DNA of 64,000 nt from positions 1,798,001-1,862,000 of the forward strand of contig NZ_CP040504.1 in assembly GCF_005886145.1 (NCBI RefSeq). Direction: 5' to 3'. This document shows positions 1-64,000 of the stretch, piece after piece. How positions within the stretch are numbered: the first letter of the stretch is position 1; every line of letters begins with the position of its first letter. The position numbers and the translations under genes are program-made. The notes beneath the pieces were generated by a model. It searched no databases, was not told where the DNA came from, and saw only the letters and a program-made list of their open reading frames with translations. The DNA comes from Neisseria sp. oral taxon 014 str. F0314 (GTDB lineage: Bacteria > Pseudomonadota > Gammaproteobacteria > Burkholderiales > Neisseriaceae).

Positions 1-41
1 ATCCGATTATTAACCCGAACAAACACATCAAGAGAAATACC

Positions 42-1121
42 ATGAATATCCCAGCCATTCGGACCGCCCTCGAGGCGGTGCAGATTCCCCAAACCGGCCG
101 CACGCTCGGCGGTGAAAAGGCCGTACAGGCAGTCGAAGAGCGTTCAGACGGCCTCTACATCACTCTGCAATTCGGCTTTCCCGTCAACCATATCGGCGCG
201 GAACTGGCGAACAGGGTGCAGGAGGCCGTCATCGGCATCACAGGCGATGCACATATCCACCTCAGCATCGACACCGTTATCGGCACGCACAAAGTGCAGC
301 CCGGCGTCGCCACCATCAAAGGCGTGAAAAACATCATCGCCGTCGCATCCGGCAAGGGCGGCGTCGGCAAGTCCACCACCACCGCCAACCTCGCCACCGC
401 CATGGCGCGTATGGGCGCGCGCGTGGGCGTGCTGGATGCCGACCTCTACGGCCCCAGCCAGCCGACCATGTTGGGCGTGCAAGACCGCAAACCCGACCAG
501 CAGAACCAAAAACTGATTCCCGTCGAAGCCGACAGCGGCATCCAAGTGATGTCCATTGGCTTTCTGGTCGACACCGACCAAGCCGTAGTCTGGCGCGGGC
601 CGATGGTGAGCCAAGCCTTGCAGCAGTTGATGTTTCAAAGCGAGTGGGACGACGTGGACTACCTCTTCATCGACCTGCCGCCGGGCACGGGCGACATCCA
701 GCTTACCCTGTCGCAGAAAATTCCGGTAACCGGCTCGGTGGTCGTTACCACGCCGCAGGACATCGCCCTGATTGACGCGCGCAAGGCGGTGGATATGTTC
801 AACAAAGTCAACATCCCGATTCTCGGCGTACTGGAAAACATGTCGGTACACATCTGCTCCAACTGCGGCCACGCCGAAGCCATTTTCGGTTCGGAAGGCG
901 GCAAAAATCTGGCAGGCCGTCTGAACGTGCCGCTGCTCGGACAGCTCCCGCTGAGCCTGCCCGTGCGCGAAGCGATGGACAGCGGTTCGGCCAAGCAGCT
1001 TTTGGAAGACAATCCCGCCATCGCCGAAATCTATACCGACGCGGCTTTCCAAATTGCCCTCGCCATCGCCGACAAGGGCAAGGATTTCAGCAGCCGCTTC
1101 CCGAAAATCGTCGTCGAATAA
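42..1121 (+). CDS. apbC: Mrp/ApbC-family iron-sulfur cluster carrier ATPase
   Basis: Cytosolic P-loop ATPase of the Mrp/Nbp35 family, which carries and delivers [4Fe-4S] clusters to apo-enzymes. The 359-residue protein begins with a DUF59/MIP18-type domain (about 1-85). It continues with a deviant Walker A motif, SGKGGVGKST, near residues 103-112, and DADLYGPS as the switch region. A CSNCGH motif near residue 270 supplies the two cysteines expected to hold the shared cluster at the dimer interface. Length and domain order match bacterial Mrp. The ATG at 42 follows an AGAGAAA stretch. It stands alone on this strand and is followed by a DUS inverted repeat. Family assignment is firm; the client enzymes are unknown. 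Confidence 0.95.
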   Translation: MNIPAIRTALEAVQIPQTGRTLGGEKAVQAVEERSDGLYITLQFGFPVNHIGAELANRVQEAVIGITGDAHIHLSIDTVIGTHKVQPGVATIKGVKNIIAVASGKGGVGKSTTTANLATAMARMGARVGVLDADLYGPSQPTMLGVQDRKPDQQNQKLIPVEADSGIQVMSIGFLVDTDQAVVWRGPMVSQALQQLMFQSEWDDVDYLFIDLPPGTGDIQLTLSQKIPVTGSVVVTTPQDIALIDARKAVDMFNKVNIPILGVLENMSVHICSNCGHAEAIFGSEGGKNLAGRLNVPLLGQLPLSLPVREAMDSGSAKQLLEDNPAIAEIYTDAAFQIALAIADKGKDFSSRFPKIVVE

Positions 1122-1171
1122 AGTGCTCGGGCAGCAAGCCTGCTTGCAATAATCGGGCTTTTTAACCGTCG

Positions 1172-1205
1172 AGGCCGTCTGAAAACTGTTTTCAGACGGC
1201 CTTTT
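1172..1205 (+). terminator. DUS inverted-repeat terminator after apbC
   Basis: AGGCCGTCTGAA and its reverse complement face each other across a short loop and are followed by TTTT. This is the usual neisserial arrangement in which paired uptake sequences form an intrinsic terminator. Confidence 0.8.
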
Positions 1206-1593
1206 GTTATATGCTTTGATTTAAAACAGTTCCGGATGAAACTGCCGTTGCCGAACACGGGCGGGTCGGATAGACTGGCAGGCGGGCGGATGTCGGGTTC
1301 CGCACCGCCGTTTTAAAAATATCGAGACACGGTATCGAAACCGTGCAGGCCGTCTGAAAAACAACATGAGCCATGCGGACATGGCCGTTACTGTTCCGAA
1401 TCAACCGCTATCACCACATTTTCTTCAAGAGCAAACCGGTTTTTGAGTTGTCGATGAATAACAAACTTCCTGCGCATATCTCCGGCCAAACGACCAGCCT
1501 GTTTCCGCTCGGCGGATTCAAACCTTCGCAGGAAGCCTAATAATCCATAATCTCTTTTATTTATTTACAGCTAAAAAAGAAAGGAACTACCTC
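1206..1593. other. Gap upstream of the maltose operon with a 55-codon ORF
   Basis: The gap holds one lone DUS (about 1348-1359) and an open frame of 55 codons on the plus strand, 1373-1540, starting MRTWPLLF and ending PSQEA. I recognise no family in it and see no good ribosome site, so it may be a gene remnant or chance. The AT-rich stretch 1541-1590 must hold the promoter and leader of the downstream operon; AAAGGAAC at about 1578-1585 is its ribosome-binding site. Confidence 0.4.
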
Positions 1594-2949
1594 ATGTCGG
1601 AAAATACGCAAAAAACCACGCGGCAGGGCTTGCCCTCGCTGCCGAAAAGCACGATTTGGATGCTCAGTTTCGGTTTTCTCGGCGTTCAGACGGCCTTTAC
1701 CCTGCAAAGCTCGCAGATGAGCCGCATCTTCCAGACGCTCGGCGCCGACCCGCACAGCCTCGGCTGGTTCTTTATCCTGCCGCCGTTGGCAGGGATGCTG
1801 GTGCAGCCGATTGTCGGTTATTACTCCGACCGCACATGGAAGCCGCGCTTGGGCGGCCGCCGTCTGCCGTATCTGCTTTACGGCACGCTGATTGCGGTTA
1901 TCGTGATGATTCTGATGCCGAATTCGGGCAGCTTCGGTTTCGGGTATGCGTCGCTGGCGGCTTTGTCGTTCGGCGCGCTGATGATTGCGCTGTTGGACGT
2001 GTCGTCGAATATGGCGATGCAGCCGTTTAAGATGATGGTCGGCGACATGGTCAACGAAGAGCAGAAAAGCTACGCCTACGGGATTCAGAGCTTCTTGGCG
2101 AATACGGGCGCGGTTGTGGCGGCGGTCTTGCCGTTTGTGTTCGCGTATATCGGTTTGGCGAACACGGCCGAGAAAGGCGTCGTGCCGCAGACCGTGGTCG
2201 TGGCGTTTTATGTGGGCGCGGCGTTGCTGGTGATTACCAGCGCGTTCACGATTTTCAAAGTGAAGGAATACGATCCGGAAACCTACGCCCGCTACCACGG
2301 CATCGACGTGGCGGCGAATCAGGAAAAAGCCAACTGGTTCGAACTCTTGAAAACCGCACCCAAGGCGTTTTGGACGGTCACTCTGGTGCAGTTTTTCTGC
2401 TGGTTCGCCTTCCAATATATGTGGACTTATTCCGCAGGCGCAATTGCGGAAAACGTCTGGCACACCACCGATGCGTCTTCCGTAGGCTATCAGGAAGCGG
2501 GCAACTGGTACGGCGTACTGGCGGCGGTGCAGTCGGTTGCGGCGGTGGCCTGTTCGTTTGTACTGGCGAAAGTCCCCAACCAATACCATAAGGCCGGTTA
2601 TTTCAGTTGCCTGGCTTTGGGTGCGCTCGGCTTTTTCTCCGTATTCTTCATCAGCAACCAATACGCGCTGGTGTCGTCGTACACCTTAATCGGTATCGCC
2701 TGGGCGGGCATCATCACTTATCCGCTGACGATTGTGACCAACGCCTTATCGGGCAAACACATGGGGACTTACTTGGGCTTGTTCAACGGCTCCATCTGTA
2801 TGCCCCAAATCGTCGCTTCGCTGTTGAGCTTCGTGCTTTTCCCGATGCTGGGCGGTTTGCAGGCCAATATGTTTCTGGCGGCGGGGGTTGTGCTGCTGTT
2901 GGGCGCGTTTTCCGTGTTCCTGATTAAAGAAACACACGGCGGGGTTTGA
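1594..2949 (+). CDS. MFS sugar (maltose-type) transporter
   Basis: Inner-membrane carrier of the major facilitator superfamily, GPH/sucrose-maltose symporter type, with 451 residues and about 12 hydrophobic segments. The YYSDRTWKPRLGGRR stretch near residues 78-92 is the family's conserved loop between helices 2 and 3. A strong AAAGGAAC ribosome site precedes the ATG. The next three genes are galM, mapA and pgmB, so its likely job is maltose (or maltose/glucose) import for phosphorolysis. It ends 3 bases before galM, consistent with one transcript. The transported sugar is inferred from context only. Confidence 0.88.
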   Translation: MSENTQKTTRQGLPSLPKSTIWMLSFGFLGVQTAFTLQSSQMSRIFQTLGADPHSLGWFFILPPLAGMLVQPIVGYYSDRTWKPRLGGRRLPYLLYGTLIAVIVMILMPNSGSFGFGYASLAALSFGALMIALLDVSSNMAMQPFKMMVGDMVNEEQKSYAYGIQSFLANTGAVVAAVLPFVFAYIGLANTAEKGVVPQTVVVAFYVGAALLVITSAFTIFKVKEYDPETYARYHGIDVAANQEKANWFELLKTAPKAFWTVTLVQFFCWFAFQYMWTYSAGAIAENVWHTTDASSVGYQEAGNWYGVLAAVQSVAAVACSFVLAKVPNQYHKAGYFSCLALGALGFFSVFFISNQYALVSSYTLIGIAWAGIITYPLTIVTNALSGKHMGTYLGLFNGSICMPQIVASLLSFVLFPMLGGLQANMFLAAGVVLLLGAFSVFLIKETHGGV

Positions 2950-2952
2950 GCG

Positions 2953-3960
2953 ATGAGCGATACCCCCGCTACCCGCGATTTCGGCCTGCTCGACGGGCGG
3001 GCCGTAACCGGCTATGTGCTGTCCAACCGGCGCGGTACGCGCGTCTGCGTGCTGGACTTGGGCGGGATTGTGCAGGAATTTTCCGTTTTGGCGGACGGCG
3101 TGCGCGAAAACCTCGTGGTGTCGTTCGACGATGCGGCTTCCTATGCGGACAATCCGTTTCAGATTAACAAGCAGATAGGGCGCGTGGCCGGACGCATCCG
3201 CGGCGCGGTGTTCGACATCAACGGCAGGACTTACCGCGTGGAGGCCAACGAAGGCAGGAACGCGCTGCACGGCGGTTCGCATGGGCTGGCCGTTACCCGT
3301 TTCGACGCGGTGGCGGCGGACGGCCGTTCGGTGGTGCTGCGCAGCCGCCTGCAACAGTCGGCCGACGGTTATCCCAACGATTTGGATTTGGATATTTCCT
3401 ACCGCTTGGACGAGGACGACCGGCTCACCGTTACCTATCGCGCCACCGCGCTCGGCGACACGGTGTTCGACCCGACGCTGCACATTTACTGGCGGCTGGA
3501 CGCGGGCCTGCACGATGCGGTTCTGCATATTCCGCAGGGCGGACATATTCCGGCCGATGCCGAAAAACTGCCCGTCTCAACGGTTTCAGACGGCCTCGAA
3601 GTATTTGATTTCAGCCGGCCCAAGCCGCTGGATGCCGCCGTTGCCGCCCTGCGCCGCGAAACGGGCCGGGCCGGTTTCGACGACGCTTACCGCGTGCCGC
3701 CCGATATAGGCCGTCCCGCCGCCGTGTTGCAGGCCGGACGCCGCCGCATCAGCATATACAGCGACCGCAACGGCCTGGTCATCTTTACCGCCGCCCCGCA
3801 GGATTTCGCGCGGCACGATGCGGGCGTTTACGACGCGCTGGCGACCGAGGCGCAGACGCTGCCCGACAGCCTGCATTGGCCCGAGTTCGGCAATATCCGT
3901 CTGAACAAGGGTGATACCAGGGAGGCGACGATTGCTTACGGCATCGAATCCCTTTCTTAG
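2953..3960 (+). CDS. galM: Aldose 1-epimerase (mutarotase)
   Basis: Interconverts alpha and beta anomers of hexoses such as glucose. The 335-residue beta-sandwich protein has the conserved NALHGGSHG histidine motif near residue 100, a TLHIYW segment around residue 178 in place of the usual NHTYF, and an ATEAQTLPD segment near the C-terminus carrying the catalytic glutamate. It starts 3 bases after the transporter stop and is followed by mapA. Maltose phosphorylase releases glucose plus beta-glucose 1-phosphate, so a mutarotase beside it makes metabolic sense. Confidence 0.93.
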
Positions 3961-4039
3961 GAGCTTCCTAACACCGGTTTCAGACGGCCTTTTTAAGATT
4001 TCACCATTCCCTCAAATCAATCCAAACAGGAGCTTTACG

Positions 4040-6298
4040 ATGTATACAAGAATCATGGAAATCAGCCCTTGGACGCTGCGTTCGGCAAAACTGGAAAAAG
4101 AACACAAACGGCTGCAAGAGAGCCTGACCAGCTTGGGCAACGGCTATATGGGTATGCGCGGCAGCTTTGAGGAAACCTACTCCGCCGACAGCCACTTGGG
4201 CACCTACATCGCCGGCGTGTGGTTCCCCGACAAAACCCGCGTCGGCTGGTGGAAAAACGGCTACCCCAAATATTTCGGCAAAGCCATCAACGCGCTCAAT
4301 TTCAGCAAAGTCAGAATCTTTGTCGACGGGCAGGAAGTGGACTTGGCGAAAAACGATGTTGCCGGCTTCTCCGTCGAACTCGATATGCAGCACGGCGTGT
4401 TGCGCCGCTCGTTCACCGTATTCGGCGTGCGTTTCGATGTGTGCAAATTCCTGTCCGTTGCACAAAAAGAGCTGGCGGTCATCTGCTGGGAAGCCGTATC
4501 CGTTGACGGCAAAACCCACCAAGTCCGTATCGATTCCATCATCGACGCCGACGTGAAAAACGAAGATTCCAACTACGAAGAAAAATTCTGGCAGGTATTG
4601 GACAAAGGCGTTTCAGACGACCGCTCCTACATTGCCACCCAAACCGTCGCCAATCCCTTCGGCGTGGAACAATTTATCGTCAACGCCGAGCAAACCTTCG
4701 CCGGCAGCTTCAAAGCCCTCGGCGGCAGCCAAACCGACTGGCAGGTCTCCAATTCTTTTGAAGCCGAAGTCGGCGGCACGCCCGAAACCTTTGAAAAACG
4801 CGTGATTGTTACTACCAGCCGCGATTATCAGGGCTTGGAAGCAGTGAAAGCCGCCGGCCGCGCCTTGTCGGAAAAAATCGCAGGCGTTGCGTTTGAAACC
4901 TTGTTGGACGCACACAAAGCAGGCTGGCTGCACCGTTGGGAAATTGCCGACGTGGTCATCGAAGGCAGCGACGAAGCGCAACAAGGCATCCGCTTCAACC
5001 TGTTCCAACTGTTCTCCACCTACTACGGCGAAGACGCGCGCCTGAACATCGGCCCCAAAGGCTTTACCGGCGAAAAATACGGCGGCGCGACCTATTGGGA
5101 CACCGAAGCCTACGCCGTGCCGCTCTACCTCGCACTGGCGGAACCCGAAGTTACCCGCAACCTGCTGCAATACCGCCGCAACCAACTGCCGCAGGCGCAA
5201 CACAACGCGCGCGAACAGGGCTTGGCGGGCGCACTCTATCCGATGGTGACGTTTACCGGCATCGAGTGCCACAACGAATGGGAAATCACCTTCGAGGAAA
5301 TCCACCGCAACGGCGCGATTCCTTACGCCATCTACAACTACACCAACTACACCGGCGACGAAAGCTATCTTGCCAAAGAAGGCTTGGAAGTCTTGGTCGA
5401 AGTGTCCCGCTTCTGGGCGGACCGCGTCCACTTCTCCAAACGCAACGGCAAATACATGATTCACGGCGTAACCGGCCCGAACGAATACGAAAACAACATC
5501 AACAACAACTGGTACACCAACACCCTCGCCGCATGGGTATTGGACTACACCCGCGAAGCCTTGGCGAAATATCCGCGTCCGGATTTGAACGTGAGCGCCG
5601 CCGAGTTGGAAAAATGGGCGGACATCAGCGCGAATATGTACCGTCCGCATGACGAAGAACTCGGCGTATTCGTGCAGCACGACGGCTTCCTCGACAAAGA
5701 CATCCGCCCCGTGTCCGCGCTTTCGCCCGACGATTTGCCGCTCAACCAGAAATGGTCGTGGGACAAAATCCTGCGTTCGCCCTTCATCAAACAGGCGGAC
5801 GTGTTGCAAGGCATCTACTTCTTCGGCGACCGTTTCAATATCGACGAAAAACGCCGCAACTTCGACTTCTACGAACCGATGACCGTACACGAAAGCTCGT
5901 TGTCGCCTTGTATCCACGCCATCCTTGCCGCCGAACTGGGCAAAGAAGAAAAAGCCGTGGAAATGTACCAGCGCACCGCCCGCCTGGACTTGGACAACTA
6001 CAACAACGACACCGAAGACGGCCTGCACATCACCTCCATGACCGGCTCGTGGCTCGCCATCGTCCAAGGTTTCGCTCAAATGAAAACCTGGGGCGGCAAA
6101 CTCAGCTTCGCCCCGTTCCTGCCGAGTGCGTGGACAGGCTATGCCTTCCACATCAACTACCGCGGCCGTCTGATTAAAGTCGCCGTCGGCAAAGAAAACG
6201 TCGTCTTCACCCTGCTCAAAGGCGATCTGCTCGAATTGCAGGTGTACGGCAAAGACATCACGCTCAACGGCAGCCACACCGTTGCGTTAAACAAATAA
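4040..6298 (+). CDS. mapA: Maltose phosphorylase, glycoside hydrolase family 65
   Basis: Cleaves maltose with inorganic phosphate to glucose and beta-D-glucose 1-phosphate in the cytosol. I chose the ATG at 4040 (752 residues) because AGGAG lies 8 bases upstream and [14 protein letters not shown] is the normal family N-terminus. The frame is open further upstream to 3911, but that part overlaps galM and contains a DUS. The GPNEYENN segment carries the expected general-acid glutamate at about residue 482. Length is typical for the family. It is followed 12 bases later by pgmB, which uses its product. Confidence 0.95.
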
Positions 6299-6310
6299 GG
6301 AGGATGCAAA

Positions 6311-6976
6311 ATGACTTTCACCGCAGTGCTTTTTGACCTCGACGGCGTCATCACCGACACCGCCGAATACCACTACCGCGCATGGAAAAAGCTCGCCGAA
6401 GAACTGGGCATCAGCATCGACCGCAAGTTTAACGAGCAGCTCAAAGGCGTGTCGCGCGACGATTCGCTCAAACGCATCCTTGCTCACGGCGGCAAAACCG
6501 TCGGCGAAGCCGAGTTCGCCGAACTGACCCGCCGCAAAAACGACAACTACTTGGAGATGATTCAGGCAGTCAAACCCGAAGACGTGTACCCCGGCATTTT
6601 GCCGCTGCTGGAAGCATTGAGGGCAAACGGCAAAAAAATCGCCCTCGCGTCCGCCAGTAAAAACGGCCCGTTCCTGCTGGAACGCATGGGGCTGACCCAC
6701 TTCTTCGACGCCGTCGCCGACCCTGCCGCCGTCGCGCATTCCAAACCCGCCCCCGACATCTTCCTCGCCGCCGCCGAGGGCGTGGGCGCAGACATCCGTC
6801 GCTGCATCGGCATCGAAGACGCCGCCGCCGGCATCGCCGCCATTAAAGCCGCCGGCGCCTTGCCCATCGGCGTGGGCAAAGCCGAAGACTTGGGCAGCGA
6901 CATCGCGCTGGTCTCCGGCACCGCCGAGCTGACCTACGTCTACCTGCAAAACGTGTGGGCACAGTCGGGCAGGTAA
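6311..6976 (+). CDS. pgmB: Beta-phosphoglucomutase
   Basis: Converts beta-glucose 1-phosphate from maltose phosphorylase into glucose 6-phosphate for glycolysis. It is a HAD-superfamily protein of 221 residues. [10 protein letters not shown] supplies the nucleophile and acid/base aspartates (about D8 and D10), the cap domain follows, [10 protein letters not shown] is motif II, and KPAPDIF with GIEDAAAG are motifs III and IV. AAGGAGG lies just before the ATG. It is the last gene of the maltose operon, and a DUS pair follows it. Confidence 0.94.
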
Positions 6977-6990
6977 AGCCGCGAGGGCAC

Positions 6991-7037
6991 AAAAGGCCGT
7001 CTGAAAACAAGAGGTATCGTTTTCAGACGGCCTTTTT
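6991..7037 (+). terminator. DUS inverted-repeat terminator after pgmB
   Basis: AGGCCGTCTGAA and TTCAGACGGCCT are separated by a loop of about 14 bases and followed by a T run, directly after the pgmB stop. Confidence 0.85.
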
Positions 7038-7141
7038 AATTTTTGGCTGTGTTTGGATGTCGTGTTGATATTTAACTTTTCATCACTTCCGTCTATGGAT
7101 AATTCACTTACTTTTTGATGCATCACCTACTGTCAACCGTC

Positions 7142-7240
7142 ATTCCCGCGCAGGCGGGAATCCAGACCCATATGCACAGAAACTATCGGGTAAAGTGGTT
7201 TCCTAAATTCTACGTTTTGGATTCCCGCCTGCGCGGGGAC
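7142..7240. repeat. dRS3-flanked neisserial intergenic mosaic element
   Basis: A 20-bp dRS3 copy (ATTCCC-N8-GGGAAT) at 7142-7161 and a slightly degenerate inverted copy at 7221-7240 enclose about 60 bp of RS-type sequence. This is the known NIME layout. A closely related element lies at 35934-36032. Confidence 0.85.
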
Positions 7241-7299
7241 GACGGGGCTTAATAATCAGTCATGGCCGACAAGCAATCCCTGAGTTTTCAGACGGCCTC

Positions 7300-8190
7300 T
7301 CATCCCCGTTTCCCGAACTCTTCCCGCACAATGTCCAGCCAAGCCCTGAGCGCGGGGGTAGGGCGCTGGTGTTTTTTCCAGGCCATCGTCAGTTGCCAGC
7401 GGATTTCGGGTTCGGTCAGCGGGACGGCGGCGAAGGTGTCGGGGTTGATTTTGCGGGCATAGTATTCGGGCAGAAGGGCGATGCCCATATGGTGCGCCAC
7501 CATGTCGGCGAGCAGGTCCCATTGTCCGGTGCGGCAGACGACGTTGGGGGTGAAACCTTGGCTGCGGCAGGCGGTTTGGATGGTTTCGTTGAGGGAAAAT
7601 CCTGAGCCGAACAGGATAAACGGTTCGTGTTGCAGGCTTTTGAGGCTGAGGGCGGCATGGCGGGCTTGGGCGCGCGGCATAAGGACGACAAGCGGGTAGT
7701 CGCACAGGGGGATGCTGTCGAAGTCTTCGTGGACGGGGGCGAGCAGTTGTCCGGCGTCGAGTTCGTTGTTGCGCAAGGATTGTTCGATGGCGAGCGAACC
7801 TTGTTCGAGGAAGGTCAATTCGATGCCGGGCCATTGGTGGCGGAAGCGGAACAGGGCGTTGCTGAGCAGGTCGCTGCCGAGCAGTGCCAAACCCAGCCGC
7901 AGCGTGCCGCTTTTGATGTGGCGGTAGCCGTCGATGCGGGCGAGCAGCAGGTCGCGTTCGTGCAGGAGGTTCAGCGCGTGGCGGTACACTTCCTCGCCGA
8001 TGGGCGTGGTGGCGACCTGGCGTTTTTTGCGGCCGTTCTCTTTAACCAGCAGCGGCACGCCCAGCTCTTCTTCCAATGCCTGTATGGTTTTGCTGACGGT
8101 GGGCTGGGTCAGGTTGAGCGCGGATGCGGCGGCAGAAAAACTTTGCAGGCGCACGAGTTCGGCGAAGCAGTGCAGGCTTTTGAAGTCCAT
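7300..8190 (-). CDS. LysR-family transcriptional regulator, divergent from lrgAB
   Basis: A DNA-binding regulator of 296 residues. The N-terminal winged helix-turn-helix (residues about 1-60) contains SFSAAASALNLTQPTVSKTI, and the C-terminal two-lobed effector-binding domain follows. It is transcribed away from lrgA with about 137 bp between the starts. That is the classic LysR arrangement for control of the divergent operon, and in Gram-positive bacteria a LysR regulator (CidR) controls the related cid genes. Control of lrgAB here is inferred from position, and the effector is unknown. A DUS overlaps the region just after its stop (about 7287). Confidence 0.9.
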   Translation of the reverse strand: MDFKSLHCFAELVRLQSFSAAASALNLTQPTVSKTIQALEEELGVPLLVKENGRKKRQVATTPIGEEVYRHALNLLHERDLLLARIDGYRHIKSGTLRLGLALLGSDLLSNALFRFRHQWPGIELTFLEQGSLAIEQSLRNNELDAGQLLAPVHEDFDSIPLCDYPLVVLMPRAQARHAALSLKSLQHEPFILFGSGFSLNETIQTACRSQGFTPNVVCRTGQWDLLADMVAHHMGIALLPEYYARKINPDTFAAVPLTEPEIRWQLTMAWKKHQRPTPALRAWLDIVREEFGKRG

Positions 8191-8327
8191 TATTCCTCTT
8201 GGGCATGATTTTGACGGGGATAATTCATATTATGCGTAAAGGAAACCCCTATAATCAAGCCTTTTGCGGATGCATGCATTGCACCTGACATTACCTCAAA
8301 CAACTATATCGATTACTACTAAACATC

Positions 8328-8720
8328 ATGGATTCTTTCAGCAGAATTTTTCAGACGGCCTTGCAACTGGCCATTGTCGGCTTGGTATGGGCCGTATCGG
8401 AAGCCGTAGTGCGTTTTACCCACCTTCCCGTATCTTCGGGCGTATTGGGCCTGTTTTTAATGTTGGTCCTGCTGGGCAGCGGCGTGATTAAAGTCGGCAT
8501 GGTCGAGCGCGGCGCCAAATGGGTGTTGGGCGAACTGGTGTTCTTCTTCATCCCGATTATGGTATCCGTGTTGCAGTACCGTGATTTGCTGATGTCGGAA
8601 GGCTGGCAGCTCGTGCTGACCATCGCCGTCGGCACCGCGCTGGTGATGATCAGCACGGCGCTGACGCTGAATTTCTGCTACCGCTGGAAACGCCGCCTGC
8701 ATAAAAAACTGCACGCCTGA
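8328..8720 (+). CDS. lrgA: CidA/LrgA family holin-like membrane protein
   Basis: A small inner-membrane protein of 130 residues with about four transmembrane segments and the family's LPVSSGVLGLFLMLVLL core near residues 35-55. CidA/LrgA proteins are holin-like and act with LrgB-type partners in murein hydrolase control, programmed lysis or export of small metabolites. It is followed 12 bases later by lrgB in one operon. The LysR gene on the other strand is the likely regulator. A DUS lies inside the coding sequence near codon 8 (FQTALQ). Family is clear; CidA versus LrgA behaviour cannot be told from sequence. Confidence 0.9.
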   Translation: MDSFSRIFQTALQLAIVGLVWAVSEAVVRFTHLPVSSGVLGLFLMLVLLGSGVIKVGMVERGAKWVLGELVFFFIPIMVSVLQYRDLLMSEGWQLVLTIAVGTALVMISTALTLNFCYRWKRRLHKKLHA

Positions 8721-8732
8721 TAAGGAATAAAA

Positions 8733-9428
8733 ATGGATTACGTTGCACTCGCCTGCCTCGTCTGGACCTGTTTCGCCTATTTCGTGGCGAAAAAAATCTA
8801 CCGCAAAAAACCGCTGATGATTTTCTCGCCCGTCGTTACCGTCTCGGTCAGCACCATCATCCTGATGCTGCTTTTAGGCATTTCCTACGATACTTACCAC
8901 AAATACACGCAAGGCATCGTTTTCCTGCTCACGCCGGTAACGGTCGCCTTCGCCATCCCGATTTATGAAAACCGCGAAGTCATCCGCCGCCAGCTTCCCA
9001 TCTTGTCGATAGCGATTATGGTCGGCATGTTCGTCGGCGTCGTCAGCGCGTTTCTGATGGGCAATATGTTCCACTTCGACAGCGAAGTGACCAACAGCCT
9101 GATGGCGCGCTCGATTTCCACACCGTTTGCCGTCGTATTGGCGGGCGAAATCCACGGCTCGGCCGCGCTGGTGTCGCTGTTCACCATCATCACCGGCTTC
9201 GTCGGCATGATATTCGGCGATTTGTTTTTAGCGTTTACCCGCATCCGTTTCCATACCGCCAACGGCGTCGCCTTCGGAAACGCCGCCCACGGCTTCGGCA
9301 CTTCCCGCGCCGGACAACGCCATGAAACCGAAGGTGTGATGGCAAGCCTGACCATGATATTGGCGGGGCTGTTTATGGTACTGTTCGGTCCGAGCATGGT
9401 TCATTTGGTGGTTTGGATGATGGGTTGA
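8733..9428 (+). CDS. lrgB: LrgB/CidB family membrane protein
   Basis: The partner of the preceding LrgA-type protein: 231 residues, very hydrophobic, with several transmembrane helices. It has the family's conserved C-terminal GNAAHGFGTSRA segment near residues 185-197 and TPFAVVLAGEIHGSAALVS before it. AAGGAATAAAA precedes the ATG. The pair is usually linked to control of autolysis or to transport of pyruvate-like products of overflow metabolism; this sequence does not decide between those roles. Confidence 0.92.
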   Translation: MDYVALACLVWTCFAYFVAKKIYRKKPLMIFSPVVTVSVSTIILMLLLGISYDTYHKYTQGIVFLLTPVTVAFAIPIYENREVIRRQLPILSIAIMVGMFVGVVSAFLMGNMFHFDSEVTNSLMARSISTPFAVVLAGEIHGSAALVSLFTIITGFVGMIFGDLFLAFTRIRFHTANGVAFGNAAHGFGTSRAGQRHETEGVMASLTMILAGLFMVLFGPSMVHLVVWMMG

Positions 9429-9486
9429 GTGCCCTTTCAAAGAGGAGTTTCAGACGGCCTTTTCATGCTTGGAAGCCCATCATAGG

Positions 9487-9509
9487 GCGGGCATTCTTGC
9501 CCGCTTTTT
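9487..9509 (+). terminator. Rho-independent terminator after lrgB
   Basis: A perfect GCGGGCA/TGCCCGC hairpin with a tiny loop is followed by TTTTT, 59 bases after the lrgB stop. Confidence 0.8.
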
Positions 9510-9963
9510 AAATTTGCGCGGTTTATTGAGTTTGGGCGGATTTCGGCCCGGCCTAGGGGGCTGATTACCTGCTCCCTTGCCCGTCCGGCGGCGGAGCCGG
9601 CGGAATTTATATTGCTGAAATCCTACCGTCCTGACCTTCTCCGCCAGACGGGTGAAGGACAAAATTGCCCTTGTTTGGGCTTCGGTTGTCCAGCGAATAG
9701 GGGGACAGAGGCCGTCTGAAAACCTGAAATCAGCCAACGTAGGTCGGGCAGCCATGTCCGACCTGCCTCTACTCAGAAAAATAGAAAATACCCGCCCGCG
9801 CAGGAATGCCAACAGATATAACAAGGCCGTCTGAAAACGTTTAGGGATTTTCAGACGGCCTTGGATATGTTTTGTATTTCAACCGCCGCGTGCATGCCTT
9901 AAGATATGCACGCGGTTTCAGTAGGTCGGATTCTCAAATCCGATAAAAGCCTGCAACTTACCC
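9510..9963. repeat. Repeat-rich intergenic region, partly duplicated at 11880-11988
   Basis: No convincing gene. It holds a lone DUS (about 9710), short GTAGGTCGG inverted repeats (from about 9738 and 9921) and a DUS pair (9823-9862). The block 9790-9898 recurs at 11880-11988 with about 90 percent identity by eye, including the same DUS loop CGTTTAGGGA and the following TTTTGTATTTCAACCGCCGC. The two copies flank the mscS and yetF-like genes. Confidence 0.75.
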
Positions 9964-10809
9964 TTACCCCTGCTGCGGGATGATATGCACATCGCGCTGC
10001 GGGAAGGGGATATTGATATTTGCAGCGCGTAGGTTTTCCACTACCTGCTCGTTCAGCCCGAAGCGGAACGCGCCCAAATCGGCTTCATTCGTCCACGCCC
10101 AAAGCGTGATTTCGATGGCGCTGTCGGCCAAGTTGGTAATATATGTTACTGCCTCTTTGCCTTGGGTCTGCACACACAAGGGATGCTCGGTGGCGGCTTT
10201 CAAGACGGCGGCTTTAGCGGCTTTCAGATCGCAGCCGTAATCGACGCCGACCACCACCTGCACGCGGCACAGCGGCATGGAAGAACGATTCACGATGCAG
10301 TTGCTCATGACAATACTGTTGGGCAGGATAACTTCTTCATTGTCGGGCGTACTCAGTGCGGTCTGCACCATTTTAATCTCGCTCACGGTGCCTTCGAAGC
10401 CGTTTACTTTGATGAAATCACCAACCTTAAACGGACGAAACAGGATAATCAGCGCGCCGGCGGCAAAGTTCGACAGTTGGTCTTTCAGCGACAAGGCCAC
10501 CGCCAAACCCGCGCCGCCGATTAAGGCGGTAACCGACGTGGTCGGGATGCCCAGCTTGCCCAGCGCGGCAATGATGATCAGGATTAGCAGGCCGATATTA
10601 GCTACATTGCCCAAAAAGCTCACCAGCGTTCTGTCCACTTTGGCACGGGTTAGCGCAGCTTTCATCAAAATAACAAGGCGGGAAGCTATCCATTTACCGA
10701 TAAGGAAAATCGCCAGCGCGGCAACGAGGTTGGTGCCGAATGCCATACCGGTTTCAGCGAGGCGTTCCCAGCCTGAGAATGAGGAGAGGTTTTCAAGATC
10801 GAAATTCAT
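9964..10809 (-). CDS. Small-conductance mechanosensitive channel (MscS family)
   Basis: An inner-membrane tension-gated channel that releases solutes on osmotic downshock. With 281 residues it is close to E. coli MscS. Three N-terminal transmembrane helices end in the pore-lining, glycine/alanine-rich TM3 (ALIGGAGLAVALSLKDQLSNF, about residues 92-112). The MscS beta domain with FKVGDFIKV follows, then the alpha/beta vestibule domain. It stands alone on the minus strand, with the yetF-like gene upstream on the same strand. Confidence 0.93.
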   Translation of the reverse strand: MNFDLENLSSFSGWERLAETGMAFGTNLVAALAIFLIGKWIASRLVILMKAALTRAKVDRTLVSFLGNVANIGLLILIIIAALGKLGIPTTSVTALIGGAGLAVALSLKDQLSNFAAGALIILFRPFKVGDFIKVNGFEGTVSEIKMVQTALSTPDNEEVILPNSIVMSNCIVNRSSMPLCRVQVVVGVDYGCDLKAAKAAVLKAATEHPLCVQTQGKEAVTYITNLADSAIEITLWAWTNEADLGAFRFGLNEQVVENLRAANINIPFPQRDVHIIPQQG

Positions 10810-10893
10810 GATTTTTGAGGATGATAGTTGAGGATAATATTTTTAAATGTATTTATTAAAACTAAGGGGATAACAGCAATTCCGTTGCAAACC

Positions 10894-11526
10894 TTATTGC
10901 CCGTATTCCGTTACCGTAATCTTTCCGCTGTCGTATTCCGCAAGAAATACCGTGCCAACATCCGTTATTCCCTGAGTTTTCAATTCGGCCAGTAGCCAAT
11001 CTTCATCTTTATCAATCATTTCCAGTGTGGCCGGCTGAATGCTACCGTCGGTAATCAGCGGATATTTCGGATTTTCCTCACCAAAAGATGTGATGATGAG
11101 CTGCCCGTCCTGTTCGAGAATGGCCTGTTTGACATCTTTCACCGCATAAATGCCCTGCATACGCAGCTTAAAGGACAAATCATTCGCTGAGATACCTACT
11201 TTACGCACCGCGTCCACATCGATTTTGCCGTGTGAAATCAACATCACAGGTCGCCCGTCCACTAATCTCTTAACCAAATTGTTATGTTTTTTCAGCCAGC
11301 GCAGCGATAAAACCGCCGCAAACCAAATAGCCAAAATCAGCATAAATACAGGAATAGAAATATCGGTGTTGTAGATAACCCCACCGACAATACCGCCAAG
11401 TACATAGTTCTGCACTTGGTCGCTGGCCGAAGCAGGCGCGAGATTGCCCTTTCCGGTCAGGTTGATGACCAGTACCAGTGCCAATAGGCCTAAGATTAGT
11501 TTGACTGCAACGATTATGTAAAACAT
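10894..11526 (-). CDS. DUF421/YetF-family membrane protein
   Basis: A 210-residue protein with about three N-terminal transmembrane segments and a soluble C-terminal YetF domain containing RPVMLISHGKID and ISANDLSFKLRMQGI. The family is widespread and its biochemical role is poorly defined. A polA 3' fragment and repeats lie upstream of it. It may share a transcript with mscS, since the 84-bp gap shows no terminator hairpin that I can see. Confidence 0.85.
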   Translation of the reverse strand: MFYIIVAVKLILGLLALVLVINLTGKGNLAPASASDQVQNYVLGGIVGGVIYNTDISIPVFMLILAIWFAAVLSLRWLKKHNNLVKRLVDGRPVMLISHGKIDVDAVRKVGISANDLSFKLRMQGIYAVKDVKQAILEQDGQLIITSFGEENPKYPLITDGSIQPATLEMIDKDEDWLLAELKTQGITDVGTVFLAEYDSGKITVTEYGQ

Positions 11527-11635
11527 CAGCGTATACCTCTGGAAAAATAGCGTAGTTTTATTTTTAGCGGGCGCAGTTTAGGTTGAATCTGCACTTGCGT
11601 CCATTGAATTGCCGACAGAATTATACCTAAAAATA

Positions 11636-11781
11636 TTAATGCGCCTCTTCCCAATTCATTCCCACACCAACCTCAGCCACCAGCGGCACTTTCAACTTTC
11701 CTTCATCCACTTTCGCCATAATCTGTGGCAGTATTTCTTTCACCAAATCCAGTTCGGCTTTGGGGACTTCCAGCATCGGTT
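11636..11781 (-). pseudogene. Duplicated 3' end of polA (remnant)
   Basis: Read on the minus strand, this stretch encodes the last ~48 residues of DNA polymerase I, from PMLEVPKAEL to VGMNWEEAH and a TAA stop. It is nearly the same as the end of the intact polA at 13344-13489 but differs at about 18 positions and uses a different stop codon. The homology breaks at about 11782, where a GTAGGTCGG repeat begins. It is a second, divergent allele tail left behind by recombination downstream of polA. Confidence 0.9.
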
Positions 11782-11783
11782 TG

Positions 11784-11854
11784 GTAGGTCGGATTCTCGA
11801 ATCTGACGGCTTTTGAGATGGCAGGCTTTTGTCGGATACAAGTATCCGACCTAC
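11784..11854. repeat. 71-bp inverted-repeat element (GTAGGTCGGAT ends)
   Basis: Ends GTAGGTCGGAT and ATCCGACCTAC are inverted copies with a second internal pair. It abuts the break point of the polA remnant. Related partial copies lie at about 9738 and 9921. Confidence 0.65.
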
Positions 11855-11879
11855 GGCTGAATCCTCTGTCCTAGATTTC

Positions 11880-11988
11880 CGCCCGCGCAGGAATGCCTGC
11901 AGATGTAAAAAGGCCGTCTGAAAACGTTTAGGGATTTTCAGACGGCCTTGGATGTGTTTTGTATTTCAACCGCCGCGTGCGTGCCGCA
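11880..11988. repeat. Second copy of the 9790-9898 repeat, including a DUS pair
   Basis: It matches 9790-9898 over about 109 bp, including the DUS inverted pair with the same loop and the flanking TTTTGTATTTCAACCGCCGC. Confidence 0.8.
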
Positions 11989-12033
11989 CACAGCCTATAC
12001 GCTGATGATTAGTTTCGCGTGATGTTCGATAAA

Positions 12034-12104
12034 CCGTAGGTTGGGTTGCGAACCTAACGAAGATGCAAGAAAAGAAATTTGTTGGGCCTCGACCCAACCT
12101 ACGG
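12034..12104. repeat. 71-bp inverted-repeat element (CCGTAGGTTGGGT ends)
   Basis: CCGTAGGTTGGGTTGCGA at the left end pairs with TCGACCCAACCTACGG at the right end. It resembles the 11784-11854 element in size and layout, so it looks like a small non-coding mobile or hairpin repeat. Confidence 0.6.
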
Positions 12105-12119
12105 CTGGCTGATGTTAAA

Positions 12120-12416
12120 TTACATTTGATTTATACGTACATTCTCAAATTCCAATCGAGATTTAATCATTTGATTAATCTGTTTCGTGGAATGAATTAT
12201 CTTAAGATTTTGCTTAATTCTATCAAAACCATATTTTTCAAGTAAAACAACAAAACAACCATTCGCGAAAGAGGAAGGTATGACCGTAAAACCATCAAAC
12301 GATAATTCTACGTCGTTGCCTTTTTCAAATTCGTTGTTGATTGCATTAAAAACAGTACGTCCATTTTCATAGGTATATGCCTCTTTTACTTTTGAGGCTA
12401 CTGAGATAGTTACCAT
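12120..12416 (-). CDS. STAS-like (DUF4325) protein, partner of the HATPase gene
   Basis: A 98-residue protein resembling STAS-like DUF4325 proteins: an alternating beta/alpha pattern with a central DVELSFDGFTVIPSSFANG segment (about 36-54), where the serine pair sits at the position of the STAS phospho-acceptor loop. Its start overlaps the end of the upstream ATPase gene by 7 bases, so the two are translationally coupled. Such pairs resemble anti-sigma kinase/antagonist modules. Base composition is much more AT-rich than the neighbours, a sign of transfer. The specific function is unknown. Confidence 0.75.
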   Translation of the reverse strand: MVTISVASKVKEAYTYENGRTVFNAINNEFEKGNDVELSFDGFTVIPSSFANGCFVVLLEKYGFDRIKQNLKIIHSTKQINQMIKSRLEFENVRINQM

Positions 12417-13285
12417 TCAAAATCCTCCTCAAAGGTTAAAGAATTATCAAATTTAGATGTGCTAAGCTCTATTAGGAAAGCAGTTCCTGGGTAATGTTGT
12501 TCCATTTGAAAAGGGCTTGTTCCATCCTTGTGATGAAGTATCTTCCCGTAACCAGACCGAATTGTCAATGTGCCTTCATTATTTGCAACTGTTTGAGCAA
12601 GAAAATGTAGACCTACTCCTCTATTTCGATGAGAAGATTTCGTTGTAAACCCTTCTTCCATTGCTTTTTTTATAGCCTCTGCATCATTTTTCATATTAGG
12701 ACAAACTGTTCGAACTTTGTGCGGGATTCCCACACCAAAATCTGCCAAGGCAATTGAAACAGTATCTTTTCTTGGATAATACTGAGTAAAAATACAACCA
12801 CTATTAACACTAGAATGATCTTTAATGTTATTAAACAGTTCATACAAACATAATTTTAATTCAGCTAAAGATTCAGGAGACCTGTTTATACGTTTGGCAA
12901 TCCAATTTATACAAGAATTTTCTACCCAATAATAACTTTCTTTATGCTCAACCATTCGTATTGGAATAGTTGTATCGCGAGGACATGCATCTTCTCTTAA
13001 TGCTTCTCCCAGTATTTCTTTAAAGAAATTCGAATCATCCATAAATTTCAAAGGGTCTCTATGAGAGTTCGTTAAACCTGTAATTGATTGTTTTACATTA
13101 AGAGACTGTAATTTTTTCACTAGGTTAAAAAACACAGTCATCCCAATAGGATCAATCCAATCTAGTGCAGAACAATCATATTTAACTTCTTTATGGCTCG
13201 GATTTAGTTTTTTATCTAATAAATACGGAATAATTTCATCAATTGATATGATATTTAACCGTTTAGGTAGCTTAATTTTAGCCAT
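12410..13285 (-). CDS. GHKL/HATPase-domain protein with N-terminal STAS-like region
   Basis: A 291-residue protein. The N-terminal third has a STAS-like stretch (DCSALDWIDPIGMTVFFNL, about 37-55). The C-terminal half is a GHKL ATPase: N-box ELFNNIKDH (about 149-157), G1 box DFGVGIP (182-188) and G2 box RGVGLHFL (222-229). It has no membrane segment and no histidine-kinase dimerisation box, so it looks like an anti-sigma-type serine kinase or conformational switch ATPase rather than a sensor kinase. It overlaps the STAS-like gene. The unit is AT-rich and lies between intact polA and a duplicated polA tail. Its substrate and biological role are unknown. Confidence 0.78.
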   Translation of the reverse strand: MAKIKLPKRLNIISIDEIIPYLLDKKLNPSHKEVKYDCSALDWIDPIGMTVFFNLVKKLQSLNVKQSITGLTNSHRDPLKFMDDSNFFKEILGEALREDACPRDTTIPIRMVEHKESYYWVENSCINWIAKRINRSPESLAELKLCLYELFNNIKDHSSVNSGCIFTQYYPRKDTVSIALADFGVGIPHKVRTVCPNMKNDAEAIKKAMEEGFTTKSSHRNRGVGLHFLAQTVANNEGTLTIRSGYGKILHHKDGTSPFQMEQHYPGTAFLIELSTSKFDNSLTFEEDFEW

Positions 13286-13343
13286 TATTAGTATTCCAAT
13301 TTTAATCTATATTTATTATACATAATTATGTAGGTTGTATTCC

Positions 13344-16133
13344 TCAATGCGCCTCTTCCCAATTCATCCCCACACCCACCTCAGCCACCAGCGGCACTTT
13401 CAACATCCCATCATCCACTTTCGCCATAATCTGCGGTAGTTTTTCTTTCACTGAATCCAGTTCGGCTTCGGGTACTTCCAGCACCAGTTCGTCATGCACC
13501 TGCATAATCAGTTTGCTCTTCAGGTCGTCTGAAACCAGCCAGCGGGACACGTCTATCATGGCGCGTTTGATGAGGTCGGAGGCGGTGCCTTGCATGGGGG
13601 CGTTGATGGCGGCGCGTTCGGCTCCGGCGCGGGCGTTGGCGTTTTTGTTGCGGATGTCGGGCAGGTAGAGGCGGCGGCCGAACAGGGTTTCGACAAAGCC
13701 TTGGGCGGCGGCTTGTTCTTTGGTGCGCTGCATGTATTCGGCGACGCCGGGATAGCGGGCGAAGTAGCGGTCGATGAAGGTTTTGGCGGACAGGTTGTCT
13801 ATGCCCAGCGATTTGGCGAGGCCGTATTGGCCCATGCCGTAAATGAGGCCGAAGTTGATGGTTTTGGCGTAGCGGCGTTGTTCGGGCGAGACGTTTTCGG
13901 GGGCGATGCCGAACACTTCGGCGGCAGTGCGGCGGTGTACGTCTTCGCCGTTTTGGAACGCGGCGATGAGGGTTTTGTCGCCGGAGAGGTGCGCCATGAT
14001 GCGCAGCTCGATTTGTGAGTAGTCGGCGGAAACGATGACGCTGCCTTGCGGTGCGGTGAAGGCGCGGCGCACGCGGCGGCCTTCGGCGGTGCGGATGGGG
14101 ATGTTTTGCAGGTTGGGGTTGTTGCTGGCGAGGCGGCCGGTAATGGCGACGGCTTGGGCGTAGGTGGTATGTACGCGCCCGTCTTTGGGGGAAATCATTT
14201 CGGGCAGTTTGTCGGTGTAGGTGGATTTGAGTTTCGCCAGGCTGCGGTTTTGCAGGATGATTTTGGGCAATGGATAGTCGGGTGCGAGCTGTTCGAGCAC
14301 GGCTTCGTTGGTGGAAATGCCGCCTTTGGCGGTTTTTTTCAGGCCTTTGGTGGGAATGCCCATTTTGTCGAACAGGATTTCTTGCAGCTGTTTGGGCGAG
14401 TTGAGGTTGAACGGCTGACCTGCGGCGGCATAGGCCTCTTGTTCGAGCTTCATCAGCTCGGCGCCGAGTTCTGCGCTTTGGCGGGCGAGTTCGGCGCGGT
14501 CGATTTGCACGCCGTTGCGTTCCATTTCAAACAATACCTGCGCGACGGGCAGCTCCATTTTTTCATACATTTCAAGCTGCTTGGCGTCCATCTGCGCGCG
14601 CAGGTGCGCTTCGAGGCGCAGGGCGAAATCGGCGTCTTGGGCGGCGTATTCGGTCGCCTGCCCGATGGCGACGTCGGCAAAACCGATTTGCTTCGCGCCT
14701 TTGCCGCACAGCGATTCGTAGGTAATGGTTTCCAAGCCCAGCCAGCGTTCGGACAATTCGTCCAATCCGTGTCCGAGATGGCTTTCGATGATGTAGGAAG
14801 CGAGCATGGCGTCGCCGGCAATGCCGTTCAGGGCGATGCCGTAGTTGGCGAAAACGTGTTGGTCGTATTTGAGGTTTTGCCCGATTTTTTTCAGAGCGGG
14901 GTTTTCCAAATGCGGTTTCAGGTAGCCCAATACATATTGCAAATCAAGCTGTTCGGGCGCAGCAGTCAGGCTGTGGCCTACGGGGATGTAAACCGCTTTG
15001 CCTGCTTGGAACGCAATGCTGATGCCGACCAGCGCGGCGTTCATCGCGTCTAGGGACGTGGTTTCCGTGTCGATGCCGATTTTGTCCGCCTGAGCCAGTT
15101 TGTCCAACAAAGCGGCAAACTGCGCTTCGGTGGTAACGGCTTGATAATCCAGCTTTTCGGGGGCTGGGGCATGTTCTATGATTTTTTCAGACGACGTTTC
15201 CATGTCCAACGCCGCCTGCTCGCCTATCGTATCGCTGCCGAACAAATCGCCGTCCGCCGCTTCGTGCATACGGCTTTCCGCTTCTTTCAGCCAAGTGCGG
15301 AAGCCCCAGCGTTTGAAATCGACCGCAAGCTGCGACCATTTCGGCGAAGTGCGGCGCAGGCTTTCGAGGCCGTCTGAAAGCTCGGTGTGCAAGTCCACAT
15401 CGGTTTTAATCGTCACCAAATCATACGACAGCGGCAGTTGGGGCAGCGCAGCTTGCAGGTTTTCGCCGACCTTGCCCTTGATTTCCGCAGCGTGTTCCAC
15501 CACACCGGCCAGCGAACCGTAGGCTTCCAGCCACTTCACCGCCGTTTTCGGGCCGCACTTTTCCACGCCCGGCACGTTGTCCACCTTGTCGCCCATCAGC
15601 GCGAGATAATCGCGGATTTGGTCGGGGCGCACGCCGAATTTCTCCTTCACGCCTTCAATGTCCAGCGTTTCGCCGCTCATCGTGTTCACCAGCGTCACGC
15701 GCTCGTTCACCAACTGCGCCATGTCCTTATCACCGGTGGATACCACCACGTTCCAACCCGCTTCGCCGGCCATTGCCGCCAGCGTGCCGATAACGTCGTC
15801 CGCTTCGACTTGCGGAATGACCAGCACCGGCCAGCCCATCAGCCGCACCAAATCCGGCAAGGCTTCCGCCTGCGGGCGCAAATCGTCCGGCATCGGCGGG
15901 CGCGTCGCCTTGTAGTCGGGGAACATCTCGTGGCGGAAATTCTTGCCCTTCGCATCAAACACCACCGCGCAATAATCGTGCACATAATCCGCCCGCAACC
16001 GGCGCAACATGTTCAACACGCCGTAAAGCGCACCCGTCGGCGCACCGTCAGGTGCGGACAACTGCGCCATCGCGTGATAAGCGCGGTAGAGATAAGAAGA
16101 GCCGTCAACAAGGAGGAGAGTGGGTTTGGACAT
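13344..16133 (-). CDS. polA: DNA polymerase I
   Basis: Repair and Okazaki-fragment processing polymerase of 929 residues, full length for the family. The N-terminal 5'-3' exonuclease domain spans about 1-290. The 3'-5' proofreading domain begins near residue 345 and keeps the DTETTSLD motif, so proofreading looks intact. The polymerase domain has motif A (SADYSQIELR), motif B (RRYAKTINFGLIYG) and motif C (QVHDELVLEV). Three DUS-like sites lie inside the gene, two of them with the GTCGTCTGAA variant (about 13527 and 15187). Its 3' end is duplicated at 11636-11781. Confidence 0.97.
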   Translation of the reverse strand: MSKPTLLLVDGSSYLYRAYHAMAQLSAPDGAPTGALYGVLNMLRRLRADYVHDYCAVVFDAKGKNFRHEMFPDYKATRPPMPDDLRPQAEALPDLVRLMGWPVLVIPQVEADDVIGTLAAMAGEAGWNVVVSTGDKDMAQLVNERVTLVNTMSGETLDIEGVKEKFGVRPDQIRDYLALMGDKVDNVPGVEKCGPKTAVKWLEAYGSLAGVVEHAAEIKGKVGENLQAALPQLPLSYDLVTIKTDVDLHTELSDGLESLRRTSPKWSQLAVDFKRWGFRTWLKEAESRMHEAADGDLFGSDTIGEQAALDMETSSEKIIEHAPAPEKLDYQAVTTEAQFAALLDKLAQADKIGIDTETTSLDAMNAALVGISIAFQAGKAVYIPVGHSLTAAPEQLDLQYVLGYLKPHLENPALKKIGQNLKYDQHVFANYGIALNGIAGDAMLASYIIESHLGHGLDELSERWLGLETITYESLCGKGAKQIGFADVAIGQATEYAAQDADFALRLEAHLRAQMDAKQLEMYEKMELPVAQVLFEMERNGVQIDRAELARQSAELGAELMKLEQEAYAAAGQPFNLNSPKQLQEILFDKMGIPTKGLKKTAKGGISTNEAVLEQLAPDYPLPKIILQNRSLAKLKSTYTDKLPEMISPKDGRVHTTYAQAVAITGRLASNNPNLQNIPIRTAEGRRVRRAFTAPQGSVIVSADYSQIELRIMAHLSGDKTLIAAFQNGEDVHRRTAAEVFGIAPENVSPEQRRYAKTINFGLIYGMGQYGLAKSLGIDNLSAKTFIDRYFARYPGVAEYMQRTKEQAAAQGFVETLFGRRLYLPDIRNKNANARAGAERAAINAPMQGTASDLIKRAMIDVSRWLVSDDLKSKLIMQVHDELVLEVPEAELDSVKEKLPQIMAKVDDGMLKVPLVAEVGVGMNWEEAH

Positions 16134-16440
16134 GGTGAACCTACTTGAAATAAGTGAAAAATAGATGGATGGATTATAAAGGAAAAGACAAGGGGCCGTT
16201 CTTTCAAGGGATTTTGGCTTGTGAAAAGAAAATGAATGCTTATTATGGATATAAGCTTGAATTCATCTGAAAATGATGGTTGCTTTCATTTTCTTAGAAA
16301 TGTCTTTCTCTTTCAAATGAAGTATTAAAGAGCAGGAACAGATCTATCTACGAAGATTTTAGAATGAGGAAGAAGAAAAGTTTTACGGCTGTCTGAAATA
16401 AGACTCAGGCAGCTTTTTACTTTATGAAAAGCCGGTTTGC
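16134..16440. other. AT-rich gap between polA and the GT39 gene
   Basis: No gene seen. At about 16388-16419 an imperfect inverted repeat (GGCTGTCTGAA ... TCAGGCAGC, then TTTTTAC) looks like a decayed DUS-type terminator. The polA promoter presumably lies near 16140-16250. Confidence 0.45.
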
Positions 16441-18093
16441 TTATCCCGCTTTTTCCAACAGCGCGAAACCTTCCACCTTGTTTCTTGGCCGTGCGCCCTG
16501 CCAGATTTGCGTCCAGCCTTGCGGGGGGGCGGTATTTTTCGGTTGTTGCACTAGGCGGTAGCGGCAGGCGGGGTTATCGACATTCAGTTTCAGGCTGCCG
16601 TATTGTGTCCAGGCGATGCGGGCGCGGTGGTCGGCGGCGGCGACGCTGATACATTCGAGGCCGTCTGAAAACCGCTGTTTCAGTTCGGGAGCAAGGGCGG
16701 CTTCCATTTGGTGAACAACGGGCGCGTGGCTTTTGGCGGCATCCAGCCAAGGCAGGAACAGCGTCATCAGCAACGCCCATGCCAGGGTAACGCCCGCCGC
16801 CCAGTTGGTAACGGCTTGGCGGCCGCGGATGTTTTTGCGGGTAATCGCCCACAGCCACAGCGGGGTGAACAATAACGCCACCGCCATCGGGGCGGGGTCG
16901 ATGTCGGGAACATAATACGGGCTGAAATAGGCGGCGCGTTCGGCGAGCTTGGCGGGCCAGCCGTAATTCATGGCGAAGAAACCTATCCACAGGAACACGG
17001 CTAAGAAGCCGAAGGTCATGATGCCGAACCAGTTGATAAACGCCGCCGCGCCGCGCCTCAGCCCGTCGAGCTGCGCCGCGCCGAGCAGCGCCATCGGCGG
17101 CAGCAGCCATACGAGGTGGTCTTGGTAGGTTTCGGGATTGACGGCGAGCAGGACGGCGGCGGCGCCAATCCATGCCGTACCCAATACGCTCCAGCGTTGC
17201 GCGCCGATGCGTATGCGGGTGTAGGTCCAAGCCATCAGCGGCCAGGCGGGGAAGGCGAACCAAATCAGGTTTTTCAAATAGTAGGGCAGGTTGAAGGCCG
17301 TCTGAAAATCCGCCAGACCGCCGAATGCGCCGAGTGAACGGGTATTCAGCCATAAATCGAATGCGGCGGGTTGCAGGCGGTGCAGCAAAAAGGGGTAAAC
17401 CACCATCAACGGCAGGCCGACGGCGAATGCGCCGACCAGTGTCAGGGCGTAGCGTTTGAAGCGCCATTGCGGATGCAGCGGCAGTAATAGCGCCGTCAGC
17501 ACCAGCACGGCGGTCAGCAGGAAGCCTGCCGACAGCGACAGCAGCGCCCAGCCGCCGCCCAGCAGCAACGCACCGGTAATCACTTTTTTATGTGCCAGTG
17601 AAAAACCGCACAGAATCATGGACAGCGCGGCAAAGGTAACCGACAGGCCGCTGAGGAAGTGCGCCATCGAGAGCAGGCCGACGCAACCGGCCAGAATCAG
17701 CACCACGCTGCGGCCGTGATGCCTGCCCAGAAGATTGAATCCGGCGAAACCGCAGCAGGCGAGGCCGGCGGCGGTAAAAAACACGCTGGCGAAACGTGCG
17801 GCGGAATAGGCGTCGGCGGCCCAGGGCGAAAGCAGGTTTTGAAACGCGGCAGCCGTCCAGAGGTAGACCGGCGGAATTTTAAAGTCCGCCTGTCCCAACA
17901 CGTCGGCGACCAGCGGCGATGCGCCGTGCCGCAAGGCTTCGAGTGCGGTAAACACGACCGGTTCGGCGGGATTCCACAAGTCGTGCGAAAACACGCCCGG
18001 CCACAGCCATGCGAACACCATCAGAAGCAGCAGCCAGGGCTTTTCGTGAGTCTTGGCGGGTTTGCGGGAATCCGGCGGAGTGTAAGTAAGCAT
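16441..18093 (-). CDS. GT39/ArnT-like membrane glycosyltransferase family protein
   Basis: An integral membrane protein of 550 residues with about 10-12 hydrophobic helices and a soluble C-terminal part. The N-terminal region (HDLWNPAEPVVFTALEAL, about residues 37-54, then a FKIPPVYLW loop) has the layout of ArnT/PMT-type lipid-linked sugar transferases. In those enzymes an acidic residue in the first periplasmic loop is catalytic. Acceptor and donor cannot be read from the sequence. A 7-C tract lies near the 3' end (G7 on the plus strand, 16523-16529), and two DUS copies are inside the gene. Confidence 0.7.
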   Translation of the reverse strand: MLTYTPPDSRKPAKTHEKPWLLLLMVFAWLWPGVFSHDLWNPAEPVVFTALEALRHGASPLVADVLGQADFKIPPVYLWTAAAFQNLLSPWAADAYSAARFASVFFTAAGLACCGFAGFNLLGRHHGRSVVLILAGCVGLLSMAHFLSGLSVTFAALSMILCGFSLAHKKVITGALLLGGGWALLSLSAGFLLTAVLVLTALLLPLHPQWRFKRYALTLVGAFAVGLPLMVVYPFLLHRLQPAAFDLWLNTRSLGAFGGLADFQTAFNLPYYLKNLIWFAFPAWPLMAWTYTRIRIGAQRWSVLGTAWIGAAAVLLAVNPETYQDHLVWLLPPMALLGAAQLDGLRRGAAAFINWFGIMTFGFLAVFLWIGFFAMNYGWPAKLAERAAYFSPYYVPDIDPAPMAVALLFTPLWLWAITRKNIRGRQAVTNWAAGVTLAWALLMTLFLPWLDAAKSHAPVVHQMEAALAPELKQRFSDGLECISVAAADHRARIAWTQYGSLKLNVDNPACRYRLVQQPKNTAPPQGWTQIWQGARPRNKVEGFALLEKAG

Positions 18094-18216
18094 AGTAAAA
18101 CGTAATCTGCGTGTGAATATGGACGACGGAAGTTTATCAAATTATAAACGCAAGCTGCTTTAAATTCTGTAAGAAGCGGCGGCCTGCCAATACAGGCCGT
18201 CTGAAAAACGGGCAAT

Positions 18217-18244
18217 AAAAAAGACTGCCTGAGCAGTCTTTTTT
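18217..18244 (-). terminator. Rho-independent terminator downstream of rpmE
   Basis: A perfect GACTGC-CTGA-GCAGTC hairpin is flanked by A6 and T6, so it can act on either strand. It lies 10 bases beyond the rpmE stop. Confidence 0.9.
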
Positions 18245-18253
18245 GGCAGCCGG

Positions 18254-18472
18254 TTAACCGCGTTTGAACAGGTTGCCGAATTTGTTGTTGAATTTGTCCA
18301 CGCGGCCGGTGGTGTCGACGATTTTCTGGGTGCCGGTGTAGAACGGGTGGCACAAAGAACAAACCTCGATGGTGAAGTTTTCTTTTTCCATAGCCGATTT
18401 GGTGGTGAATTTGTTACCGCAGGAGCAGGTAACGCTGATTTCGTGGTAATTAGGGTGGATACCTTGTTTCAT
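18254..18472 (-). CDS. rpmE: 50S ribosomal protein L31 (zinc-binding type)
   Basis: A 72-residue large-subunit ribosomal protein. It keeps the four-cysteine zinc site of the C+ form (C16, C18, C38, C41) and the LCHPFYTG signature near residues 40-47. This is the zinc-replete paralog rather than the cysteine-free RpmE2 used under zinc limitation. GAAAGGAAAC is a strong ribosome site before the ATG, and its own terminator follows. Confidence 0.96.
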
Positions 18473-18630
18473 GATGTTTCCTTTCGATTAGCGGGTATAG
18501 GGGTTTTGCCTATACTTCAAGACAAGCTGCGTATTATCGTTATTTTCTTTCGGTGTGTCAAACAGATAAGCAGCGGATGTGGGAAATACCGCAACGGCGG
18601 CAGGGCGGCCTGCCGGTTTCGTTTCGGTTG

Positions 18631-20052
18631 TCAGCCGCGCCGCCAAGTCGTGCCGCCGGCGTTGTCTTCCAGAATGATTTTGTGTTCGTTCAGAAGGTCG
18701 CGGATGCGGTCGGACTCTGCCCAGTTTTTATCTGAGCGTGCCTGTTTGCGTCGGGCGATTAAATCTTCGATTTCTTCGTTGGAGAGGCCGTCTGAAACCG
18801 CACCGCCTTGCAGGAACTCGGTCGGATCGCGTTGCAGCAGGCCGATGATGCCGCCCAAGGCTTTCAGACAGCCGGCGAGATGTGCATCATTGGTTTTGTT
18901 CACTTCGCCTGCCAGTTCGAATAACACGGCAACGGCTTCAACCGTACCGAAATCGTCGTTCATGGCGGCGTAGAAGCGGCGGGTGTAGTCGTTGGCGTTT
19001 TCGGACAATTCGAACGCGACCGCCGGAGTGTTTTTCAAGGTGGTGTACAGGCGGGTCAGTGCGCCTTTGGCGTCGTCTAAATGCGCGTCGGAGTAGTTCA
19101 GCGGGCTGCGGTAGTGGGCGCGCAGAATGAAGAAACGCACGACTTCCGGGTCATATTGTTTCAACACCTCGCGGATGGTGAAGAAGTTGCCCAACGATTT
19201 GGACATTTTTTCGCCGTCCACGCGGATAAAGCCGTTGTGCAGCCAGTATTTGACGTGGCTGGCAATGCTTTGACCGTGATGTGTTTGCGCGTGGTCATGG
19301 CCGCAGGTATGACCGCTTGCGCCGACGCTTTGGGCGATTTCGTTTTCGTGGTGCGGAAATTGCAAGTCCGCGCCGCCGCCATGAATGTCGAAAGTATCGC
19401 CGAACAGGTTTTCACTCATGGCAGAGCATTCGATGTGCCAGCCCGGACGGCCGTTGCCCCACGGGCTTTCCCATGCGGGCTCGCCTGCTTTCGCCGCTTT
19501 CCACAACACAAAATCAAGCGGGTCGCGTTTGAAACCGTCCACTTCCACACGCTCGCCTGCGCGCAGATCGTCCAGCGATTTACCCGACAATTGTCCGTAA
19601 GCGGAAAATTCGCGCACGGCGTAGTAAACGTCGCCGTTTGCGGCGGGGTATGCCTTGCCGTTTTGAATCAGGGTTTCAATCATGGCAATCATTTGCGGGA
19701 TATTTTCCGTCGCCTTCGGCTCGATGTCGGGACGCAATACGCCCAGAGCATCGGCATCTTCGTGCATAGCCTGAATGAAACGCGCGGTCAGTTCGCCAAT
19801 GGTCTCCCCGTTTTCAGCCGCACGGGCAATGATTTTGTCGTCGATGTCGGTGATGTTGCGTACATAAGTGAGCGGATAACCGCACTCGCGCAGCCAGCGG
19901 GCAATCATGTCGAACACAACCATCACGCGGGCATGGCCTAAATGGCAGTAGTCGTAAACGGTCATGCCGCAAACGTACATACGCACGTTTTTAGGGTTAA
20001 TGGGGGTGAAGGGTTCTTTTTGACGGGTCAGGGTGTTGTAGATTGTGGTCAT
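18631..20052 (-). CDS. cysS: Cysteinyl-tRNA synthetase
   Basis: Charges tRNA-Cys in the cytosol. It is a class I synthetase of 473 residues, full length. [15 protein letters not shown] near residues 28-42 contains the zinc-ligand cysteine and the HIGH-type motif, ECSAM and HHENEIAQ supply further zinc ligands and active-site residues, and [10 protein letters not shown] near 275 is the KMSKS loop. A DUS near the 3' end encodes part of [14 protein letters not shown]. The restriction genes lie immediately upstream on the same strand, only 12 bases away. Confidence 0.97.
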
Positions 20053-20064
20053 GGGATTTCCTAG

Positions 20065-20850
20065 TTATTGTGGATTTTGAATAATTCTATATCGTGCAGA
20101 CCGATTCAGCTCAATACTGTTGTAATCGTTTACATCTCGAAATCCAAACTGCCAGATATAATAAATCAGCTCTCCGCCAATTAGCCTCTTTTCAAAAAAC
20201 AATGTATGAACTGTTTTCCCCTTAACTTGTTCAGTCCATTGACGATAAGGGAAATAGAGCTGCCGTATGATGATATTGGATGTACTGGAGTTTTTAGCTT
20301 CTACTAAAACAATGGAATCCCGTCCTTCGTAACCTGCATCTACTTCCGTTTGTATGCTGGAAATGTGTAGTTCAAAATTCTGTACCTTGCACCTGAAATC
20401 AGGCGAATATTTCCGCCCGCGTATCGTTAGGACAAGAGAAGGATCATTCATAAAAGTACGGATAAGGGAGTTCGCATAGGCAAAATCTACATGTTGCATT
20501 TCTGAATCGCCAACAACGGAACTTTTCAACTCGAAATCCAAGGTGGAATGATAATCTTGAACTTCGTCGGTTATGTTGGGAATATCAACATAGCCTTCAC
20601 CCTTAACGATATAGTACGAACCGTTTCTCTTAGGAAGGATAAACAACCCCTTATCTTTAAAAACCTGCGGGTGGTCTTCCCTGCTGTACTGCTTACACAA
20701 TCTATATACTTCTTTATCTGTTACTCGTGTAAACCCTTGACATGCCTGCTTGATTTGCGCAGCGGTAATTTCTGCAGGAGCAACATCAAAGTCATGATTG
20801 TGCAAGTCCAAATCATCAAAAATCTTATTCCATGCAATACTGGAAGCCAT
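20065..20850 (-). CDS. Probable type II restriction endonuclease
   Basis: A 261-residue protein from the ATG at 20850. The frame is open 9 codons further but overlaps the methyltransferase remnant more deeply. The segment EVDAGYEGRDSIVLVEAKN, about residues 171-189, fits a PD-(D/E)xK nuclease core (D...EAK). Its 5' end overlaps the remnant of an adenine methyltransferase gene by 26 bases, the usual layout of a restriction-modification pair. No other motif fixes the specificity. With its methyltransferase truncated, the enzyme must be inactive, silent, or protected by a methylase elsewhere. Composition is more AT-rich than the flanking cysS. Confidence 0.65.
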   Translation of the reverse strand: MASSIAWNKIFDDLDLHNHDFDVAPAEITAAQIKQACQGFTRVTDKEVYRLCKQYSREDHPQVFKDKGLFILPKRNGSYYIVKGEGYVDIPNITDEVQDYHSTLDFELKSSVVGDSEMQHVDFAYANSLIRTFMNDPSLVLTIRGRKYSPDFRCKVQNFELHISSIQTEVDAGYEGRDSIVLVEAKNSSTSNIIIRQLYFPYRQWTEQVKGKTVHTLFFEKRLIGGELIYYIWQFGFRDVNDYNSIELNRSARYRIIQNPQ

Positions 20851-21147
20851 TTTCCAACCTTTTCTTTGCCAATTCAAAAAATTCCGTTTCTTGTTCGCAG
20901 CCGCAAAATTTCCGCCCGTATTTTAATGCTGCCACGCCTGTTGTGCCACTGCCCATAAACGGGTCGAAAATCAAATCGCCTGTATTTGAAGCTGCCAATA
21001 TACAGCGTTTCAGCAAGGCAAGCGGTTTTTGTGTCGGGTGTTTGCCAAACGTTTTTTCCGTTTTGTTCGGCGGCGTAAATGTCCAGACACATTTCATCTG
21101 CTTACCGTCGTTTTGCGTTTTCATTGCATCTTCGTTATACAGAACAA
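20825..21147 (-). pseudogene. C-terminal remnant of a beta-class DNA methyltransferase
   Basis: What remains is the C-terminal half of an amino-methyltransferase: WTFTPPNKTEKTFGKHPTQKP, then the SAM-binding motif DPFMGSGTTGVAALKYGR. In beta-class enzymes the catalytic DPPY motif lies before this part, and it is absent here. The open frame runs to about 21208, but the first ~20 codons are only the translation of a DUS hairpin. The gene was therefore cut at that hairpin, which suggests recombination between uptake sequences. It cannot be an active methyltransferase alone. Confidence 0.85.
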
Positions 21148-21183
21148 GGTCGTCTGAAACCAGTTTTTCAGACGACTTTGATA
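21148..21183 (-). terminator. DUS-variant hairpin at the drg/methyltransferase junction
   Basis: AAGGTCGTCTGAA and its inverted copy TTCAGACGACTT form a hairpin of the mucosa-type dialect. It lies just after the drg stop and marks the truncation point of the methyltransferase. Confidence 0.7.
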
Positions 21184-21208
21184 AACGGCTGCACCCTATC
21201 ACATTCAC

Positions 21209-21982
21209 TTATAAACTGATAGTAACTTTCCGATAAATCCCCCGTCCGACGAATTCGATCATATTTTGATCGCGCAGAATCTGCAACTGCTGGCGGATTT
21301 TGTCTTTGATATGATTGTTTTCGGGAAATTGGATGGACAATTGTGTTTCAAATTCATACATTTGCGCCAGCGTAAATTTTTCGGGCAATTTGTCGATACA
21401 TTTCATGATTGCCAAGAGCCAGCCTTTCTTTTCCACTTTTTGTCCGCGCAGAAACAGGTTTGCCTGCCATTGCTTCAAAACGGTTTCGGGTTCGATGGTT
21501 TTTGCCTTGTCTATCAACAGGATTTTGCCGCTTTCGGGCAGCGAGGCGATATTCATCGAACACATGATGTAATCGGGGCGGTTCGGAATGCCTTTTTTAC
21601 GCGGCACAATCATGTCGGCGGTAATGAAATGCTTGGGAACCAGCATGAGCTGCTGCACGGAATAATCGGCTTTTTTGTAGGCAAGAAAGAAGAAGTTGGG
21701 ATTGGTGTCGGATTGGATGCGCTCCAACATGGTACGGTATGCGCCGTCTGGAACGGTTTTTCCGATTGTGTTTTGTTTTTTACTTTTTAATTCGTATTCT
21801 TCACTGCATTGCGGACAGAAAAAATCGGCAACGGGTTTGTTGTTGGTAAACTTTTTAATCGGTTTATTGCCGCAGCAGGGACAATAGCCGTTACGCTCCA
21901 TCCATGTTTCGGTTAAGACGCGGATTTGTTGGGATTGGCTTCGATAGCCGTTTGGTAATGCGGTGTCAAAATATAATTGCAT
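21209..21982 (-). CDS. drg: DpnI-type methyl-directed restriction endonuclease (dam-replacing gene)
   Basis: A homolog of DpnI, which cuts GATC only when the adenine is methylated. I chose the ATG at 21982 (257 residues); a GTG 18 bases upstream is possible. From this ATG the catalytic residues fall at D53, E64 and K66, the DpnI numbers as I recall them. The zinc-finger cysteines (CPCC near 34-37, CPQC near 56-59) are present, as is the C-terminal winged helix with IKDKIRQQLQILRDQNMIEF. In Neisseria this gene is known to replace dam. It implies that the host does not methylate GATC and restricts DNA from dam-plus sources. Confidence 0.92.
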   Translation of the reverse strand: MQLYFDTALPNGYRSQSQQIRVLTETWMERNGYCPCCGNKPIKKFTNNKPVADFFCPQCSEEYELKSKKQNTIGKTVPDGAYRTMLERIQSDTNPNFFFLAYKKADYSVQQLMLVPKHFITADMIVPRKKGIPNRPDYIMCSMNIASLPESGKILLIDKAKTIEPETVLKQWQANLFLRGQKVEKKGWLLAIMKCIDKLPEKFTLAQMYEFETQLSIQFPENNHIKDKIRQQLQILRDQNMIEFVGRGIYRKVTISL

Positions 21983-22031
21983 GATTATTGGCTGTGGCAC
22001 GGGCGGGCATAATCCCGCCCCGACATTCGGT

Positions 22032-22176
22032 TTTCAGACGGCATTGTCGGTTATCAGCAGTTTATCGAAAGTGATTTTCTGCAATGGTTTGGACTGCGTG
22101 AATCTGTTGTAGTGGCGGGTTTTGGAACGATTTGGCGGTTTTCAGACGACCTTTTGTTTCGGTAAAAGGTCGTCTG
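22032..22176. other. Mixed-dialect DUS cluster between obgE and drg
   Basis: One ATGCCGTCTGAA copy (reverse strand, about 22034-22045; meningococcal AT dialect) is followed by an inverted pair of AGGTCGTCTGAA (22141-22176; mucosa-type dialect). The house dialect elsewhere is AGGCCGTCTGAA. The hairpin probably terminates obgE. Confidence 0.7.
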
Positions 22177-22183
22177 AAACTTC

Positions 22184-23344
<1,161 letters not shown>

Positions 23345-23569
23345 TTAAATTTCGGGAATCTGTTGCCGGTTTCAGACGGCCTGTCGGCCCGTTGTCTGCC
23401 GGAGCCGTTTGGACGGAAGGTGTTGCTCCTGAAACGGGTCTATTCGGTTTATTATATACGGGATAAGCGTTAGGTTGGGGTTTCGGGGCTGGTGCTTTCG
23501 GATTTTGCCGGATAATCAATCCGTTCTTTCCATTTTTAAGGATGGCGGACAACGGCATCGGTATTGGTT

Positions 23570-23604
23570 TGTGAGGCCGTCTGAAAACGCGTTTCAGACG
23601 GCCT
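23570..23604 (-). terminator. DUS inverted pair after the TlpA-like gene
   Basis: AGGCCGTCTGAA and TTCAGACGGCCT face each other with a loop of about 7 bases, just beyond the thioredoxin-like gene. A further lone DUS lies at about 23370 in the 275-bp gap. I see no gene in the gap. Confidence 0.75.
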
Positions 23605-23610
23605 CTTGCT

Positions 23611-24099
23611 TTATTTCGCCAATTCTTTGTCGATTTCCTGATAGAGCGCGGCGAAATCGGGTTCGCCGACAAAGGTTTTCAGGATTTCGCCTTTTTTGTT
23701 GATGAGGAACGAGGTCGGGTAAACCTGTGTGCCGAAAGCTTGGGCGGCGGCTTTGTTGCCGTCGAACATGACGGTGAAAGGCAGGCCGTATTCGCGGACG
23801 TATTGGTTCACGCTTTCAGGCGGGTCTATCGGCTGGGCGATGCCGAGGACTTGGAAGTCTTTGCCCCGATAGTCTTTGGCCATTTTGATGACTTTGGGCA
23901 TTTCGCTGACGCAGCCGGGGCAGGACGGAAACCAGAAATTGATAAAGCTTACTTTGCCCCGCAAGTCGGCGTCGGACACGGGTTTGCCTTGCAGGTCGGT
24001 CAGGGAGAAGGCGGGGGCGGTTTTGTTTTCGGGAATGAGTACGAGGGCGAGCAGCGTACCGATGACGGCGACGGCGGCCAGGGAAAGCAGTTTTTTCAT
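23611..24099 (-). CDS. TlpA/ResA-like periplasmic thioredoxin
   Basis: A membrane-anchored or exported thiol-disulfide protein of 162 residues. The N-terminal hydrophobic segment (about 4-22) is followed by an AhpC/TlpA-type thioredoxin domain. FWFPSCPGCVSEM gives the CxxC pair at about C60 and C63, and VYPTSFLINKKGEI is the cis-proline loop. CPGC rather than CGPC suggests a reductase in the periplasm, for example in cytochrome c maturation or repair of oxidised proteins. Its start overlaps the end of the thioesterase gene by 4 bases, so the two are co-expressed. Confidence 0.88.
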   Translation of the reverse strand: MKKLLSLAAVAVIGTLLALVLIPENKTAPAFSLTDLQGKPVSDADLRGKVSFINFWFPSCPGCVSEMPKVIKMAKDYRGKDFQVLGIAQPIDPPESVNQYVREYGLPFTVMFDGNKAAAQAFGTQVYPTSFLINKKGEILKTFVGEPDFAALYQEIDKELAK

Positions 24100-24482
24100 T
24101 CGGCGGCGATGGTTTTCAAGGCGGTTGACAGGGGGGCGGGAATGCTGATGCTGCGCCCGTTGGCGGCGTTGACGGCCATCATTGTGATTTCGGCTTCGAC
24201 GGCGTTTTTGCCGTTGGGCAGGATGATGGTTTGGGTCAGTACGATATGGCGCGAGGTCATTTCTTTCAGACGGCCTTCAAAGCGCAATTCGTCGCCTTCG
24301 ACGGCGGGGCGGCGGTAGCGGATGTCGGCACGCGCGACGACGAGCATGATGCCTTTGAGTGCGGACAGCAAACCGTGTTGCTCAAAAAACGTCCAGCGCG
24401 CTTCTTCGAGAAATTCGAGATAGCGCGCGTTGTTGACGTGGCCGTAGCCGTCGAGGTGGTAGTTGCGGACGCGGACGTTCAT
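24096..24482 (-). CDS. YbgC/FadM-type acyl-CoA thioesterase
   Basis: A hot-dog-fold thioesterase of 128 residues. The true start is the ATG at 24482 (MNVRVRNYHLDGYGHVNN); the frame is open further upstream, but that part overlaps the next gene. DGYGHVNNARYLEF, about residues 11-24, is the 4HBT signature, with the aspartate/tyrosine pair at the position of the catalytic Asp. It probably hydrolyses acyl-CoA or acyl-ACP. It overlaps its upstream neighbour by one base and the TlpA-like gene by 4, forming a three-gene operon. Confidence 0.88.
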   Translation of the reverse strand: MNVRVRNYHLDGYGHVNNARYLEFLEEARWTFFEQHGLLSALKGIMLVVARADIRYRRPAVEGDELRFEGRLKEMTSRHIVLTQTIILPNGKNAVEAEITMMAVNAANGRSISIPAPLSTALKTIAAE

Positions 24483-24844
24483 CAGTTTAGGTTGATGGGC
24501 TGGAAGGCTTCGCGCGCCAGCGGTTCGTGTTCGAGGTCGGTGATGACGGTGGAAAGCTGGATGTCGAACCATTCGTTGAAAATGTCGGCGTCCAAATCCG
24601 GCCATTCGCGTTCGTCTTCGCACCAGTCGGCGAGTTCGGCGGCGAAAATGTCTTCGAAACGGGTTTCGATTTCGTCCCAAACTTCGTCGGCGGTTTCGCA
24701 CGGACGCACGAGGTAGGAATTGGCGTCGGCTTGGATGTCTTCGAGGGTCAGGCCGTCGAGGTGGTTGCCGGGCAGGGATTGCAGCCAGTTCCAAAAGGGT
24801 TCGAGCGGAATGAGCAGGAAGACGCTGCGGTTGACTTCGTACAT
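24482..24844 (-). CDS. Conserved acidic protein of unknown function
   Basis: A 120-residue soluble, acidic protein (MYEVNRSVFLLIPLEPFWNWLQ at the start; many Asp, Glu and Trp). It has no signal peptide, metal motif or known domain that I recognise. Its stop overlaps the start of the thioesterase gene by one base, and GAAGGAAAAC precedes its ATG, so it is genuinely expressed as the first gene of the operon with the thioesterase and the TlpA-like protein. Confidence 0.8.
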   Translation of the reverse strand: MYEVNRSVFLLIPLEPFWNWLQSLPGNHLDGLTLEDIQADANSYLVRPCETADEVWDEIETRFEDIFAAELADWCEDEREWPDLDADIFNEWFDIQLSTVITDLEHEPLAREAFQPINLN

Positions 24845-24915
24845 GGTGTTTTCCTTCGATTCAGGTAGGGGAATGATATAGCAAAGACCGAGGAAACGCT
24901 ATATTTGCACATTCG

Positions 24916-24958
24916 GAGGCCGTCTGAAAAATAGGGGGGCGGGTTTCAGACGGCCTTT
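24916..24958 (-). terminator. DUS inverted pair after the nitroreductase gene
   Basis: Two facing DUS copies with a G-rich loop, 22 bases beyond the nitroreductase stop. Confidence 0.75.
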
Positions 24959-24979
24959 GGCAGGTAACGGGTCAAAAAC

Positions 24980-25642
24980 CTATTCGACCCACTGGATGAT
25001 GTCTGCCGCAGCCTGACGGGTTTTGGCGCGTTTCGGTTCGCGGGAGCGGTAGCCGAACGCCACCATGACGCTGATGCGGTATTCGTCAGGGTCCATCAGT
25101 CCTTTTTCGGCCAGCAGGCTGTTGGCTTTGTCGAGTTGGAAGCCTTCCACCGGCGTGGAATCAATGCCGATGAGGGCGGCGGCGGTCATCATGTTGGCCA
25201 GTGCGATATAAGTCTGCTTGCATGCCCAATCGTGGAAGGTGCGCGGGTTTTCGGTAATGGCGAAATCGCGTTCGCTGAAATTCTTAAAGAATTTTTCCAT
25301 GATTTCGATGGTTTCAGGCGGTATATGGTGTACGCCGCCCCAGATTCTGCGCTGGTAGTCGGCCTGCATGGCCTGCTGCGTGCGCGCCAGCAGGATGACG
25401 AAATGGCTGCAATCCATGATTTTGCTCGCTCCCCAGGAGATGTCGCGGATTTCGCCGCGCAGTTCGGGATTCTGTATCACCAGAAAACGCCACGGTTCCA
25501 ATCCGAACGAACTGGGCGACAGGCGGGCGGACTCCAGAATGAAGTCGAAATCCTCGGCACTGATTTTTTTGGACGCATCATAACTTTTGCAGGCATGGCG
25601 GAAGTTGAAGGCGTTTAAAACGGTTTGTTTGTCGGCGAACAT
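24980..25642 (-). CDS. Nitroreductase-family NAD(P)H oxidoreductase
   Basis: An FMN-dependent flavoprotein of 220 residues of the nitroreductase fold. The RHACKSYD segment near residues 14-21 is the FMN-phosphate-binding start. ARLSPSSFGLEPWRFLVI (about 38-55) is the family core, and a glycine/arginine-rich C-terminus follows. It is expected to reduce nitroaromatics or quinones as a cytosolic homodimer; the physiological substrate is unknown. It is monocistronic and bounded by DUS pairs. Confidence 0.9.
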   Translation of the reverse strand: MFADKQTVLNAFNFRHACKSYDASKKISAEDFDFILESARLSPSSFGLEPWRFLVIQNPELRGEIRDISWGASKIMDCSHFVILLARTQQAMQADYQRRIWGGVHHIPPETIEIMEKFFKNFSERDFAITENPRTFHDWACKQTYIALANMMTAAALIGIDSTPVEGFQLDKANSLLAEKGLMDPDEYRISVMVAFGYRSREPKRAKTRQAAADIIQWVE

Positions 25643-25763
25643 GGTTTCTCCAATCGTATTTGTCGTGAAGTCGGAATAACAGGATACTGGCTGGCTTCTC
25701 CGCCGTCAAAGCAAAACGCGGGCTTCATCGCCGTTTTGACCGGCGCGGGCGGAGAATAAGGCA

Positions 25764-25797
25764 GAGGCCGTCTGAAATTTTTTCAGACGGCCTCTGA
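25764..25797 (-). terminator. DUS inverted pair ending the mla operon
   Basis: AGGCCGTCTGAA and its inverse are separated by only a short T-rich loop, just past the mlaA stop. Confidence 0.8.
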
Positions 25798-25818
25798 ATA
25801 TTTAAATAGCGGGCTGCG

Positions 25819-26670
25819 TTACTGCACCTGCCCCGCATTGCTGCCGCCTTCGGGGCGGATGCGGACCCACTCTTCGGCAACGGGTGCGGAAGCAGTCTGG
25901 GGCGTGTCGGCGGTTTCGGCGGGGGAAAGGTTGTCCGGCTTGCCGCTGTCTACCAGTTCGTCAATGTCGATGTCGTCATCGGGAGTTTGCGGTAAGGTGC
26001 CGCCGGTCTGCCGTGCGCGCATCCGCATGTAGAGGTCGCGGGTGTAGCTGTATTTGTCGAGGGCCGCACCTTCGAGGCTGTCGGTCAGGTTGAGCAGCCC
26101 TTCGCGGTTGTTGACGGCATTGAGTCCGGTGGTGCTCCAGCGTCCGGCCGAAGTATGGAACACGGCATTTTTAACGGGGTAGACAGTGGTGATGATGGAG
26201 CCTGTCGTGTCGCGCACGGTGGAAGGTCCGAGCAGGGGGACGACGAAATAGTTGCTGTTTTTCCAGCCCCACGAGGCAAGGGTGTCGCCCAGCGTATTTT
26301 TGTTGTTCGGGATGCCGCCGGCACCGGCGACGTCAATCAGTCCGCCCAAGCCGAAGGTAGTGTTGATGCCGACGCGCACGAAATCTTCGCTGGCGCGTTT
26401 GGCGTCCAGCCGCAGGACGTTGCTGCCGAAGCTGACGACGTCGCGCAGGTTGTTGAAAAAATTGCTGACGCCCGCGCGCACCGGTTTCGGCGTAACCTTG
26501 CGGTAACCGCGGGCGACAGGGGCAAGTACATAGTGGTCGGCTTTGTCGTTGATGTTGAAAACAAAGCGGTTGTACGGTTCATACGGGTCGGCGCTGTTGC
26601 GTTCCGCCGCCGAAGCGGGCAGGGCGGAGAGCAGCGTGAGTGAAAGCAGGGTTGCGGCGGTTTTCTTCAT
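25819..26670 (-). CDS. mlaA: MlaA/VacJ-family outer-membrane lipid-transport protein
   Basis: The component that removes surface-exposed phospholipid from the outer membrane and hands it to MlaC. I chose the ATG at 26670 (283 residues) because it overlaps the mlaB stop as ATGA. DPYEPYNRFVFNIND, ADHYVLAPVARGYR and a GLGGLIDVAG segment are family hallmarks. The signal peptide ends ALPASAAER with no cysteine, so this MlaA is not a lipoprotein, unlike the E. coli protein. An acidic, proline-rich tail (DDDIDIDELVD) extends the C-terminus. Confidence 0.93.
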   Translation of the reverse strand: MKKTAATLLSLTLLSALPASAAERNSADPYEPYNRFVFNINDKADHYVLAPVARGYRKVTPKPVRAGVSNFFNNLRDVVSFGSNVLRLDAKRASEDFVRVGINTTFGLGGLIDVAGAGGIPNNKNTLGDTLASWGWKNSNYFVVPLLGPSTVRDTTGSIITTVYPVKNAVFHTSAGRWSTTGLNAVNNREGLLNLTDSLEGAALDKYSYTRDLYMRMRARQTGGTLPQTPDDDIDIDELVDSGKPDNLSPAETADTPQTASAPVAEEWVRIRPEGGSNAGQVQ

Positions 26671-26942
26671 GAGTGTACCCATTCTCTGATTTCGTAAAGT
26701 TCGGCCAATGCCTGTACGGACTGGGGCAGGTTGCGGATTTCCAGTGAACCGTTGGCGCGCAGGGCGGTCAGCAGCAGCGATACGCAGGCAGAGTCGGCAC
26801 GGCCGACTTCGGCCAAATCAAGAATACGGATGTCTTTCAGACGGCATTGCCGCCCGAATCCGGCAAAAGCGGCGGCGGTAACGGTCTTGACCGTTATGTC
26901 GCCGCTGAGATAGAGGGTGCCGTCGCGTGTTTCTGAATTCAT
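26667..26942 (-). CDS. mlaB: MlaB, STAS-domain regulator of the Mla ABC transporter
   Basis: A small cytosolic STAS protein of 91 residues that binds MlaF and stabilises the MlaFEDB complex. The strand/helix pattern with DLAEVGRADSACVSLLLTALR (about 42-62) fits the STAS phospho-loop. It overlaps mlaC by 4 bases on one side and mlaA by 4 on the other. Confidence 0.9.
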   Translation of the reverse strand: MNSETRDGTLYLSGDITVKTVTAAAFAGFGRQCRLKDIRILDLAEVGRADSACVSLLLTALRANGSLEIRNLPQSVQALAELYEIREWVHS

Positions 26943-27541
26943 GACTTGCTTGCTTTGCCGCTGTTTTTGGTTTTCAACTCGTCAATCAGGCCGTCGATGC
27001 CTTTGTTTTTGACGGTTTCGTTAAATTGTCCGCGGTAAACCGTTACCAAACTCGCGCCTTCCACCGCCACGTTGTACACGCGGTAGCGGCTGCCGCTCTG
27101 GTATGTGGAGAAATCCATATTGACCGGTTTTTCGCCCGAATTGCTGACTTCGACGCGGACGACGATTTCTTTGCCGCCTTTATTGACGACAGGGTTGTCT
27201 TTGACGTTTACCTTGGCGTTTTTAAACTGGAGCATCGTACCGGAATAGGTGCGGATGAGCAGGGTTTGGAACTCGCGGGTCAGCGCCTGCTTCTGCATGT
27301 CGGTCGCCTGCCGCCACGGATTGCCCACCGCCAGCGCGGTCATACGCTGGAAGTCGAAGTAGGGCAGCGCGTAGGCTTCTGCTTTGCGGCGGGCACCGTC
27401 GGCATCGCCGCCTTTCAGAATCGACAGGACCTGTGTGGCGTTTTGGCGGATTTGTCCGACCGCGTCGGAGGGCGATGCCGCCGCCAGGCTGATGCTGAGT
27501 AAACCGATGCTCACTGCGCTGATAAACGAAATTTTTTTCAT
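26939..27541 (-). CDS. mlaC: MlaC, periplasmic phospholipid shuttle
   Basis: Carries phospholipid across the periplasm between MlaA and MlaFEDB. It has 200 residues: a cleavable signal peptide (about 1-22, ending SLAAA), then the MlaC/Ttg2D domain with MTALAVGNPWRQAT and GGKEIVVRVEV segments. Its stop overlaps the mlaB start, and mlaD lies 33 bases upstream. Confidence 0.94.
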   Translation of the reverse strand: MKKISFISAVSIGLLSISLAAASPSDAVGQIRQNATQVLSILKGGDADGARRKAEAYALPYFDFQRMTALAVGNPWRQATDMQKQALTREFQTLLIRTYSGTMLQFKNAKVNVKDNPVVNKGGKEIVVRVEVSNSGEKPVNMDFSTYQSGSRYRVYNVAVEGASLVTVYRGQFNETVKNKGIDGLIDELKTKNSGKASKS

Positions 27542-27574
27542 GTTGTTTTCCTGAATGGAACGGTATGGTTACGG

Positions 27575-28078
27575 TTATTCCGCTGCGGAATCGGCGGCTT
27601 TTTTGCTGTCGCCCGCGTTCTTTTCGGCAAAGTTGGTCATGAATTTGCCGATGAGGTTTTCCAGCACCATGGCGGAACTGGTTACGGAAATGGTGTCGCC
27701 GGCAGCCAAATCTTCGGTGTCGCCGCCTTGTTGCAGGCCGATGTATTGCTCGCCCAAAAGGCCGGAGGTGAGGATTTGGGCGGATACGTCGCTGCTGAAT
27801 TTATACTGGCTGTTCAGATTGAGACTGACTTTGGCCTGATAAGTTTTCGGGTCGAGCGAAATCGACGCGACACGGCCGACCAGCACGCCGGCGGATTTGA
27901 CCGGCGCATTCGTTTTCAGGCCGCCGATGTCGCTGAATTCGGCGTATACGGTATAACTTTTGCCGGAAGAGCCGCTGATTGCCGTACCGCCTGCCACGCG
28001 GAACGCCAGAAAGCCGACCGCCACCGCGCCCAGCAGGACAAACAGGCCCACCCAAAATTCTAAAATACTTTTTTTCAT
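27575..28078 (-). CDS. mlaD: MlaD, MCE-domain membrane protein
   Basis: A single-pass inner-membrane protein of 167 residues with a periplasmic MCE domain that forms the hexameric lipid-binding ring of the Mla transporter. The start is the ATG at 28078 (MKKSILEFWVG), since an earlier start would overlap mlaE. The transmembrane helix spans about residues 7-27. The MCE domain has FSDIGGLKTNAPVKSAGVLVGRV near 47-69. The C-terminus is Ala/Lys rich. Confidence 0.94.
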   Translation of the reverse strand: MKKSILEFWVGLFVLLGAVAVGFLAFRVAGGTAISGSSGKSYTVYAEFSDIGGLKTNAPVKSAGVLVGRVASISLDPKTYQAKVSLNLNSQYKFSSDVSAQILTSGLLGEQYIGLQQGGDTEDLAAGDTISVTSSAMVLENLIGKFMTNFAEKNAGDSKKAADSAAE

Positions 28079-28083
28079 TGTAC

Positions 28084-28860
28084 TTACTCGGTAAACATCC
28101 ATGCTGTTAAAACAAAATCGACCGCCAGAATCGTCAGGGCGGAAGAAACCACCGTGCGCGTACTGGCGCGTAAAATTCCTTCGGAAGTCGGCACGCAGTG
28201 GAAACCCTGATGCACGGCAATCAGCGTTACCGCGGTACCGAATGCGGCGGACTTAATCAGGCCGTTGGCGACATCATAGCCGAACGAGATATTGTTCTGC
28301 ATCTGCGCCCAGAAAATACCGCCGTCCAACCCCAGCCACTGCACGCCGACCAGATACGCGCCGTAAATGCCCGCCACGTTGAAAATCGAAGCCAGCAGCG
28401 GCATGGAAAACACGCCCGCCCAAAAGCGCGGCGCCACCACGCGGGCGACGGGGTCAACCGCCATCACGTTCATTGCTTCGAGCTGCTCGGTGGTTTTCAT
28501 CAGGCCGATTTCGCTGGTCATCGCGCCGCCCGCGCTGCTGGCGAACAGAATCGCCGCCAATACCGGCCCAAGCTCGCGCAGCAGCGAAGCGGCGACCATA
28601 TAGCCCAAAATATCGGCGGATTTGAATTTGGCCAGCTGGGTGTAGCCCTGCAAACCCAGCACCATGCCGACGAACAGGCCGGACACGGCGATAATCAGTA
28701 CCGACATGACGCCGGAAAAATACACTTGGCGGATACTCAGCCGCGGACGTGTGAACGCCGTGGCCGATTTCGTCAGAATGCGCAGCAGAAACAGGGTGAT
28801 GCTGCCTAGGGATTGGATAAAGTCAAGGGTTTTGGCCCCGACGGTTCGGATAAAGTTCAT
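28084..28860 (-). CDS. mlaE: MlaE, permease of the phospholipid ABC transporter
   Basis: Inner-membrane permease subunit of MlaFEDB, 258 residues from the ATG at 28860; a TTG 33 bases upstream would give 269. It has the conserved MlaE elements LGPVLAAILFASSAGGAMTSEIGLM (about 95-119) and several hydrophobic helices. It is followed 5 bases later by mlaD. Unusually, a DUS pair and an unrelated gene separate it from mlaF. Confidence 0.93.
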   Translation of the reverse strand: MNFIRTVGAKTLDFIQSLGSITLFLLRILTKSATAFTRPRLSIRQVYFSGVMSVLIIAVSGLFVGMVLGLQGYTQLAKFKSADILGYMVAASLLRELGPVLAAILFASSAGGAMTSEIGLMKTTEQLEAMNVMAVDPVARVVAPRFWAGVFSMPLLASIFNVAGIYGAYLVGVQWLGLDGGIFWAQMQNNISFGYDVANGLIKSAAFGTAVTLIAVHQGFHCVPTSEGILRASTRTVVSSALTILAVDFVLTAWMFTE

Positions 28861-28937
28861 ATTTTTTACGGGTGGGCTGCCTGAATCCGACAAGCGTTGT
28901 GTTTTAAAAGGTTTCGCCGGATTCGGAAATCCGGCTT

Positions 28938-28979
28938 GCGGTTTCAGACGGCCTCAACGGGATGAGGCCGTCTGAAAAA
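28938..28979 (-). terminator. DUS inverted pair between the inserted gene and mlaE
   Basis: Two facing DUS copies with an 8-base loop. The A/T run lies on the plus-strand side, so as a minus-strand terminator it may be weak. That would let mlaF-orf transcripts run into mlaE. Confidence 0.6.
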
Positions 28980-28980
28980 A

Positions 28981-29442
28981 TCATTTCTGCCGCCGTACAA
29001 GGTAAAACACCCATACGGCTTTCCCCGTTTCGGCCAGTGCCAGCAAAGCAAGTACCGCATCGGTCTGCCAAAGTTCGGGCAGCGGGGCGGCAAGCCGTTC
29101 GGCGAGGGCGGTTTCGGCCACGGGAACGGTGGGCGAGGTGTCCAGCAGGCGCAGCGGCAACTGCGCCTGCACCACCCATCTTACCCATGTCCTGCCGCGG
29201 GCGAGGCCGTATGCCGAAACAGGCAGCAGGCAGTACAAAAGCAGCGACGACAACGGCGTGATCAGAAAAAGGATGCTGAGTCCGAAGTCGTCAAACGAGA
29301 AAGACGCTGCCGCTTCCGATACCCGTTCCGCCAGAAACGTCAAAACGAAAGTGCCCGCACGGGCGAATCCGTAAACCGCGTAAACCAAGCCTGCGATGTC
29401 TGCAAGGGCGAGGATGAGGAGCGGGAGCCGGTCGGTTTTCAT
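28981..29442 (-). CDS. Small polytopic membrane protein inserted between mlaF and mlaE
   Basis: A 153-residue protein with about three or four hydrophobic helices (LLILALADIAGLVYAVYGF near 8-26, FLITPLSSLLLYCLLPVSAYGL near 58-79, and a C-terminal LLALAETGKAVWVFYLV). I do not recognise the family. It starts 26 bases after the mlaF stop and is bracketed by DUS copies, so it is expressed with, and physically interrupts, the Mla transporter genes. A role in lipid transport is possible but not shown. Confidence 0.7.
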   Translation of the reverse strand: MKTDRLPLLILALADIAGLVYAVYGFARAGTFVLTFLAERVSEAAASFSFDDFGLSILFLITPLSSLLLYCLLPVSAYGLARGRTWVRWVVQAQLPLRLLDTSPTVPVAETALAERLAAPLPELWQTDAVLALLALAETGKAVWVFYLVRRQK

Positions 29443-29468
29443 CGTGTTTTGCCGTTTTCAGACGGCCT

Positions 29469-30269
29469 TTACCCCATCAAATCCTGCTGCAACGTCGTCT
29501 GGGCGGGATAGCGGAACGCTACCGGCCCGTCGGCCAGGCCGCCGATAAACTGTCTGACCCACGGCGAATCGAGTTCGCGCATTTCCTGCGGCGAGCCGGA
29601 GAACATGATTTCGCCGTGCGCCAGAAAGATGACTTGGTTGACGATTTCCAGCGATTTTTCGATGTCGTGCGTTACCATGATGCTGGTCGAGCGCAGGGCT
29701 TTGTTGACGCGGCTGATGAGGTGGGCGATCACGCCCAGCGAAATCGGGTCGAGGCCGGTAAACGGTTCGTCGTAGAGCATGATTTCGGGGTCGAGCGCGA
29801 TGGTGCGGGCGAGGGCGACGCGGCGCGACATGCCGCCGGAGAGTTCGGACGGCATCAGGCGTTCGACGCCGCGCAGGCCGACGGCGTTCAGCTTCAGGAC
29901 GACCAAATCGCGGATGACGTCTTCGGGCAGTCCGGTCAGCTCGCGCATCGGGAAGGCGATGTTGTCGTACACGGAAAGGTCGGTGAAAAGGGCGCCGTGT
30001 TGGAACAACACGCCCATGCGGCGGCGGTGTTCGTAGAGTTCGGCGTCGGAAAAGCGGGCGACGTCGCGTCCTTCGATTAATACCTGTCCTTGCTGCGGGT
30101 GGATTTGGCCGGTAATCAGGCGCATCAGCGTGGTTTTGCCGCTGCCGGAACCGCCCATGATGGCGGCGAAATTCCCCTGTTCGACGGTGAAGTTGATGTC
30201 GTGCAGAATCGGGCGGTCGCCGTAGGCGAATACGACGTTTTTCAGTTCGATAAAGGGGGTTGTGCTCAT
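29469..30269 (-). CDS. mlaF: MlaF, ATPase of the phospholipid ABC transporter
   Basis: Cytosolic ATPase that powers MlaFEDB, 266 residues. Walker A is GGSGSGKTT (about 36-44), the signature is ELSGGMSRR (about 141-149) with the Met typical of MlaF, and Walker B is IMLYDEPFTGLD. THDIEKSLEIV holds the switch histidine. It is the first gene of the mla group, with hslO upstream. Confidence 0.96.
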   Translation of the reverse strand: MSTTPFIELKNVVFAYGDRPILHDINFTVEQGNFAAIMGGSGSGKTTLMRLITGQIHPQQGQVLIEGRDVARFSDAELYEHRRRMGVLFQHGALFTDLSVYDNIAFPMRELTGLPEDVIRDLVVLKLNAVGLRGVERLMPSELSGGMSRRVALARTIALDPEIMLYDEPFTGLDPISLGVIAHLISRVNKALRSTSIMVTHDIEKSLEIVNQVIFLAHGEIMFSGSPQEMRELDSPWVRQFIGGLADGPVAFRYPAQTTLQQDLMG

Positions 30270-30490
30270 GGAAGGGCGGCGCAGGGTATGTAATTTAATT
30301 GCCTGTATTTTAGATGGTTTCGACTGTGGTGGGCAATTTTAACGGAATCTTTACCCGCCTTGCAGACGGCCCGTACGCGGTAATTTTACGGCAAGTATTT
30401 TAAAAGACTGGTTTTTCTCAGATTGGATAGACATGCGACAGTGTATGTAATTATCTTGTCTGTAATTATGCTGTATACGCTGAAAGACGA

Positions 30491-30534
30491 TGAGGCCGTC
30501 TGAAAAGCGTGCGGCTGGTTTTCAGACGGCCTGA
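30491..30534 (-). terminator. DUS inverted pair after hslO
   Basis: Facing DUS copies with a loop of about 16 bases, directly beyond the hslO stop. The rest of the 276-bp gap to mlaF is AT-rich and shows no gene; it must hold the mlaF promoter. Confidence 0.75.
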
Positions 30535-30545
30535 CGGGGCGGACG

Positions 30546-31448
30546 TTATTGCAGGCGGCGGATTTCCTGCCGCGCGGTGTCGACGATGTCTGCGCCGAAC
30601 AGGGCGTTGACGTCGGTTTCGTCGAACACATATTTGGCGTGGCAGAAGTCGCAATCCGCTTCGATGCTGCCTTGTTCGGCCACAACGCCGCCGACTTCTG
30701 CCGCGCCGAGCATCAGCAGCATGTCGCTGACTTTGCCGCGCGAACAGGTGCAGGAAAATTCGATTTGTTCGGGCTCGAACACGCGCGGCGGGGTTTCATG
30801 AAACAGCCGGTAGAGCAGGTGGTGCGCGTCGAGCGAGACCAGTTCTTCCGCTGTGGCGGTTTGCGCCAGCGTGCCGACGTGCGCCCATGCGTCGCCGTCG
30901 GTTTCTTCTTCGGGCAGGCGTTGCACCAGAAGGCCGCCGCAGGCGTCGTCTGACGCGGACAGGGCGATGTGGGTGTCGAGCTGTTCGGAACGTTTCATGT
31001 AGTTCATCAGCATGTGGGCGATGCTGCCGCCTTCGAGGGGGACGATGCCCTGCCACTGTTCGCCGTCTTTGGGTTGCAGCGTCAGGGCGAAGATGCCGTT
31101 GTCGCCCAAGAGATCGGCCAGGCTTTCGTCCGCGCTGATTTCGGCCTGTTCGCTCCAGCGGGCGGTAGCGCGCACGGTGTGTTCGGAAGTGGCTTCGACC
31201 ACCAGCATTTTCAGACGGCCTTGTCCTTGTACTTGTACGGTCAGCGTGCCGTCGGTTTTCAGGTTGCTCGACAGCAGTACGCCTGCCGCCAGCAGTTCGC
31301 CCAGTGCGCGGCGGATGGCTGCGGGGTAGGGTTTCTGGCCTGCGATGTGCCGCCATACGTTTTCGAGCCGGACATGCAGGCCGCGTACGGGCATGTCGTC
31401 GAAGATGAAGCGTGTGCGGCTGTCGGCGGCGGGGGTGCGTTGCGTCAT
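30546..31448 (-). CDS. hslO: Hsp33 redox-regulated chaperone
   Basis: A cytosolic holdase of 300 residues activated by oxidation. The C-terminal zinc centre is complete: CTCSRG (CxC, about residues 242-247) and CDFC (about 275-278). These cysteines hold zinc when reduced and form disulfides under hypochlorite or peroxide stress. The N-terminal part has the usual Hsp33 fold with GSIAHMLMNYMKRSEQ. A DUS inside the gene encodes part of GRLKML. Confidence 0.95.
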   Translation of the reverse strand: MTQRTPAADSRTRFIFDDMPVRGLHVRLENVWRHIAGQKPYPAAIRRALGELLAAGVLLSSNLKTDGTLTVQVQGQGRLKMLVVEATSEHTVRATARWSEQAEISADESLADLLGDNGIFALTLQPKDGEQWQGIVPLEGGSIAHMLMNYMKRSEQLDTHIALSASDDACGGLLVQRLPEEETDGDAWAHVGTLAQTATAEELVSLDAHHLLYRLFHETPPRVFEPEQIEFSCTCSRGKVSDMLLMLGAAEVGGVVAEQGSIEADCDFCHAKYVFDETDVNALFGADIVDTARQEIRRLQ

Positions 31449-31511
31449 GGTGTTCTCTATTATATGCGGATAATGGATTGACGGCTATATGGTTGCGGCG
31501 GCGGATAAATC

Positions 31512-31562
31512 AAGGCCGTCTGAAAACGGTGTGCGGCGGAACGCGGTTTCAGACGGCCTGAC
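31512..31562 (-). terminator. DUS inverted pair after ubiB
   Basis: AGGCCGTCTGAA and its inverse around a G-rich loop, between the ubiB stop and hslO. Confidence 0.7.
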
Positions 31563-31602
31563 GGGGTTGATTTCATTTAAAGAGGCGTGTGCGCCGGAGG
31601 TT

Positions 31603-33246
31603 TCAGTGTTTTCCTGAGCGCCAAATCGACCAGATAATCCACAGGCTGTTGGCGAAGGCGAGCAGATAGCCGATGAAGCCGATGAATTTCGGGCCGGTTT
31701 CGATGCTCATGACGATGGACGAACCGATAATCAGCGCGGCGGTAACGATGCCCATCGTCAGACGGTTGGCGGCACGGTCGATTTGGTGGCTGATTTGGTC
31801 GAAGCGTTTGAAGTCCAGCGTAATCCCCATCTGGCCTTTTTGCAGGCGGCGGCTGAGGCGGAACAGGTTTTGCGGCAGTTCGTCGGCGGCTTGTAGCAGC
31901 GTTTGCAGGTGCATCCTGCCTTTGCGCAAAATGTGTTCGGGCGAGGAACGCTCTTTGAAGGCGTCGGCCACGATGGGTTTGGCGCGCTCCAAGAGTTCGG
32001 TCTGGCCGTCCAGCCGCTTGGCCACGCCTTCGAGCGTGATGAGGGTTTTAAACAGCATGACCAAGTCGCCCGGCAGTGTCAGGCCGTGGTTGCGCATAAT
32101 CTGGGTGATGTCGTTGATGACTTGGCTGATGCGCAGGTCGCGCACGGGCGTGTGTTCGTAGTTGAGCAGCATTTCCAATACGTCGGCTCCGAGCAGGTTT
32201 TCGTCGGGCAGGTCGCCCTGCGCCCAGTTGCTTAATACGTATTGCATGGTGAACTGGTCTTTACGGGTAAGGGCGTTGATTAAGTCGACGATTTCGCGGC
32301 GGCGGGTGCTGCTGAGGTGGCCGACCAGTCCGAAGTCGATTAGGGTGATGCGGCCGTCCGAACCGATAAAGATATTGCCAGGATGGGGGTCGGCGTGGAA
32401 AAAGCCCTGTTGCAGAATCATGGTAAACAGGGTGTCGGTGATGCGGGCGGCGAGCTGCGTGCGCATCGGCGCATCGAGCGTTTCGATGCGGATGTCTTTT
32501 AATAATGTGTCGCCGATGTGTTCCTGAACGAGAATCTGGCGGTTGGAAATGTCGGGATAGACGCGGGGGATGCGGACGAACGGGTCGCTGTCGAAGGTCT
32601 GGCCGAAGCGCTGCATATAGCGCAGCTCCACCGACAAATCGGTTTCTTTCGCCAGACTGCGGGCGAAATACTGCACCATCTGCACCGGCTGGTAGCGGCG
32701 CACTTCGGGAATTTCCGATTCTATGAGTCCGGCAAGGTGGGTCAGGATGCGCAAGTCTGCCTGAATGACCGGCTCGATGTCAGGGCGCTTGATTTTCACG
32801 GCCACGGTTTCGCCGTCCGACAGGACGGCCTTGTGCACCTGTGCGATGGACGCGCTGCCGACGGGGACGGAATCAAACGAACGGAACACTTCCCCCATCG
32901 GCCTGCCGAGGTAGGATTCGATTAATTCGTCTATGCTTGCCACCGGAATCGGGGCGACGTTGCTTTGCAGCTTCTCAAATTCTTCAATCCATTCCGCGTC
33001 GAAGATGTCTACCCGCGTAGACAGAATCTGCCCGAGCTTGACGAAAGTCGGCCCCAGCTCTTCGAATGCCATACGGAAGCGGCGCGGCGTGCTCATATAG
33101 CGGCTGCCCGATGCAGATTCGTCTGCGCTGCCGTAGGAGAGTTTGATGCGCTGCAAAAAACCGCCCAACCCGTATTTTGTCATAACGGTAATAATTTCGC
33201 GCATTCGGGATATGTCGCGCATGGCGAGCAAAGTGGGAATCATCAT
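31603..33246 (-). CDS. ubiB: UbiB/ABC1-family protein kinase-like ATPase
   Basis: A membrane-bound atypical kinase/ATPase needed for ubiquinone synthesis, 547 residues. The family's KxGQ motif (VKLGQILSTR, about residues 70-79) and the alanine-rich nucleotide loop GSASIAQVHKA are present, as are HADPHPGNIF (catalytic loop, about 293-302) and LIDFGLVG. Two C-terminal transmembrane helices (about 495-540) anchor it. It is a single gene with hslO downstream. Confidence 0.92.
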   Translation of the reverse strand: MMIPTLLAMRDISRMREIITVMTKYGLGGFLQRIKLSYGSADESASGSRYMSTPRRFRMAFEELGPTFVKLGQILSTRVDIFDAEWIEEFEKLQSNVAPIPVASIDELIESYLGRPMGEVFRSFDSVPVGSASIAQVHKAVLSDGETVAVKIKRPDIEPVIQADLRILTHLAGLIESEIPEVRRYQPVQMVQYFARSLAKETDLSVELRYMQRFGQTFDSDPFVRIPRVYPDISNRQILVQEHIGDTLLKDIRIETLDAPMRTQLAARITDTLFTMILQQGFFHADPHPGNIFIGSDGRITLIDFGLVGHLSSTRRREIVDLINALTRKDQFTMQYVLSNWAQGDLPDENLLGADVLEMLLNYEHTPVRDLRISQVINDITQIMRNHGLTLPGDLVMLFKTLITLEGVAKRLDGQTELLERAKPIVADAFKERSSPEHILRKGRMHLQTLLQAADELPQNLFRLSRRLQKGQMGITLDFKRFDQISHQIDRAANRLTMGIVTAALIIGSSIVMSIETGPKFIGFIGYLLAFANSLWIIWSIWRSGKH

Positions 33247-33421
33247 GATATAGGATTATTTATGAAGTCTTTGTAAAACAATATGTTAACGCAATATAAC
33301 AGATGCTTTTTTGCCAAGCATCCCGATTTTTATATACAATCGGACCCGAAAATGCTGAAAACAGTTTAAGAATAACATAAACAGCAGACGGTACAGAGGC
33401 CGTCTGAAACGGAAATACCGA

Positions 33422-34132
33422 ATGAACCGATTTGTCAGACTGATCACAATGATGGTGTCGGCCTGCCTGCTTGCAGCCCCTATCCACGCCGACGATTTGG
33501 AAAAAATGTTGAGCAACCGCCAGCAGGTGCTTAACCAGTTTAACGGCGGCAATTCCACCACTCCCTCTTCTCCCGCCACCGCGCCGGTAACGCCCGCGCG
33601 GCCTTCTTACGGCTCGCCGATAACCGTACAGAAACTGCTGGTTCCGTCTTCTTCGCGCGCGGCCGCCATTCTGAACGGGCAAGGGCAAGGCGGCGATATT
33701 GCGCCGCAGGCCGCAAACTACCAGCGCGACGGCAATGCGGACGACCTTATCCGCAGCGCGATGGGGTTGCTGGGCGTGGCATACCGCTGGGGCGGTACGT
33801 CGGTGCGGACCGGTTTCGATTGCAGCGGCTTCATGCAGCACATCTTCCGCAACAGCATGGGCATCAGCCTGCCGCGCACGTCCGCCATGCAGGCGCAGAT
33901 GGGTACGATGGTCAGCCGCAGCGAATTGCAGCCGGGCGACATGGTGTTTTTCCGCACGGTGCGCGGGCGGATTTCCCACGTCGGCCTGTTTATCGGCAAC
34001 AACCGCTTCATCCATGCGCCGCGTACCGGCAAGCGCATCGAAATCACCAGCCTCAGCAACAAATATTGGAACCGGAAATACGCGTTCGGCCGCCGCGTGA
34101 AGAAAAACGACCCGTCCCGTTTCCTGAACTGA
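33422..34132 (+). CDS. NlpC/P60 peptidoglycan endopeptidase
   Basis: A secreted C40 cysteine peptidase of 236 residues that cleaves cell-wall peptides. The signal peptide spans about 1-23 (ending APIHA). A Ser/Thr/Pro-rich linker (about 42-60) leads to the NlpC/P60 domain with catalytic Cys134 in FDCSGF, the histidine in ISHVGLF and a HAPR third residue. There is no cysteine at the signal cleavage site, so it is not a lipoprotein. A lone DUS lies upstream at about 33396. The small gene at 34144 follows 11 bases later. Confidence 0.92.
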   Translation: MNRFVRLITMMVSACLLAAPIHADDLEKMLSNRQQVLNQFNGGNSTTPSSPATAPVTPARPSYGSPITVQKLLVPSSSRAAAILNGQGQGGDIAPQAANYQRDGNADDLIRSAMGLLGVAYRWGGTSVRTGFDCSGFMQHIFRNSMGISLPRTSAMQAQMGTMVSRSELQPGDMVFFRTVRGRISHVGLFIGNNRFIHAPRTGKRIEITSLSNKYWNRKYAFGRRVKKNDPSRFLN

Positions 34133-34143
34133 GGGCGTGAAAC

Positions 34144-34362
34144 ATGAGTATGCCGGAAATGCCGAAATGGTATGGCGACGACGGTCAGATTGTGTCGTGT
34201 ACCGAGAAGGTGAAGGTGATGACCGAAAACATGACCGAACTTTACCAGCTTGCGCAGGACGCGTTTGAAGACGCGCTGCTGATGGGTTGCGGCGAGGCGC
34301 AGTTGCGCGAATATCTGAAGGCGCTGATTGAGGCGGTGGAAAACCCTTACCGAAAAAACTGA
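34144..34362 (+). CDS. Small conserved protein of unknown function
   Basis: A 72-residue soluble protein (MSMPEMPKWYGDDGQIVSC at the start) with a helical, acidic C-terminal half. It begins 11 bases after the peptidase stop with GAGGGCG as ribosome site, and a clear terminator follows, so it is a real gene co-transcribed with the peptidase. No family recognised. Confidence 0.75.
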   Translation: MSMPEMPKWYGDDGQIVSCTEKVKVMTENMTELYQLAQDAFEDALLMGCGEAQLREYLKALIEAVENPYRKN

Positions 34363-34370
34363 CATATCGC

Positions 34371-34398
34371 AACGGCATCTGCAAGGATGCCGTTTTTC
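34371..34398 (+). terminator. Rho-independent terminator
   Basis: AACGGCATC and GATGCCGTT form a 9-bp stem followed by TTTT, 8 bases after the 72-residue gene. Confidence 0.9.
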
Positions 34399-34665
34399 AT
34401 GTCGGTACTTTTCAGACGGCCTCTTGCGCGTTATGATTAAGACCTTAACAAAAATCAAACAAAGAAACCGTTCTCTTTGTAAAAAAAGAAGATTTGTCCC
34501 GCCGATGCCGAAACGGGCCGTCCGCACGCAACACACCGCCAAGAGTAATCCGATGCCGCCGGACCCGCAGGAAGCCGGACGGGCTTGATTTTAACGTTCA
34601 GACGGCCTGTTTCGTTAAAAGGCCGTCTGAAAACGAAAAACGCAAGGAAAAACAAGGAGCAGAAA

Positions 34666-35886
34666 ATGGCAGTCCGCCTCACAGAAAAATCCCCGTCCGA
34701 ACTGCTGAGCATCGACGGCGTGCAGGTATACGTCGGTCAGGCCGGCGTGAAAAAAGCCGACCGCGACGATCTGACGCTGATTGTGCTGAACAGTCAGAAT
34801 ACCGTCGGTGCCGTGTTCACGCAAAACCGTTTTTGCGCCGCGCCGGTCTATATCGCCAAATCGCACCTGTTCGACGAAGACGGCGTGCGCGCGCTGGTCA
34901 TCAATACGGGCAATGCCAATGCGGGTACGGGCGCCCAAGGGCGCGCCGACGCGGTGGAAGTCTGCGAGGCCGCCGCGCGGCAGGTGGGCTGCAAACCTTC
35001 GCAGATACTGCCGTTTTCTACCGGCGTGATACTGGAGCCGCTGCCCGTTCAGAAAATCATCGGCGCGCTGCCCAATGTCAAACCCGTGCACTGGAGCGAC
35101 GCCGCCCGCGCGATTATGACCACCGACACCGTGTCCAAGGCTGCCAGCCGCGAGGGGAAAGTCGGTGAGAAACACACGGTCCGCGCCACCGGCATCGCCA
35201 AGGGTTCGGGCATGATTCATCCGAACATGGCCACCATGCTGGCCTTTATCGCCACCGACGCCAAAGTATCGCAACCCGTGTTGCAGCTTCTGACGCAGGA
35301 AATCGCCGATGCCACGTTCAATACCATCACCGTTGACGGCGACACCAGCACCAACGACAGCTTCGTCATCATGGCCACGGGCAAATGCGGCCAGATGGAA
35401 ATCGACAATACCGCCGACCCGCGTTACGGCCAGTTGAAAGAATTGCTCGGCGGCATCGCGCTGGAACTGGCGCAGGCCATCGTGCGCGACGGCGAAGGTG
35501 CCGGCAAATTCATCACCATCCGCGTGGAACGCGCCGCCGACAGGGAAGAGGCGCGCAAGGTCGCTTATGCCGTTGCCCGTTCCCCGCTGGTCAAAACCGC
35601 CTTTTCCGCCGGCGACCCCAACCTTGGCCGCCTGCTGGCCGCCATCGGTTATGCGGGTATCGCCGATTTGGATGTCGACAGAATCAGGATGTGGCTGGGC
35701 GACGTGCTGGTTGCCGAACACGGCGGCCGCGCCGAAAGTTACACCGAAGAGCAGGGGCAGGCGGTGATGGATGAGGACGAAATCACCGTGCGCATCGATT
35801 TGCAACGCGGCAAGGCCGAAGCGACGGTATACACCTGCGACCTGACGCACGAATATATATCGATTAATGCGGATTACCGTTCGTAA
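34666..35886 (+). CDS. argJ: Bifunctional ornithine acetyltransferase / N-acetylglutamate synthase
   Basis: Arginine biosynthesis: it recycles the acetyl group from N-acetylornithine to glutamate. It has 406 residues from the ATG at 34666, which has AAGGAG 7 bases upstream; the frame is open earlier but only through DUS repeats. The ATMLAFIATDA motif near residue 190 contains the threonine nucleophile at the autoproteolytic cleavage site that splits alpha and beta chains. NTGNANAGTG is the oxyanion-hole region, and TVDGDTSTNDS is conserved. It is monocistronic, with a DUS pair before and after. Confidence 0.96.
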   Translation: MAVRLTEKSPSELLSIDGVQVYVGQAGVKKADRDDLTLIVLNSQNTVGAVFTQNRFCAAPVYIAKSHLFDEDGVRALVINTGNANAGTGAQGRADAVEVCEAAARQVGCKPSQILPFSTGVILEPLPVQKIIGALPNVKPVHWSDAARAIMTTDTVSKAASREGKVGEKHTVRATGIAKGSGMIHPNMATMLAFIATDAKVSQPVLQLLTQEIADATFNTITVDGDTSTNDSFVIMATGKCGQMEIDNTADPRYGQLKELLGGIALELAQAIVRDGEGAGKFITIRVERAADREEARKVAYAVARSPLVKTAFSAGDPNLGRLLAAIGYAGIADLDVDRIRMWLGDVLVAEHGGRAESYTEEQGQAVMDEDEITVRIDLQRGKAEATVYTCDLTHEYISINADYRS

Positions 35887-35890
35887 GAAA

Positions 35891-35927
35891 GAGGCCGTCT
35901 GAAGAACAGTTTTCAGACGGCCTCTGT
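35891..35927 (+). terminator. DUS inverted pair after argJ
   Basis: Facing DUS copies with a short loop, starting 5 bases beyond the argJ stop. Confidence 0.8.
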
Positions 35928-35933
35928 TCCGTC

Positions 35934-36032
35934 ATTCCCGCGCAGGCGGGAATCCAGACTGTTCGGCTTAAGAAACCGATGAAGAAAAAATTTCTGAAAT
36001 TCCACGTTCTGGATTCCCGCCTGCGCGGGAAT
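35934..36032. repeat. dRS3-flanked neisserial intergenic mosaic element
   Basis: Inverted dRS3 20-mers (ATTCCC-N8-GGGAAT) at 35934-35953 and 36013-36032 enclose about 59 bp. Layout and ends match the element at 7142-7240. Confidence 0.88.
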
Positions 36033-36130
36033 GACGGCAGGCGGTTAGTGCCGTCGGCAGCTAATCAACTCTATCAATAGTTAAGCGACAGACATGTTGC
36101 GGCAGAGCTGCGATGATGCAGCAAATCCGA

Positions 36131-36202
36131 CAGGCCGTCTGAAAAACCTGATTGTCTGTCCCCGCTTAAACCTGCCGACTTCGTTTTCAGACGGCCTTTT
36201 AT
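36131..36202. repeat. Widely spaced DUS inverted pair upstream of the CLC gene
   Basis: AGGCCGTCTGAA and TTCAGACGGCCT are separated by about 44 bases and lie 26 bases before the CLC start. A T run follows, so it could attenuate transcription into the gene. Confidence 0.6.
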
Positions 36203-36227
36203 CCAACTTTTCCATCTGCACGACAAA

Positions 36228-37577
36228 ATGCCTCTCCCAAGATTTATCGGTTTGCGCATCGCCCACAAACTCAGGCAGACGCGCCGCCTTTCCCGCAAAA
36301 CCGCCGCCTTCGCTTTCCTGCTTGCCGGTTCGGCACTGGTCGCGCTGGTGTCGCTCCTGTTCGCACATATGGCCGACTTTGCGTTGGAAACCAACGCCAG
36401 GCTGGTCAGGCAATATCCGTGGTTCGCATGGGTGGCGTTGCCGCTGGGCCTGCCGCTGATTGCGTGGCTGACGCGCTGTTTTGCCCCGTATACGGCGGGC
36501 AGCGGCATTCCGCAGGTGCTGGCCTCGCTGTCGCTGCCCTACGGGGTGAACAAAACCCGTTTGATTCCGTTCGGACGGACGTTGCTCAAAATCCCACTGA
36601 CCTTCATCGGCATGGTGTGCGGCGCGTCCATCGGCCGCGAAGGGCCGTCGGTACAGGTCGGCGCGGCGGTGATGTCGGCTTGGGGCGGCTGGTGTAAAAA
36701 ACACAATCTCGCGTTCAGGGGGATGCAGGAAAACGATCTGATAGCGGCGGGTGCGGCAGGCGGATTGGCGGCGGCGTTCAACGCACCGTTGGCGGGCGTG
36801 GTTTTCGCCATCGAAGAACTGGGTCGGGGCGTGATGCTGCGCTGGGAACGGCAAATCCTGTTGGGCGTGCTGGCGGCGGGTTTCATCCAAGTGGCCGTAC
36901 AGGGCAACAACCCGTATTTTTCGGGCTTCCACGGCGGCGAGTTGGACAATATGCTGCTGTGGGTACTGGGTTCGGGGCTGGTTTGCGGCATCGCGGGCGG
37001 CCTGTTCGGGCAATTTCTGTATAAAGGCGCGGCGGCGTTTTCCCCGCAAAAATGGCGCGGCCTGATTGTCCGCCATCCGCTGTTGCTGGCTGCCGCAATG
37101 GGCGTGTTGCTGGCCCTGTTGGGCACGGTTTATCAGGGGCAGACTTACGGTACGGGCTATAACGAAGCATCGGGTGCGCTGCGCCGCATGTACGATGCAC
37201 CGTTCGGCATCGCCGCCGCCAAGTGGGCGGCCACCGTGTTTTCCTATTGGGCGGGTATTCCGGGCGGTATCTTTACCCCGTCGCTGACCATAGGCGCCAT
37301 GCTCGGCAGCCATATCGCTGCCTTGGTCGGGCTGGAAACGGGCGTCAACGTCGTCGTCCTCATCTGCATGGCGGCCTTCCTTGCCGGCGCCACCCAGTCG
37401 CCGCTGACCGCCAGCGTGGTGGTGATGGAGATGACCGGCGGACAAAATCTGCTGTTCTGGCTGCTTATCAGCGCCATTACCGCTTCGCAGGTCTCGCGCC
37501 AGTTCTCACCCAAACCGTTTTATCATGCCGCCGGCGTGCGGTTTAAACAGCGGCTGGAAAAACAGGACGGAAACTGA
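36228..37577 (+). CDS. CLC-family chloride channel/antiporter
   Basis: An inner-membrane anion transporter of 449 residues. All three anion-pathway signatures are present: GSGIPQ (about 88-93), GREGPSVQ (about 133-140; its glutamate is the proton gate) and GIPGGIFTPSLTIGA (about 343-357). The gating glutamate suggests Cl-/H+ exchange, as in ClcA, which helps acid resistance. There are many hydrophobic helices and no cytosolic CBS domains. It is monocistronic. Confidence 0.93.
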   Translation: MPLPRFIGLRIAHKLRQTRRLSRKTAAFAFLLAGSALVALVSLLFAHMADFALETNARLVRQYPWFAWVALPLGLPLIAWLTRCFAPYTAGSGIPQVLASLSLPYGVNKTRLIPFGRTLLKIPLTFIGMVCGASIGREGPSVQVGAAVMSAWGGWCKKHNLAFRGMQENDLIAAGAAGGLAAAFNAPLAGVVFAIEELGRGVMLRWERQILLGVLAAGFIQVAVQGNNPYFSGFHGGELDNMLLWVLGSGLVCGIAGGLFGQFLYKGAAAFSPQKWRGLIVRHPLLLAAAMGVLLALLGTVYQGQTYGTGYNEASGALRRMYDAPFGIAAAKWAATVFSYWAGIPGGIFTPSLTIGAMLGSHIAALVGLETGVNVVVLICMAAFLAGATQSPLTASVVVMEMTGGQNLLFWLLISAITASQVSRQFSPKPFYHAAGVRFKQRLEKQDGN

Positions 37578-38222
37578 ATCGGTTTCAGACGGCCTGCGGG
37601 CATTTCCGTCAGGCCGTCTGAAAATGTCATCCGTGTCTTTCTGGTGCCGCTGCTTTTGTTTTTGTCCGTTTGGGGCGGCGTCAAACGAATGTGGCGGTAT
37701 CCCGTTGTTTTGATTGTTAAAATTTCTTAATCAAGTAATCATTCTAAAATTGTTCAAAATTAATCGATATGCCTTTCTGATACAGGCCGTCTGAAATTTT
37801 CAGACGGCCTGTATTCTTTTTTGCCGTCTGAAAATACAGAAAATGCCGTAGAAATACAGACGCCGTAAAACGGATTTCGGGTTTTGGCATAGTAATTGCT
37901 TCGATATTGTCAGTCAGAGTTCCGTTAAAAATGAAAAATAAAGTTAAATTTTTTATATTTCATAGATAATCGGATTGTTTATAAGCCTGAACGGATTGTA
38001 TTTAAAGTATAGATACTATCTTTCAGGATATAAATTTATTCTGAAATTTGTTTGGAAGTGACAATAATCGTCATATTGTTTTGGTATTTTTACAAAGAGC
38101 TCACCCGATTTCCAACATGCGGATTGCTCCGTCCCACGCAAACTGATTTTCGAATGGCGGGAGTATTTTAGAAAATCAGTAATATATTAAATTTATTTGT
38201 TTAACATTATTAGGAAAATAAA
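37578..38222. other. DUS-rich leader region of the giant adhesin gene
   Basis: No gene seen in 645 bp. The left part holds a DUS pair (about 37582-37624), a nearly loopless DUS pair (37784-37812) and a lone copy (about 37826). The right part (37900-38220) is strongly AT-rich and must hold the adhesin promoter; AGGAAAATAAA directly before the ATG is the ribosome site. I see no long homopolymer that would suggest phase-variable control. Confidence 0.6.
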
Positions 38223-41200
38223 ATGAACAAGATTTTCAAGATTGTTTGGAACCGTACGATCCAGTCTTTCGTCGTAACTTCCGAATTGGCAAAAGGACAT
38301 GTCAAGGCCTCGTCGACAGTCGGCGGCGCGGCAGAAGAATTCCGCGCCGCCGAACAAGGCCGTCTGAAAGCCTTGTTCAGACTGACTGCATTGAGTATGG
38401 CATTGCTGGGAATGTCGGAAGGGGTTTGGGCGACCATTACTGAAAAACCCGCTACGGGAGGCGCGACATTCGCCATCGGCAACGGCACCACCTCGGCTCA
38501 CGGTTCCGGTGCGGTGGCTATCGGTAACAATGCTCAGGCAAGTAACAACGGCGCTTTGGCAATCGGACCGAACTCCGGTACTTCCACTACCATTGCGGCA
38601 AGTAACAACTCAACGGCAATCGGTGTAAACATCAAAGCGACCGGTCAAAAAGCCATCACAATTGGTGCGGATACGTCGGTAAACGGCCAGGGTTCCATCG
38701 GCATCGGCAGCAACGATGCTGGCAGGGCCGCCGCCCTCGGGGTTCAGGGAGCAAAATCTATCGGTATCGGTACCCATGTGCTGGTAAGGGGCGATAACAT
38801 TATCGCCGTCGGTGCCGAAGTCGTAGCAAACAAAAACAATACTGTTGCCATCGGCTACGCGACTCAGGCTACTGCCGAACAGACCGTTGCCATCGGTAGT
38901 GAAACCAAGGCAGAGGCACAAAATGCGGTGGTAATCGGTAATAGAGCCTCGGTTAATGCGGATACGGCGCCCGCCGATCCCAATGTTTCGGGTACGACCA
39001 CGGGTGCAGGTTCCGTAGCGATCGGTGCGCTAAGCGCCGCGAGCGGCACAAATGCAACCGCCATCGGCCAGGCCAGCAATGCCTATGGGCAGAACTCGTT
39101 TTCGGGCGGCCAAAACTCCCAAGCAACAGGCAAATCCAGCGTAGCTCTCGGTGATGGCGCGATGGCTAAGGGAAATTCCTCGGTTGCTGTCGGCCCTTAT
39201 AGTCAGGCGCCTGCTTCGGGTGCGGCTACACTGGGTTTCAATAACCGTGCGACAGGAGAAAATTCACTTGCAGTGGGCCGTCAAGCCAATGCGGCCAAAG
39301 CAAATGCCATTGCTTTGGGCAATGAGGCCAAATCGCTGGGCGAAGATGCCGTCGCCGTCGGCAACAATGCCAACGCCGCCCAAAACCGTGCGATGGCTTT
39401 CGGTAAAAATTCGCAGGCATTGGCGGGCGATGCCATTGCGATGGGTGATTCTACCGTGGCTTCCGGCCAAAATGCCTTGGCTTTCGGTAAGAGCAACAAA
39501 GCCGAAGGCAAAGATGCCATTGCTATCGGTACGAACAACAATGCTTGGAAGGTCGATTCCATCGCATTCGGACATTCGGCTAATGCAGACGGTGAACAAG
39601 CTGTCGCTATAGGTTTGAACAGCCATGCCCGTCAGGCGAATGCCGTTGCTTTGGGTCAGGGGGCGAATGCCGATGATACCAATGCACTTGCCATCGGTAC
39701 ATCCAGCATAGCGGCACAGGCTGCCGCAATCGCCATCGGTAATAATGCCCGGGCTTTGAAATACAGCTCGATAGTGATTGGCGAGGGAGCGCACTCCAAT
39801 AACTCGCGTTCCGTGGTTATCGGCTATAACGCTTCGGCGATCAATCCGGCAGACTCTGCTTCAAATCAAGATACCAACCAGACTGTGGCCATCGGTGCCT
39901 TTGCCAATGCCTGGGGGGACCAGTCTACCGCTATCGGTAACAATGTTACCGCCAAAGGCAACTCCTCTATCGTCATCGGTTCGGATGACTGGGACACCGT
40001 TGCAGAAAAACAGGTAGAGGACGGTTCGGGCAAAACCGTTAAAGAAATCTATAGGGAATATACCGGCGACGAGATGGCAACCGGAAAGAACAGCTATATT
40101 CAACCGACTTCGGGCGAAGCAGCCGTAGCCATCGGTACCAAATCGCAAGCCACCGGCGAGCTTTCAACCGCATTCGGTACGGGTACAAGTGCGACAGGTT
40201 TGGCTTCTGCCGCATTCGGTATGGGTGCGAGAGCGACCAAAGGTAATGCGGTGGCGATTGGTGCGGGCAGCACGACGGAAACAGATGCAACGGGCGTGCG
40301 CGACGCCAACGTCAACGGCGTACAATACGGCAATTTTGCAGGCGGTAGCAGAATTATCGCCGGCGACCAGGTATCCTTCGGTAGTGCGGGCTACGAACGC
40401 CAACTCAAACATATCGCACCGGGCGCGATTTCTGAGACTTCTACCGATGCCATTAACGGCAGCCAGCTTTATTCTGTGGCCAATGTGTTGGCAACCAAAA
40501 TTGCCGACGCAAGTGTGAAATATTATTCGGTAAATCCGACGGAACAAGATAATACGGAAGGCAACCGCGCCAATGACGGTGCAACGGGCACAAACGCTAT
40601 GGCGGCGGGCGTGGCTGCTGCCGCTGCCGGCGATTTCTCGGTGGCCGCAGGCAGCAATGCCCGTGCAAACGGCCATGAAACCGTTGCGATTGGCCACAAT
40701 ACCCTTGCAAGCGGAGTATCTGCGGTGGCTGTCGGCCAGCGTGCCAATGCTTCCGGCAGCGAAGCCGTAGCATTGGGTATAGATTCCAATGCTTCCGGTA
40801 AGTTTGCCATTGCTATCGGTAACAAAGCCACCGTATCAGACAGCAAACTTAACGGTATCGCCATCGGCAGCGGTGCAGTGGCCGCCGAAAATTATGCCAT
40901 GTCTATGGGTTTGGATACCAAAGCTCTGGGCAACAGTTCGATTGCATTTGGTAATACGGCTCAGGCAACAGACAGCGAAGCGCTGGCCATCGGCCATTCT
41001 GCCGGTGCTTTGGGTGCCAATACCGTTGCCTTCGGTGTTTCAGCAACATCAAATGCCGCCGGAGCCGCTACCGTGGGCGCTTATACTAAGGCCGAAGCCG
41101 TAAATTCGACTGCATTGGGCTATGCTTCGCAGGCGGTCAATGAGAACGACGTAGCTTTAGGCGCGGGAAGCGTTACCGAGGCGCCACATGCGGGTGAGTA

Positions 41201-44200
41201 TACCCTGAGCAACAGTTATACCGCCGCCGGTAAGGATTCCTACGGCGTTGTTTCCGTCGGTAAAACAGTCGGTACCAAACGTCAGATTCAAAACGTAGCC
41301 GCCGGCGTGCTCAGTGCGGACAGCACTGATGCCGTAAACGGCAGCCAGCTCTACGCCACCAATTCCTACCTGCTCAACCTTGCCACCGCCACTAAAAATG
41401 CCTTGGGCGGCGAGACTGCCGTGGATGGCGCGGGCAACCTGACCGTAAACAATCTTGGCGGTACGAATCAAAATACCGTGCACGATGCCTTGGCGGCACT
41501 GAAAACGACCGCCGATGCTGCAAATGCGGCGGCTGATAAGGCCAACACCGCCATTGATGGTTTGAATACGTCTGTCGGCGATATCCGGAATTCGATTAAC
41601 AGCCTCAATCAGTCCGTCAATACTGCGAAACACCACTTTTACAGCGTTAAAAGTACGGACAGCACGAAAGGCAACTACAACAACGACGGCGCAACCGGCG
41701 AAAACGCGCTGGCGGCGGGTGTCGATGCGCTGGCGGAGGGAATTAACGCCGTTGCAATAGGACAAAATGTCAAAGCAAAAGGCGACCAGTCGATTTCGAT
41801 TGGCAGCACTAACGAAGCAAGCGGCGAATCTTCTACCGTTATCGGAAGGCGCGGTTTCGTCAGCGGTACAAACACTCATGTTTTGGGCAACGGTAACGGC
41901 GCGCAGGGCGCACCGATTGCGGCCACGCAGAGCACGATAATCGGCAATGACAATAGTATCAATGCCGTTACCAATGTGCATATCCAAGGTAACAGCAATA
42001 CGGTAAACCGTACCCACGCCATCGTCATGGGAAGTAGGAATACCGTTGGCGGCACAGGCGCGGACAATGAAGAACCGGCCATCGCCATCGGTTCCGAAAA
42101 CAAAGTTTCCATTTCGACGGACGGTAGTAACACGAATACAAATGCCTCTAACGCCATTGCTATCGGTAAGCAGAATATTGCAAACGGAGATTCCTCTATT
42201 GCCATCGGCAAACTCTCCCAAGCATTGAAATTGAGTACGGTTGCCATCGGTAACAGTGCAAAAGCTCTGGAAAACAATGCGCTGGCCGTCGGTTCTTATT
42301 CCAAAGCAGGCGATTATGCGACGGCGATCGGCTCTACGGCCAATGCTTTCGGTGCGCAGAGTGTGGCATTGGGTACTGGAACTTTGAGCGGAATCCGTGC
42401 CAGCACGATAGGCCGTTATTCGGCCGCCCATGCGGATAGCAGCGTCGCCATCGGCAGCGATTCCTTGGTTACTCAAAATGCCCATGCCAGTACCGCCTTT
42501 GGTTCGGGTTCCGTTGTTTCCGGCGCATATTCGGGTGTATGGAGCGGTGCGATCCAAAACGCCGGAACAGGTGCGAGGGCCGACAGGAATGTGGAAACGC
42601 GCAGTGTAATCGGCGGTACGGGAAACTACGCCATCGGTAATAAAAATATCGTCGGCAGCCAGACTTCCGATACCTTCGTGTTGGGTAACGATGTAAAAAT
42701 CGGCGCTTCTGCGGCAACTTTGACGACTGCAAACTGGGCCGCCAATCCGAGCAGGGATTTACCGCGCAGCGATACCGTAACTTTTGCCGGCGAGAAAAAT
42801 ATTACCGGTGCGGTCGCATTGGGTAGCGGCACGTCGGTAACCGTTTCAGACGGCGTTGCTTTGGGACGTGCCAGCAAAGCTTCCGTCGACAAAGGTGCGG
42901 TGGGTGCGGACCCGTTGGGTTCGGCTGCCGATAAAACCATTGCGGCATGGAAATCCACCCGTGCCGCCGTGTCGGTGGGCGATGCCGAAGGAAACATCAC
43001 GCGCCAGATTACCTCCCTTGCGGCAGGTACTCAGGACACCGATGCCGTCAATGTAGCCCAGCTCAAATCGGCCGGCTTCAAGCTGCAAACTTCTCAATCT
43101 GAAGGCGAAGTGGCCGGTTCGAACGTCGAAAACGTACAAAACGGCGAAACTGTTACCGTAGATGCGGGAAAAAATATCAAGCTGACCCAGGCCGAAAACA
43201 AAATAACCGTTGCGACCAAAGACGAAGTGGCTTTCAATAAAGTAACGGTAGGCGATACTGTCGTTGACGGAAGGGGCGTGAACATTACGTCTGCCGGCGG
43301 CAATTCCGCCAGCCTGACTTCAGACGGCCTCAGAGTCGGAGACGTTGCCGTAGCCGCCGCAGGCATCAATGCGGGTAACAAAGCCATTACCAACGTTGCC
43401 GCAGGCCGCGTCGATGCAAACAGTACGGACGCCGTCAACGGCAGCCAGCTCTACTCCACGCAGGCTTCTTTGGACAATATGGGTAAAACCGTTGCCGGAG
43501 TGCTGGGCGGCAATGCCAAGTTGAATGCCGACGGCGGAATTACCATGAGTAATATCGGCGGCACGGGCGCCAGCACCATCGAAGGTGCGATTTCGGCGCT
43601 GAATACGGGTGCCTACAAATCATTCAAACTGGTTACGGCGGCCACCAGCGGCACCAACGGACAGGCAAACAACCATTCGCTGAAAGAAATCACCAGCGGC
43701 TCGACCATCACGCTTGAAGCAGGTAAAAACATCGTCCTGAACCAAAACGAAAGCACCGTCAGCATCAACACGGCGGACGCCCCTGAGTTTTCGGGCGTGG
43801 TTAAGGCCAAAGGCGGCTTGGATATGGCCGATAACAAGATTACCAATGTCGGCAGGGGCGACAGTGCCACCGACGCGGTCAATCTCGGCCAGTTGACCGA
43901 CGCGTTGAACAACCTGCGCGTCAGCACGCTGACAACGGTCAATAACGACGCACCGTTTTCCTATATCGGTTCGGACGGCAAAATCCTGAACCGTAAAGTG
44001 GACGTTGACCCGCATGGAGTGAAAACCGTATCGTTCGTCCATGCCGAAGACGGTACGCCTTACACCGATACCGGTAACATCACCATCGCGGCGCTGAATC
44101 CGACCGATCCGCAGACTTCCACTCCGACTGCTTTGGGCAATATCAAAGCCGGTACCAAGCAGAACGACGCGGTAAACGTGGCGCAGCTCGACAAACTGGC

Positions 44201-47200
44201 TAAAGCGGCCGGTACCAAGGTTAATCCCGACGGTACCATTACCGCGCCGAGCTATACCGTGATTTCAGGCAGCCCGGCCACTGCGGGCGTGACCACTTAC
44301 GACAGTGCGGACAAAGCATTTTCCGCCCTGAGCGATGCCGTAAGAAGTCCGCTGAACTTTGCCGGCGATACAGGTGCGACGGCTACCAAACAGTTGGGCA
44401 GCACCGTTACCGTCAAAGGCGGTGAAACCGATACGGATAAGTTGAGCGACAACAACATCGGCGTCGTTTCAGACGGCCAGGGCACATTGGACGTCAAACT
44501 GGCGAAAGCACTGAAAGGCTTGGATTCGGCCGCCTTTACCGATACTTCGGGCAATACGACTACCGTCAACGCCGCAGGCGTAACCGTGGGTACGGCCGCC
44601 AATCCTGTGAAACTGACTTCAGACGGCCTCAACAACGGCGGCAAAACGATTACCTCGGTCGCCGCAGGTAAAAACGATACCGATGCCGCCAACGTCAGCC
44701 AGCTCAAACCGCTGGCGGCGGCCTTGGGCGCGGCCTTCAGCAATGCCGACGGCAGTATTGCCGCACCGACGTTCAACGTAACCAAATCCGACGGTTCTTC
44801 GGTGGCGGCCAATACCGTACAGGGCGCGTTGGACAACATCGGCATCGAGTTGCAGAAAGGTCTGAACATTACCGCCGATAAGAGCAATCTGGCAAACAGC
44901 GAGACGAAGGACCATGTCAAACCGGGCGAAGTCGTCCTGTATACCAGCGTGGACAAAAACATCGTAACGACCGTGTCCGACAACCAAATCGATTTCGGCC
45001 TGGCCGATAAGATTACCGTCGGTAAAAACGCGGCCAAACCGATTACCATCGATGGTACCTCAGGCAAAATCAGCGGTTTGGGCGACAACCTGACCACAGT
45101 CGCCGCAGGCGACGCATCGGCGGCCAAGCCCGCAAACATCAACGGCAGCAATGCCGCCACGGTGAACGACGTACTGAACGCCGGATGGAACCTGCAAGGC
45201 AACAGCGAAGCGAAAGACGTCGTTACCGCCTACGATACCGTTAACTTCGCCAACGGCACCGGTACGACCGTCAGCGTAGAAAGTGCAAACGGCGTCAGCA
45301 CCGTCAAAGTCAGCGTCGATGCGCAAAACCTTGCCGAAACTGCACAACATCCGGTGGTCTACACCGATGCTTCCGGCAACAGAGTGTACAAACAACAAGA
45401 CGGCAGCTTCCGTACCGGACCGAACGGACAAGGCAACGAAATTGCCGACACCAACGTGATTGCCTCCCTGCAAAACGCGGCGGGCAGCACGACCGATCCG
45501 TTCAAACTGGCCAACGTTGCCGAAGGCAAAGTTGCCGCAGGCAGCAAAGAAGCCGTCAACGGCAGCCAGTTGTACAACGCGGCGGCCAAAACGGCCGAAG
45601 TGTTGGGCGGCAGCGTCGACAACGACGGCAATCTGGTTGCTCCGGCCTATGCCTTGGTTGACGGTACGCCGGCGGAAGGCAAGCCCGCCAAGACTTACAA
45701 CAATGTAGGTACCGCGCTGAATGCATTGAACACCGCCGTTACCAGCCCGCTGACTTTCGGCGGCGACAACGATACCGCAAACTTCGAGCGCAAACTGGGC
45801 AGCCGAGTATTCGTCAAAGGCGGCGCAGATGCGGCCGAACTGAGCGAAGGCAATATCGGCGTCGTTTCCAACGGCAGCGATACGCTGAATGTCAAACTGG
45901 CCAAAGAGTTGAAAGAATTGGCTTCCGCCGAATTTAAAGACGCGGACGGCAACACCGGCAAAATCTCGGCCAACGGTCTAACCGTTACACCATCCGCCGC
46001 AAGCGGCAAACAGCCGGTCAGCCTGACTTCAGACGGCCTCAACAACGGCGGCAACAAAATCAGCAAAGTTGCCAAAGGCGAAGCGGATGACGACGCAGTA
46101 AACAAAGCCCAGCTCGATGCAGCGGCAGCGGCGGCCACCAGCAAAGTTGCCAGCGGCCACGACAATATCGTAGTTGAAACCGTGAACAACTCTGACGGCA
46201 GCACCACCTATAAAGTGGCGACAGCCAAAGACTTGAAAGCCGACAGCGTTACCGCAGGCGATACCGTGTTGAACAACAACGGCGTTAAAGTAGGCAACAA
46301 CGTAGCCCTGACTTCAGACGGCCTCAAAGCCGGAGATGTGGGCGTAACCGCCGCAGGCATCAACGCGGGCAACAAAGCCATCACCAACGTGGCCGCAGGC
46401 GTCAACGACACCGACGCCGTCAACCTCGGCCAGTTGAAACAGCAGTTGGATGCCAGCGAAAAAACCACCACCGTAGCGGCAGGTAAAAACGTTACCGTCA
46501 GCAGCAAAGTGGAAGGCAACAACACCGAGTACACCGTCAACGCCGACAAGACCACCCTCAGTCAGGCTGCCGGCGGCGCGGTTAAAGTGAACGCTGGCGA
46601 GAAAGACGGCGACGGCGTAACCGATTACGCGCTCGACCTGACCGACGAAGCCAAAGAGGACATCGCCAAAGGCGTAGCGGCCAAAGAAGCCGTCGACAAC
46701 AAAGGCCTGACCTTTGCCGGCGACAGCGGCAGCACCGGTGCGAAGAAACTGGGCGACAGTCTGGCGGTGAAAGGTGACGACAACATCACAACCAAAGCCG
46801 ACGCAGACGGCGTTCAAGTCCGCCTCAACAGAGCCCTGAACATCGACAGCGTTACCGCAGGCGATACCGTGTTGAACAACAACGGCGTCAAAGTAGGCAG
46901 CGACGTAGCCCTGACTTCAGACGGCCTCAAAGCCGGAGACGTGGGCGTAACCGCCGCAGGCATCAACGCGGGCAACAAAGCCGTAACCAACGTGGCCGCA
47001 GGCGTCAACGACACCGACGCCGTCAACCTCGGCCAGTTGAAACAGCAGTTGGACGCCAGCGAAAAAACCACCACCGTAGCGGCAGGCAAAAATGTTACCG
47101 TCAGCAGCAAAGTGGAAGGCAACAACACCGAGTACACCGTCAACGCCGACAAGACCACCCTCAGTCAGGCTGCCGGCGGCGCGGTTAAAGTGAACGCGGG

Positions 47201-49781
47201 CGAAAAAGACGGTGACGGCGTAACCGATTACGCGCTCGACCTGACCGACGAAGCCAAAGAGGACATTGCCAAAGGCGTAGCGGCCAAAGAGGCCGTCGAC
47301 AACAAAGGCCTGACCTTTGCCGGCGACAGCGGCAGCACCGGTGCGAAGAAACTGGGCGACAGTCTGGCGGTGAAAGGTGATGACAACATCACGACCAAAG
47401 CCGACGCAGACGGTATCAGCGTGGCGCTGAATAAAACGTTGACCAACCTGAGCAGCGCGACCTTTGCCAACGTGCTCGGCGGCAATACCGTTATCAACGG
47501 CAGCGGCATGACCATTACGCCCGCCGACGGCAAACAGCCGGTCAGCCTGACTTCAGACGGCCTCAACAACGGCGGCAACAAAATCAGCAAAGTTGCCAAA
47601 GGTGAAGCGGATGACGACGCAGTAAATAAAGCCCAGCTCGATGCAGCGGCAGCGGCGGCCACCAGCAAAGTTGCCAGCGGCCACGACAATATCGTAGTTG
47701 AAACCGTGAACAACTCTGACGGCAGCACCACCTATAAAGTGGCGACAGCCAAAGACTTGAAAGCCGACAGCTACACTGCAGGCAATACCGTGGTGAACAA
47801 CGACGGCGTCAAAGTAGGCAGCGACGTAGCCCTGACTTCAGACGGCCTCAAAGCCGGAGACGTGGGCGTAACCGCCGCAGGCATCAACGCGGGTAACAAA
47901 GCCATCACCAACGTGGCCGCAGGTGTCAACGACACCGACGCCGTCAACCTCGGCCAGTTGAACCAAAAAGCCGCAGCGGCCAAAACCGAAGTGGCGGGCG
48001 GAACCAACATTGCAAGCGTAACCAGCAGCCAGGGCGGCAACGGCCAGACCATTTACACCGTTAACGCTGATGGTGCCAGCGTATCCGCCGGTTCGTCCGA
48101 CATCGTCGTGGCCAAAGGCGCGAAAGACGGCAACAACGTTACCGATTACGCCGTCGATTTGGCGCAAAACGTCAAAGGGGACATCGCCAAAGGTGCGGCG
48201 GCCAAAGACATCGTCGATACCAAAGGCCTGACCTTTACCGGCGACAGCGGCAGCACCGGTGTGAAAAAACTGGGCGACAGCGTAGCGGTGAAAGGCGATG
48301 CCAACATCACGACCAAAGCCGACGCAGCCGGCGTCCAAGTCAGCCTCAACAAAGACTTGAACGTCAACAGCGTTACTGCGGGCAATACCGTGGTGGATAA
48401 CGGCGGTGTTACCGTCGGTTCCGGCAACAACGCAGTCAGCCTGACTTCGGGCGGCCTCAACAACGGCGGTAACAAGGTTACCAACGTTGCGGCCGGAACC
48501 GTGTCGGCAGACAGCAAAGATGCCGTCAACGGCGGCCAGCTGCACCAGCTTTACCAGTTAATCGGCAGCAACGGCGAAAACCACAGCACCACCAAACCGA
48601 CTACCGACAGCAGCACCGGTACCAGCAACGTGGGCAATATCAAGGGCATCACCCTAGTGGACAATAGCCAGAACGGCAACGTTAAAAACGTAACCAACCA
48701 AACCACCGTGGCGCAATCCAACGGTTACACTTTGGTTACCTATAACGTCGAAGGCAAAGGCATGTATGTCACCAATGACGTGATTGAAGCCGTAGGCCGT
48801 ATAAACGAGCAAGGTATCAGGTTCTTCCATACCAACGACGGCGAAGTGGATCCCGCGGTTCAGGCCACCAATACCGAGGACTCCAGCGCGAGCGGCGCGT
48901 ACTCGACGGCAGTCGGCTATCAGGCTCAGGCTTCCGCTTCCGATACGCTGGCCATCGGCAGACAATCCGTCTCCAGCGGCATGAATGCCATCGCCATCGG
49001 TAAGGGTGCGCAGGCCACCGCCGAGAATACCATCGCCATCGGTACCGGCAACATCGTCAGCGGCAAAGCCTCCGGCGCCATCGGCGACCCGAGCGTGGTG
49101 ACCGGCAACAGCTCGTACTCTGTGGGTAACAACAACACCGTGTCCGCCAACAATGCTTACGCCTTGGGCAGCAACATCACCGCCGGTACGGCAGATTCCG
49201 TGTACCTCGGCGACCGCGCTACGACCAGCGGCGTGCATACCGCCAATACCGCTTCCGGCGAAGCGTACACCTACGGCGGCCTGAACGATGCAGCCGTCGC
49301 AGGCAAAGCGGGTTCGAACGCAACCGCCAATAAAGTGGCCGGTGTGGTAACCGTGGGCAACAACGCGGACGAAACCCGCCAGGTACAAGGCGTGGCCGCA
49401 GGCGTGGTATCGGCGGCTTCGACCGACGCCATCAACGGCAGCCAGTTGTACTACACCAACCAGGCGATTAACCAGAGCATCAACAGCATCAACAATTACG
49501 TTGCGAACATGGGCAACCAGTTGAACCAACGTATCAACGATGTCGAGAGCGACTCTAAGGCCGGTACCGCAGCGGCGATGGCCGTGGCCGGTCTGCCGCA
49601 GGCCTATCTGCCCGGCAAGAGCATGATGGCCGTTTCCGGCAGCGCATACAGGGGCGAAAGCGGCTATGCCGTCGGCTTCTCCAGTATCTCCGACGGCGGC
49701 AACTGGATTATCAAAGGTACGGCCACCGGCAACTCGCGCGGCCATTACGGCGCCACCGCAGGCGTAGGCTACCAATGGTAA
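38223..49781 (+). CDS. Giant trimeric autotransporter adhesin (YadA/Hia type)
   Basis: A surface adhesin of 3852 residues secreted by the type Vc route. Residues 1-24 (MNKIFKIVWNRTIQSFVVTS) are an extended signal-peptide region; the hydrophobic core and cleavage site lie near 50-70. YadA head repeats (AxAIGxxA pattern) run from about 80 to 720 and again in blocks up to about 1540 and at 3550-3660. Necks with [IV]NGSQLY occur near 742, 1038, 1739, 2446 and 3739. Stalk repeats fill about 1600-3530. The C-terminal ~100 residues (INQRINDVESDSKAG to GVGYQW) are the beta-barrel anchor. Blocks 46241-46843 and 46844-47410 are near-identical tandem copies (603-bp period). TSDGL motifs are encoded by exact DUS copies. 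The receptor is unknown. Confidence 0.96.
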   Translation: MNKIFKIVWNRTIQSFVVTSELAKGHVKASSTVGGAAEEFRAAEQGRLKALFRLTALSMALLGMSEGVWATITEKPATGGATFAIGNGTTSAHGSGAVAIGNNAQASNNGALAIGPNSGTSTTIAASNNSTAIGVNIKATGQKAITIGADTSVNGQGSIGIGSNDAGRAAALGVQGAKSIGIGTHVLVRGDNIIAVGAEVVANKNNTVAIGYATQATAEQTVAIGSETKAEAQNAVVIGNRASVNADTAPADPNVSGTTTGAGSVAIGALSAASGTNATAIGQASNAYGQNSFSGGQNSQATGKSSVALGDGAMAKGNSSVAVGPYSQAPASGAATLGFNNRATGENSLAVGRQANAAKANAIALGNEAKSLGEDAVAVGNNANAAQNRAMAFGKNSQALAGDAIAMGDSTVASGQNALAFGKSNKAEGKDAIAIGTNNNAWKVDSIAFGHSANADGEQAVAIGLNSHARQANAVALGQGANADDTNALAIGTSSIAAQAAAIAIGNNARALKYSSIVIGEGAHSNNSRSVVIGYNASAINPADSASNQDTNQTVAIGAFANAWGDQSTAIGNNVTAKGNSSIVIGSDDWDTVAEKQVEDGSGKTVKEIYREYTGDEMATGKNSYIQPTSGEAAVAIGTKSQATGELSTAFGTGTSATGLASAAFGMGARATKGNAVAIGAGSTTETDATGVRDANVNGVQYGNFAGGSRIIAGDQVSFGSAGYERQLKHIAPGAISETSTDAINGSQLYSVANVLATKIADASVKYYSVNPTEQDNTEGNRANDGATGTNAMAAGVAAAAAGDFSVAAGSNARANGHETVAIGHNTLASGVSAVAVGQRANASGSEAVALGIDSNASGKFAIAIGNKATVSDSKLNGIAIGSGAVAAENYAMSMGLDTKALGNSSIAFGNTAQATDSEALAIGHSAGALGANTVAFGVSATSNAAGAATVGAYTKAEAVNSTALGYASQAVNENDVALGAGSVTEAPHAGEYTLSNSYTAAGKDSYGVVSVGKTVGTKRQIQNVAAGVLSADSTDAVNGSQLYATNSYLLNLATATKNALGGETAVDGAGNLTVNNLGGTNQNTVHDALAALKTTADAANAAADKANTAIDGLNTSVGDIRNSINSLNQSVNTAKHHFYSVKSTDSTKGNYNNDGATGENALAAGVDALAEGINAVAIGQNVKAKGDQSISIGSTNEASGESSTVIGRRGFVSGTNTHVLGNGNGAQGAPIAATQSTIIGNDNSINAVTNVHIQGNSNTVNRTHAIVMGSRNTVGGTGADNEEPAIAIGSENKVSISTDGSNTNTNASNAIAIGKQNIANGDSSIAIGKLSQALKLSTVAIGNSAKALENNALAVGSYSKAGDYATAIGSTANAFGAQSVALGTGTLSGIRASTIGRYSAAHADSSVAIGSDSLVTQNAHASTAFGSGSVVSGAYSGVWSGAIQNAGTGARADRNVETRSVIGGTGNYAIGNKNIVGSQTSDTFVLGNDVKIGASAATLTTANWAANPSRDLPRSDTVTFAGEKNITGAVALGSGTSVTVSDGVALGRASKASVDKGAVGADPLGSAADKTIAAWKSTRAAVSVGDAEGNITRQITSLAAGTQDTDAVNVAQLKSAGFKLQTSQSEGEVAGSNVENVQNGETVTVDAGKNIKLTQAENKITVATKDEVAFNKVTVGDTVVDGRGVNITSAGGNSASLTSDGLRVGDVAVAAAGINAGNKAITNVAAGRVDANSTDAVNGSQLYSTQASLDNMGKTVAGVLGGNAKLNADGGITMSNIGGTGASTIEGAISALNTGAYKSFKLVTAATSGTNGQANNHSLKEITSGSTITLEAGKNIVLNQNESTVSINTADAPEFSGVVKAKGGLDMADNKITNVGRGDSATDAVNLGQLTDALNNLRVSTLTTVNNDAPFSYIGSDGKILNRKVDVDPHGVKTVSFVHAEDGTPYTDTGNITIAALNPTDPQTSTPTALGNIKAGTKQNDAVNVAQLDKLAKAAGTKVNPDGTITAPSYTVISGSPATAGVTTYDSADKAFSALSDAVRSPLNFAGDTGATATKQLGSTVTVKGGETDTDKLSDNNIGVVSDGQGTLDVKLAKALKGLDSAAFTDTSGNTTTVNAAGVTVGTAANPVKLTSDGLNNGGKTITSVAAGKNDTDAANVSQLKPLAAALGAAFSNADGSIAAPTFNVTKSDGSSVAANTVQGALDNIGIELQKGLNITADKSNLANSETKDHVKPGEVVLYTSVDKNIVTTVSDNQIDFGLADKITVGKNAAKPITIDGTSGKISGLGDNLTTVAAGDASAAKPANINGSNAATVNDVLNAGWNLQGNSEAKDVVTAYDTVNFANGTGTTVSVESANGVSTVKVSVDAQNLAETAQHPVVYTDASGNRVYKQQDGSFRTGPNGQGNEIADTNVIASLQNAAGSTTDPFKLANVAEGKVAAGSKEAVNGSQLYNAAAKTAEVLGGSVDNDGNLVAPAYALVDGTPAEGKPAKTYNNVGTALNALNTAVTSPLTFGGDNDTANFERKLGSRVFVKGGADAAELSEGNIGVVSNGSDTLNVKLAKELKELASAEFKDADGNTGKISANGLTVTPSAASGKQPVSLTSDGLNNGGNKISKVAKGEADDDAVNKAQLDAAAAAATSKVASGHDNIVVETVNNSDGSTTYKVATAKDLKADSVTAGDTVLNNNGVKVGNNVALTSDGLKAGDVGVTAAGINAGNKAITNVAAGVNDTDAVNLGQLKQQLDASEKTTTVAAGKNVTVSSKVEGNNTEYTVNADKTTLSQAAGGAVKVNAGEKDGDGVTDYALDLTDEAKEDIAKGVAAKEAVDNKGLTFAGDSGSTGAKKLGDSLAVKGDDNITTKADADGVQVRLNRALNIDSVTAGDTVLNNNGVKVGSDVALTSDGLKAGDVGVTAAGINAGNKAVTNVAAGVNDTDAVNLGQLKQQLDASEKTTTVAAGKNVTVSSKVEGNNTEYTVNADKTTLSQAAGGAVKVNAGEKDGDGVTDYALDLTDEAKEDIAKGVAAKEAVDNKGLTFAGDSGSTGAKKLGDSLAVKGDDNITTKADADGISVALNKTLTNLSSATFANVLGGNTVINGSGMTITPADGKQPVSLTSDGLNNGGNKISKVAKGEADDDAVNKAQLDAAAAAATSKVASGHDNIVVETVNNSDGSTTYKVATAKDLKADSYTAGNTVVNNDGVKVGSDVALTSDGLKAGDVGVTAAGINAGNKAITNVAAGVNDTDAVNLGQLNQKAAAAKTEVAGGTNIASVTSSQGGNGQTIYTVNADGASVSAGSSDIVVAKGAKDGNNVTDYAVDLAQNVKGDIAKGAAAKDIVDTKGLTFTGDSGSTGVKKLGDSVAVKGDANITTKADAAGVQVSLNKDLNVNSVTAGNTVVDNGGVTVGSGNNAVSLTSGGLNNGGNKVTNVAAGTVSADSKDAVNGGQLHQLYQLIGSNGENHSTTKPTTDSSTGTSNVGNIKGITLVDNSQNGNVKNVTNQTTVAQSNGYTLVTYNVEGKGMYVTNDVIEAVGRINEQGIRFFHTNDGEVDPAVQATNTEDSSASGAYSTAVGYQAQASASDTLAIGRQSVSSGMNAIAIGKGAQATAENTIAIGTGNIVSGKASGAIGDPSVVTGNSSYSVGNNNTVSANNAYALGSNITAGTADSVYLGDRATTSGVHTANTASGEAYTYGGLNDAAVAGKAGSNATANKVAGVVTVGNNADETRQVQGVAAGVVSAASTDAINGSQLYYTNQAINQSINSINNYVANMGNQLNQRINDVESDSKAGTAAAMAVAGLPQAYLPGKSMMAVSGSAYRGESGYAVGFSSISDGGNWIIKGTATGNSRGHYGATAGVGYQW
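46241..47410 (+). repeat. Tandem 603-bp duplication in the adhesin stalk
   Basis: The block starting CGACAGCGTTACCGCAGGCG at 46241 restarts at 46844 and stays almost identical for about 565 bp (201-residue period). A second duplication pairs 46011-46247 with 47535-47771 at an offset of 1524 bp (508 codons). Offsets are multiples of three, so the frame is kept. Confidence 0.9.
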
Positions 49782-49810
49782 ACGGCTGATACCGCGATAG
49801 GGTAAAGTAA

Positions 49811-49855
49811 AGGCCGTCTGAAAACGGAAGTATCGTTTTCAGACGGCCTTTTTTT
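49811..49855 (+). terminator. DUS inverted-repeat terminator after the adhesin gene
   Basis: AGGCCGTCTGAAAACG and CGTTTTCAGACGGCCT form a long stem followed by T7, 30 bases past the adhesin stop. Confidence 0.9.
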
Positions 49856-49912
49856 ATGGGCAGAACCGGCCGCGCGCCGTTTCCGATTTGCCTGCCGCGC
49901 GGTAAAGGCAAA

Positions 49913-49950
49913 AAACACCGGATTCCGTATTGTTCGGAATCCGGTGTTTT
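49913..49950. terminator. Bidirectional hairpin terminator
   Basis: AACACCGGATTCCG and CGGAATCCGGTGTT pair perfectly, with A and T runs at either side. It separates the adhesin from the convergent lipoprotein gene. Confidence 0.8.
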
Positions 49951-49999
49951 AGCGCAGGCCGTCTGAATATTCGGACGGCTCCGATGGTAAACGGCCGTA

Positions 50000-50362
50000 T
50001 TATTGGGCGTCTTCTTTAGCGTCAGCCGCGGCGTCTTTGGCTTCTTCGGCAGCTTCTTTCGCTTCTTCGGCTTTATCCTCTGCGGCGCCGGCCTGTTCGC
50101 CTTTCAGTGCTTTCAGCGATTCGCTGCAAGTGGCGTCGCGCTGGTCGGCGGGCAGGTTTTTCAGCGCTTCTTTGGTCTGGTCGAACGATTTTTGCATCAT
50201 TTCTTTAGTTGCTGCGTCCACACCTTCGACGGATGCGGCAAATGCTTTTTCGTATTCGTCGCAGACTGCCGAGCTTGCGCTGCCGGAGCCGGAAGAGCTG
50301 TCGCCGCATGCGGACAGGGCCAGTGCGGCCAACAGGGTTGCCAGTAAAGCTGATGTTTTCAT
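50000..50362 (-). CDS. Small lipoprotein, DUF5339-like
   Basis: A 120-residue envelope lipoprotein from the ATG at 50362, preceded by AAAGAGAG. The signal peptide ends in an ALSAC lipobox with Cys at about residue 19, followed by a Ser/Gly linker. The middle part carries two cysteines (AVCDEYEK and DATCSESL) that may form a disulfide. The C-terminal 35 residues are a low-complexity Ala/Glu/Lys/Asp tail likely to form a helix or coiled coil. Function unknown. Confidence 0.82.
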   Translation of the reverse strand: MKTSALLATLLAALALSACGDSSSGSGSASSAVCDEYEKAFAASVEGVDAATKEMMQKSFDQTKEALKNLPADQRDATCSESLKALKGEQAGAAEDKAEEAKEAAEEAKDAAADAKEDAQ

Positions 50363-50479
50363 CGGTATCTCTCTTTTAGAAATTTTGGTTAAAAGGACCT
50401 GCATGTTAAACCATTTCGGCCGGGTGTCAAACATTGTCATTTTATTTCTTTGATTCAAATCACATGTTTAGACGAAATC

Positions 50480-50532
50480 AGGCCGTCTGAAAAGGGCGGG
50501 GCGGCGTGCCTCCGCGCTTTTCAGACGGCCTG
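50480..50532 (-). terminator. DUS inverted pair after rsfS
   Basis: Facing DUS copies around a GC-rich loop between the rsfS stop and the lipoprotein promoter region. Confidence 0.75.
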
Positions 50533-50551
50533 ACGGCCGGTTGCGGCCGAT

Positions 50552-50944
50552 TTAATTGTCGGCCGCGTGCCAGGGTTTTTGCGCGCCGGCGTAGAAACTC
50601 GGCTTTTCGCCGCCCCAGAGGGTGTCGATGTCGTAATAGTCGCGCACGGCGGGCAGCATGACGTGCACCACCAAATCGCCAGCGTCCACCAGCGCCCATT
50701 CGCCGCTGTCCTGTCCTTCCGTGCTCAGGATTTCGAATCCGGCTTCTTTCAGGCTGACGGCCACGTTGTTGGCCAAGGCTTTGACTTGGCGGCTGCTGTC
50801 GCCGCTGGCGATAATCATGCGGGAAAACAGCGAGGTTTTGTCTTGCGTTTCCAAAACCGAAATATTGTCGGCTTTGATGTCGTCCAATGCTTCGACGGCG
50901 GTTTCGACCATTTTTTGCAGGTCTTGCAGTTCTTGTTCTGTCAT
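50552..50944 (-). CDS. rsfS: Ribosomal silencing factor RsfS
   Basis: Binds L14 on the 50S subunit and blocks subunit joining when nutrients are short. It has 130 residues from the ATG at 50944, which has GGAAG 5 bases upstream; an ATG 12 bases earlier has no such site. The DUF143 core is clear: ASGDSSRQVKALANNV and GEWALVDAGDLVVHVM. The gene lies next to nadD on the same strand, the common bacterial pairing, with a DUS hairpin between them. Confidence 0.94.
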   Translation of the reverse strand: MTEQELQDLQKMVETAVEALDDIKADNISVLETQDKTSLFSRMIIASGDSSRQVKALANNVAVSLKEAGFEILSTEGQDSGEWALVDAGDLVVHVMLPAVRDYYDIDTLWGGEKPSFYAGAQKPWHAADN

Positions 50945-51014
50945 GTCGGCTTCCATAAAAAGTATGCCGCCGATTATACCCGATTACGGCGTTCCGTATC
51001 GCAAACAGAACGAC

Positions 51015-51056
51015 AAAGGCCGTCTGAAAACAAGATGCCTGCTTTCAGACGGCCTT
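51015..51056 (-). terminator. DUS inverted pair between nadD and rsfS
   Basis: Facing DUS copies with a loop of about 13 bases, just beyond the nadD stop. Confidence 0.75.
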
Positions 51057-51080
51057 GCCGGCGTCAGACGGGGATGCGGG

Positions 51081-51689
51081 TCAGCGGTACAGGCCGTGTT
51101 CGCGGATATAGCGCGCCACCTGCGGCGGTATCAGGCCGTCGGGAAGGCTGCCGTTGCGGATGTCCTGTCGGATTCGGGTGGAGCTGATGTCGTACAGCGG
51201 GGCTTGCAGGATTCTGACGCTGCCGTTTTGCAGCGCTTCGCCCAGCCATGCGTGCAGTTCGCGCGGGGTCTGCCCGAGGCTGTCGCCTTCGCGCATGGCG
51301 ACGGCGATGTGGGTCTGTTTAACCAGCGTCTGCCATTTTTTCCAGGTGTGCAGCTTCATCAGGCTGTCGCTGCCGAGCAGCCACCAGAGTCGGGCGGCGG
51401 GAAACTGCTGGCGGAAAATCTGCACCGTGTCGAAGGTGTAGGTCGCGCCGCCGCGCACGATGTCGCAGTCGCTGACGGCGAAACGGGCATCTTCCGCTGC
51501 GGCAAGCTCGGTCATGGCGAGGCGGTGTGCGGCGGAAGTCTGCGTGGCCTGCGGTTTGTGGTAGGGGTCGCCTGCGGGCAGGAAAACGACCGTGTCCAAA
51601 CCGGTTTCGTCGGCGAAGGCGCGGGCGATGTGGAGGTGGCCGTTGTGTACGGGGTCGAAGGTGCCGCCGAATAGTCCGATGTTTTTCAT
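51081..51689 (-). CDS. nadD: Nicotinate-nucleotide adenylyltransferase
   Basis: Makes deamido-NAD from nicotinate mononucleotide and ATP, 202 residues. GGTFDPVHNGHLHIA at residues 8-22 is the nucleotidyltransferase GxFxPxHxGH motif, and SSTRIRQDIRNG is the C-terminal ISSTxxR motif. The carbonic anhydrase gene ends 3 bases upstream of the nadD ATG, with a DUS spanning that junction, so the two are probably co-transcribed. Confidence 0.96.
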   Translation of the reverse strand: MKNIGLFGGTFDPVHNGHLHIARAFADETGLDTVVFLPAGDPYHKPQATQTSAAHRLAMTELAAAEDARFAVSDCDIVRGGATYTFDTVQIFRQQFPAARLWWLLGSDSLMKLHTWKKWQTLVKQTHIAVAMREGDSLGQTPRELHAWLGEALQNGSVRILQAPLYDISSTRIRQDIRNGSLPDGLIPPQVARYIREHGLYR

Positions 51690-51692
51690 GGT

Positions 51693-52280
51693 TCAAAGGC
51701 CGTCTGAAAGATTTGCCTGCGCAAGGGTGCCGTTGACGACCATGTTCAGTTTGCCCGTGGTCGGGTGGATGACGAGGCCGTGTACGGCGATGTCGGCGGG
51801 CATCAGCGGGTGGTTGCGGATAAGTCTGACCGTGTGGCGCACGCTGTCTTCCACATTGTCGAAGCCGGTCAGCCAGCCGTCGAGGTTGATGCCGGCATGT
51901 CGCAGGGTTTCGATGCGGTCGTCGGGAATGTCGCTGTCGTGCACTTTGTTTAGGAAACTTTCGGCGTGCAGCCCCTGCATACCGCAGTCGTGGTGGGCGA
52001 TGACCATGATTTCCCTGACTTTCAGTTCGAACACGGCCACCAGCAGGCTGCGCATCACCGAACCCCACGGGTGGCTGACGACCGCGCCGGCGTTTTTAAT
52101 CAGTTTGGCGTCGCCGTTTTTCAGGCCGAGCGCGCGCGGGAGCAACTCCATCATCCGCGCGTCCATGCACGACAGAATCGCCAGCCCGCGTTCGGGGTAT
52201 TTGTCGGTAAAGAATTTCTCGTATTCGCCGGAATCGACGAATTGCCGGTTGAAAGAAAGGATGCTTTCCAGTTCGCTCAT
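51693..52280 (-). CDS. Beta-class carbonic anhydrase
   Basis: A zinc enzyme that interconverts CO2 and bicarbonate, 195 residues. Zinc ligands Cys38 (SCMDARM, with the Asp40/Arg42 dyad), His96 or His97 and Cys99 (AHHDCG) are in place. It is of the short subtype, also seen in mycobacteria. The last four residues (SDGL) and the stop are encoded by a DUS, so the C-terminus was shaped by an uptake sequence. The nadD gene follows. Confidence 0.92.
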   Translation of the reverse strand: MSELESILSFNRQFVDSGEYEKFFTDKYPERGLAILSCMDARMMELLPRALGLKNGDAKLIKNAGAVVSHPWGSVMRSLLVAVFELKVREIMVIAHHDCGMQGLHAESFLNKVHDSDIPDDRIETLRHAGINLDGWLTGFDNVEDSVRHTVRLIRNHPLMPADIAVHGLVIHPTTGKLNMVVNGTLAQANLSDGL

Positions 52281-52410
52281 TTGCCGCTCCTGTCGGTCGG
52301 GTGTGTGCCGCGGTCATTATAACGCGGTTTCGCCGGTCCGGTCTGCGGCTTGCAAATCGGAATGAAGCAGTTAAAATCTTATACGTCGTCAATATTCGGG
52401 CAGGCAAATT

Positions 52411-53304
52411 ATGGCTGAGCGACCTTGTTTTTCGGGTGTTTTGGATGGCAGCGCACACGACGGCCTGTGGCAGTGGGCGCAGCGGCAGTATGGTTTGAAA
52501 GGAAGCTGGCAGACGCTCTGGCTCAACGGGTTGCCTTTGGGCCGTCTGAATCCGCAATGGGGCGCGCAGCTTAAAAAAGACTGGCCGGGCGCCGTCGGCG
52601 AAGATTCAGACGGCCTGCACTTGGCCGGAGAAAGCTGGGCGGCTTTGGGCCTCAGCCTGCAAAGCACGGCCTGCGGCTGGCGGGAGGCCGGCGTACTGCG
52701 CGGCTGGCGCGGTGAATATTTCGACGTGTGCGACGAAGCCGGCCGGCCGCTGTTTGCCCTGGAACGCGCCGCCTTCCGCCCGTTCGGGCTGTTGAGCCGC
52801 GCCATACATCTGAACGGGCTGACCTGCCGCGGCGGCTGGCGGTTTTGGATAGGCCGCCGCAGTGCGGACAAAGCCGTCGATCCGAACAAGCTCGACAACA
52901 TCGTCGGTGGCGGTGTCGCCAGCGGTGAAACGGCGCTTGAGGCCGCATTGCGCGAAAGCGAAGAAGAAGCGGGGCTGGGCGCGGTTCTGCCCGACAGAAT
53001 GCGGCGGCAAAGCTGCCTGCATAGCCTGCGCCCCGTATCGCGCGGCCTGCACAACGAAATCCTGCATATTTTCGATGTCGTGCTGCCGCCCGACTTCGCT
53101 CCGAAAAACCAAGACGGCGAAGTGGCCGGATTCGTCCTGATGGACGTTCCCGAATTGGTCGGGGCCATGCTCGCCGGCGAAATGATGGATGACGCCCAGT
53201 TGGTGACGCTCGACGCCTTCCGCCGCTACGGCCTGCTGAAACCGCAACATCCGCTGTCGCAATGGCTCGAAAGCCTGCGCCGCCATCCGCAAGAGGCCGT
53301 CTGA
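52411..53304 (+). CDS. Nudix hydrolase with N-terminal DUF4743 domain
   Basis: A 297-residue protein. The N-terminal ~125 residues resemble DUF4743 (TNR3-type), and the C-terminal part is a Nudix domain whose box reads GGGVASGETALEAALRESEEEAG (about 166-188), matching GX5EX7REUXEEXG. Homologs hydrolyse thiamine-diphosphate-like or other nucleotide-linked pyrophosphates; the substrate is not certain. Its stop codon TGA is part of a DUS, and the ABC ATPase gene starts 2 bases later. DUS copies also lie inside the gene. Confidence 0.88.
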   Translation: MAERPCFSGVLDGSAHDGLWQWAQRQYGLKGSWQTLWLNGLPLGRLNPQWGAQLKKDWPGAVGEDSDGLHLAGESWAALGLSLQSTACGWREAGVLRGWRGEYFDVCDEAGRPLFALERAAFRPFGLLSRAIHLNGLTCRGGWRFWIGRRSADKAVDPNKLDNIVGGGVASGETALEAALRESEEEAGLGAVLPDRMRRQSCLHSLRPVSRGLHNEILHIFDVVLPPDFAPKNQDGEVAGFVLMDVPELVGAMLAGEMMDDAQLVTLDAFRRYGLLKPQHPLSQWLESLRRHPQEAV

Positions 53305-53306
53305 AA

Positions 53307-54296
53307 ATGCTGCAACTGAAAAACATCAACAAATCCTTCGGTACGAAACAAGTCGCGCAAAACATCAGCCTGAGCGTGGAAGGCGGCGGCGTGCTCGCCG
53401 TGTTGGGCAAATCGGGTTGCGGCAAATCCACCCTGCTCAAAATCATTGCGGGCCTGACCCCCGCCGACGGCGGTGAAGTCTGGCTGAACGGGCGCGACAT
53501 CACCCTGATGCCGTCTGAAAAACGCAATATCTCATTAATGTTCCAAGACTACGCCCTGTTTCCTCATCTCAACGCATGGCAGAACGCCGCCTTCGGCCTC
53601 AAGATGCGCAAAGTACCGCGGAAAGAGGCCGAACAGCGGGCGCGGCAAGCCTTGGACGAAGTCGGACTGGGCGGCGAAGCCGAACGCAGCGTGGACAGCC
53701 TGTCCGGCGGCGAACAGCAGCGCCTCGCACTGGCCCGCGCACTGGTGACGCAGCCCGACCTGCTGTTGCTGGACGAAGCCTTTTCCAGCCTCGACACCCA
53801 CCTGCGCCGCCACCTGCGCGACCAAACCGTCCGCCGGATACGCCGGCAGAACATTCCCGCCATATTGGTTACCCACGACCCCGAAGAAGCCTTCACCCTC
53901 GCCGACCGCATCGCCCTGATGCACGCGGGCAGGGTGTTGCAATACGGCGCGCCGCGCGACCTGCTGCAACATCCTGCCGACGCGCAAGCCGCGCGGCTGC
54001 TGGGTTTGCAGAACATCAGCGAAGAACGCTACATCCCGCCGCAGGCGATAACCGTTTGCGCCGCCGGTTCGGATTCGCCGGCCGAAGGCCGCATCGTCTG
54101 CATCACCGACCTTCCGGAAGCGCGCCGCCTCATTTTCGTCCACCGCCGCTACGGCGAATTGACCGCCGACTTAGACCGGCAACAGGCCGGATGGCTCGAT
54201 TCCCTGCCGGATAACGGCAGAATCGGTGTCGCCATAGACGACCGGCAAATCGTCCGCTTTGCCGGTCAGGCCTCTACTGGCGGCGGAGCCGTCTGA
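53307..54296 (+). CDS. ABC transporter ATPase, Fbp/thiamine-type importer
   Basis: A cytosolic ATPase of 329 residues from the ATG at 53307; the earlier open frame lies inside the Nudix gene. Walker A is GKSGCGKST (about 35-43), the Q-loop is MFQDYALFPH, the signature is LSGGEQQR and Walker B is LLLLDEAF; THDPEEAF holds the switch histidine. A C-terminal ~90-residue domain follows, as in FbpC-type iron importers, and is longer than ThiQ. The stop lies in a DUS. The two-domain permease at 54959 is its likely partner, but acp lies between them and no binding-protein gene is present here. Substrate (Fe3+ or thiamine) is open. Confidence 0.85.
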   Translation: MLQLKNINKSFGTKQVAQNISLSVEGGGVLAVLGKSGCGKSTLLKIIAGLTPADGGEVWLNGRDITLMPSEKRNISLMFQDYALFPHLNAWQNAAFGLKMRKVPRKEAEQRARQALDEVGLGGEAERSVDSLSGGEQQRLALARALVTQPDLLLLDEAFSSLDTHLRRHLRDQTVRRIRRQNIPAILVTHDPEEAFTLADRIALMHAGRVLQYGAPRDLLQHPADAQAARLLGLQNISEERYIPPQAITVCAAGSDSPAEGRIVCITDLPEARRLIFVHRRYGELTADLDRQQAGWLDSLPDNGRIGVAIDDRQIVRFAGQASTGGGAV

Positions 54297-54436
54297 AAAT
54301 CCGCCGGATTTACAAAAATTATCCAAACGAACTTATATTTTAAATATTACCGGTATTAGTATGGGCACGCTTTCGGAAGCATGAGCAGTCATGAGCCGTA
54401 GCACATTCAATCCCACACTTTAAAAGGATACTTGCA

Positions 54437-54817
54437 ATGAAACTATTGTCTGCAATCGTATTGGCTTCGGCAGTAGCAGTGAGCGGCGCGGCCATCGCCA
54501 AACCCGCAAAAATCAGCAACCCGACCGTTGCTAAAAAATCCGTAACCTACCGCTGCCAGCAAGGCAAACACGTAACCGTAACCTACGGCTTCAACAAACA
54601 GGGTCTGACTACCTCCGCTTCCGCAGTGGTTGACGGCAAACGCCGCTTCATGCCCATCGACCTCGACCGCTCCGACAACGCCGACACTTACTACGGCAAA
54701 GAAGGCGGCTATGTGTTGAGTACCGCTTACATGGACAAAAAAACATACCGCAAACAGCCGATTATGATTACCGCACCCGACGACGAAATCGTATTGAAAG
54801 ACTGCTCGCCGCGCTAA
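54437..54817 (+). CDS. acp: Adhesin complex protein / MliC-like lysozyme inhibitor
   Basis: A small secreted protein of 126 residues. The signal peptide spans about 1-21 (ending GAAIA). The mature part has a cysteine pair (YRCQQGKHVTVTYGF and VLKDCSPR) and the beta-rich fold of PliC/MliC-type inhibitors. It resembles the meningococcal ACP, known as an adhesin and a lysozyme inhibitor. AAAAGGA precedes the ATG, and it has its own AT-rich promoter region (54300-54420) and a DUS terminator, so it is a separate unit inside the ABC transporter cluster. Confidence 0.92.
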   Translation: MKLLSAIVLASAVAVSGAAIAKPAKISNPTVAKKSVTYRCQQGKHVTVTYGFNKQGLTTSASAVVDGKRRFMPIDLDRSDNADTYYGKEGGYVLSTAYMDKKTYRKQPIMITAPDDEIVLKDCSPR

Positions 54818-54831
54818 GTAATCACCGATAG

Positions 54832-54867
54832 AAAAAGGCCGTCTGAAACATGTTTTCAGACGGCCTC
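54832..54867 (+). terminator. DUS inverted-repeat terminator after acp
   Basis: AGGCCGTCTGAAACA and TGTTTTCAGACGGCCT face each other 15 bases beyond the acp stop. Confidence 0.8.
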
Positions 54868-54958
54868 AATTATTTGAAAGGGCGGTTTGTTCCGGCCGTA
54901 TCAAATTGCAGGCCGTTTGGTTATAGAATACGGTTTTCCCCTACGACAGGCAGCCGCC

Positions 54959-56485
54959 ATGAATCTCCGCCGCTTATGCACCACCTTACTGCTTGCACTT
55001 GTGCCGCTCGGTTTTCTCGCCGTTATGGTGGTCGCGCCGCTGTTTGCTCTGGCGGCATACGACAGCGGCGGCATGGTGCGGGAAATCCTGCAAGACGGTT
55101 ACATGCGGCACAGGATAGGCTGGACGGTGTTTCAGGCGGCCGTAACCTGCATGCTGACCGTGCTGGCTGGCGTGCCGACCGGCTGGGTGTTGGCGCGGCT
55201 GGACTTTTTCGGCCGCGGCTGGATTCTGCGGCTGCTGATGCTGCCGTTTGTGATGCCGACGCTGGTGGCCGGTATGGGCGTGCTGGCGCTTTTCGGCGCG
55301 CACGGCGCATTGTGGGCGGGCTGGCAGGATACGCCGTACCTGCTGCTTTACGGCAACGTGTTTTTCAACCTGCCGGTGCTGGTACGTTCGGCGTATCAGG
55401 GGTTCATGCAGGTGCCCGAAGCGCGGCTTCAGACGGCCCGCACGCTGGGGGCGGGTGCATGGCGGCGTTTCACCGATGTGGAATGGCCCGTCTTACGCCC
55501 GTGGCTTGCGGGCGGGGCGTGTCTGGTGTTTCTATACTGTTTTTCCGGTTTCGGACTCGCATTGCTGCTGGGCGGCAACCGCTACGCGACGGTGGAGGTG
55601 GAAGTTTACCAACTGATCGCCTACGAGCTGGATATGGCGCAGGCGTCGGTGCTGGTGTGGCTGGTGCTGGCGGTAACGGCCGCCGCCGGACTGCTCTATG
55701 CCCGCCTCAGCCGCAATGCGGCGGCGGGGAAAACAGTGCGCGTGCCGGCCCCGCGCAGGCCGCAGTCTGCCGGCGAACGGCTGCTGCTGGCGGCTGCATT
55801 GCTGGTGCTGCTGTTTTGCTGCGTACTGCCGCTGGGCGCCGTGGGCGCGAAAGCCTTGGCGGCGGGGGATTCCTGGCGCGTGCTGGCGGAGGCGGACACG
55901 CTGGCGGCACTGTGGAACACGTTGCGGTTTTCGGCGATGGCGGTGCTGCTGGCGGCCGCATTGGGCATTTTGCACGCCTGCCTCGTGCGCCGCGCGCCGT
56001 GGGTGCGCGGGCTGACTTTCCTGCCGTTTATGGTGTCGCCCGTGTGCGTCGCCTTCGGCGTGCTGCTGCTTTACCCCGACTGGACGGCCTCGCTGCCCTT
56101 GCTGATCGCCACCTACGCGCTGCTTGCCTATCCGTTTGTCGCCAAAGACGTATCCGCCGCGTGGGACGCACTGCCGCCCGATTATGCCGATGCCGCCCGA
56201 AGCATGGGCGCCAGCCGTTTTCAGACGGCCTTATATGTTACCGCCCCGCTGCTGAAACCCGCCCTGCGCCGCGGCCTGACATTCGCCGCCGCCACCTGCG
56301 CGGGCGAATTTGCCGCCACACTGTTCCTGTCCCGCCCCGAATGGCAAACCCTGACAACCTTGATTTACCGCTATCTGGGCACGGCCGGCGCAGACAATTA
56401 CGCACGGGCGATGGTACTGACGGCGGTGCTGATGGCAGTGGCACTGGCGATATTCCTGGTGCTGGACGCAGAAGAGGGGAGATAA
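54959..56485 (+). CDS. ABC transporter permease with two fused domains (ThiP/FbpB type)
   Basis: An inner-membrane permease of 508 residues from the ATG at 54959, with about 12 helices. Two copies of the BPD-type permease fold occur. The first EAA-like loop is VPEARLQTARTLGAGAWRRF (about 160-179), and the second is LPPDYADAARSMGASRFQTA (about 405-424). Such fused permeases serve iron(III) (FbpB) or thiamine (ThiP); VFFNLPVLVRS and the short first loop lean to ThiP. It probably works with the ATPase at 53307. The second EAA loop contains a DUS. The CRISPR array begins right after it. Confidence 0.85.
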   Translation: MNLRRLCTTLLLALVPLGFLAVMVVAPLFALAAYDSGGMVREILQDGYMRHRIGWTVFQAAVTCMLTVLAGVPTGWVLARLDFFGRGWILRLLMLPFVMPTLVAGMGVLALFGAHGALWAGWQDTPYLLLYGNVFFNLPVLVRSAYQGFMQVPEARLQTARTLGAGAWRRFTDVEWPVLRPWLAGGACLVFLYCFSGFGLALLLGGNRYATVEVEVYQLIAYELDMAQASVLVWLVLAVTAAAGLLYARLSRNAAAGKTVRVPAPRRPQSAGERLLLAAALLVLLFCCVLPLGAVGAKALAAGDSWRVLAEADTLAALWNTLRFSAMAVLLAAALGILHACLVRRAPWVRGLTFLPFMVSPVCVAFGVLLLYPDWTASLPLLIATYALLAYPFVAKDVSAAWDALPPDYADAARSMGASRFQTALYVTAPLLKPALRRGLTFAAATCAGEFAATLFLSRPEWQTLTTLIYRYLGTAGADNYARAMVLTAVLMAVALAIFLVLDAEEGR

Positions 56486-56492
56486 GGCCGTC

Positions 56493-56528
56493 TGAAGCAA
56501 CGATTTCCTTGTTTCGCAGCGCTACAAT
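56493..56528 (+). repeat. Degenerate terminal CRISPR repeat
   Basis: The last 15 bases (TTTCGCAGCGCTACAAT region) match the repeat, while the first half has decayed. It lies exactly 30 bp before the first intact repeat, so 56529-56558 is a genuine extra spacer. The promoter-like GCTACAAT end is kept. Confidence 0.85.
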
Positions 56529-56558
56529 CCGCCGGTAATGAGCGTGTCGTATACTACA

Positions 56559-58310
56559 GTTGTAGCTCCCTTTCTCATTTCGCAGTGCTACAATTCTCAC
56601 AGCCTGCGCCTCTACGCCCGCGCCGTTGTAGCTCCCTTTCTCATTTCGCAGTGCTACAATGCCGGTCTGTTTGTATAACGAGTGCTTCATGTTGTAGCTC
56701 CCTTTCTCATTTCGCAGTGCTACAATCCGTCAGCATCAAGTAATTGAAGTATAAAAGTTGTAGCTCCCTTTCTCATTTCGCAGTGCTACAATCAGCCTTG
56801 AGAGCAACTCGCAGGCCTAAGCGTTGTAGCTCCCTTTCTCATTTCGCAGTGCTACAATTTGGGTCGCTTCGTCGGCGTCAAGAACTTGGTTGTAGCTCCC
56901 TTTCTCATTTCGCAGTGCTACAATAACTCTTGACGCAGCCTGCAATACGCGGGAGTTGTAGCTCCCTTTCTCATTTCGCAGTGCTACAATCCTAAAGCCT
57001 TCCCCTCGTCTGTCAACGGAGTTGTAGCTCCTTTTCTCATTTCGCAGTGCTACAATGGCGCGGCGGTAGGCTTTATGAGCGGACTGGTTGTAGCTCCCTT
57101 TCTCATTTCGCAGTGCTACAATATTTTAATCACGACCAACTCCCCCTATCCTGTTGTAGCTCCCTTTCTCATTTCGCAGTGCTACAATTCCATCGGAATA
57201 AAGTCGCGCGCGACTTCAGTTGTAGCTCCCTTTCTCATTTCGCAGTGCTACAATAAAGCGATTTCTATAAGGAAGACAAAATGAGTTGTAGCTCCCTTTC
57301 TCATTTCGCAGTGCTACAATGATTGCTTTAGTCGTAGCACGAAATGCCACGTTGTAGCTCCCTTTCTCATTTCGCAGTGCTACAATGCCTCCTCCTATCT
57401 TAAACGCCACAATCGAGTTGTAGCTCCCTTTCTCATTTCGCAGTGCTACAATGCCTCCTCCTATCTTAAACGCCACAATCGAGTTGTAGCTCCCTTTCTC
57501 ATTTCGCAGTGCTACAATCTATCAATCCGCCGTCGAGCGGCTTGTTCAGTTGTAGCTCCCTTTCTCATTTCGCAGTGCTACAATTTACAGGGATAATTGA
57601 AGAAATCAAAGTTAGTTGTAGCTCCCTTTCTCATTTCGCAGTGCTACAATTCCCTTCGTCTGTCAGCGGAATACCACTGAGTTGTAGCTCCCTTTCTCAT
57701 TTCGCAGTGCTACAATACCGTCTGAATAAAGTTCAGCTCCATTTCAGTTGTAGCTCCCTTTCTCATTTCGCAGTGCTACAATGATTCCGTCGAGCAATTT
57801 GTTCAAACCAACGTTGTAGCTCCCTTTCTCATTTCGCAGTGCTACAATAGAACAACGCGAAACGGCATGGCGAATTCTGTTGTAGCTCCCTTTCTCATTT
57901 CGCAGTGCTACAATTGCATACGTTGTCTTACCTGCCCCTGGCAAGTTGTAGCTCCCTTTCTCATTTCGCAGTGCTACAATTGGATGTGGCTAGCGTAGCC
58001 GAGTATGAGAGTTGTAGCTCCCTTTCTCATTTCGCAGTGCTACAATGACGTAGCAGGCAGTGCCGACGGGTGGCGGGTTGTAGCTCCCTTTCTCATTTCG
58101 CAGTGCTACAATATTCGCGGACGGCTCAGAGATTAGAATTGAGTTGTAGCTCCCTTTCTCATTTCGCAGTGCTACAATGTTGTAAACCTCGCAGTTGTTT
58201 AATAACTCGTTGTAGCTCCCTTTCTCATTTCGCAGTGCTACAATCGGGAATTGCGGTTGATGAAAACTGTACCTGTTGTAGCTCCCTTTCTCATTTCGCA
58301 GTGCTACAAT
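56559..58310 (+). CRISPR. Type II-C CRISPR array, 27 repeats of 36 bp and 26 spacers of 30 bp
   Basis: Repeats begin GTTGTAGCTCCCTTTCTC and end GCAGTGCTACAAT. Every unit is exactly 66 bp, so repeat n starts at 56559 + 66(n-1). One repeat (57021) has a single C-to-T change (GCTCCTTTTCTC). Each repeat end, TGCTACAAT, is an extended -10 box; in meningococcus such repeat-internal promoters drive individual crRNAs, so processing by RNase III may be dispensable here too. Transcription is rightwards, towards the 3' end of cas2. Spacers 13 (57387) and 14 (57453) are identical. The flank after the last repeat has a small AATCCTTA/TAAGGATT hairpin (about 58324-58342). Confidence 0.98.
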
Positions 58311-58373
58311 GCTTCAACGGGAAATCCTTATTCTGTAAGGATTCCACGCTTTCTTTTGTCTAAAAAACGGAGA

Positions 58374-58700
58374 TTAGAACAGCAATAATTGGTCTGAATT
58401 GACCTTTTTTTCTTGGGTTTTGAGTTCGCCTAAAAGCAGTTTCATGGCGGCAAACTGCTTTTCTGTTACTTCCAAACAGCGTATCGAGCCTTCTTGCGGT
58501 AGGTTGGCGCATAGTCTGTTGTGGTGTTTCTGCAACGCATCTCTACCTTTGACAATCCGGCTGTACACGGAAAGTTGCAGCATTTGATAGCCGTCTTTCA
58601 ATAGGAAATGTCGGAATTGGTTGGCGGCTTTGCGTTTGGCGACGGTGGTAACTGGCAGGTCAAAAAAGACGATAATCCGCATAAACTTTGCCTCACTCAT
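58374..58700 (-). CDS. cas2: CRISPR-associated endonuclease Cas2
   Basis: Adaptation protein that bridges two Cas1 dimers in the spacer integrase. It has 108 residues with the ferredoxin-like fold. [11 protein letters not shown] (about 7-17) holds the conserved aspartate after strand 1, and FHF-like [18 protein letters not shown] follows. Its start overlaps the cas1 stop by 8 bases. It is the last gene of the cas operon and converges on the array. Confidence 0.96.
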
Positions 58701-59607
58701 ATTGATATTCTTTCAAAGGCAGGATTTCGGGCAGTTTCAGCAGTTTGGCGTTTTTGGCGGCGAGGCTTGGCTGGAATGAGGCAATCATTTTGTCTATGGC
58801 TGCCAGTGTACTGAAGGTCTGCTGTTCGATGCCGACTTGGGAGTGCAGGATTCTGATCAAGGCTTGTTTGGTTTGCGGCGTCAATTCGCTTTTCAGACGA
58901 CCTTGCTCTTTCAGGTTCAGTATGGTCAGGTCGGCAAGCGGGCGCAATGGTTCGATAAAGTCGTCGGCAAGATTGAAGGGATTGAGTTCGCTTTTATGAA
59001 ACAGCCCCAATGCGGGCAACCAACCATATAAGGCGAGGGAGCGGGCAACGGCGGCCCGAATCACGGCGTAGGCGTAATTCAGACTGGCATTGACGGTATT
59101 GTTGTCGTTGCGGGTAAATTTTTCTCCGAACACGGCTTGAAAATAGAGGGCGGCGGCTTGAGCTTCGCGGTTCCCTGTATCGCCGGAGCGAACTTCGGCA
59201 GCCAATGCGCGTAGCCGTTTAGCAGCAATGTCATTGCCTGTTTCGTCGGCAACAAATGCTTGGTTGAGGATTTTTCGACGGACGATATGTTGCCAAAGTT
59301 GCTTTTTTAAGGGTTCGCTGATATTCAGTTGCTGCTTGAGAGTTTTTAATTGGCGATGGTATTGCGAGTAAGGCAGCCATTGACCACAGGGTAGGAATTG
59401 TTCGTCGCAAGTCAGCAGAGTCGTTCCATATTCTGCCAATGCCGATAAAAGCGGGGCGGTAATCAGTGTTTCCCGATGTTCGACAACAATGACAGCAATG
59501 TCTTCCAAGGGGACGGTATAAGATTCTCCGTTTTGACGAATTAGCATTTGTTTGCGGTGCAACGACAGTTTGCCGCTGTTTTGGATAAGCAGGCTGCGCC
59601 ATGTCAT
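58693..59607 (-). CDS. cas1: CRISPR-associated endonuclease/integrase Cas1
   Basis: Metal-dependent integrase for spacer acquisition, 304 residues from the ATG at 59607 ([16 protein letters not shown]), the usual type II-C length. The upstream open frame is outside the family. The catalytic set appears intact: [14 protein letters not shown] (Glu/Asn region), [20 protein letters not shown] with the conserved His and Asp. A GTCGTCTGAA-type DUS lies inside the gene (about 58901). It is translated just before, and coupled to, cas2. Confidence 0.96.
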
Positions 59608-59678
59608 GTGTTTTCTCCTTTGTGTTTGTGCGACGAAAAATCCCTGCTTCAGGTCGTCTGAAACAGGGATGAGTTTAT

Positions 59679-62600
59679 TTAACGGACAGGCGGACGTTTT
59701 TTCAGACGACATGGTCTGATTTCTTTACCGAGTTCGTCGATTTGGTATTTTTGGAATGAAAGGGCGGTTTTGACACCGATGCCTTCCAGAATTCCGTTTT
59801 TCCCGACTTTATTATCCAGATCGTGGATACGGATATTAATATTACCTGTACCTCGATGACAGCTAGCAAAGTAACCAAATATTCTAGCTTTTTTAGTTAT
59901 TACCTCAACTAAATCATTAGGATGTAATGGGAATTTGAAGTTGAAACTGTCATCAATAAGTTGCCACTCCTCTTCGTCTTTAAAGGCAATTATCGCCTTA
60001 TCCGGCAAAATTCCTTTCGCCACCTGCCAACTGTAAATCGGTACCAAATAATATTTGCCACCTTTCTCAAACACATCTACCCGTACCATAGTCGCATTAT
60101 CGGCGATGCCGTTTTGATTGCGCACCCATACGCCGGTTTTCTGTACTTGCTCAATGCGCACGGCTTTTACCTGTTGGGTACGGTTGCCTGCTTTATCCTG
60201 TTTGTAAAACGGCTCGGCAAAGGCTTTGGCAGGATCGTCTTTATGCGCTTCCAAACGTGCTTTCAGTGCTTCGTATAGCTTAGGTTCGCGCTCCCGATTG
60301 ACCATTTTTTCCAAGTCTTTCAGTTTTAGCTGCGTCAGCGGTACGCGTACTACACTGATGCCTTCGTCCAACCGTTTGGGGGATTTGATGGTCTCCATAT
60401 GGCCTTGCCCGCTCATCTTCCGATTGGGCGCACGCGAAACAAACAGCGGGGCGACGTATTCGTGTACGGCTTCGGGGCGAGATGATAATTTTTCGGCAAG
60501 CAGCGCGCGCAGTTTTTCTGGGGTATCGGCTTCTTCAAGTTCGGGTTTGCCGTCTGGTTTGCCAAAGACACGTATCATGACTTCTTGTGCGAAAAATTCC
60601 CAAGGTTGCGGGAAGTGTGTTTTTTGATGTAGCACTTCGCCCGTCTCTTTATCCACAGTTTTACCGTCAAACGCGTTCATTTCTTTGTAACGTACAAAAC
60701 GGGTAATTCTCTGCTGCATGGCAACGGTCGAACAGGCAACGACGACTGCGTCCAAAGCATGATGGCGGTCGTTTTCCGCACGCACTTTGCGTAGTCCCCA
60801 AAAGCCGCGCAATAAATTGGTAATTTGTCCGTTGGAGGCAAATACGCGTCTTTTTCCTTTTCCGGTCAGTTGCATATGGTCGGCAACAAATTTGCACAGA
60901 AAACGGTTGACGTAGCGCGTATCGTTCAAGTTGCGTTCTTTAAATCCTTCTTCATCGAATTTCTGCAGTAGAATCCGTTGCTTTTTACTGTGAGGAAAAC
61001 GGCTGGTTTCTACGCGCGCTTTAAATTCCTGCCATTCGCGGCTGTTGTCTTTGCCGTTTAAATATTCATAAGGTGTTCGGTTGCCTTTGTTTTGGTTTTC
61101 GCTGCCCAATACCAGCACTTTATTGTTGAAACTGTCGTCCCATGTGCGCGAAAACGGCAAGGCATGGTCAATTTCAACATAGCCTTTTTCGTTCAAACGG
61201 CCTAAATTAATTTCTTTGCCTGAATACAGACATTTACAGTTTTGTTGTCGGTATAGACGTAGTTTCAAAATATCTTTGGATTTGGGTTCGCCGACAAAAT
61301 TGGGGAAATATTCTTGAAATTCAGCAGCAGCTTTTTCCCTGTCTTTGCGGTTTTCTTCCTGACGTTTCTCAATTTCTTTGCGGTCTTTAAATGATTTACC
61401 CACTTCACGCGCTGTTTCGATATGAATGCGCGCAGGAGAGCCGTAACGCCGCCCCACGCCGTTAATGACTTTCCTTGCTTGCGATAAGGCGCGCAAGACG
61501 ACGGGATTGCGGATTTCGTCGGCGGGAATCGGCGGCAGATAAAGCGTTTCCTCCGAATTTCTCCTTCCGTGATGATCGCCGTAGATTTCGGCGCAGGCTT
61601 CATCGTAACGTTTGCCTTGTTCCATCAATGGCACAATTCGGCGCAACGCTTTCAAAGAAATCTGGACGAACTTGTCAAAGCTGATGTGTTTCAACAGCGC
61701 ATCCAAGATTTCAGGTTGCAAGCAGCCTTTCAGACGACCTGTAATCTCTTCATCGGTCTTAAACAGGGAAAATGCTGTGCCGATTTCATCCTGCAATTCG
61801 GGAGAAAGGCTCAACGGAGATTTCTTGTCTTTCAAACCCTCTTTTTCTAGCGCGCGGCTGATGGCGTGGTAAGCCTTCATTTCCATCAGTGTTGCGGATT
61901 CGGCATTGTCTTTGCCGTAACGCAAGCCTTTGAAGAATGCCGTATCGTCCAAGTCCAGCAGTTTGCGGGCTTGGGCATAGGTCAGCTTGGACTTTTTGTA
62001 TGGTTCGTCCATAAGCGTGGTACGTTCGGCATCAGTCAGCGGACGTTCGTTTCCTTGATTTAAAATACGCAGATTGTTCAGTTTGGTCAGCCAGATAAAA
62101 CGTTCGGCGGTGTAGGTGTTTTTGGCTGCTTTCGGTTCTGCCGGCTCGAAGGTGCAATGTCCTAACATTTTTTGAATGGCATCGCCGGATAGGGCAGGAC
62201 GTTGCGTCATCAGCAGGTTTTCAATACCGTTTTTGAGGTCGTCTGAAACATACGGATTGCCGAATTCTTTTTGTTTTTCAAACAGCAAAACGAGTTCCGC
62301 CTGTAAATCTTTGCGGCTGAATGTATGCGAATAATCGCCGCGCTGGTTACGGATATGACCGCTTTCTTTTTCAAATTTATTCAAAGCCAATTCGGCCGGA
62401 GTGCGAAAATTGCCTGCTTGTAAAGCGTGGGTATTATCAGCCACACCTTTGAGCAAAGCGCCCAGTTCCTTATCATCAGTTTCCCCCTCGTTTTTCCGTT
62501 GCGACAGATAGCCGCGATGTTTGACCAAATGCAGCAAAACTGCTGCCCATTCTAAAGGTGTCAATTTGCGGTCCAATGCGGCCGCACGAAGTTGCCACGG

Positions 62601-62948
62601 CGTATTACGAGGTTGTTTTGGTATATAGGGTAAAGGTTTAACCAAACCGTTTTCATCAAAATCTTCGGGTTTTAAAACGCCTTCGTGCTTCAACAGACGA
62701 CGCGCCCGAAGCAGGCGATGGGCGCGACGGCGGGTCAGACGGCGGACGCTGCGCGCCAAACGCCTTGCCGCGGCCAGCGAATCTCCCGTTTTCGGCATTT
62801 CCGCACGCTCAAAAACACGCACTCCCAAATCAATCAGGCGAACCGGATTTTCTTTATCATCAATTTCCACCATCGCCCAACCGACGGATGCAATACCGAT
62901 GTCGAGACCGAGGATGTAATTCAGTGGATTGGGTTTAAAAGCAGTCAT
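59679..62948 (-). CDS. cas9: Cas9, type II-C, NmeCas9-like
   Basis: RNA-guided nuclease of 1089 residues from the ATG at 62948 ([18 protein letters not shown]); the longer open frame upstream runs through the tracrRNA region and is not coding. RuvC-I D16, the arginine-rich bridge helix (about 61-86), HNH with EIDHALPF (His about 595) and Ruv[14 protein letters not shown] (Asp about 784) are all intact. Compared with NmeCas9 as I remember it (1082 residues), it has a 7-residue insertion, YIPKQPR, at about 108-114. The PAM-interacting [11 protein letters not shown] segment is conserved. Three internal DUS copies plus one at the 3' end are of the GTCGTCTGAA dialect. Confidence 0.98.
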
Positions 62949-63020
62949 TTGTTTCTCCGCAATTTCATAAACAACAACAGCAATATATCTGAAAAAAGCA
63001 TTAACATGCAAATGAAATAG

Positions 63021-63049
63021 TTGACTTCCGTTACTGCAATCGCTAGAAT
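63021..63049 (+). promoter_or_regulatory. Sigma-70-type promoter of the tracrRNA gene
   Basis: TTGACT at 63021-63026 and TAGAAT at 63044-63049 with a 17-bp spacer give a near-consensus promoter. Transcription would start near 63056, just ahead of the anti-repeat. Confidence 0.85.
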
Positions 63050-63055
63050 CTCCAA

Positions 63056-63210
63056 TATATTGTTGCACTGCGAAATGAGAAACGTTGCTACAATAAGACC
63101 TCGAAGGATGTATGAAAATACATCGTGTCGCAATGCTCTGTCCTTTAGAACCACTGTTCTGGAGAACATCATTAGCCCCTTGAAATTCTTCGGTTTCAAG
63201 GGGCATTTCC
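63056..63210 (+). ncRNA. tracrRNA of the type II-C system
   Basis: The anti-repeat (about 63059-63093, containing CACTGCGAAATGAGAAA) is complementary to the CRISPR repeat, with a bulge at AACGTTG. It is followed by a hairpin GATGTAT-GAAA-ATACATC (63107-63124), an extra hairpin (arms 63143-63151 and 63156-63164) and the terminal stem CCCCTTGAAA/TTTCAAGGGG (63176-63203) with a weak T tract. It is divergent from cas9. The extra middle hairpin and the GAAA upper stem differ from the meningococcal tracrRNA as I recall it. RNA ends are inferred. Confidence 0.9.
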
Positions 63211-63233
63211 TTTGGTATCAAACATAAAAAACG

Positions 63234-63277
63234 AAAGGCCGTCTGAAATTTCAACATGCGGGTTTTCAGACGGCCTC
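63234..63277. terminator. DUS inverted pair between tracrRNA and avtA
   Basis: AGGCCGTCTGAAAT and TTTTCAGACGGCCT face each other. They carry the house GCCGTCTGAA dialect, unlike the DUS copies inside the cas genes. The pair marks the right edge of the CRISPR locus. Confidence 0.75.
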
Positions 63278-63331
63278 TGCTTATGTTCAAGCTGTTATAA
63301 TCACCTTCAAAGATACAGATATGGAGGTTTC

Positions 63332-64000
63332 ATGCAGTTCTCGGCATTCGGCGAAAAATTCACGCAACTCAGCGGCATCCTGCAACTTATGGACGACCTC
63401 GGCGACGCGCTCAAAAGCGACAAGCCCGTCAACATGCTCGGCGGCGGCAATCCGGCGCGAATCGCCGAAGTCAACGCCGTGTTCGCCGATGTATTTTCCA
63501 AACTGGCGGCAGAACACGCTGTTGAGAACATCGGCAACTACTCCAATCCCCAAGGCGATGCCGCGCTGATTGACGCGTTGACCGCCTTCCTCAACCGCGA
63601 ATACGGCTGGCATCTGACCGCCGACAATATCGCGCTGACCAACGGTTCGCAGAACGCGTTTTTCTATCTTTTCAACCTTTTCGGCGGCAAATTCAACGTT
63701 TCAGACGGCCTTTCCGTAGAGAAAGCCATCCTGCTGCCGCTCGCGCCCGAATATATCGGCTATGCCGACGTACACGTCGAAGGGCAGCACTTCGTTTCCG
63801 TCAAACCGAAAATCGAAGCTGTCGCACACGAAGGCGAAGCAGGTTTCTTCAAATACCGTGTGGACTTTGACGCGCTGGAAAGCCTGCCAGAGCTGAAAGA
63901 AGGCAAAATCGGCGCGATTTGCTGTTCGCGCCCGACCAACCCGACCGGCAACGTGCTGACCGACGGCGAAATGGCGCAGCTGGACGCTTTGGCGCAAGAA
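63332..64000 (+). CDS. avtA: Valine-pyruvate aminotransferase, cut by the window end
   Basis: Class I PLP-dependent transaminase; the first 223 codons are present and the frame is open to the last base. It starts MQFSAFGEKFTQLSGILQLM with GGAGG 5 bases upstream of the ATG. MLGGGNPARI (about 35-44), NGSQNAFFYLFN (about 104-115) and CSRPTNPTGNVL (about 199-210) are typical of AvtA, which makes valine or alanine by transamination. A DUS inside encodes NVSDGLS. The PLP lysine lies beyond the window. Confidence 0.92.
   Translation, partial: MQFSAFGEKFTQLSGILQLMDDLGDALKSDKPVNMLGGGNPARIAEVNAVFADVFSKLAAEHAVENIGNYSNPQGDAALIDALTAFLNREYGWHLTADNIALTNGSQNAFFYLFNLFGGKFNVSDGLSVEKAILLPLAPEYIGYADVHVEGQHFVSVKPKIEAVAHEGEAGFFKYRVDFDALESLPELKEGKIGAICCSRPTNPTGNVLTDGEMAQLDALAQE

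What the first reader, a model, noticed from the sequence alone, without database searches (positions are those of the whole stretch)
63056..63210. tracrRNA with an extra hairpin and an altered upper stem
Between the conserved GCAATGCTCTG segment and the terminal hairpin there are about 35 additional bases that can fold into a 9-bp hairpin (63143-63164, two G-U pairs). The upper stem is a perfect GATGTAT/ATACATC with a GAAA loop. In the meningococcal tracrRNA that I remember, the terminal hairpin follows directly and the upper stem contains a DUS-like sequence; here the DUS is gone. This may be a variant scaffold for an otherwise NmeCas9-like enzyme.
Basis: partly seen in the sequence, partly recalled or inferred. 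Interest (0 to 1): 0.72.

Follow-up and report, generated by a model that had tools for sequence, protein, structure and literature searches.

The report
Guide-RNA scaffold with duplicated end hairpin
In this Neisseria the helper RNA of a Cas9 defence system carries two end hairpins where the meningococcal type carries one, apparently splitting the jobs of holding Cas9 and of stopping transcription between two copies; it is an unusual variant of a well-known RNA, not a new kind of system.

Summary
In detail: a type II-C tracrRNA lies at 63056-63210 with hairpin A (63143-63164), terminator hairpin B (63175-63204) and a GATGTAT/ATACATC upper stem. But comparison turns round which hairpin is extra. 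A sits where meningococcal-type stem loop 2 (SL2) sits: lower stem AAUG/CAUU, CUCU/AU internal loop, 26-nt hairpin. That lower stem is fully paired in 39 of 40 parsed tracrRNAs and covaries; a covariance model built without the window puts SL2 on A. The addition is B, which in sequence is nearer to canonical SL2 than any non-tracr hairpin in a background of 253. Best reading: SL2 was duplicated; A kept the Cas9-facing lower stem, B the terminator. Neisseria weixii has the same layout, Stenoxybacter a similar one with an unrelated terminator; neither Cas9 is sister to the window's. The missing DUS and long upper stem recur elsewhere. Extra middle stem loops in Nme1Cas9-ortholog guides are in print (PMC9433092: 6 of 26), where 25 of 29 orthologs worked with the meningococcal scaffold. 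A new variant of a known kind; moderate interest.

The parts
63021..63049 (+). sigma-70-like promoter TTGACT-17-TAGAAT of the tracrRNA
   Evidence: 10 of 12 consensus letters; 2 sites found in the region, shuffles mean 1.1; TTGAC and TAGAAT-like boxes at the same place in relatives
63059..63094 (+). anti-repeat, pairs with the array repeat GTTGTAGCTCCCTTTCTCATTTCGCAGTGCTACAAT
   Evidence: Rfam CRISPR-DR34 on the - strand; 28 matches of the query in the genome, 27 of them within the array; guide fold
63097..63129 (+). stem loop 1: outer GAC/GTC (63097-63099 with 63127-63129) and expanded upper stem GATGTAT-GAAA-ATACATC (63107-63124)
   Evidence: upper stem pairs at probability 0.97-1.0; the outer stem only 0.14 in isolation, where another register (63102-63105) is preferred at 0.71-0.79; the homologous outer helix covaries GC to AU and the model aligns GAC/GTC there
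63132..63173 (+). hairpin A = stem loop 2: lower stem AATG/CATT, internal loop CTCT/AT, closing G63140-C63167, 26-nt hairpin 63141-63166
63175..63204 (+). hairpin B: added terminator-like hairpin, 13 bp, then ATTTCCTTT; SL2-like in sequence
59679..62948 (-). cas9, 1089 aa, Nme1Cas9 ortholog
58693..59712 (-). cas1 (type II, TIGR03639); start codon not settled
58374..58700 (-). cas2 (TIGR01573)
56559..58310 (+). CRISPR array, 27 repeats (26 perfect, one with one mismatch), 26 spacers; crRNA sense is the + strand, as the tracrRNA carries the reverse complement of the repeat

Best explanation
This is the tracrRNA of a Neisseria type II-C CRISPR-Cas9 locus in which SL2, which in its relatives both docks on Cas9 and ends transcription, is present as two tandem hairpins. 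Proximal hairpin A keeps the geometry that Cas9 reads (lower stem AAUG/CAUU, CUCU/AU internal loop, 26-nt hairpin), but its upper stem is poorer in G+C and no U tract follows. Distal hairpin B keeps the SL2-like G+C-rich sequence and the terminator role, but has no lower-stem arm. Most likely Cas9 binds anti-repeat duplex, SL1 and A as in Nme1Cas9, and B ends the transcript and caps its 3' end. Shown by sequence comparison: homologous position of A, covariation of the lower stem, SL2-like sequence of B, absence of a U tract after A. Inferred: tandem duplication as the route, Cas9 contact to A, termination at B.
For: Lower stem fully paired in 39 of 40 parsed tracrRNAs (5 of 45 not parsed), in six paired arm combinations, with AT in the internal loop in 40 of 40; 0 of 20000 shuffles of the 3' arms reach this. 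On 22 tracrRNAs, without the three split ones, the structure has covariation 0.359 against 0.131 in shuffles; the model from them aligns the window end to end with SL2 on A, 57.0 bits, no gap in SL2. The part of the Nme1 guide RNA displaced by AcrIIC2, '125-131:98-90' (PMC6594998, section 9 read), has strands of 9 and 7 nt with 26 nt between, the lengths of AATGCTCTG-26-CATCATT. The full geometry appears in 6 of 200000 dinucleotide shuffles. Lower-stem pair probabilities 0.57-0.71, no rival partner above 0.03. B scores 25.5 against SL2s; the best non-tracr hairpin among 253 scores 10.0. The six nearest relatives by Cas9 have a single SL2.
Against: A itself is not SL2-like in sequence (59 of 253 background hairpins score as high), so its descent from SL2 rests on position and geometry. 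B followed by ATTTCCTTT is only a moderate terminator. G+C-rich terminators with UUCG-like loops can converge on similar sequences; Stenoxybacter shows a split layout with a terminator that is not SL2-like. The SL1 outer stem is not the preferred register in isolation. In the parse the hairpin of the ordinary tracrRNAs was required to start at the G of CTCTG. There are no RNA data.
Confidence: 0.7

Rival explanations
1. A is a true insertion between the conserved GCTCTG segment and the unchanged terminal hairpin B, which remains SL2.
For: B is the hairpin that resembles canonical SL2 in sequence. In another Cas9 clade (11 of 40 parsed tracrRNAs) a small hairpin does sit between the 5' arm and the G+C-rich hairpin, so insertions there are tolerated.
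Against: In that clade the arms GACG/CGTC still flank the G+C-rich hairpin; in the window the pairing arms AATG/CATT flank A, and the letters at the matching place after B (TTCC) cannot pair with AATG. The model places SL2 on A.
Confidence: 0.08
2. The layout came in by recombination from another lineage, or B is an independently acquired terminator, rather than by tandem duplication within this tracrRNA.
For: N. weixii shares both novelties (extra hairpin in SL1; A plus B with AACATCAT shortly before GCCCC). Within the RNA the window is slightly nearer to N. weixii than to the other 11 rows compared: SL1 59% against 40-56%, SL2 67% against 46-66%, next 40 nt 63% against 22-47%. Stenoxybacter has a split layout with a terminator that is not SL2-like (score -2.5). 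Neisseria take up DNA (recalled).
Against: Outside the RNA the window is nearer to the six meningococcal-clade rows than to N. weixii: upstream 110 nt 60-65% against 51%, cas9 start 74-76% against 59%. No second good match to B in 46 genus genomes.
Confidence: 0.25
3. The tracrRNA is decaying and the two-hairpin end is drift in a dead system.
For: Degraded loci exist in the genus: G024 lost the anti-repeat, cas9 of N. iguanae and N. weixii is interrupted. No spacer gave a convincing phage match.
Against: Here cas9, cas1 and cas2 are open and above their NCBIfam cut-offs, 26 of 27 repeats are perfect, promoter boxes and anti-repeat are intact, and the lower stem keeps its pairing through a change on both sides relative to AACG/CGTT.
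Confidence: 0.05
4. The transcript reaches B but B is trimmed off, so the working RNA has one SL2 as in meningococci.
For: Only 1 nt separates the SL2 lower stem and B; canonical tracrRNAs have their T-rich tail just after that stem.
Against: No data here; B is a 13-bp hairpin that would be expected to protect a 3' end.
Confidence: 0.15

Closest known systems
Neisseria meningitidis-type (Nme1Cas9) tracrRNA, single SL2
   Same: Anti-repeat, SL1 position, SL2 lower stem with CUCU/AU internal loop and 26-nt hairpin, promoter position, divergent cas9 (compared with the six meningococcal-clade loci)
   Different: Here SL2 has no U tract and fewer G+C at its base; a separate terminator hairpin follows after 1 nt; SL1 has a longer upper stem and no DUS
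Nme1Cas9-ortholog guide RNAs with two middle stem loops (6 of 26, Wei et al. 2022, PMC9433092; passages and section 5 read, figures and supplements not seen)
   Same: One more stem loop than the meningococcal guide RNA; the fold of the window's guide would fall in that class
   Different: In the 11 tracrRNAs with an extra loop that I parsed (Bergeriella and Neisseria), the small hairpin lies inside the 5' side of the SL2 internal loop and SL2 still has the T-rich tail; that these correspond to the paper's six is my guess
Neisseria weixii tracrRNA (L022, G042)
   Same: SL2 of the same geometry with an A+U-rich stem, then an SL2-like GCCCC hairpin; extra hairpin in SL1
   Different: Cas9 of another clade; its cas9 appears as two overlapping pieces in this assembly; lower stem 3 of 4 pairs
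Stenoxybacter acetivorans tracrRNA (L023, G081)
   Same: SL2 lower stem AACA/UGUU without U tract, separate hairpin right after it
   Different: Short 15-nt SL2 hairpin; its terminator is not SL2-like; Cas9 about 55-60% identical in the three parts compared

Membership tests
type II-C CRISPR-Cas9 locus | cas9, cas1, cas2 and a repeat array together | tested here: met
   NCBIfam TIGR01865, TIGR03639, TIGR01573; array
type II-C CRISPR-Cas9 locus | no fourth adaptation gene (csn2 or cas4) | tested here: inconclusive
   no fourth cas gene between the transaminase gene (63332) and the array; three ORFs beyond the array match no NCBIfam family; the rest of the genome was not scanned for csn2 or cas4
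tracrRNA | anti-repeat complementary to the array repeat, near cas9 | tested here: met
tracrRNA | transcribed and bound by Cas9 | not testable with these tools
   promoter and terminator are sequence matches only
Nme/Pasteurellaceae-type tracrRNA (model R1) | SL2 lower stem with covarying arms and AT internal loop | tested here: met
   AATG/CATT, AT; 57.0 bits
Nme/Pasteurellaceae-type tracrRNA (model R1) | SL2 doubles as terminator (T-rich tail after the lower stem) | tested here: not met
   tail AGCCCCTT; 36 of 40 have at least 3 T in 8 nt, the four others are window, N. weixii, Stenoxybacter and P. bettyae
Nme1Cas9 orthologs | full-length relation to Nme1Cas9, catalytic sites present | tested here: met
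   PDB chains incl. 6jdv (called Nme1Cas9 in PMC9433092) over residues 1-1089; D16 and the EIDHALPFS stretch in the translation, their catalytic role recalled
Nme1Cas9 orthologs | works with the meningococcal scaffold | not testable with these tools
   PMC9433092 reports 25 of 29 other orthologs active with it
guide RNAs with two middle stem loops (Wei et al. 2022) | one more predicted middle stem loop than Nme1 | tested here: met
   guide fold with separate SL1, A and B hairpins

The most novel reading that the evidence does not exclude
A natural division of labour inside one non-coding RNA: a tracrRNA domain that had two jobs, Cas9 docking and transcription stop, was duplicated and each copy kept one job; this happened more than once among Neisseriaceae, so the two jobs of SL2 are separable, and the freed docking copy may tune Cas9 assembly or its sensitivity to anti-CRISPRs that compete with SL2, such as AcrIIC2.
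Probability: 0.3. Interest if true: 0.6.

Novelty: new variant of a known kind. Interest (0 to 1): 0.4.

Why it matters
It offers a natural experiment on what Cas9 needs from SL2: the lower stem and hairpin length are kept while the hairpin sequence is not. That bears on guide design for Nme-type Cas9s and on tracrRNA annotation, since here the hairpin that looks conserved by sequence is not the one in the conserved place; a reading that stops at the first hairpin, or calls the middle one an insertion, would mislabel the RNA.

Tried and rejected
Rfam has no match to the body of this RNA in 62900-63400; only the anti-repeat matched (CRISPR-DR34), and a SAM-III match on the other strand is far below its cut-off (16.8 against 45 bits). 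B is not a visible dispersed element: besides itself, the best match to 63165-63235 in 46 genus genomes has E 0.009 and covers 18 nt outside B (the match list was cut). A plasmid search gave only a 41-nt match over the anti-repeat in three Pasteurella records. The array gave two phage hits at E 7, not usable, so there is no protospacer test of the PAM. An IMG/VR scan for a 27-nt anti-repeat pattern found nothing. A class-wide scan with the model gave 1 of 369 genomes, the window's own (strict filters). The link of the long SL1 stem with the split end was considered and dropped, since G003 has the long stem with a single SL2. The 7-aa insertion of the window's Cas9 could not be tied to the RNA change.

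Papers. Read: section 5 and passages of PMC9433092; section 9 and passages of PMC6594998. Passages only: PMC9701194, PMC6282386, PMC7606464, PMC8560862, PMC13431127, PMC12080349. Sun et al. 2019, the Nme1Cas9 structure paper, is not held. Searches behind the statement on what is in print: (open-licence PMC papers only). In the titles, abstract starts and passages seen I found no description of SL2 and terminator on separate hairpins in a Neisseria tracrRNA; the figures and supplements of PMC9433092, where one could be, were not seen. That the meningococcal tracrRNA lacks the second hairpin is recalled for N. meningitidis itself and shown here on meningococcal-clade loci, of which only N. bergeri is named.

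Weak points of counts. One search was a first parse with a faulty pattern (13 of 45 parsed) and was replaced (40 of 45). The five unparsed are distant (Enterobacteriaceae MAG, Azoarcus MAG, Andreprevotia, Patescibacteria MAG, Methylophilaceae MAG). Before that count seven loci without the anti-repeat motif were left out (L036, L057, L091-L095), and G024 and G077, found later, are not in it. Four genomes with a Cas9 match (G058, G061, G063, G064) have no model match. The 40 include near-identical rows of related genomes, so the shuffle count is not a probability. In one search the first list of SL1 outer pairs was set one base off and is void; the per-base list in that call is the one used.

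Full report
What is there. The window's right end holds a Neisseria type II-C locus: cas9 (62948-59679, - strand, 1089 aa), cas1, cas2 and an array of 27 repeats with 26 spacers. The tracrRNA is read divergently from cas9 at 63056-63210, behind TTGACT-17-TAGAAT; the next gene on that side matches valine-pyruvate transaminase models, below their cut-offs because the window ends inside it. Cas9 matches solved Cas9 chains, among them 6jdv (called Nme1Cas9 in PMC9433092), over its whole length. The six nearest genomes in the family scan are 89-92% identical.

Which hairpin is the extra one. I collected tracrRNAs next to related cas9 genes from named contigs and from the family's genomes. After the anti-repeat and SL1 they show four letters, CTCTG or the like, a hairpin, C, AT, and four letters that pair with the first four. 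I parsed 40 of 45 by anchors that do not use this outer pairing (in the ordinary ones the hairpin had to start at the G of CTCTG). The four arm pairs are complete in 39 of 40 (N. weixii has 3 of 4), the AT is present in 40 of 40, and the arms come as AACG/CGTT (17), GACG/CGTC (11), AATG/CATT (5), AAAG/CTTT (4) and one each of AACA/TGTT, GAAG/CTTC and AATG/CATG. On the alignment of 22 tracrRNAs the structure has 96.7% paired cells and a covariation score of 0.359, against 0.131 shuffled and at most 0.106 when slid. The window obeys this with AATG (63132-63135) and CATT (63170-63173) and exactly 26 nt between G63140 and C63167, the length found in 27 of 40. The model from those 22, which exclude the window, N. 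weixii and Stenoxybacter, aligns the window from 63084 to 63173 with SL2 on hairpin A (57.0 bits; N. weixii 58.4; Stenoxybacter 40.7). Such geometry arises in 6 of 200000 shuffles of the downstream 70 nt.

The paper on AcrIIC2 (PMC6594998, section 9 read) names the duplex 125-131:98-90 of the Nme1 guide RNA as the part of SL2 that AcrIIC2 displaces. Strands of 9 and 7 nt with 26 nt between fit AACGCUCUG and CAUCGUU, so the covarying lower stem is most likely the Cas9-facing part. That assignment of numbers to letters is my inference.

What B is. After the lower stem most tracrRNAs go straight into a T-rich tail (at least 3 T in 8 nt in 36 of 40). The exceptions are the window, N. weixii, Stenoxybacter and P. 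bettyae. In the first three another hairpin follows within one nt. P. bettyae keeps a G+C-rich SL2 and has a separate hairpin 6 nt on, so it is a partial case. I compared B with the canonical SL2s against 253 distinct terminator-like hairpins of the window and 24 Neisseriaceae loci, both strands, the SL2s themselves included. Window B scores 25.5 and N. weixii B 21.0. Every hairpin above 10.0 is an SL2, a B, or the reverse strand of one. Stenoxybacter's terminator scores -2.5. Hairpin A scores 3.5, which is ordinary. So in the window and in N. weixii one hairpin has SL2's place and the other has SL2's sequence. Tandem duplication with division of labour explains this most simply; recombination or separate acquisition remains a rival.

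How often. In the family scan 27 of 83 genomes have a model match (strict filters): 11 with a single SL2, 11 with a small hairpin inside the SL2 loop, 3 split (G000, G042, G081), one remnant (G024) and one distant RNA (G077) without recognisable SL2. In Cas9 trees of 39 rows from two parts of the protein the window sits in the meningococcal clade of 7 rows (100/100 and 100/99), N. weixii with N. iguanae and G043 (100/100 and 100/99), and Stenoxybacter on a long branch of its own. The 11 with the small hairpin form one clade (100/100 and 100/99). The nearest relatives of the window (6) and of N. weixii (2) have a single SL2. The split layout is thus in three non-sister Cas9 lineages, by separate events or by exchange of the short RNA. 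Flanking identities show no exchange between the window and N. weixii, but within the RNA the window is slightly nearer to N. weixii than to other rows, so a short exchange is not excluded.

SL1 and the DUS. AGGCCGTCTGAA has 76 copies in the 64 kb window, and the same 12-mer is in SL1 of the six meningococcal-clade tracrRNAs. Its absence here is shared with G003, G043, N. iguanae, N. weixii, G082 and Stenoxybacter. SL1's upper part varies in length across the alignment, so I read the change as tolerated variation.

Known work. Wei et al. 2022 (PMC9433092, section 5 read) predicted guide RNAs for 26 orthologs, 20 with one and 6 with two middle stem loops, and found 25 of 29 orthologs active with the Nme1 scaffold. 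An added stem loop is therefore neither new nor, by that result, likely to make this Cas9 need its own scaffold. What I did not find described is the split of SL2 and terminator, within the limits of the searches named under Tried and rejected.

Verdict. Ordinary in kind, uncommon in form: an Nme-type tracrRNA with SL2 in place and an added, SL2-like terminator. Interest 0.4.

Noticed in passing
L113 (genome G024), around locus position 1500; relatives L068 and L070: A degraded type II-C locus: by comparison with relatives about 840 nt covering the cas9 start, promoter and anti-repeat are missing, and the junction lies in a 14-nt direct repeat AAGGCCGTCTGAAA (holding the AG-DUS) found both inside cas9 and inside tracrRNA SL1 of L068 and L070. 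DUS copies may act as deletion end points.
   Followed up: partly
window 62607-62627, - strand (Cas9 residues 108-114): Seven-residue insertion YIPKQPR after the bridge helix; absent from 12 of 13 other Neisseriaceae rows shown, the 13th (Stenoxybacter) having a different, longer insertion.
   Followed up: no
window 56559-58310: 26 spacers, one present twice side by side, one repeat with a single mismatch; no convincing phage match.
   Followed up: partly
window 59682-60158, - strand (Cas9 residues 931-1089): PI domain is 95% identical to that of G036 and keeps SCHRGTGN, with the H, T and N named for Nme1Cas9 PAM reading in PMC9433092, while G009, G035 and N. bergeri are only 74-76% identical there on a similar body; suggests an N4GATT-like PAM.
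   Followed up: partly
L017, L020, L021, L048, L050, L052, L054, L055, L056, L058, L081: One Cas9 clade of Neisseria and Bergeriella has a small hairpin inside the 5' side of the SL2 internal loop, with arms GACG/CGTC in all 11 parsed.
   Followed up: partly
L022 (N. weixii, G042), L025 (N. iguanae, G016): cas9 is interrupted in both assemblies: two overlapping pieces in N. weixii, two pieces and a TAG in N. iguanae.
   Followed up: no
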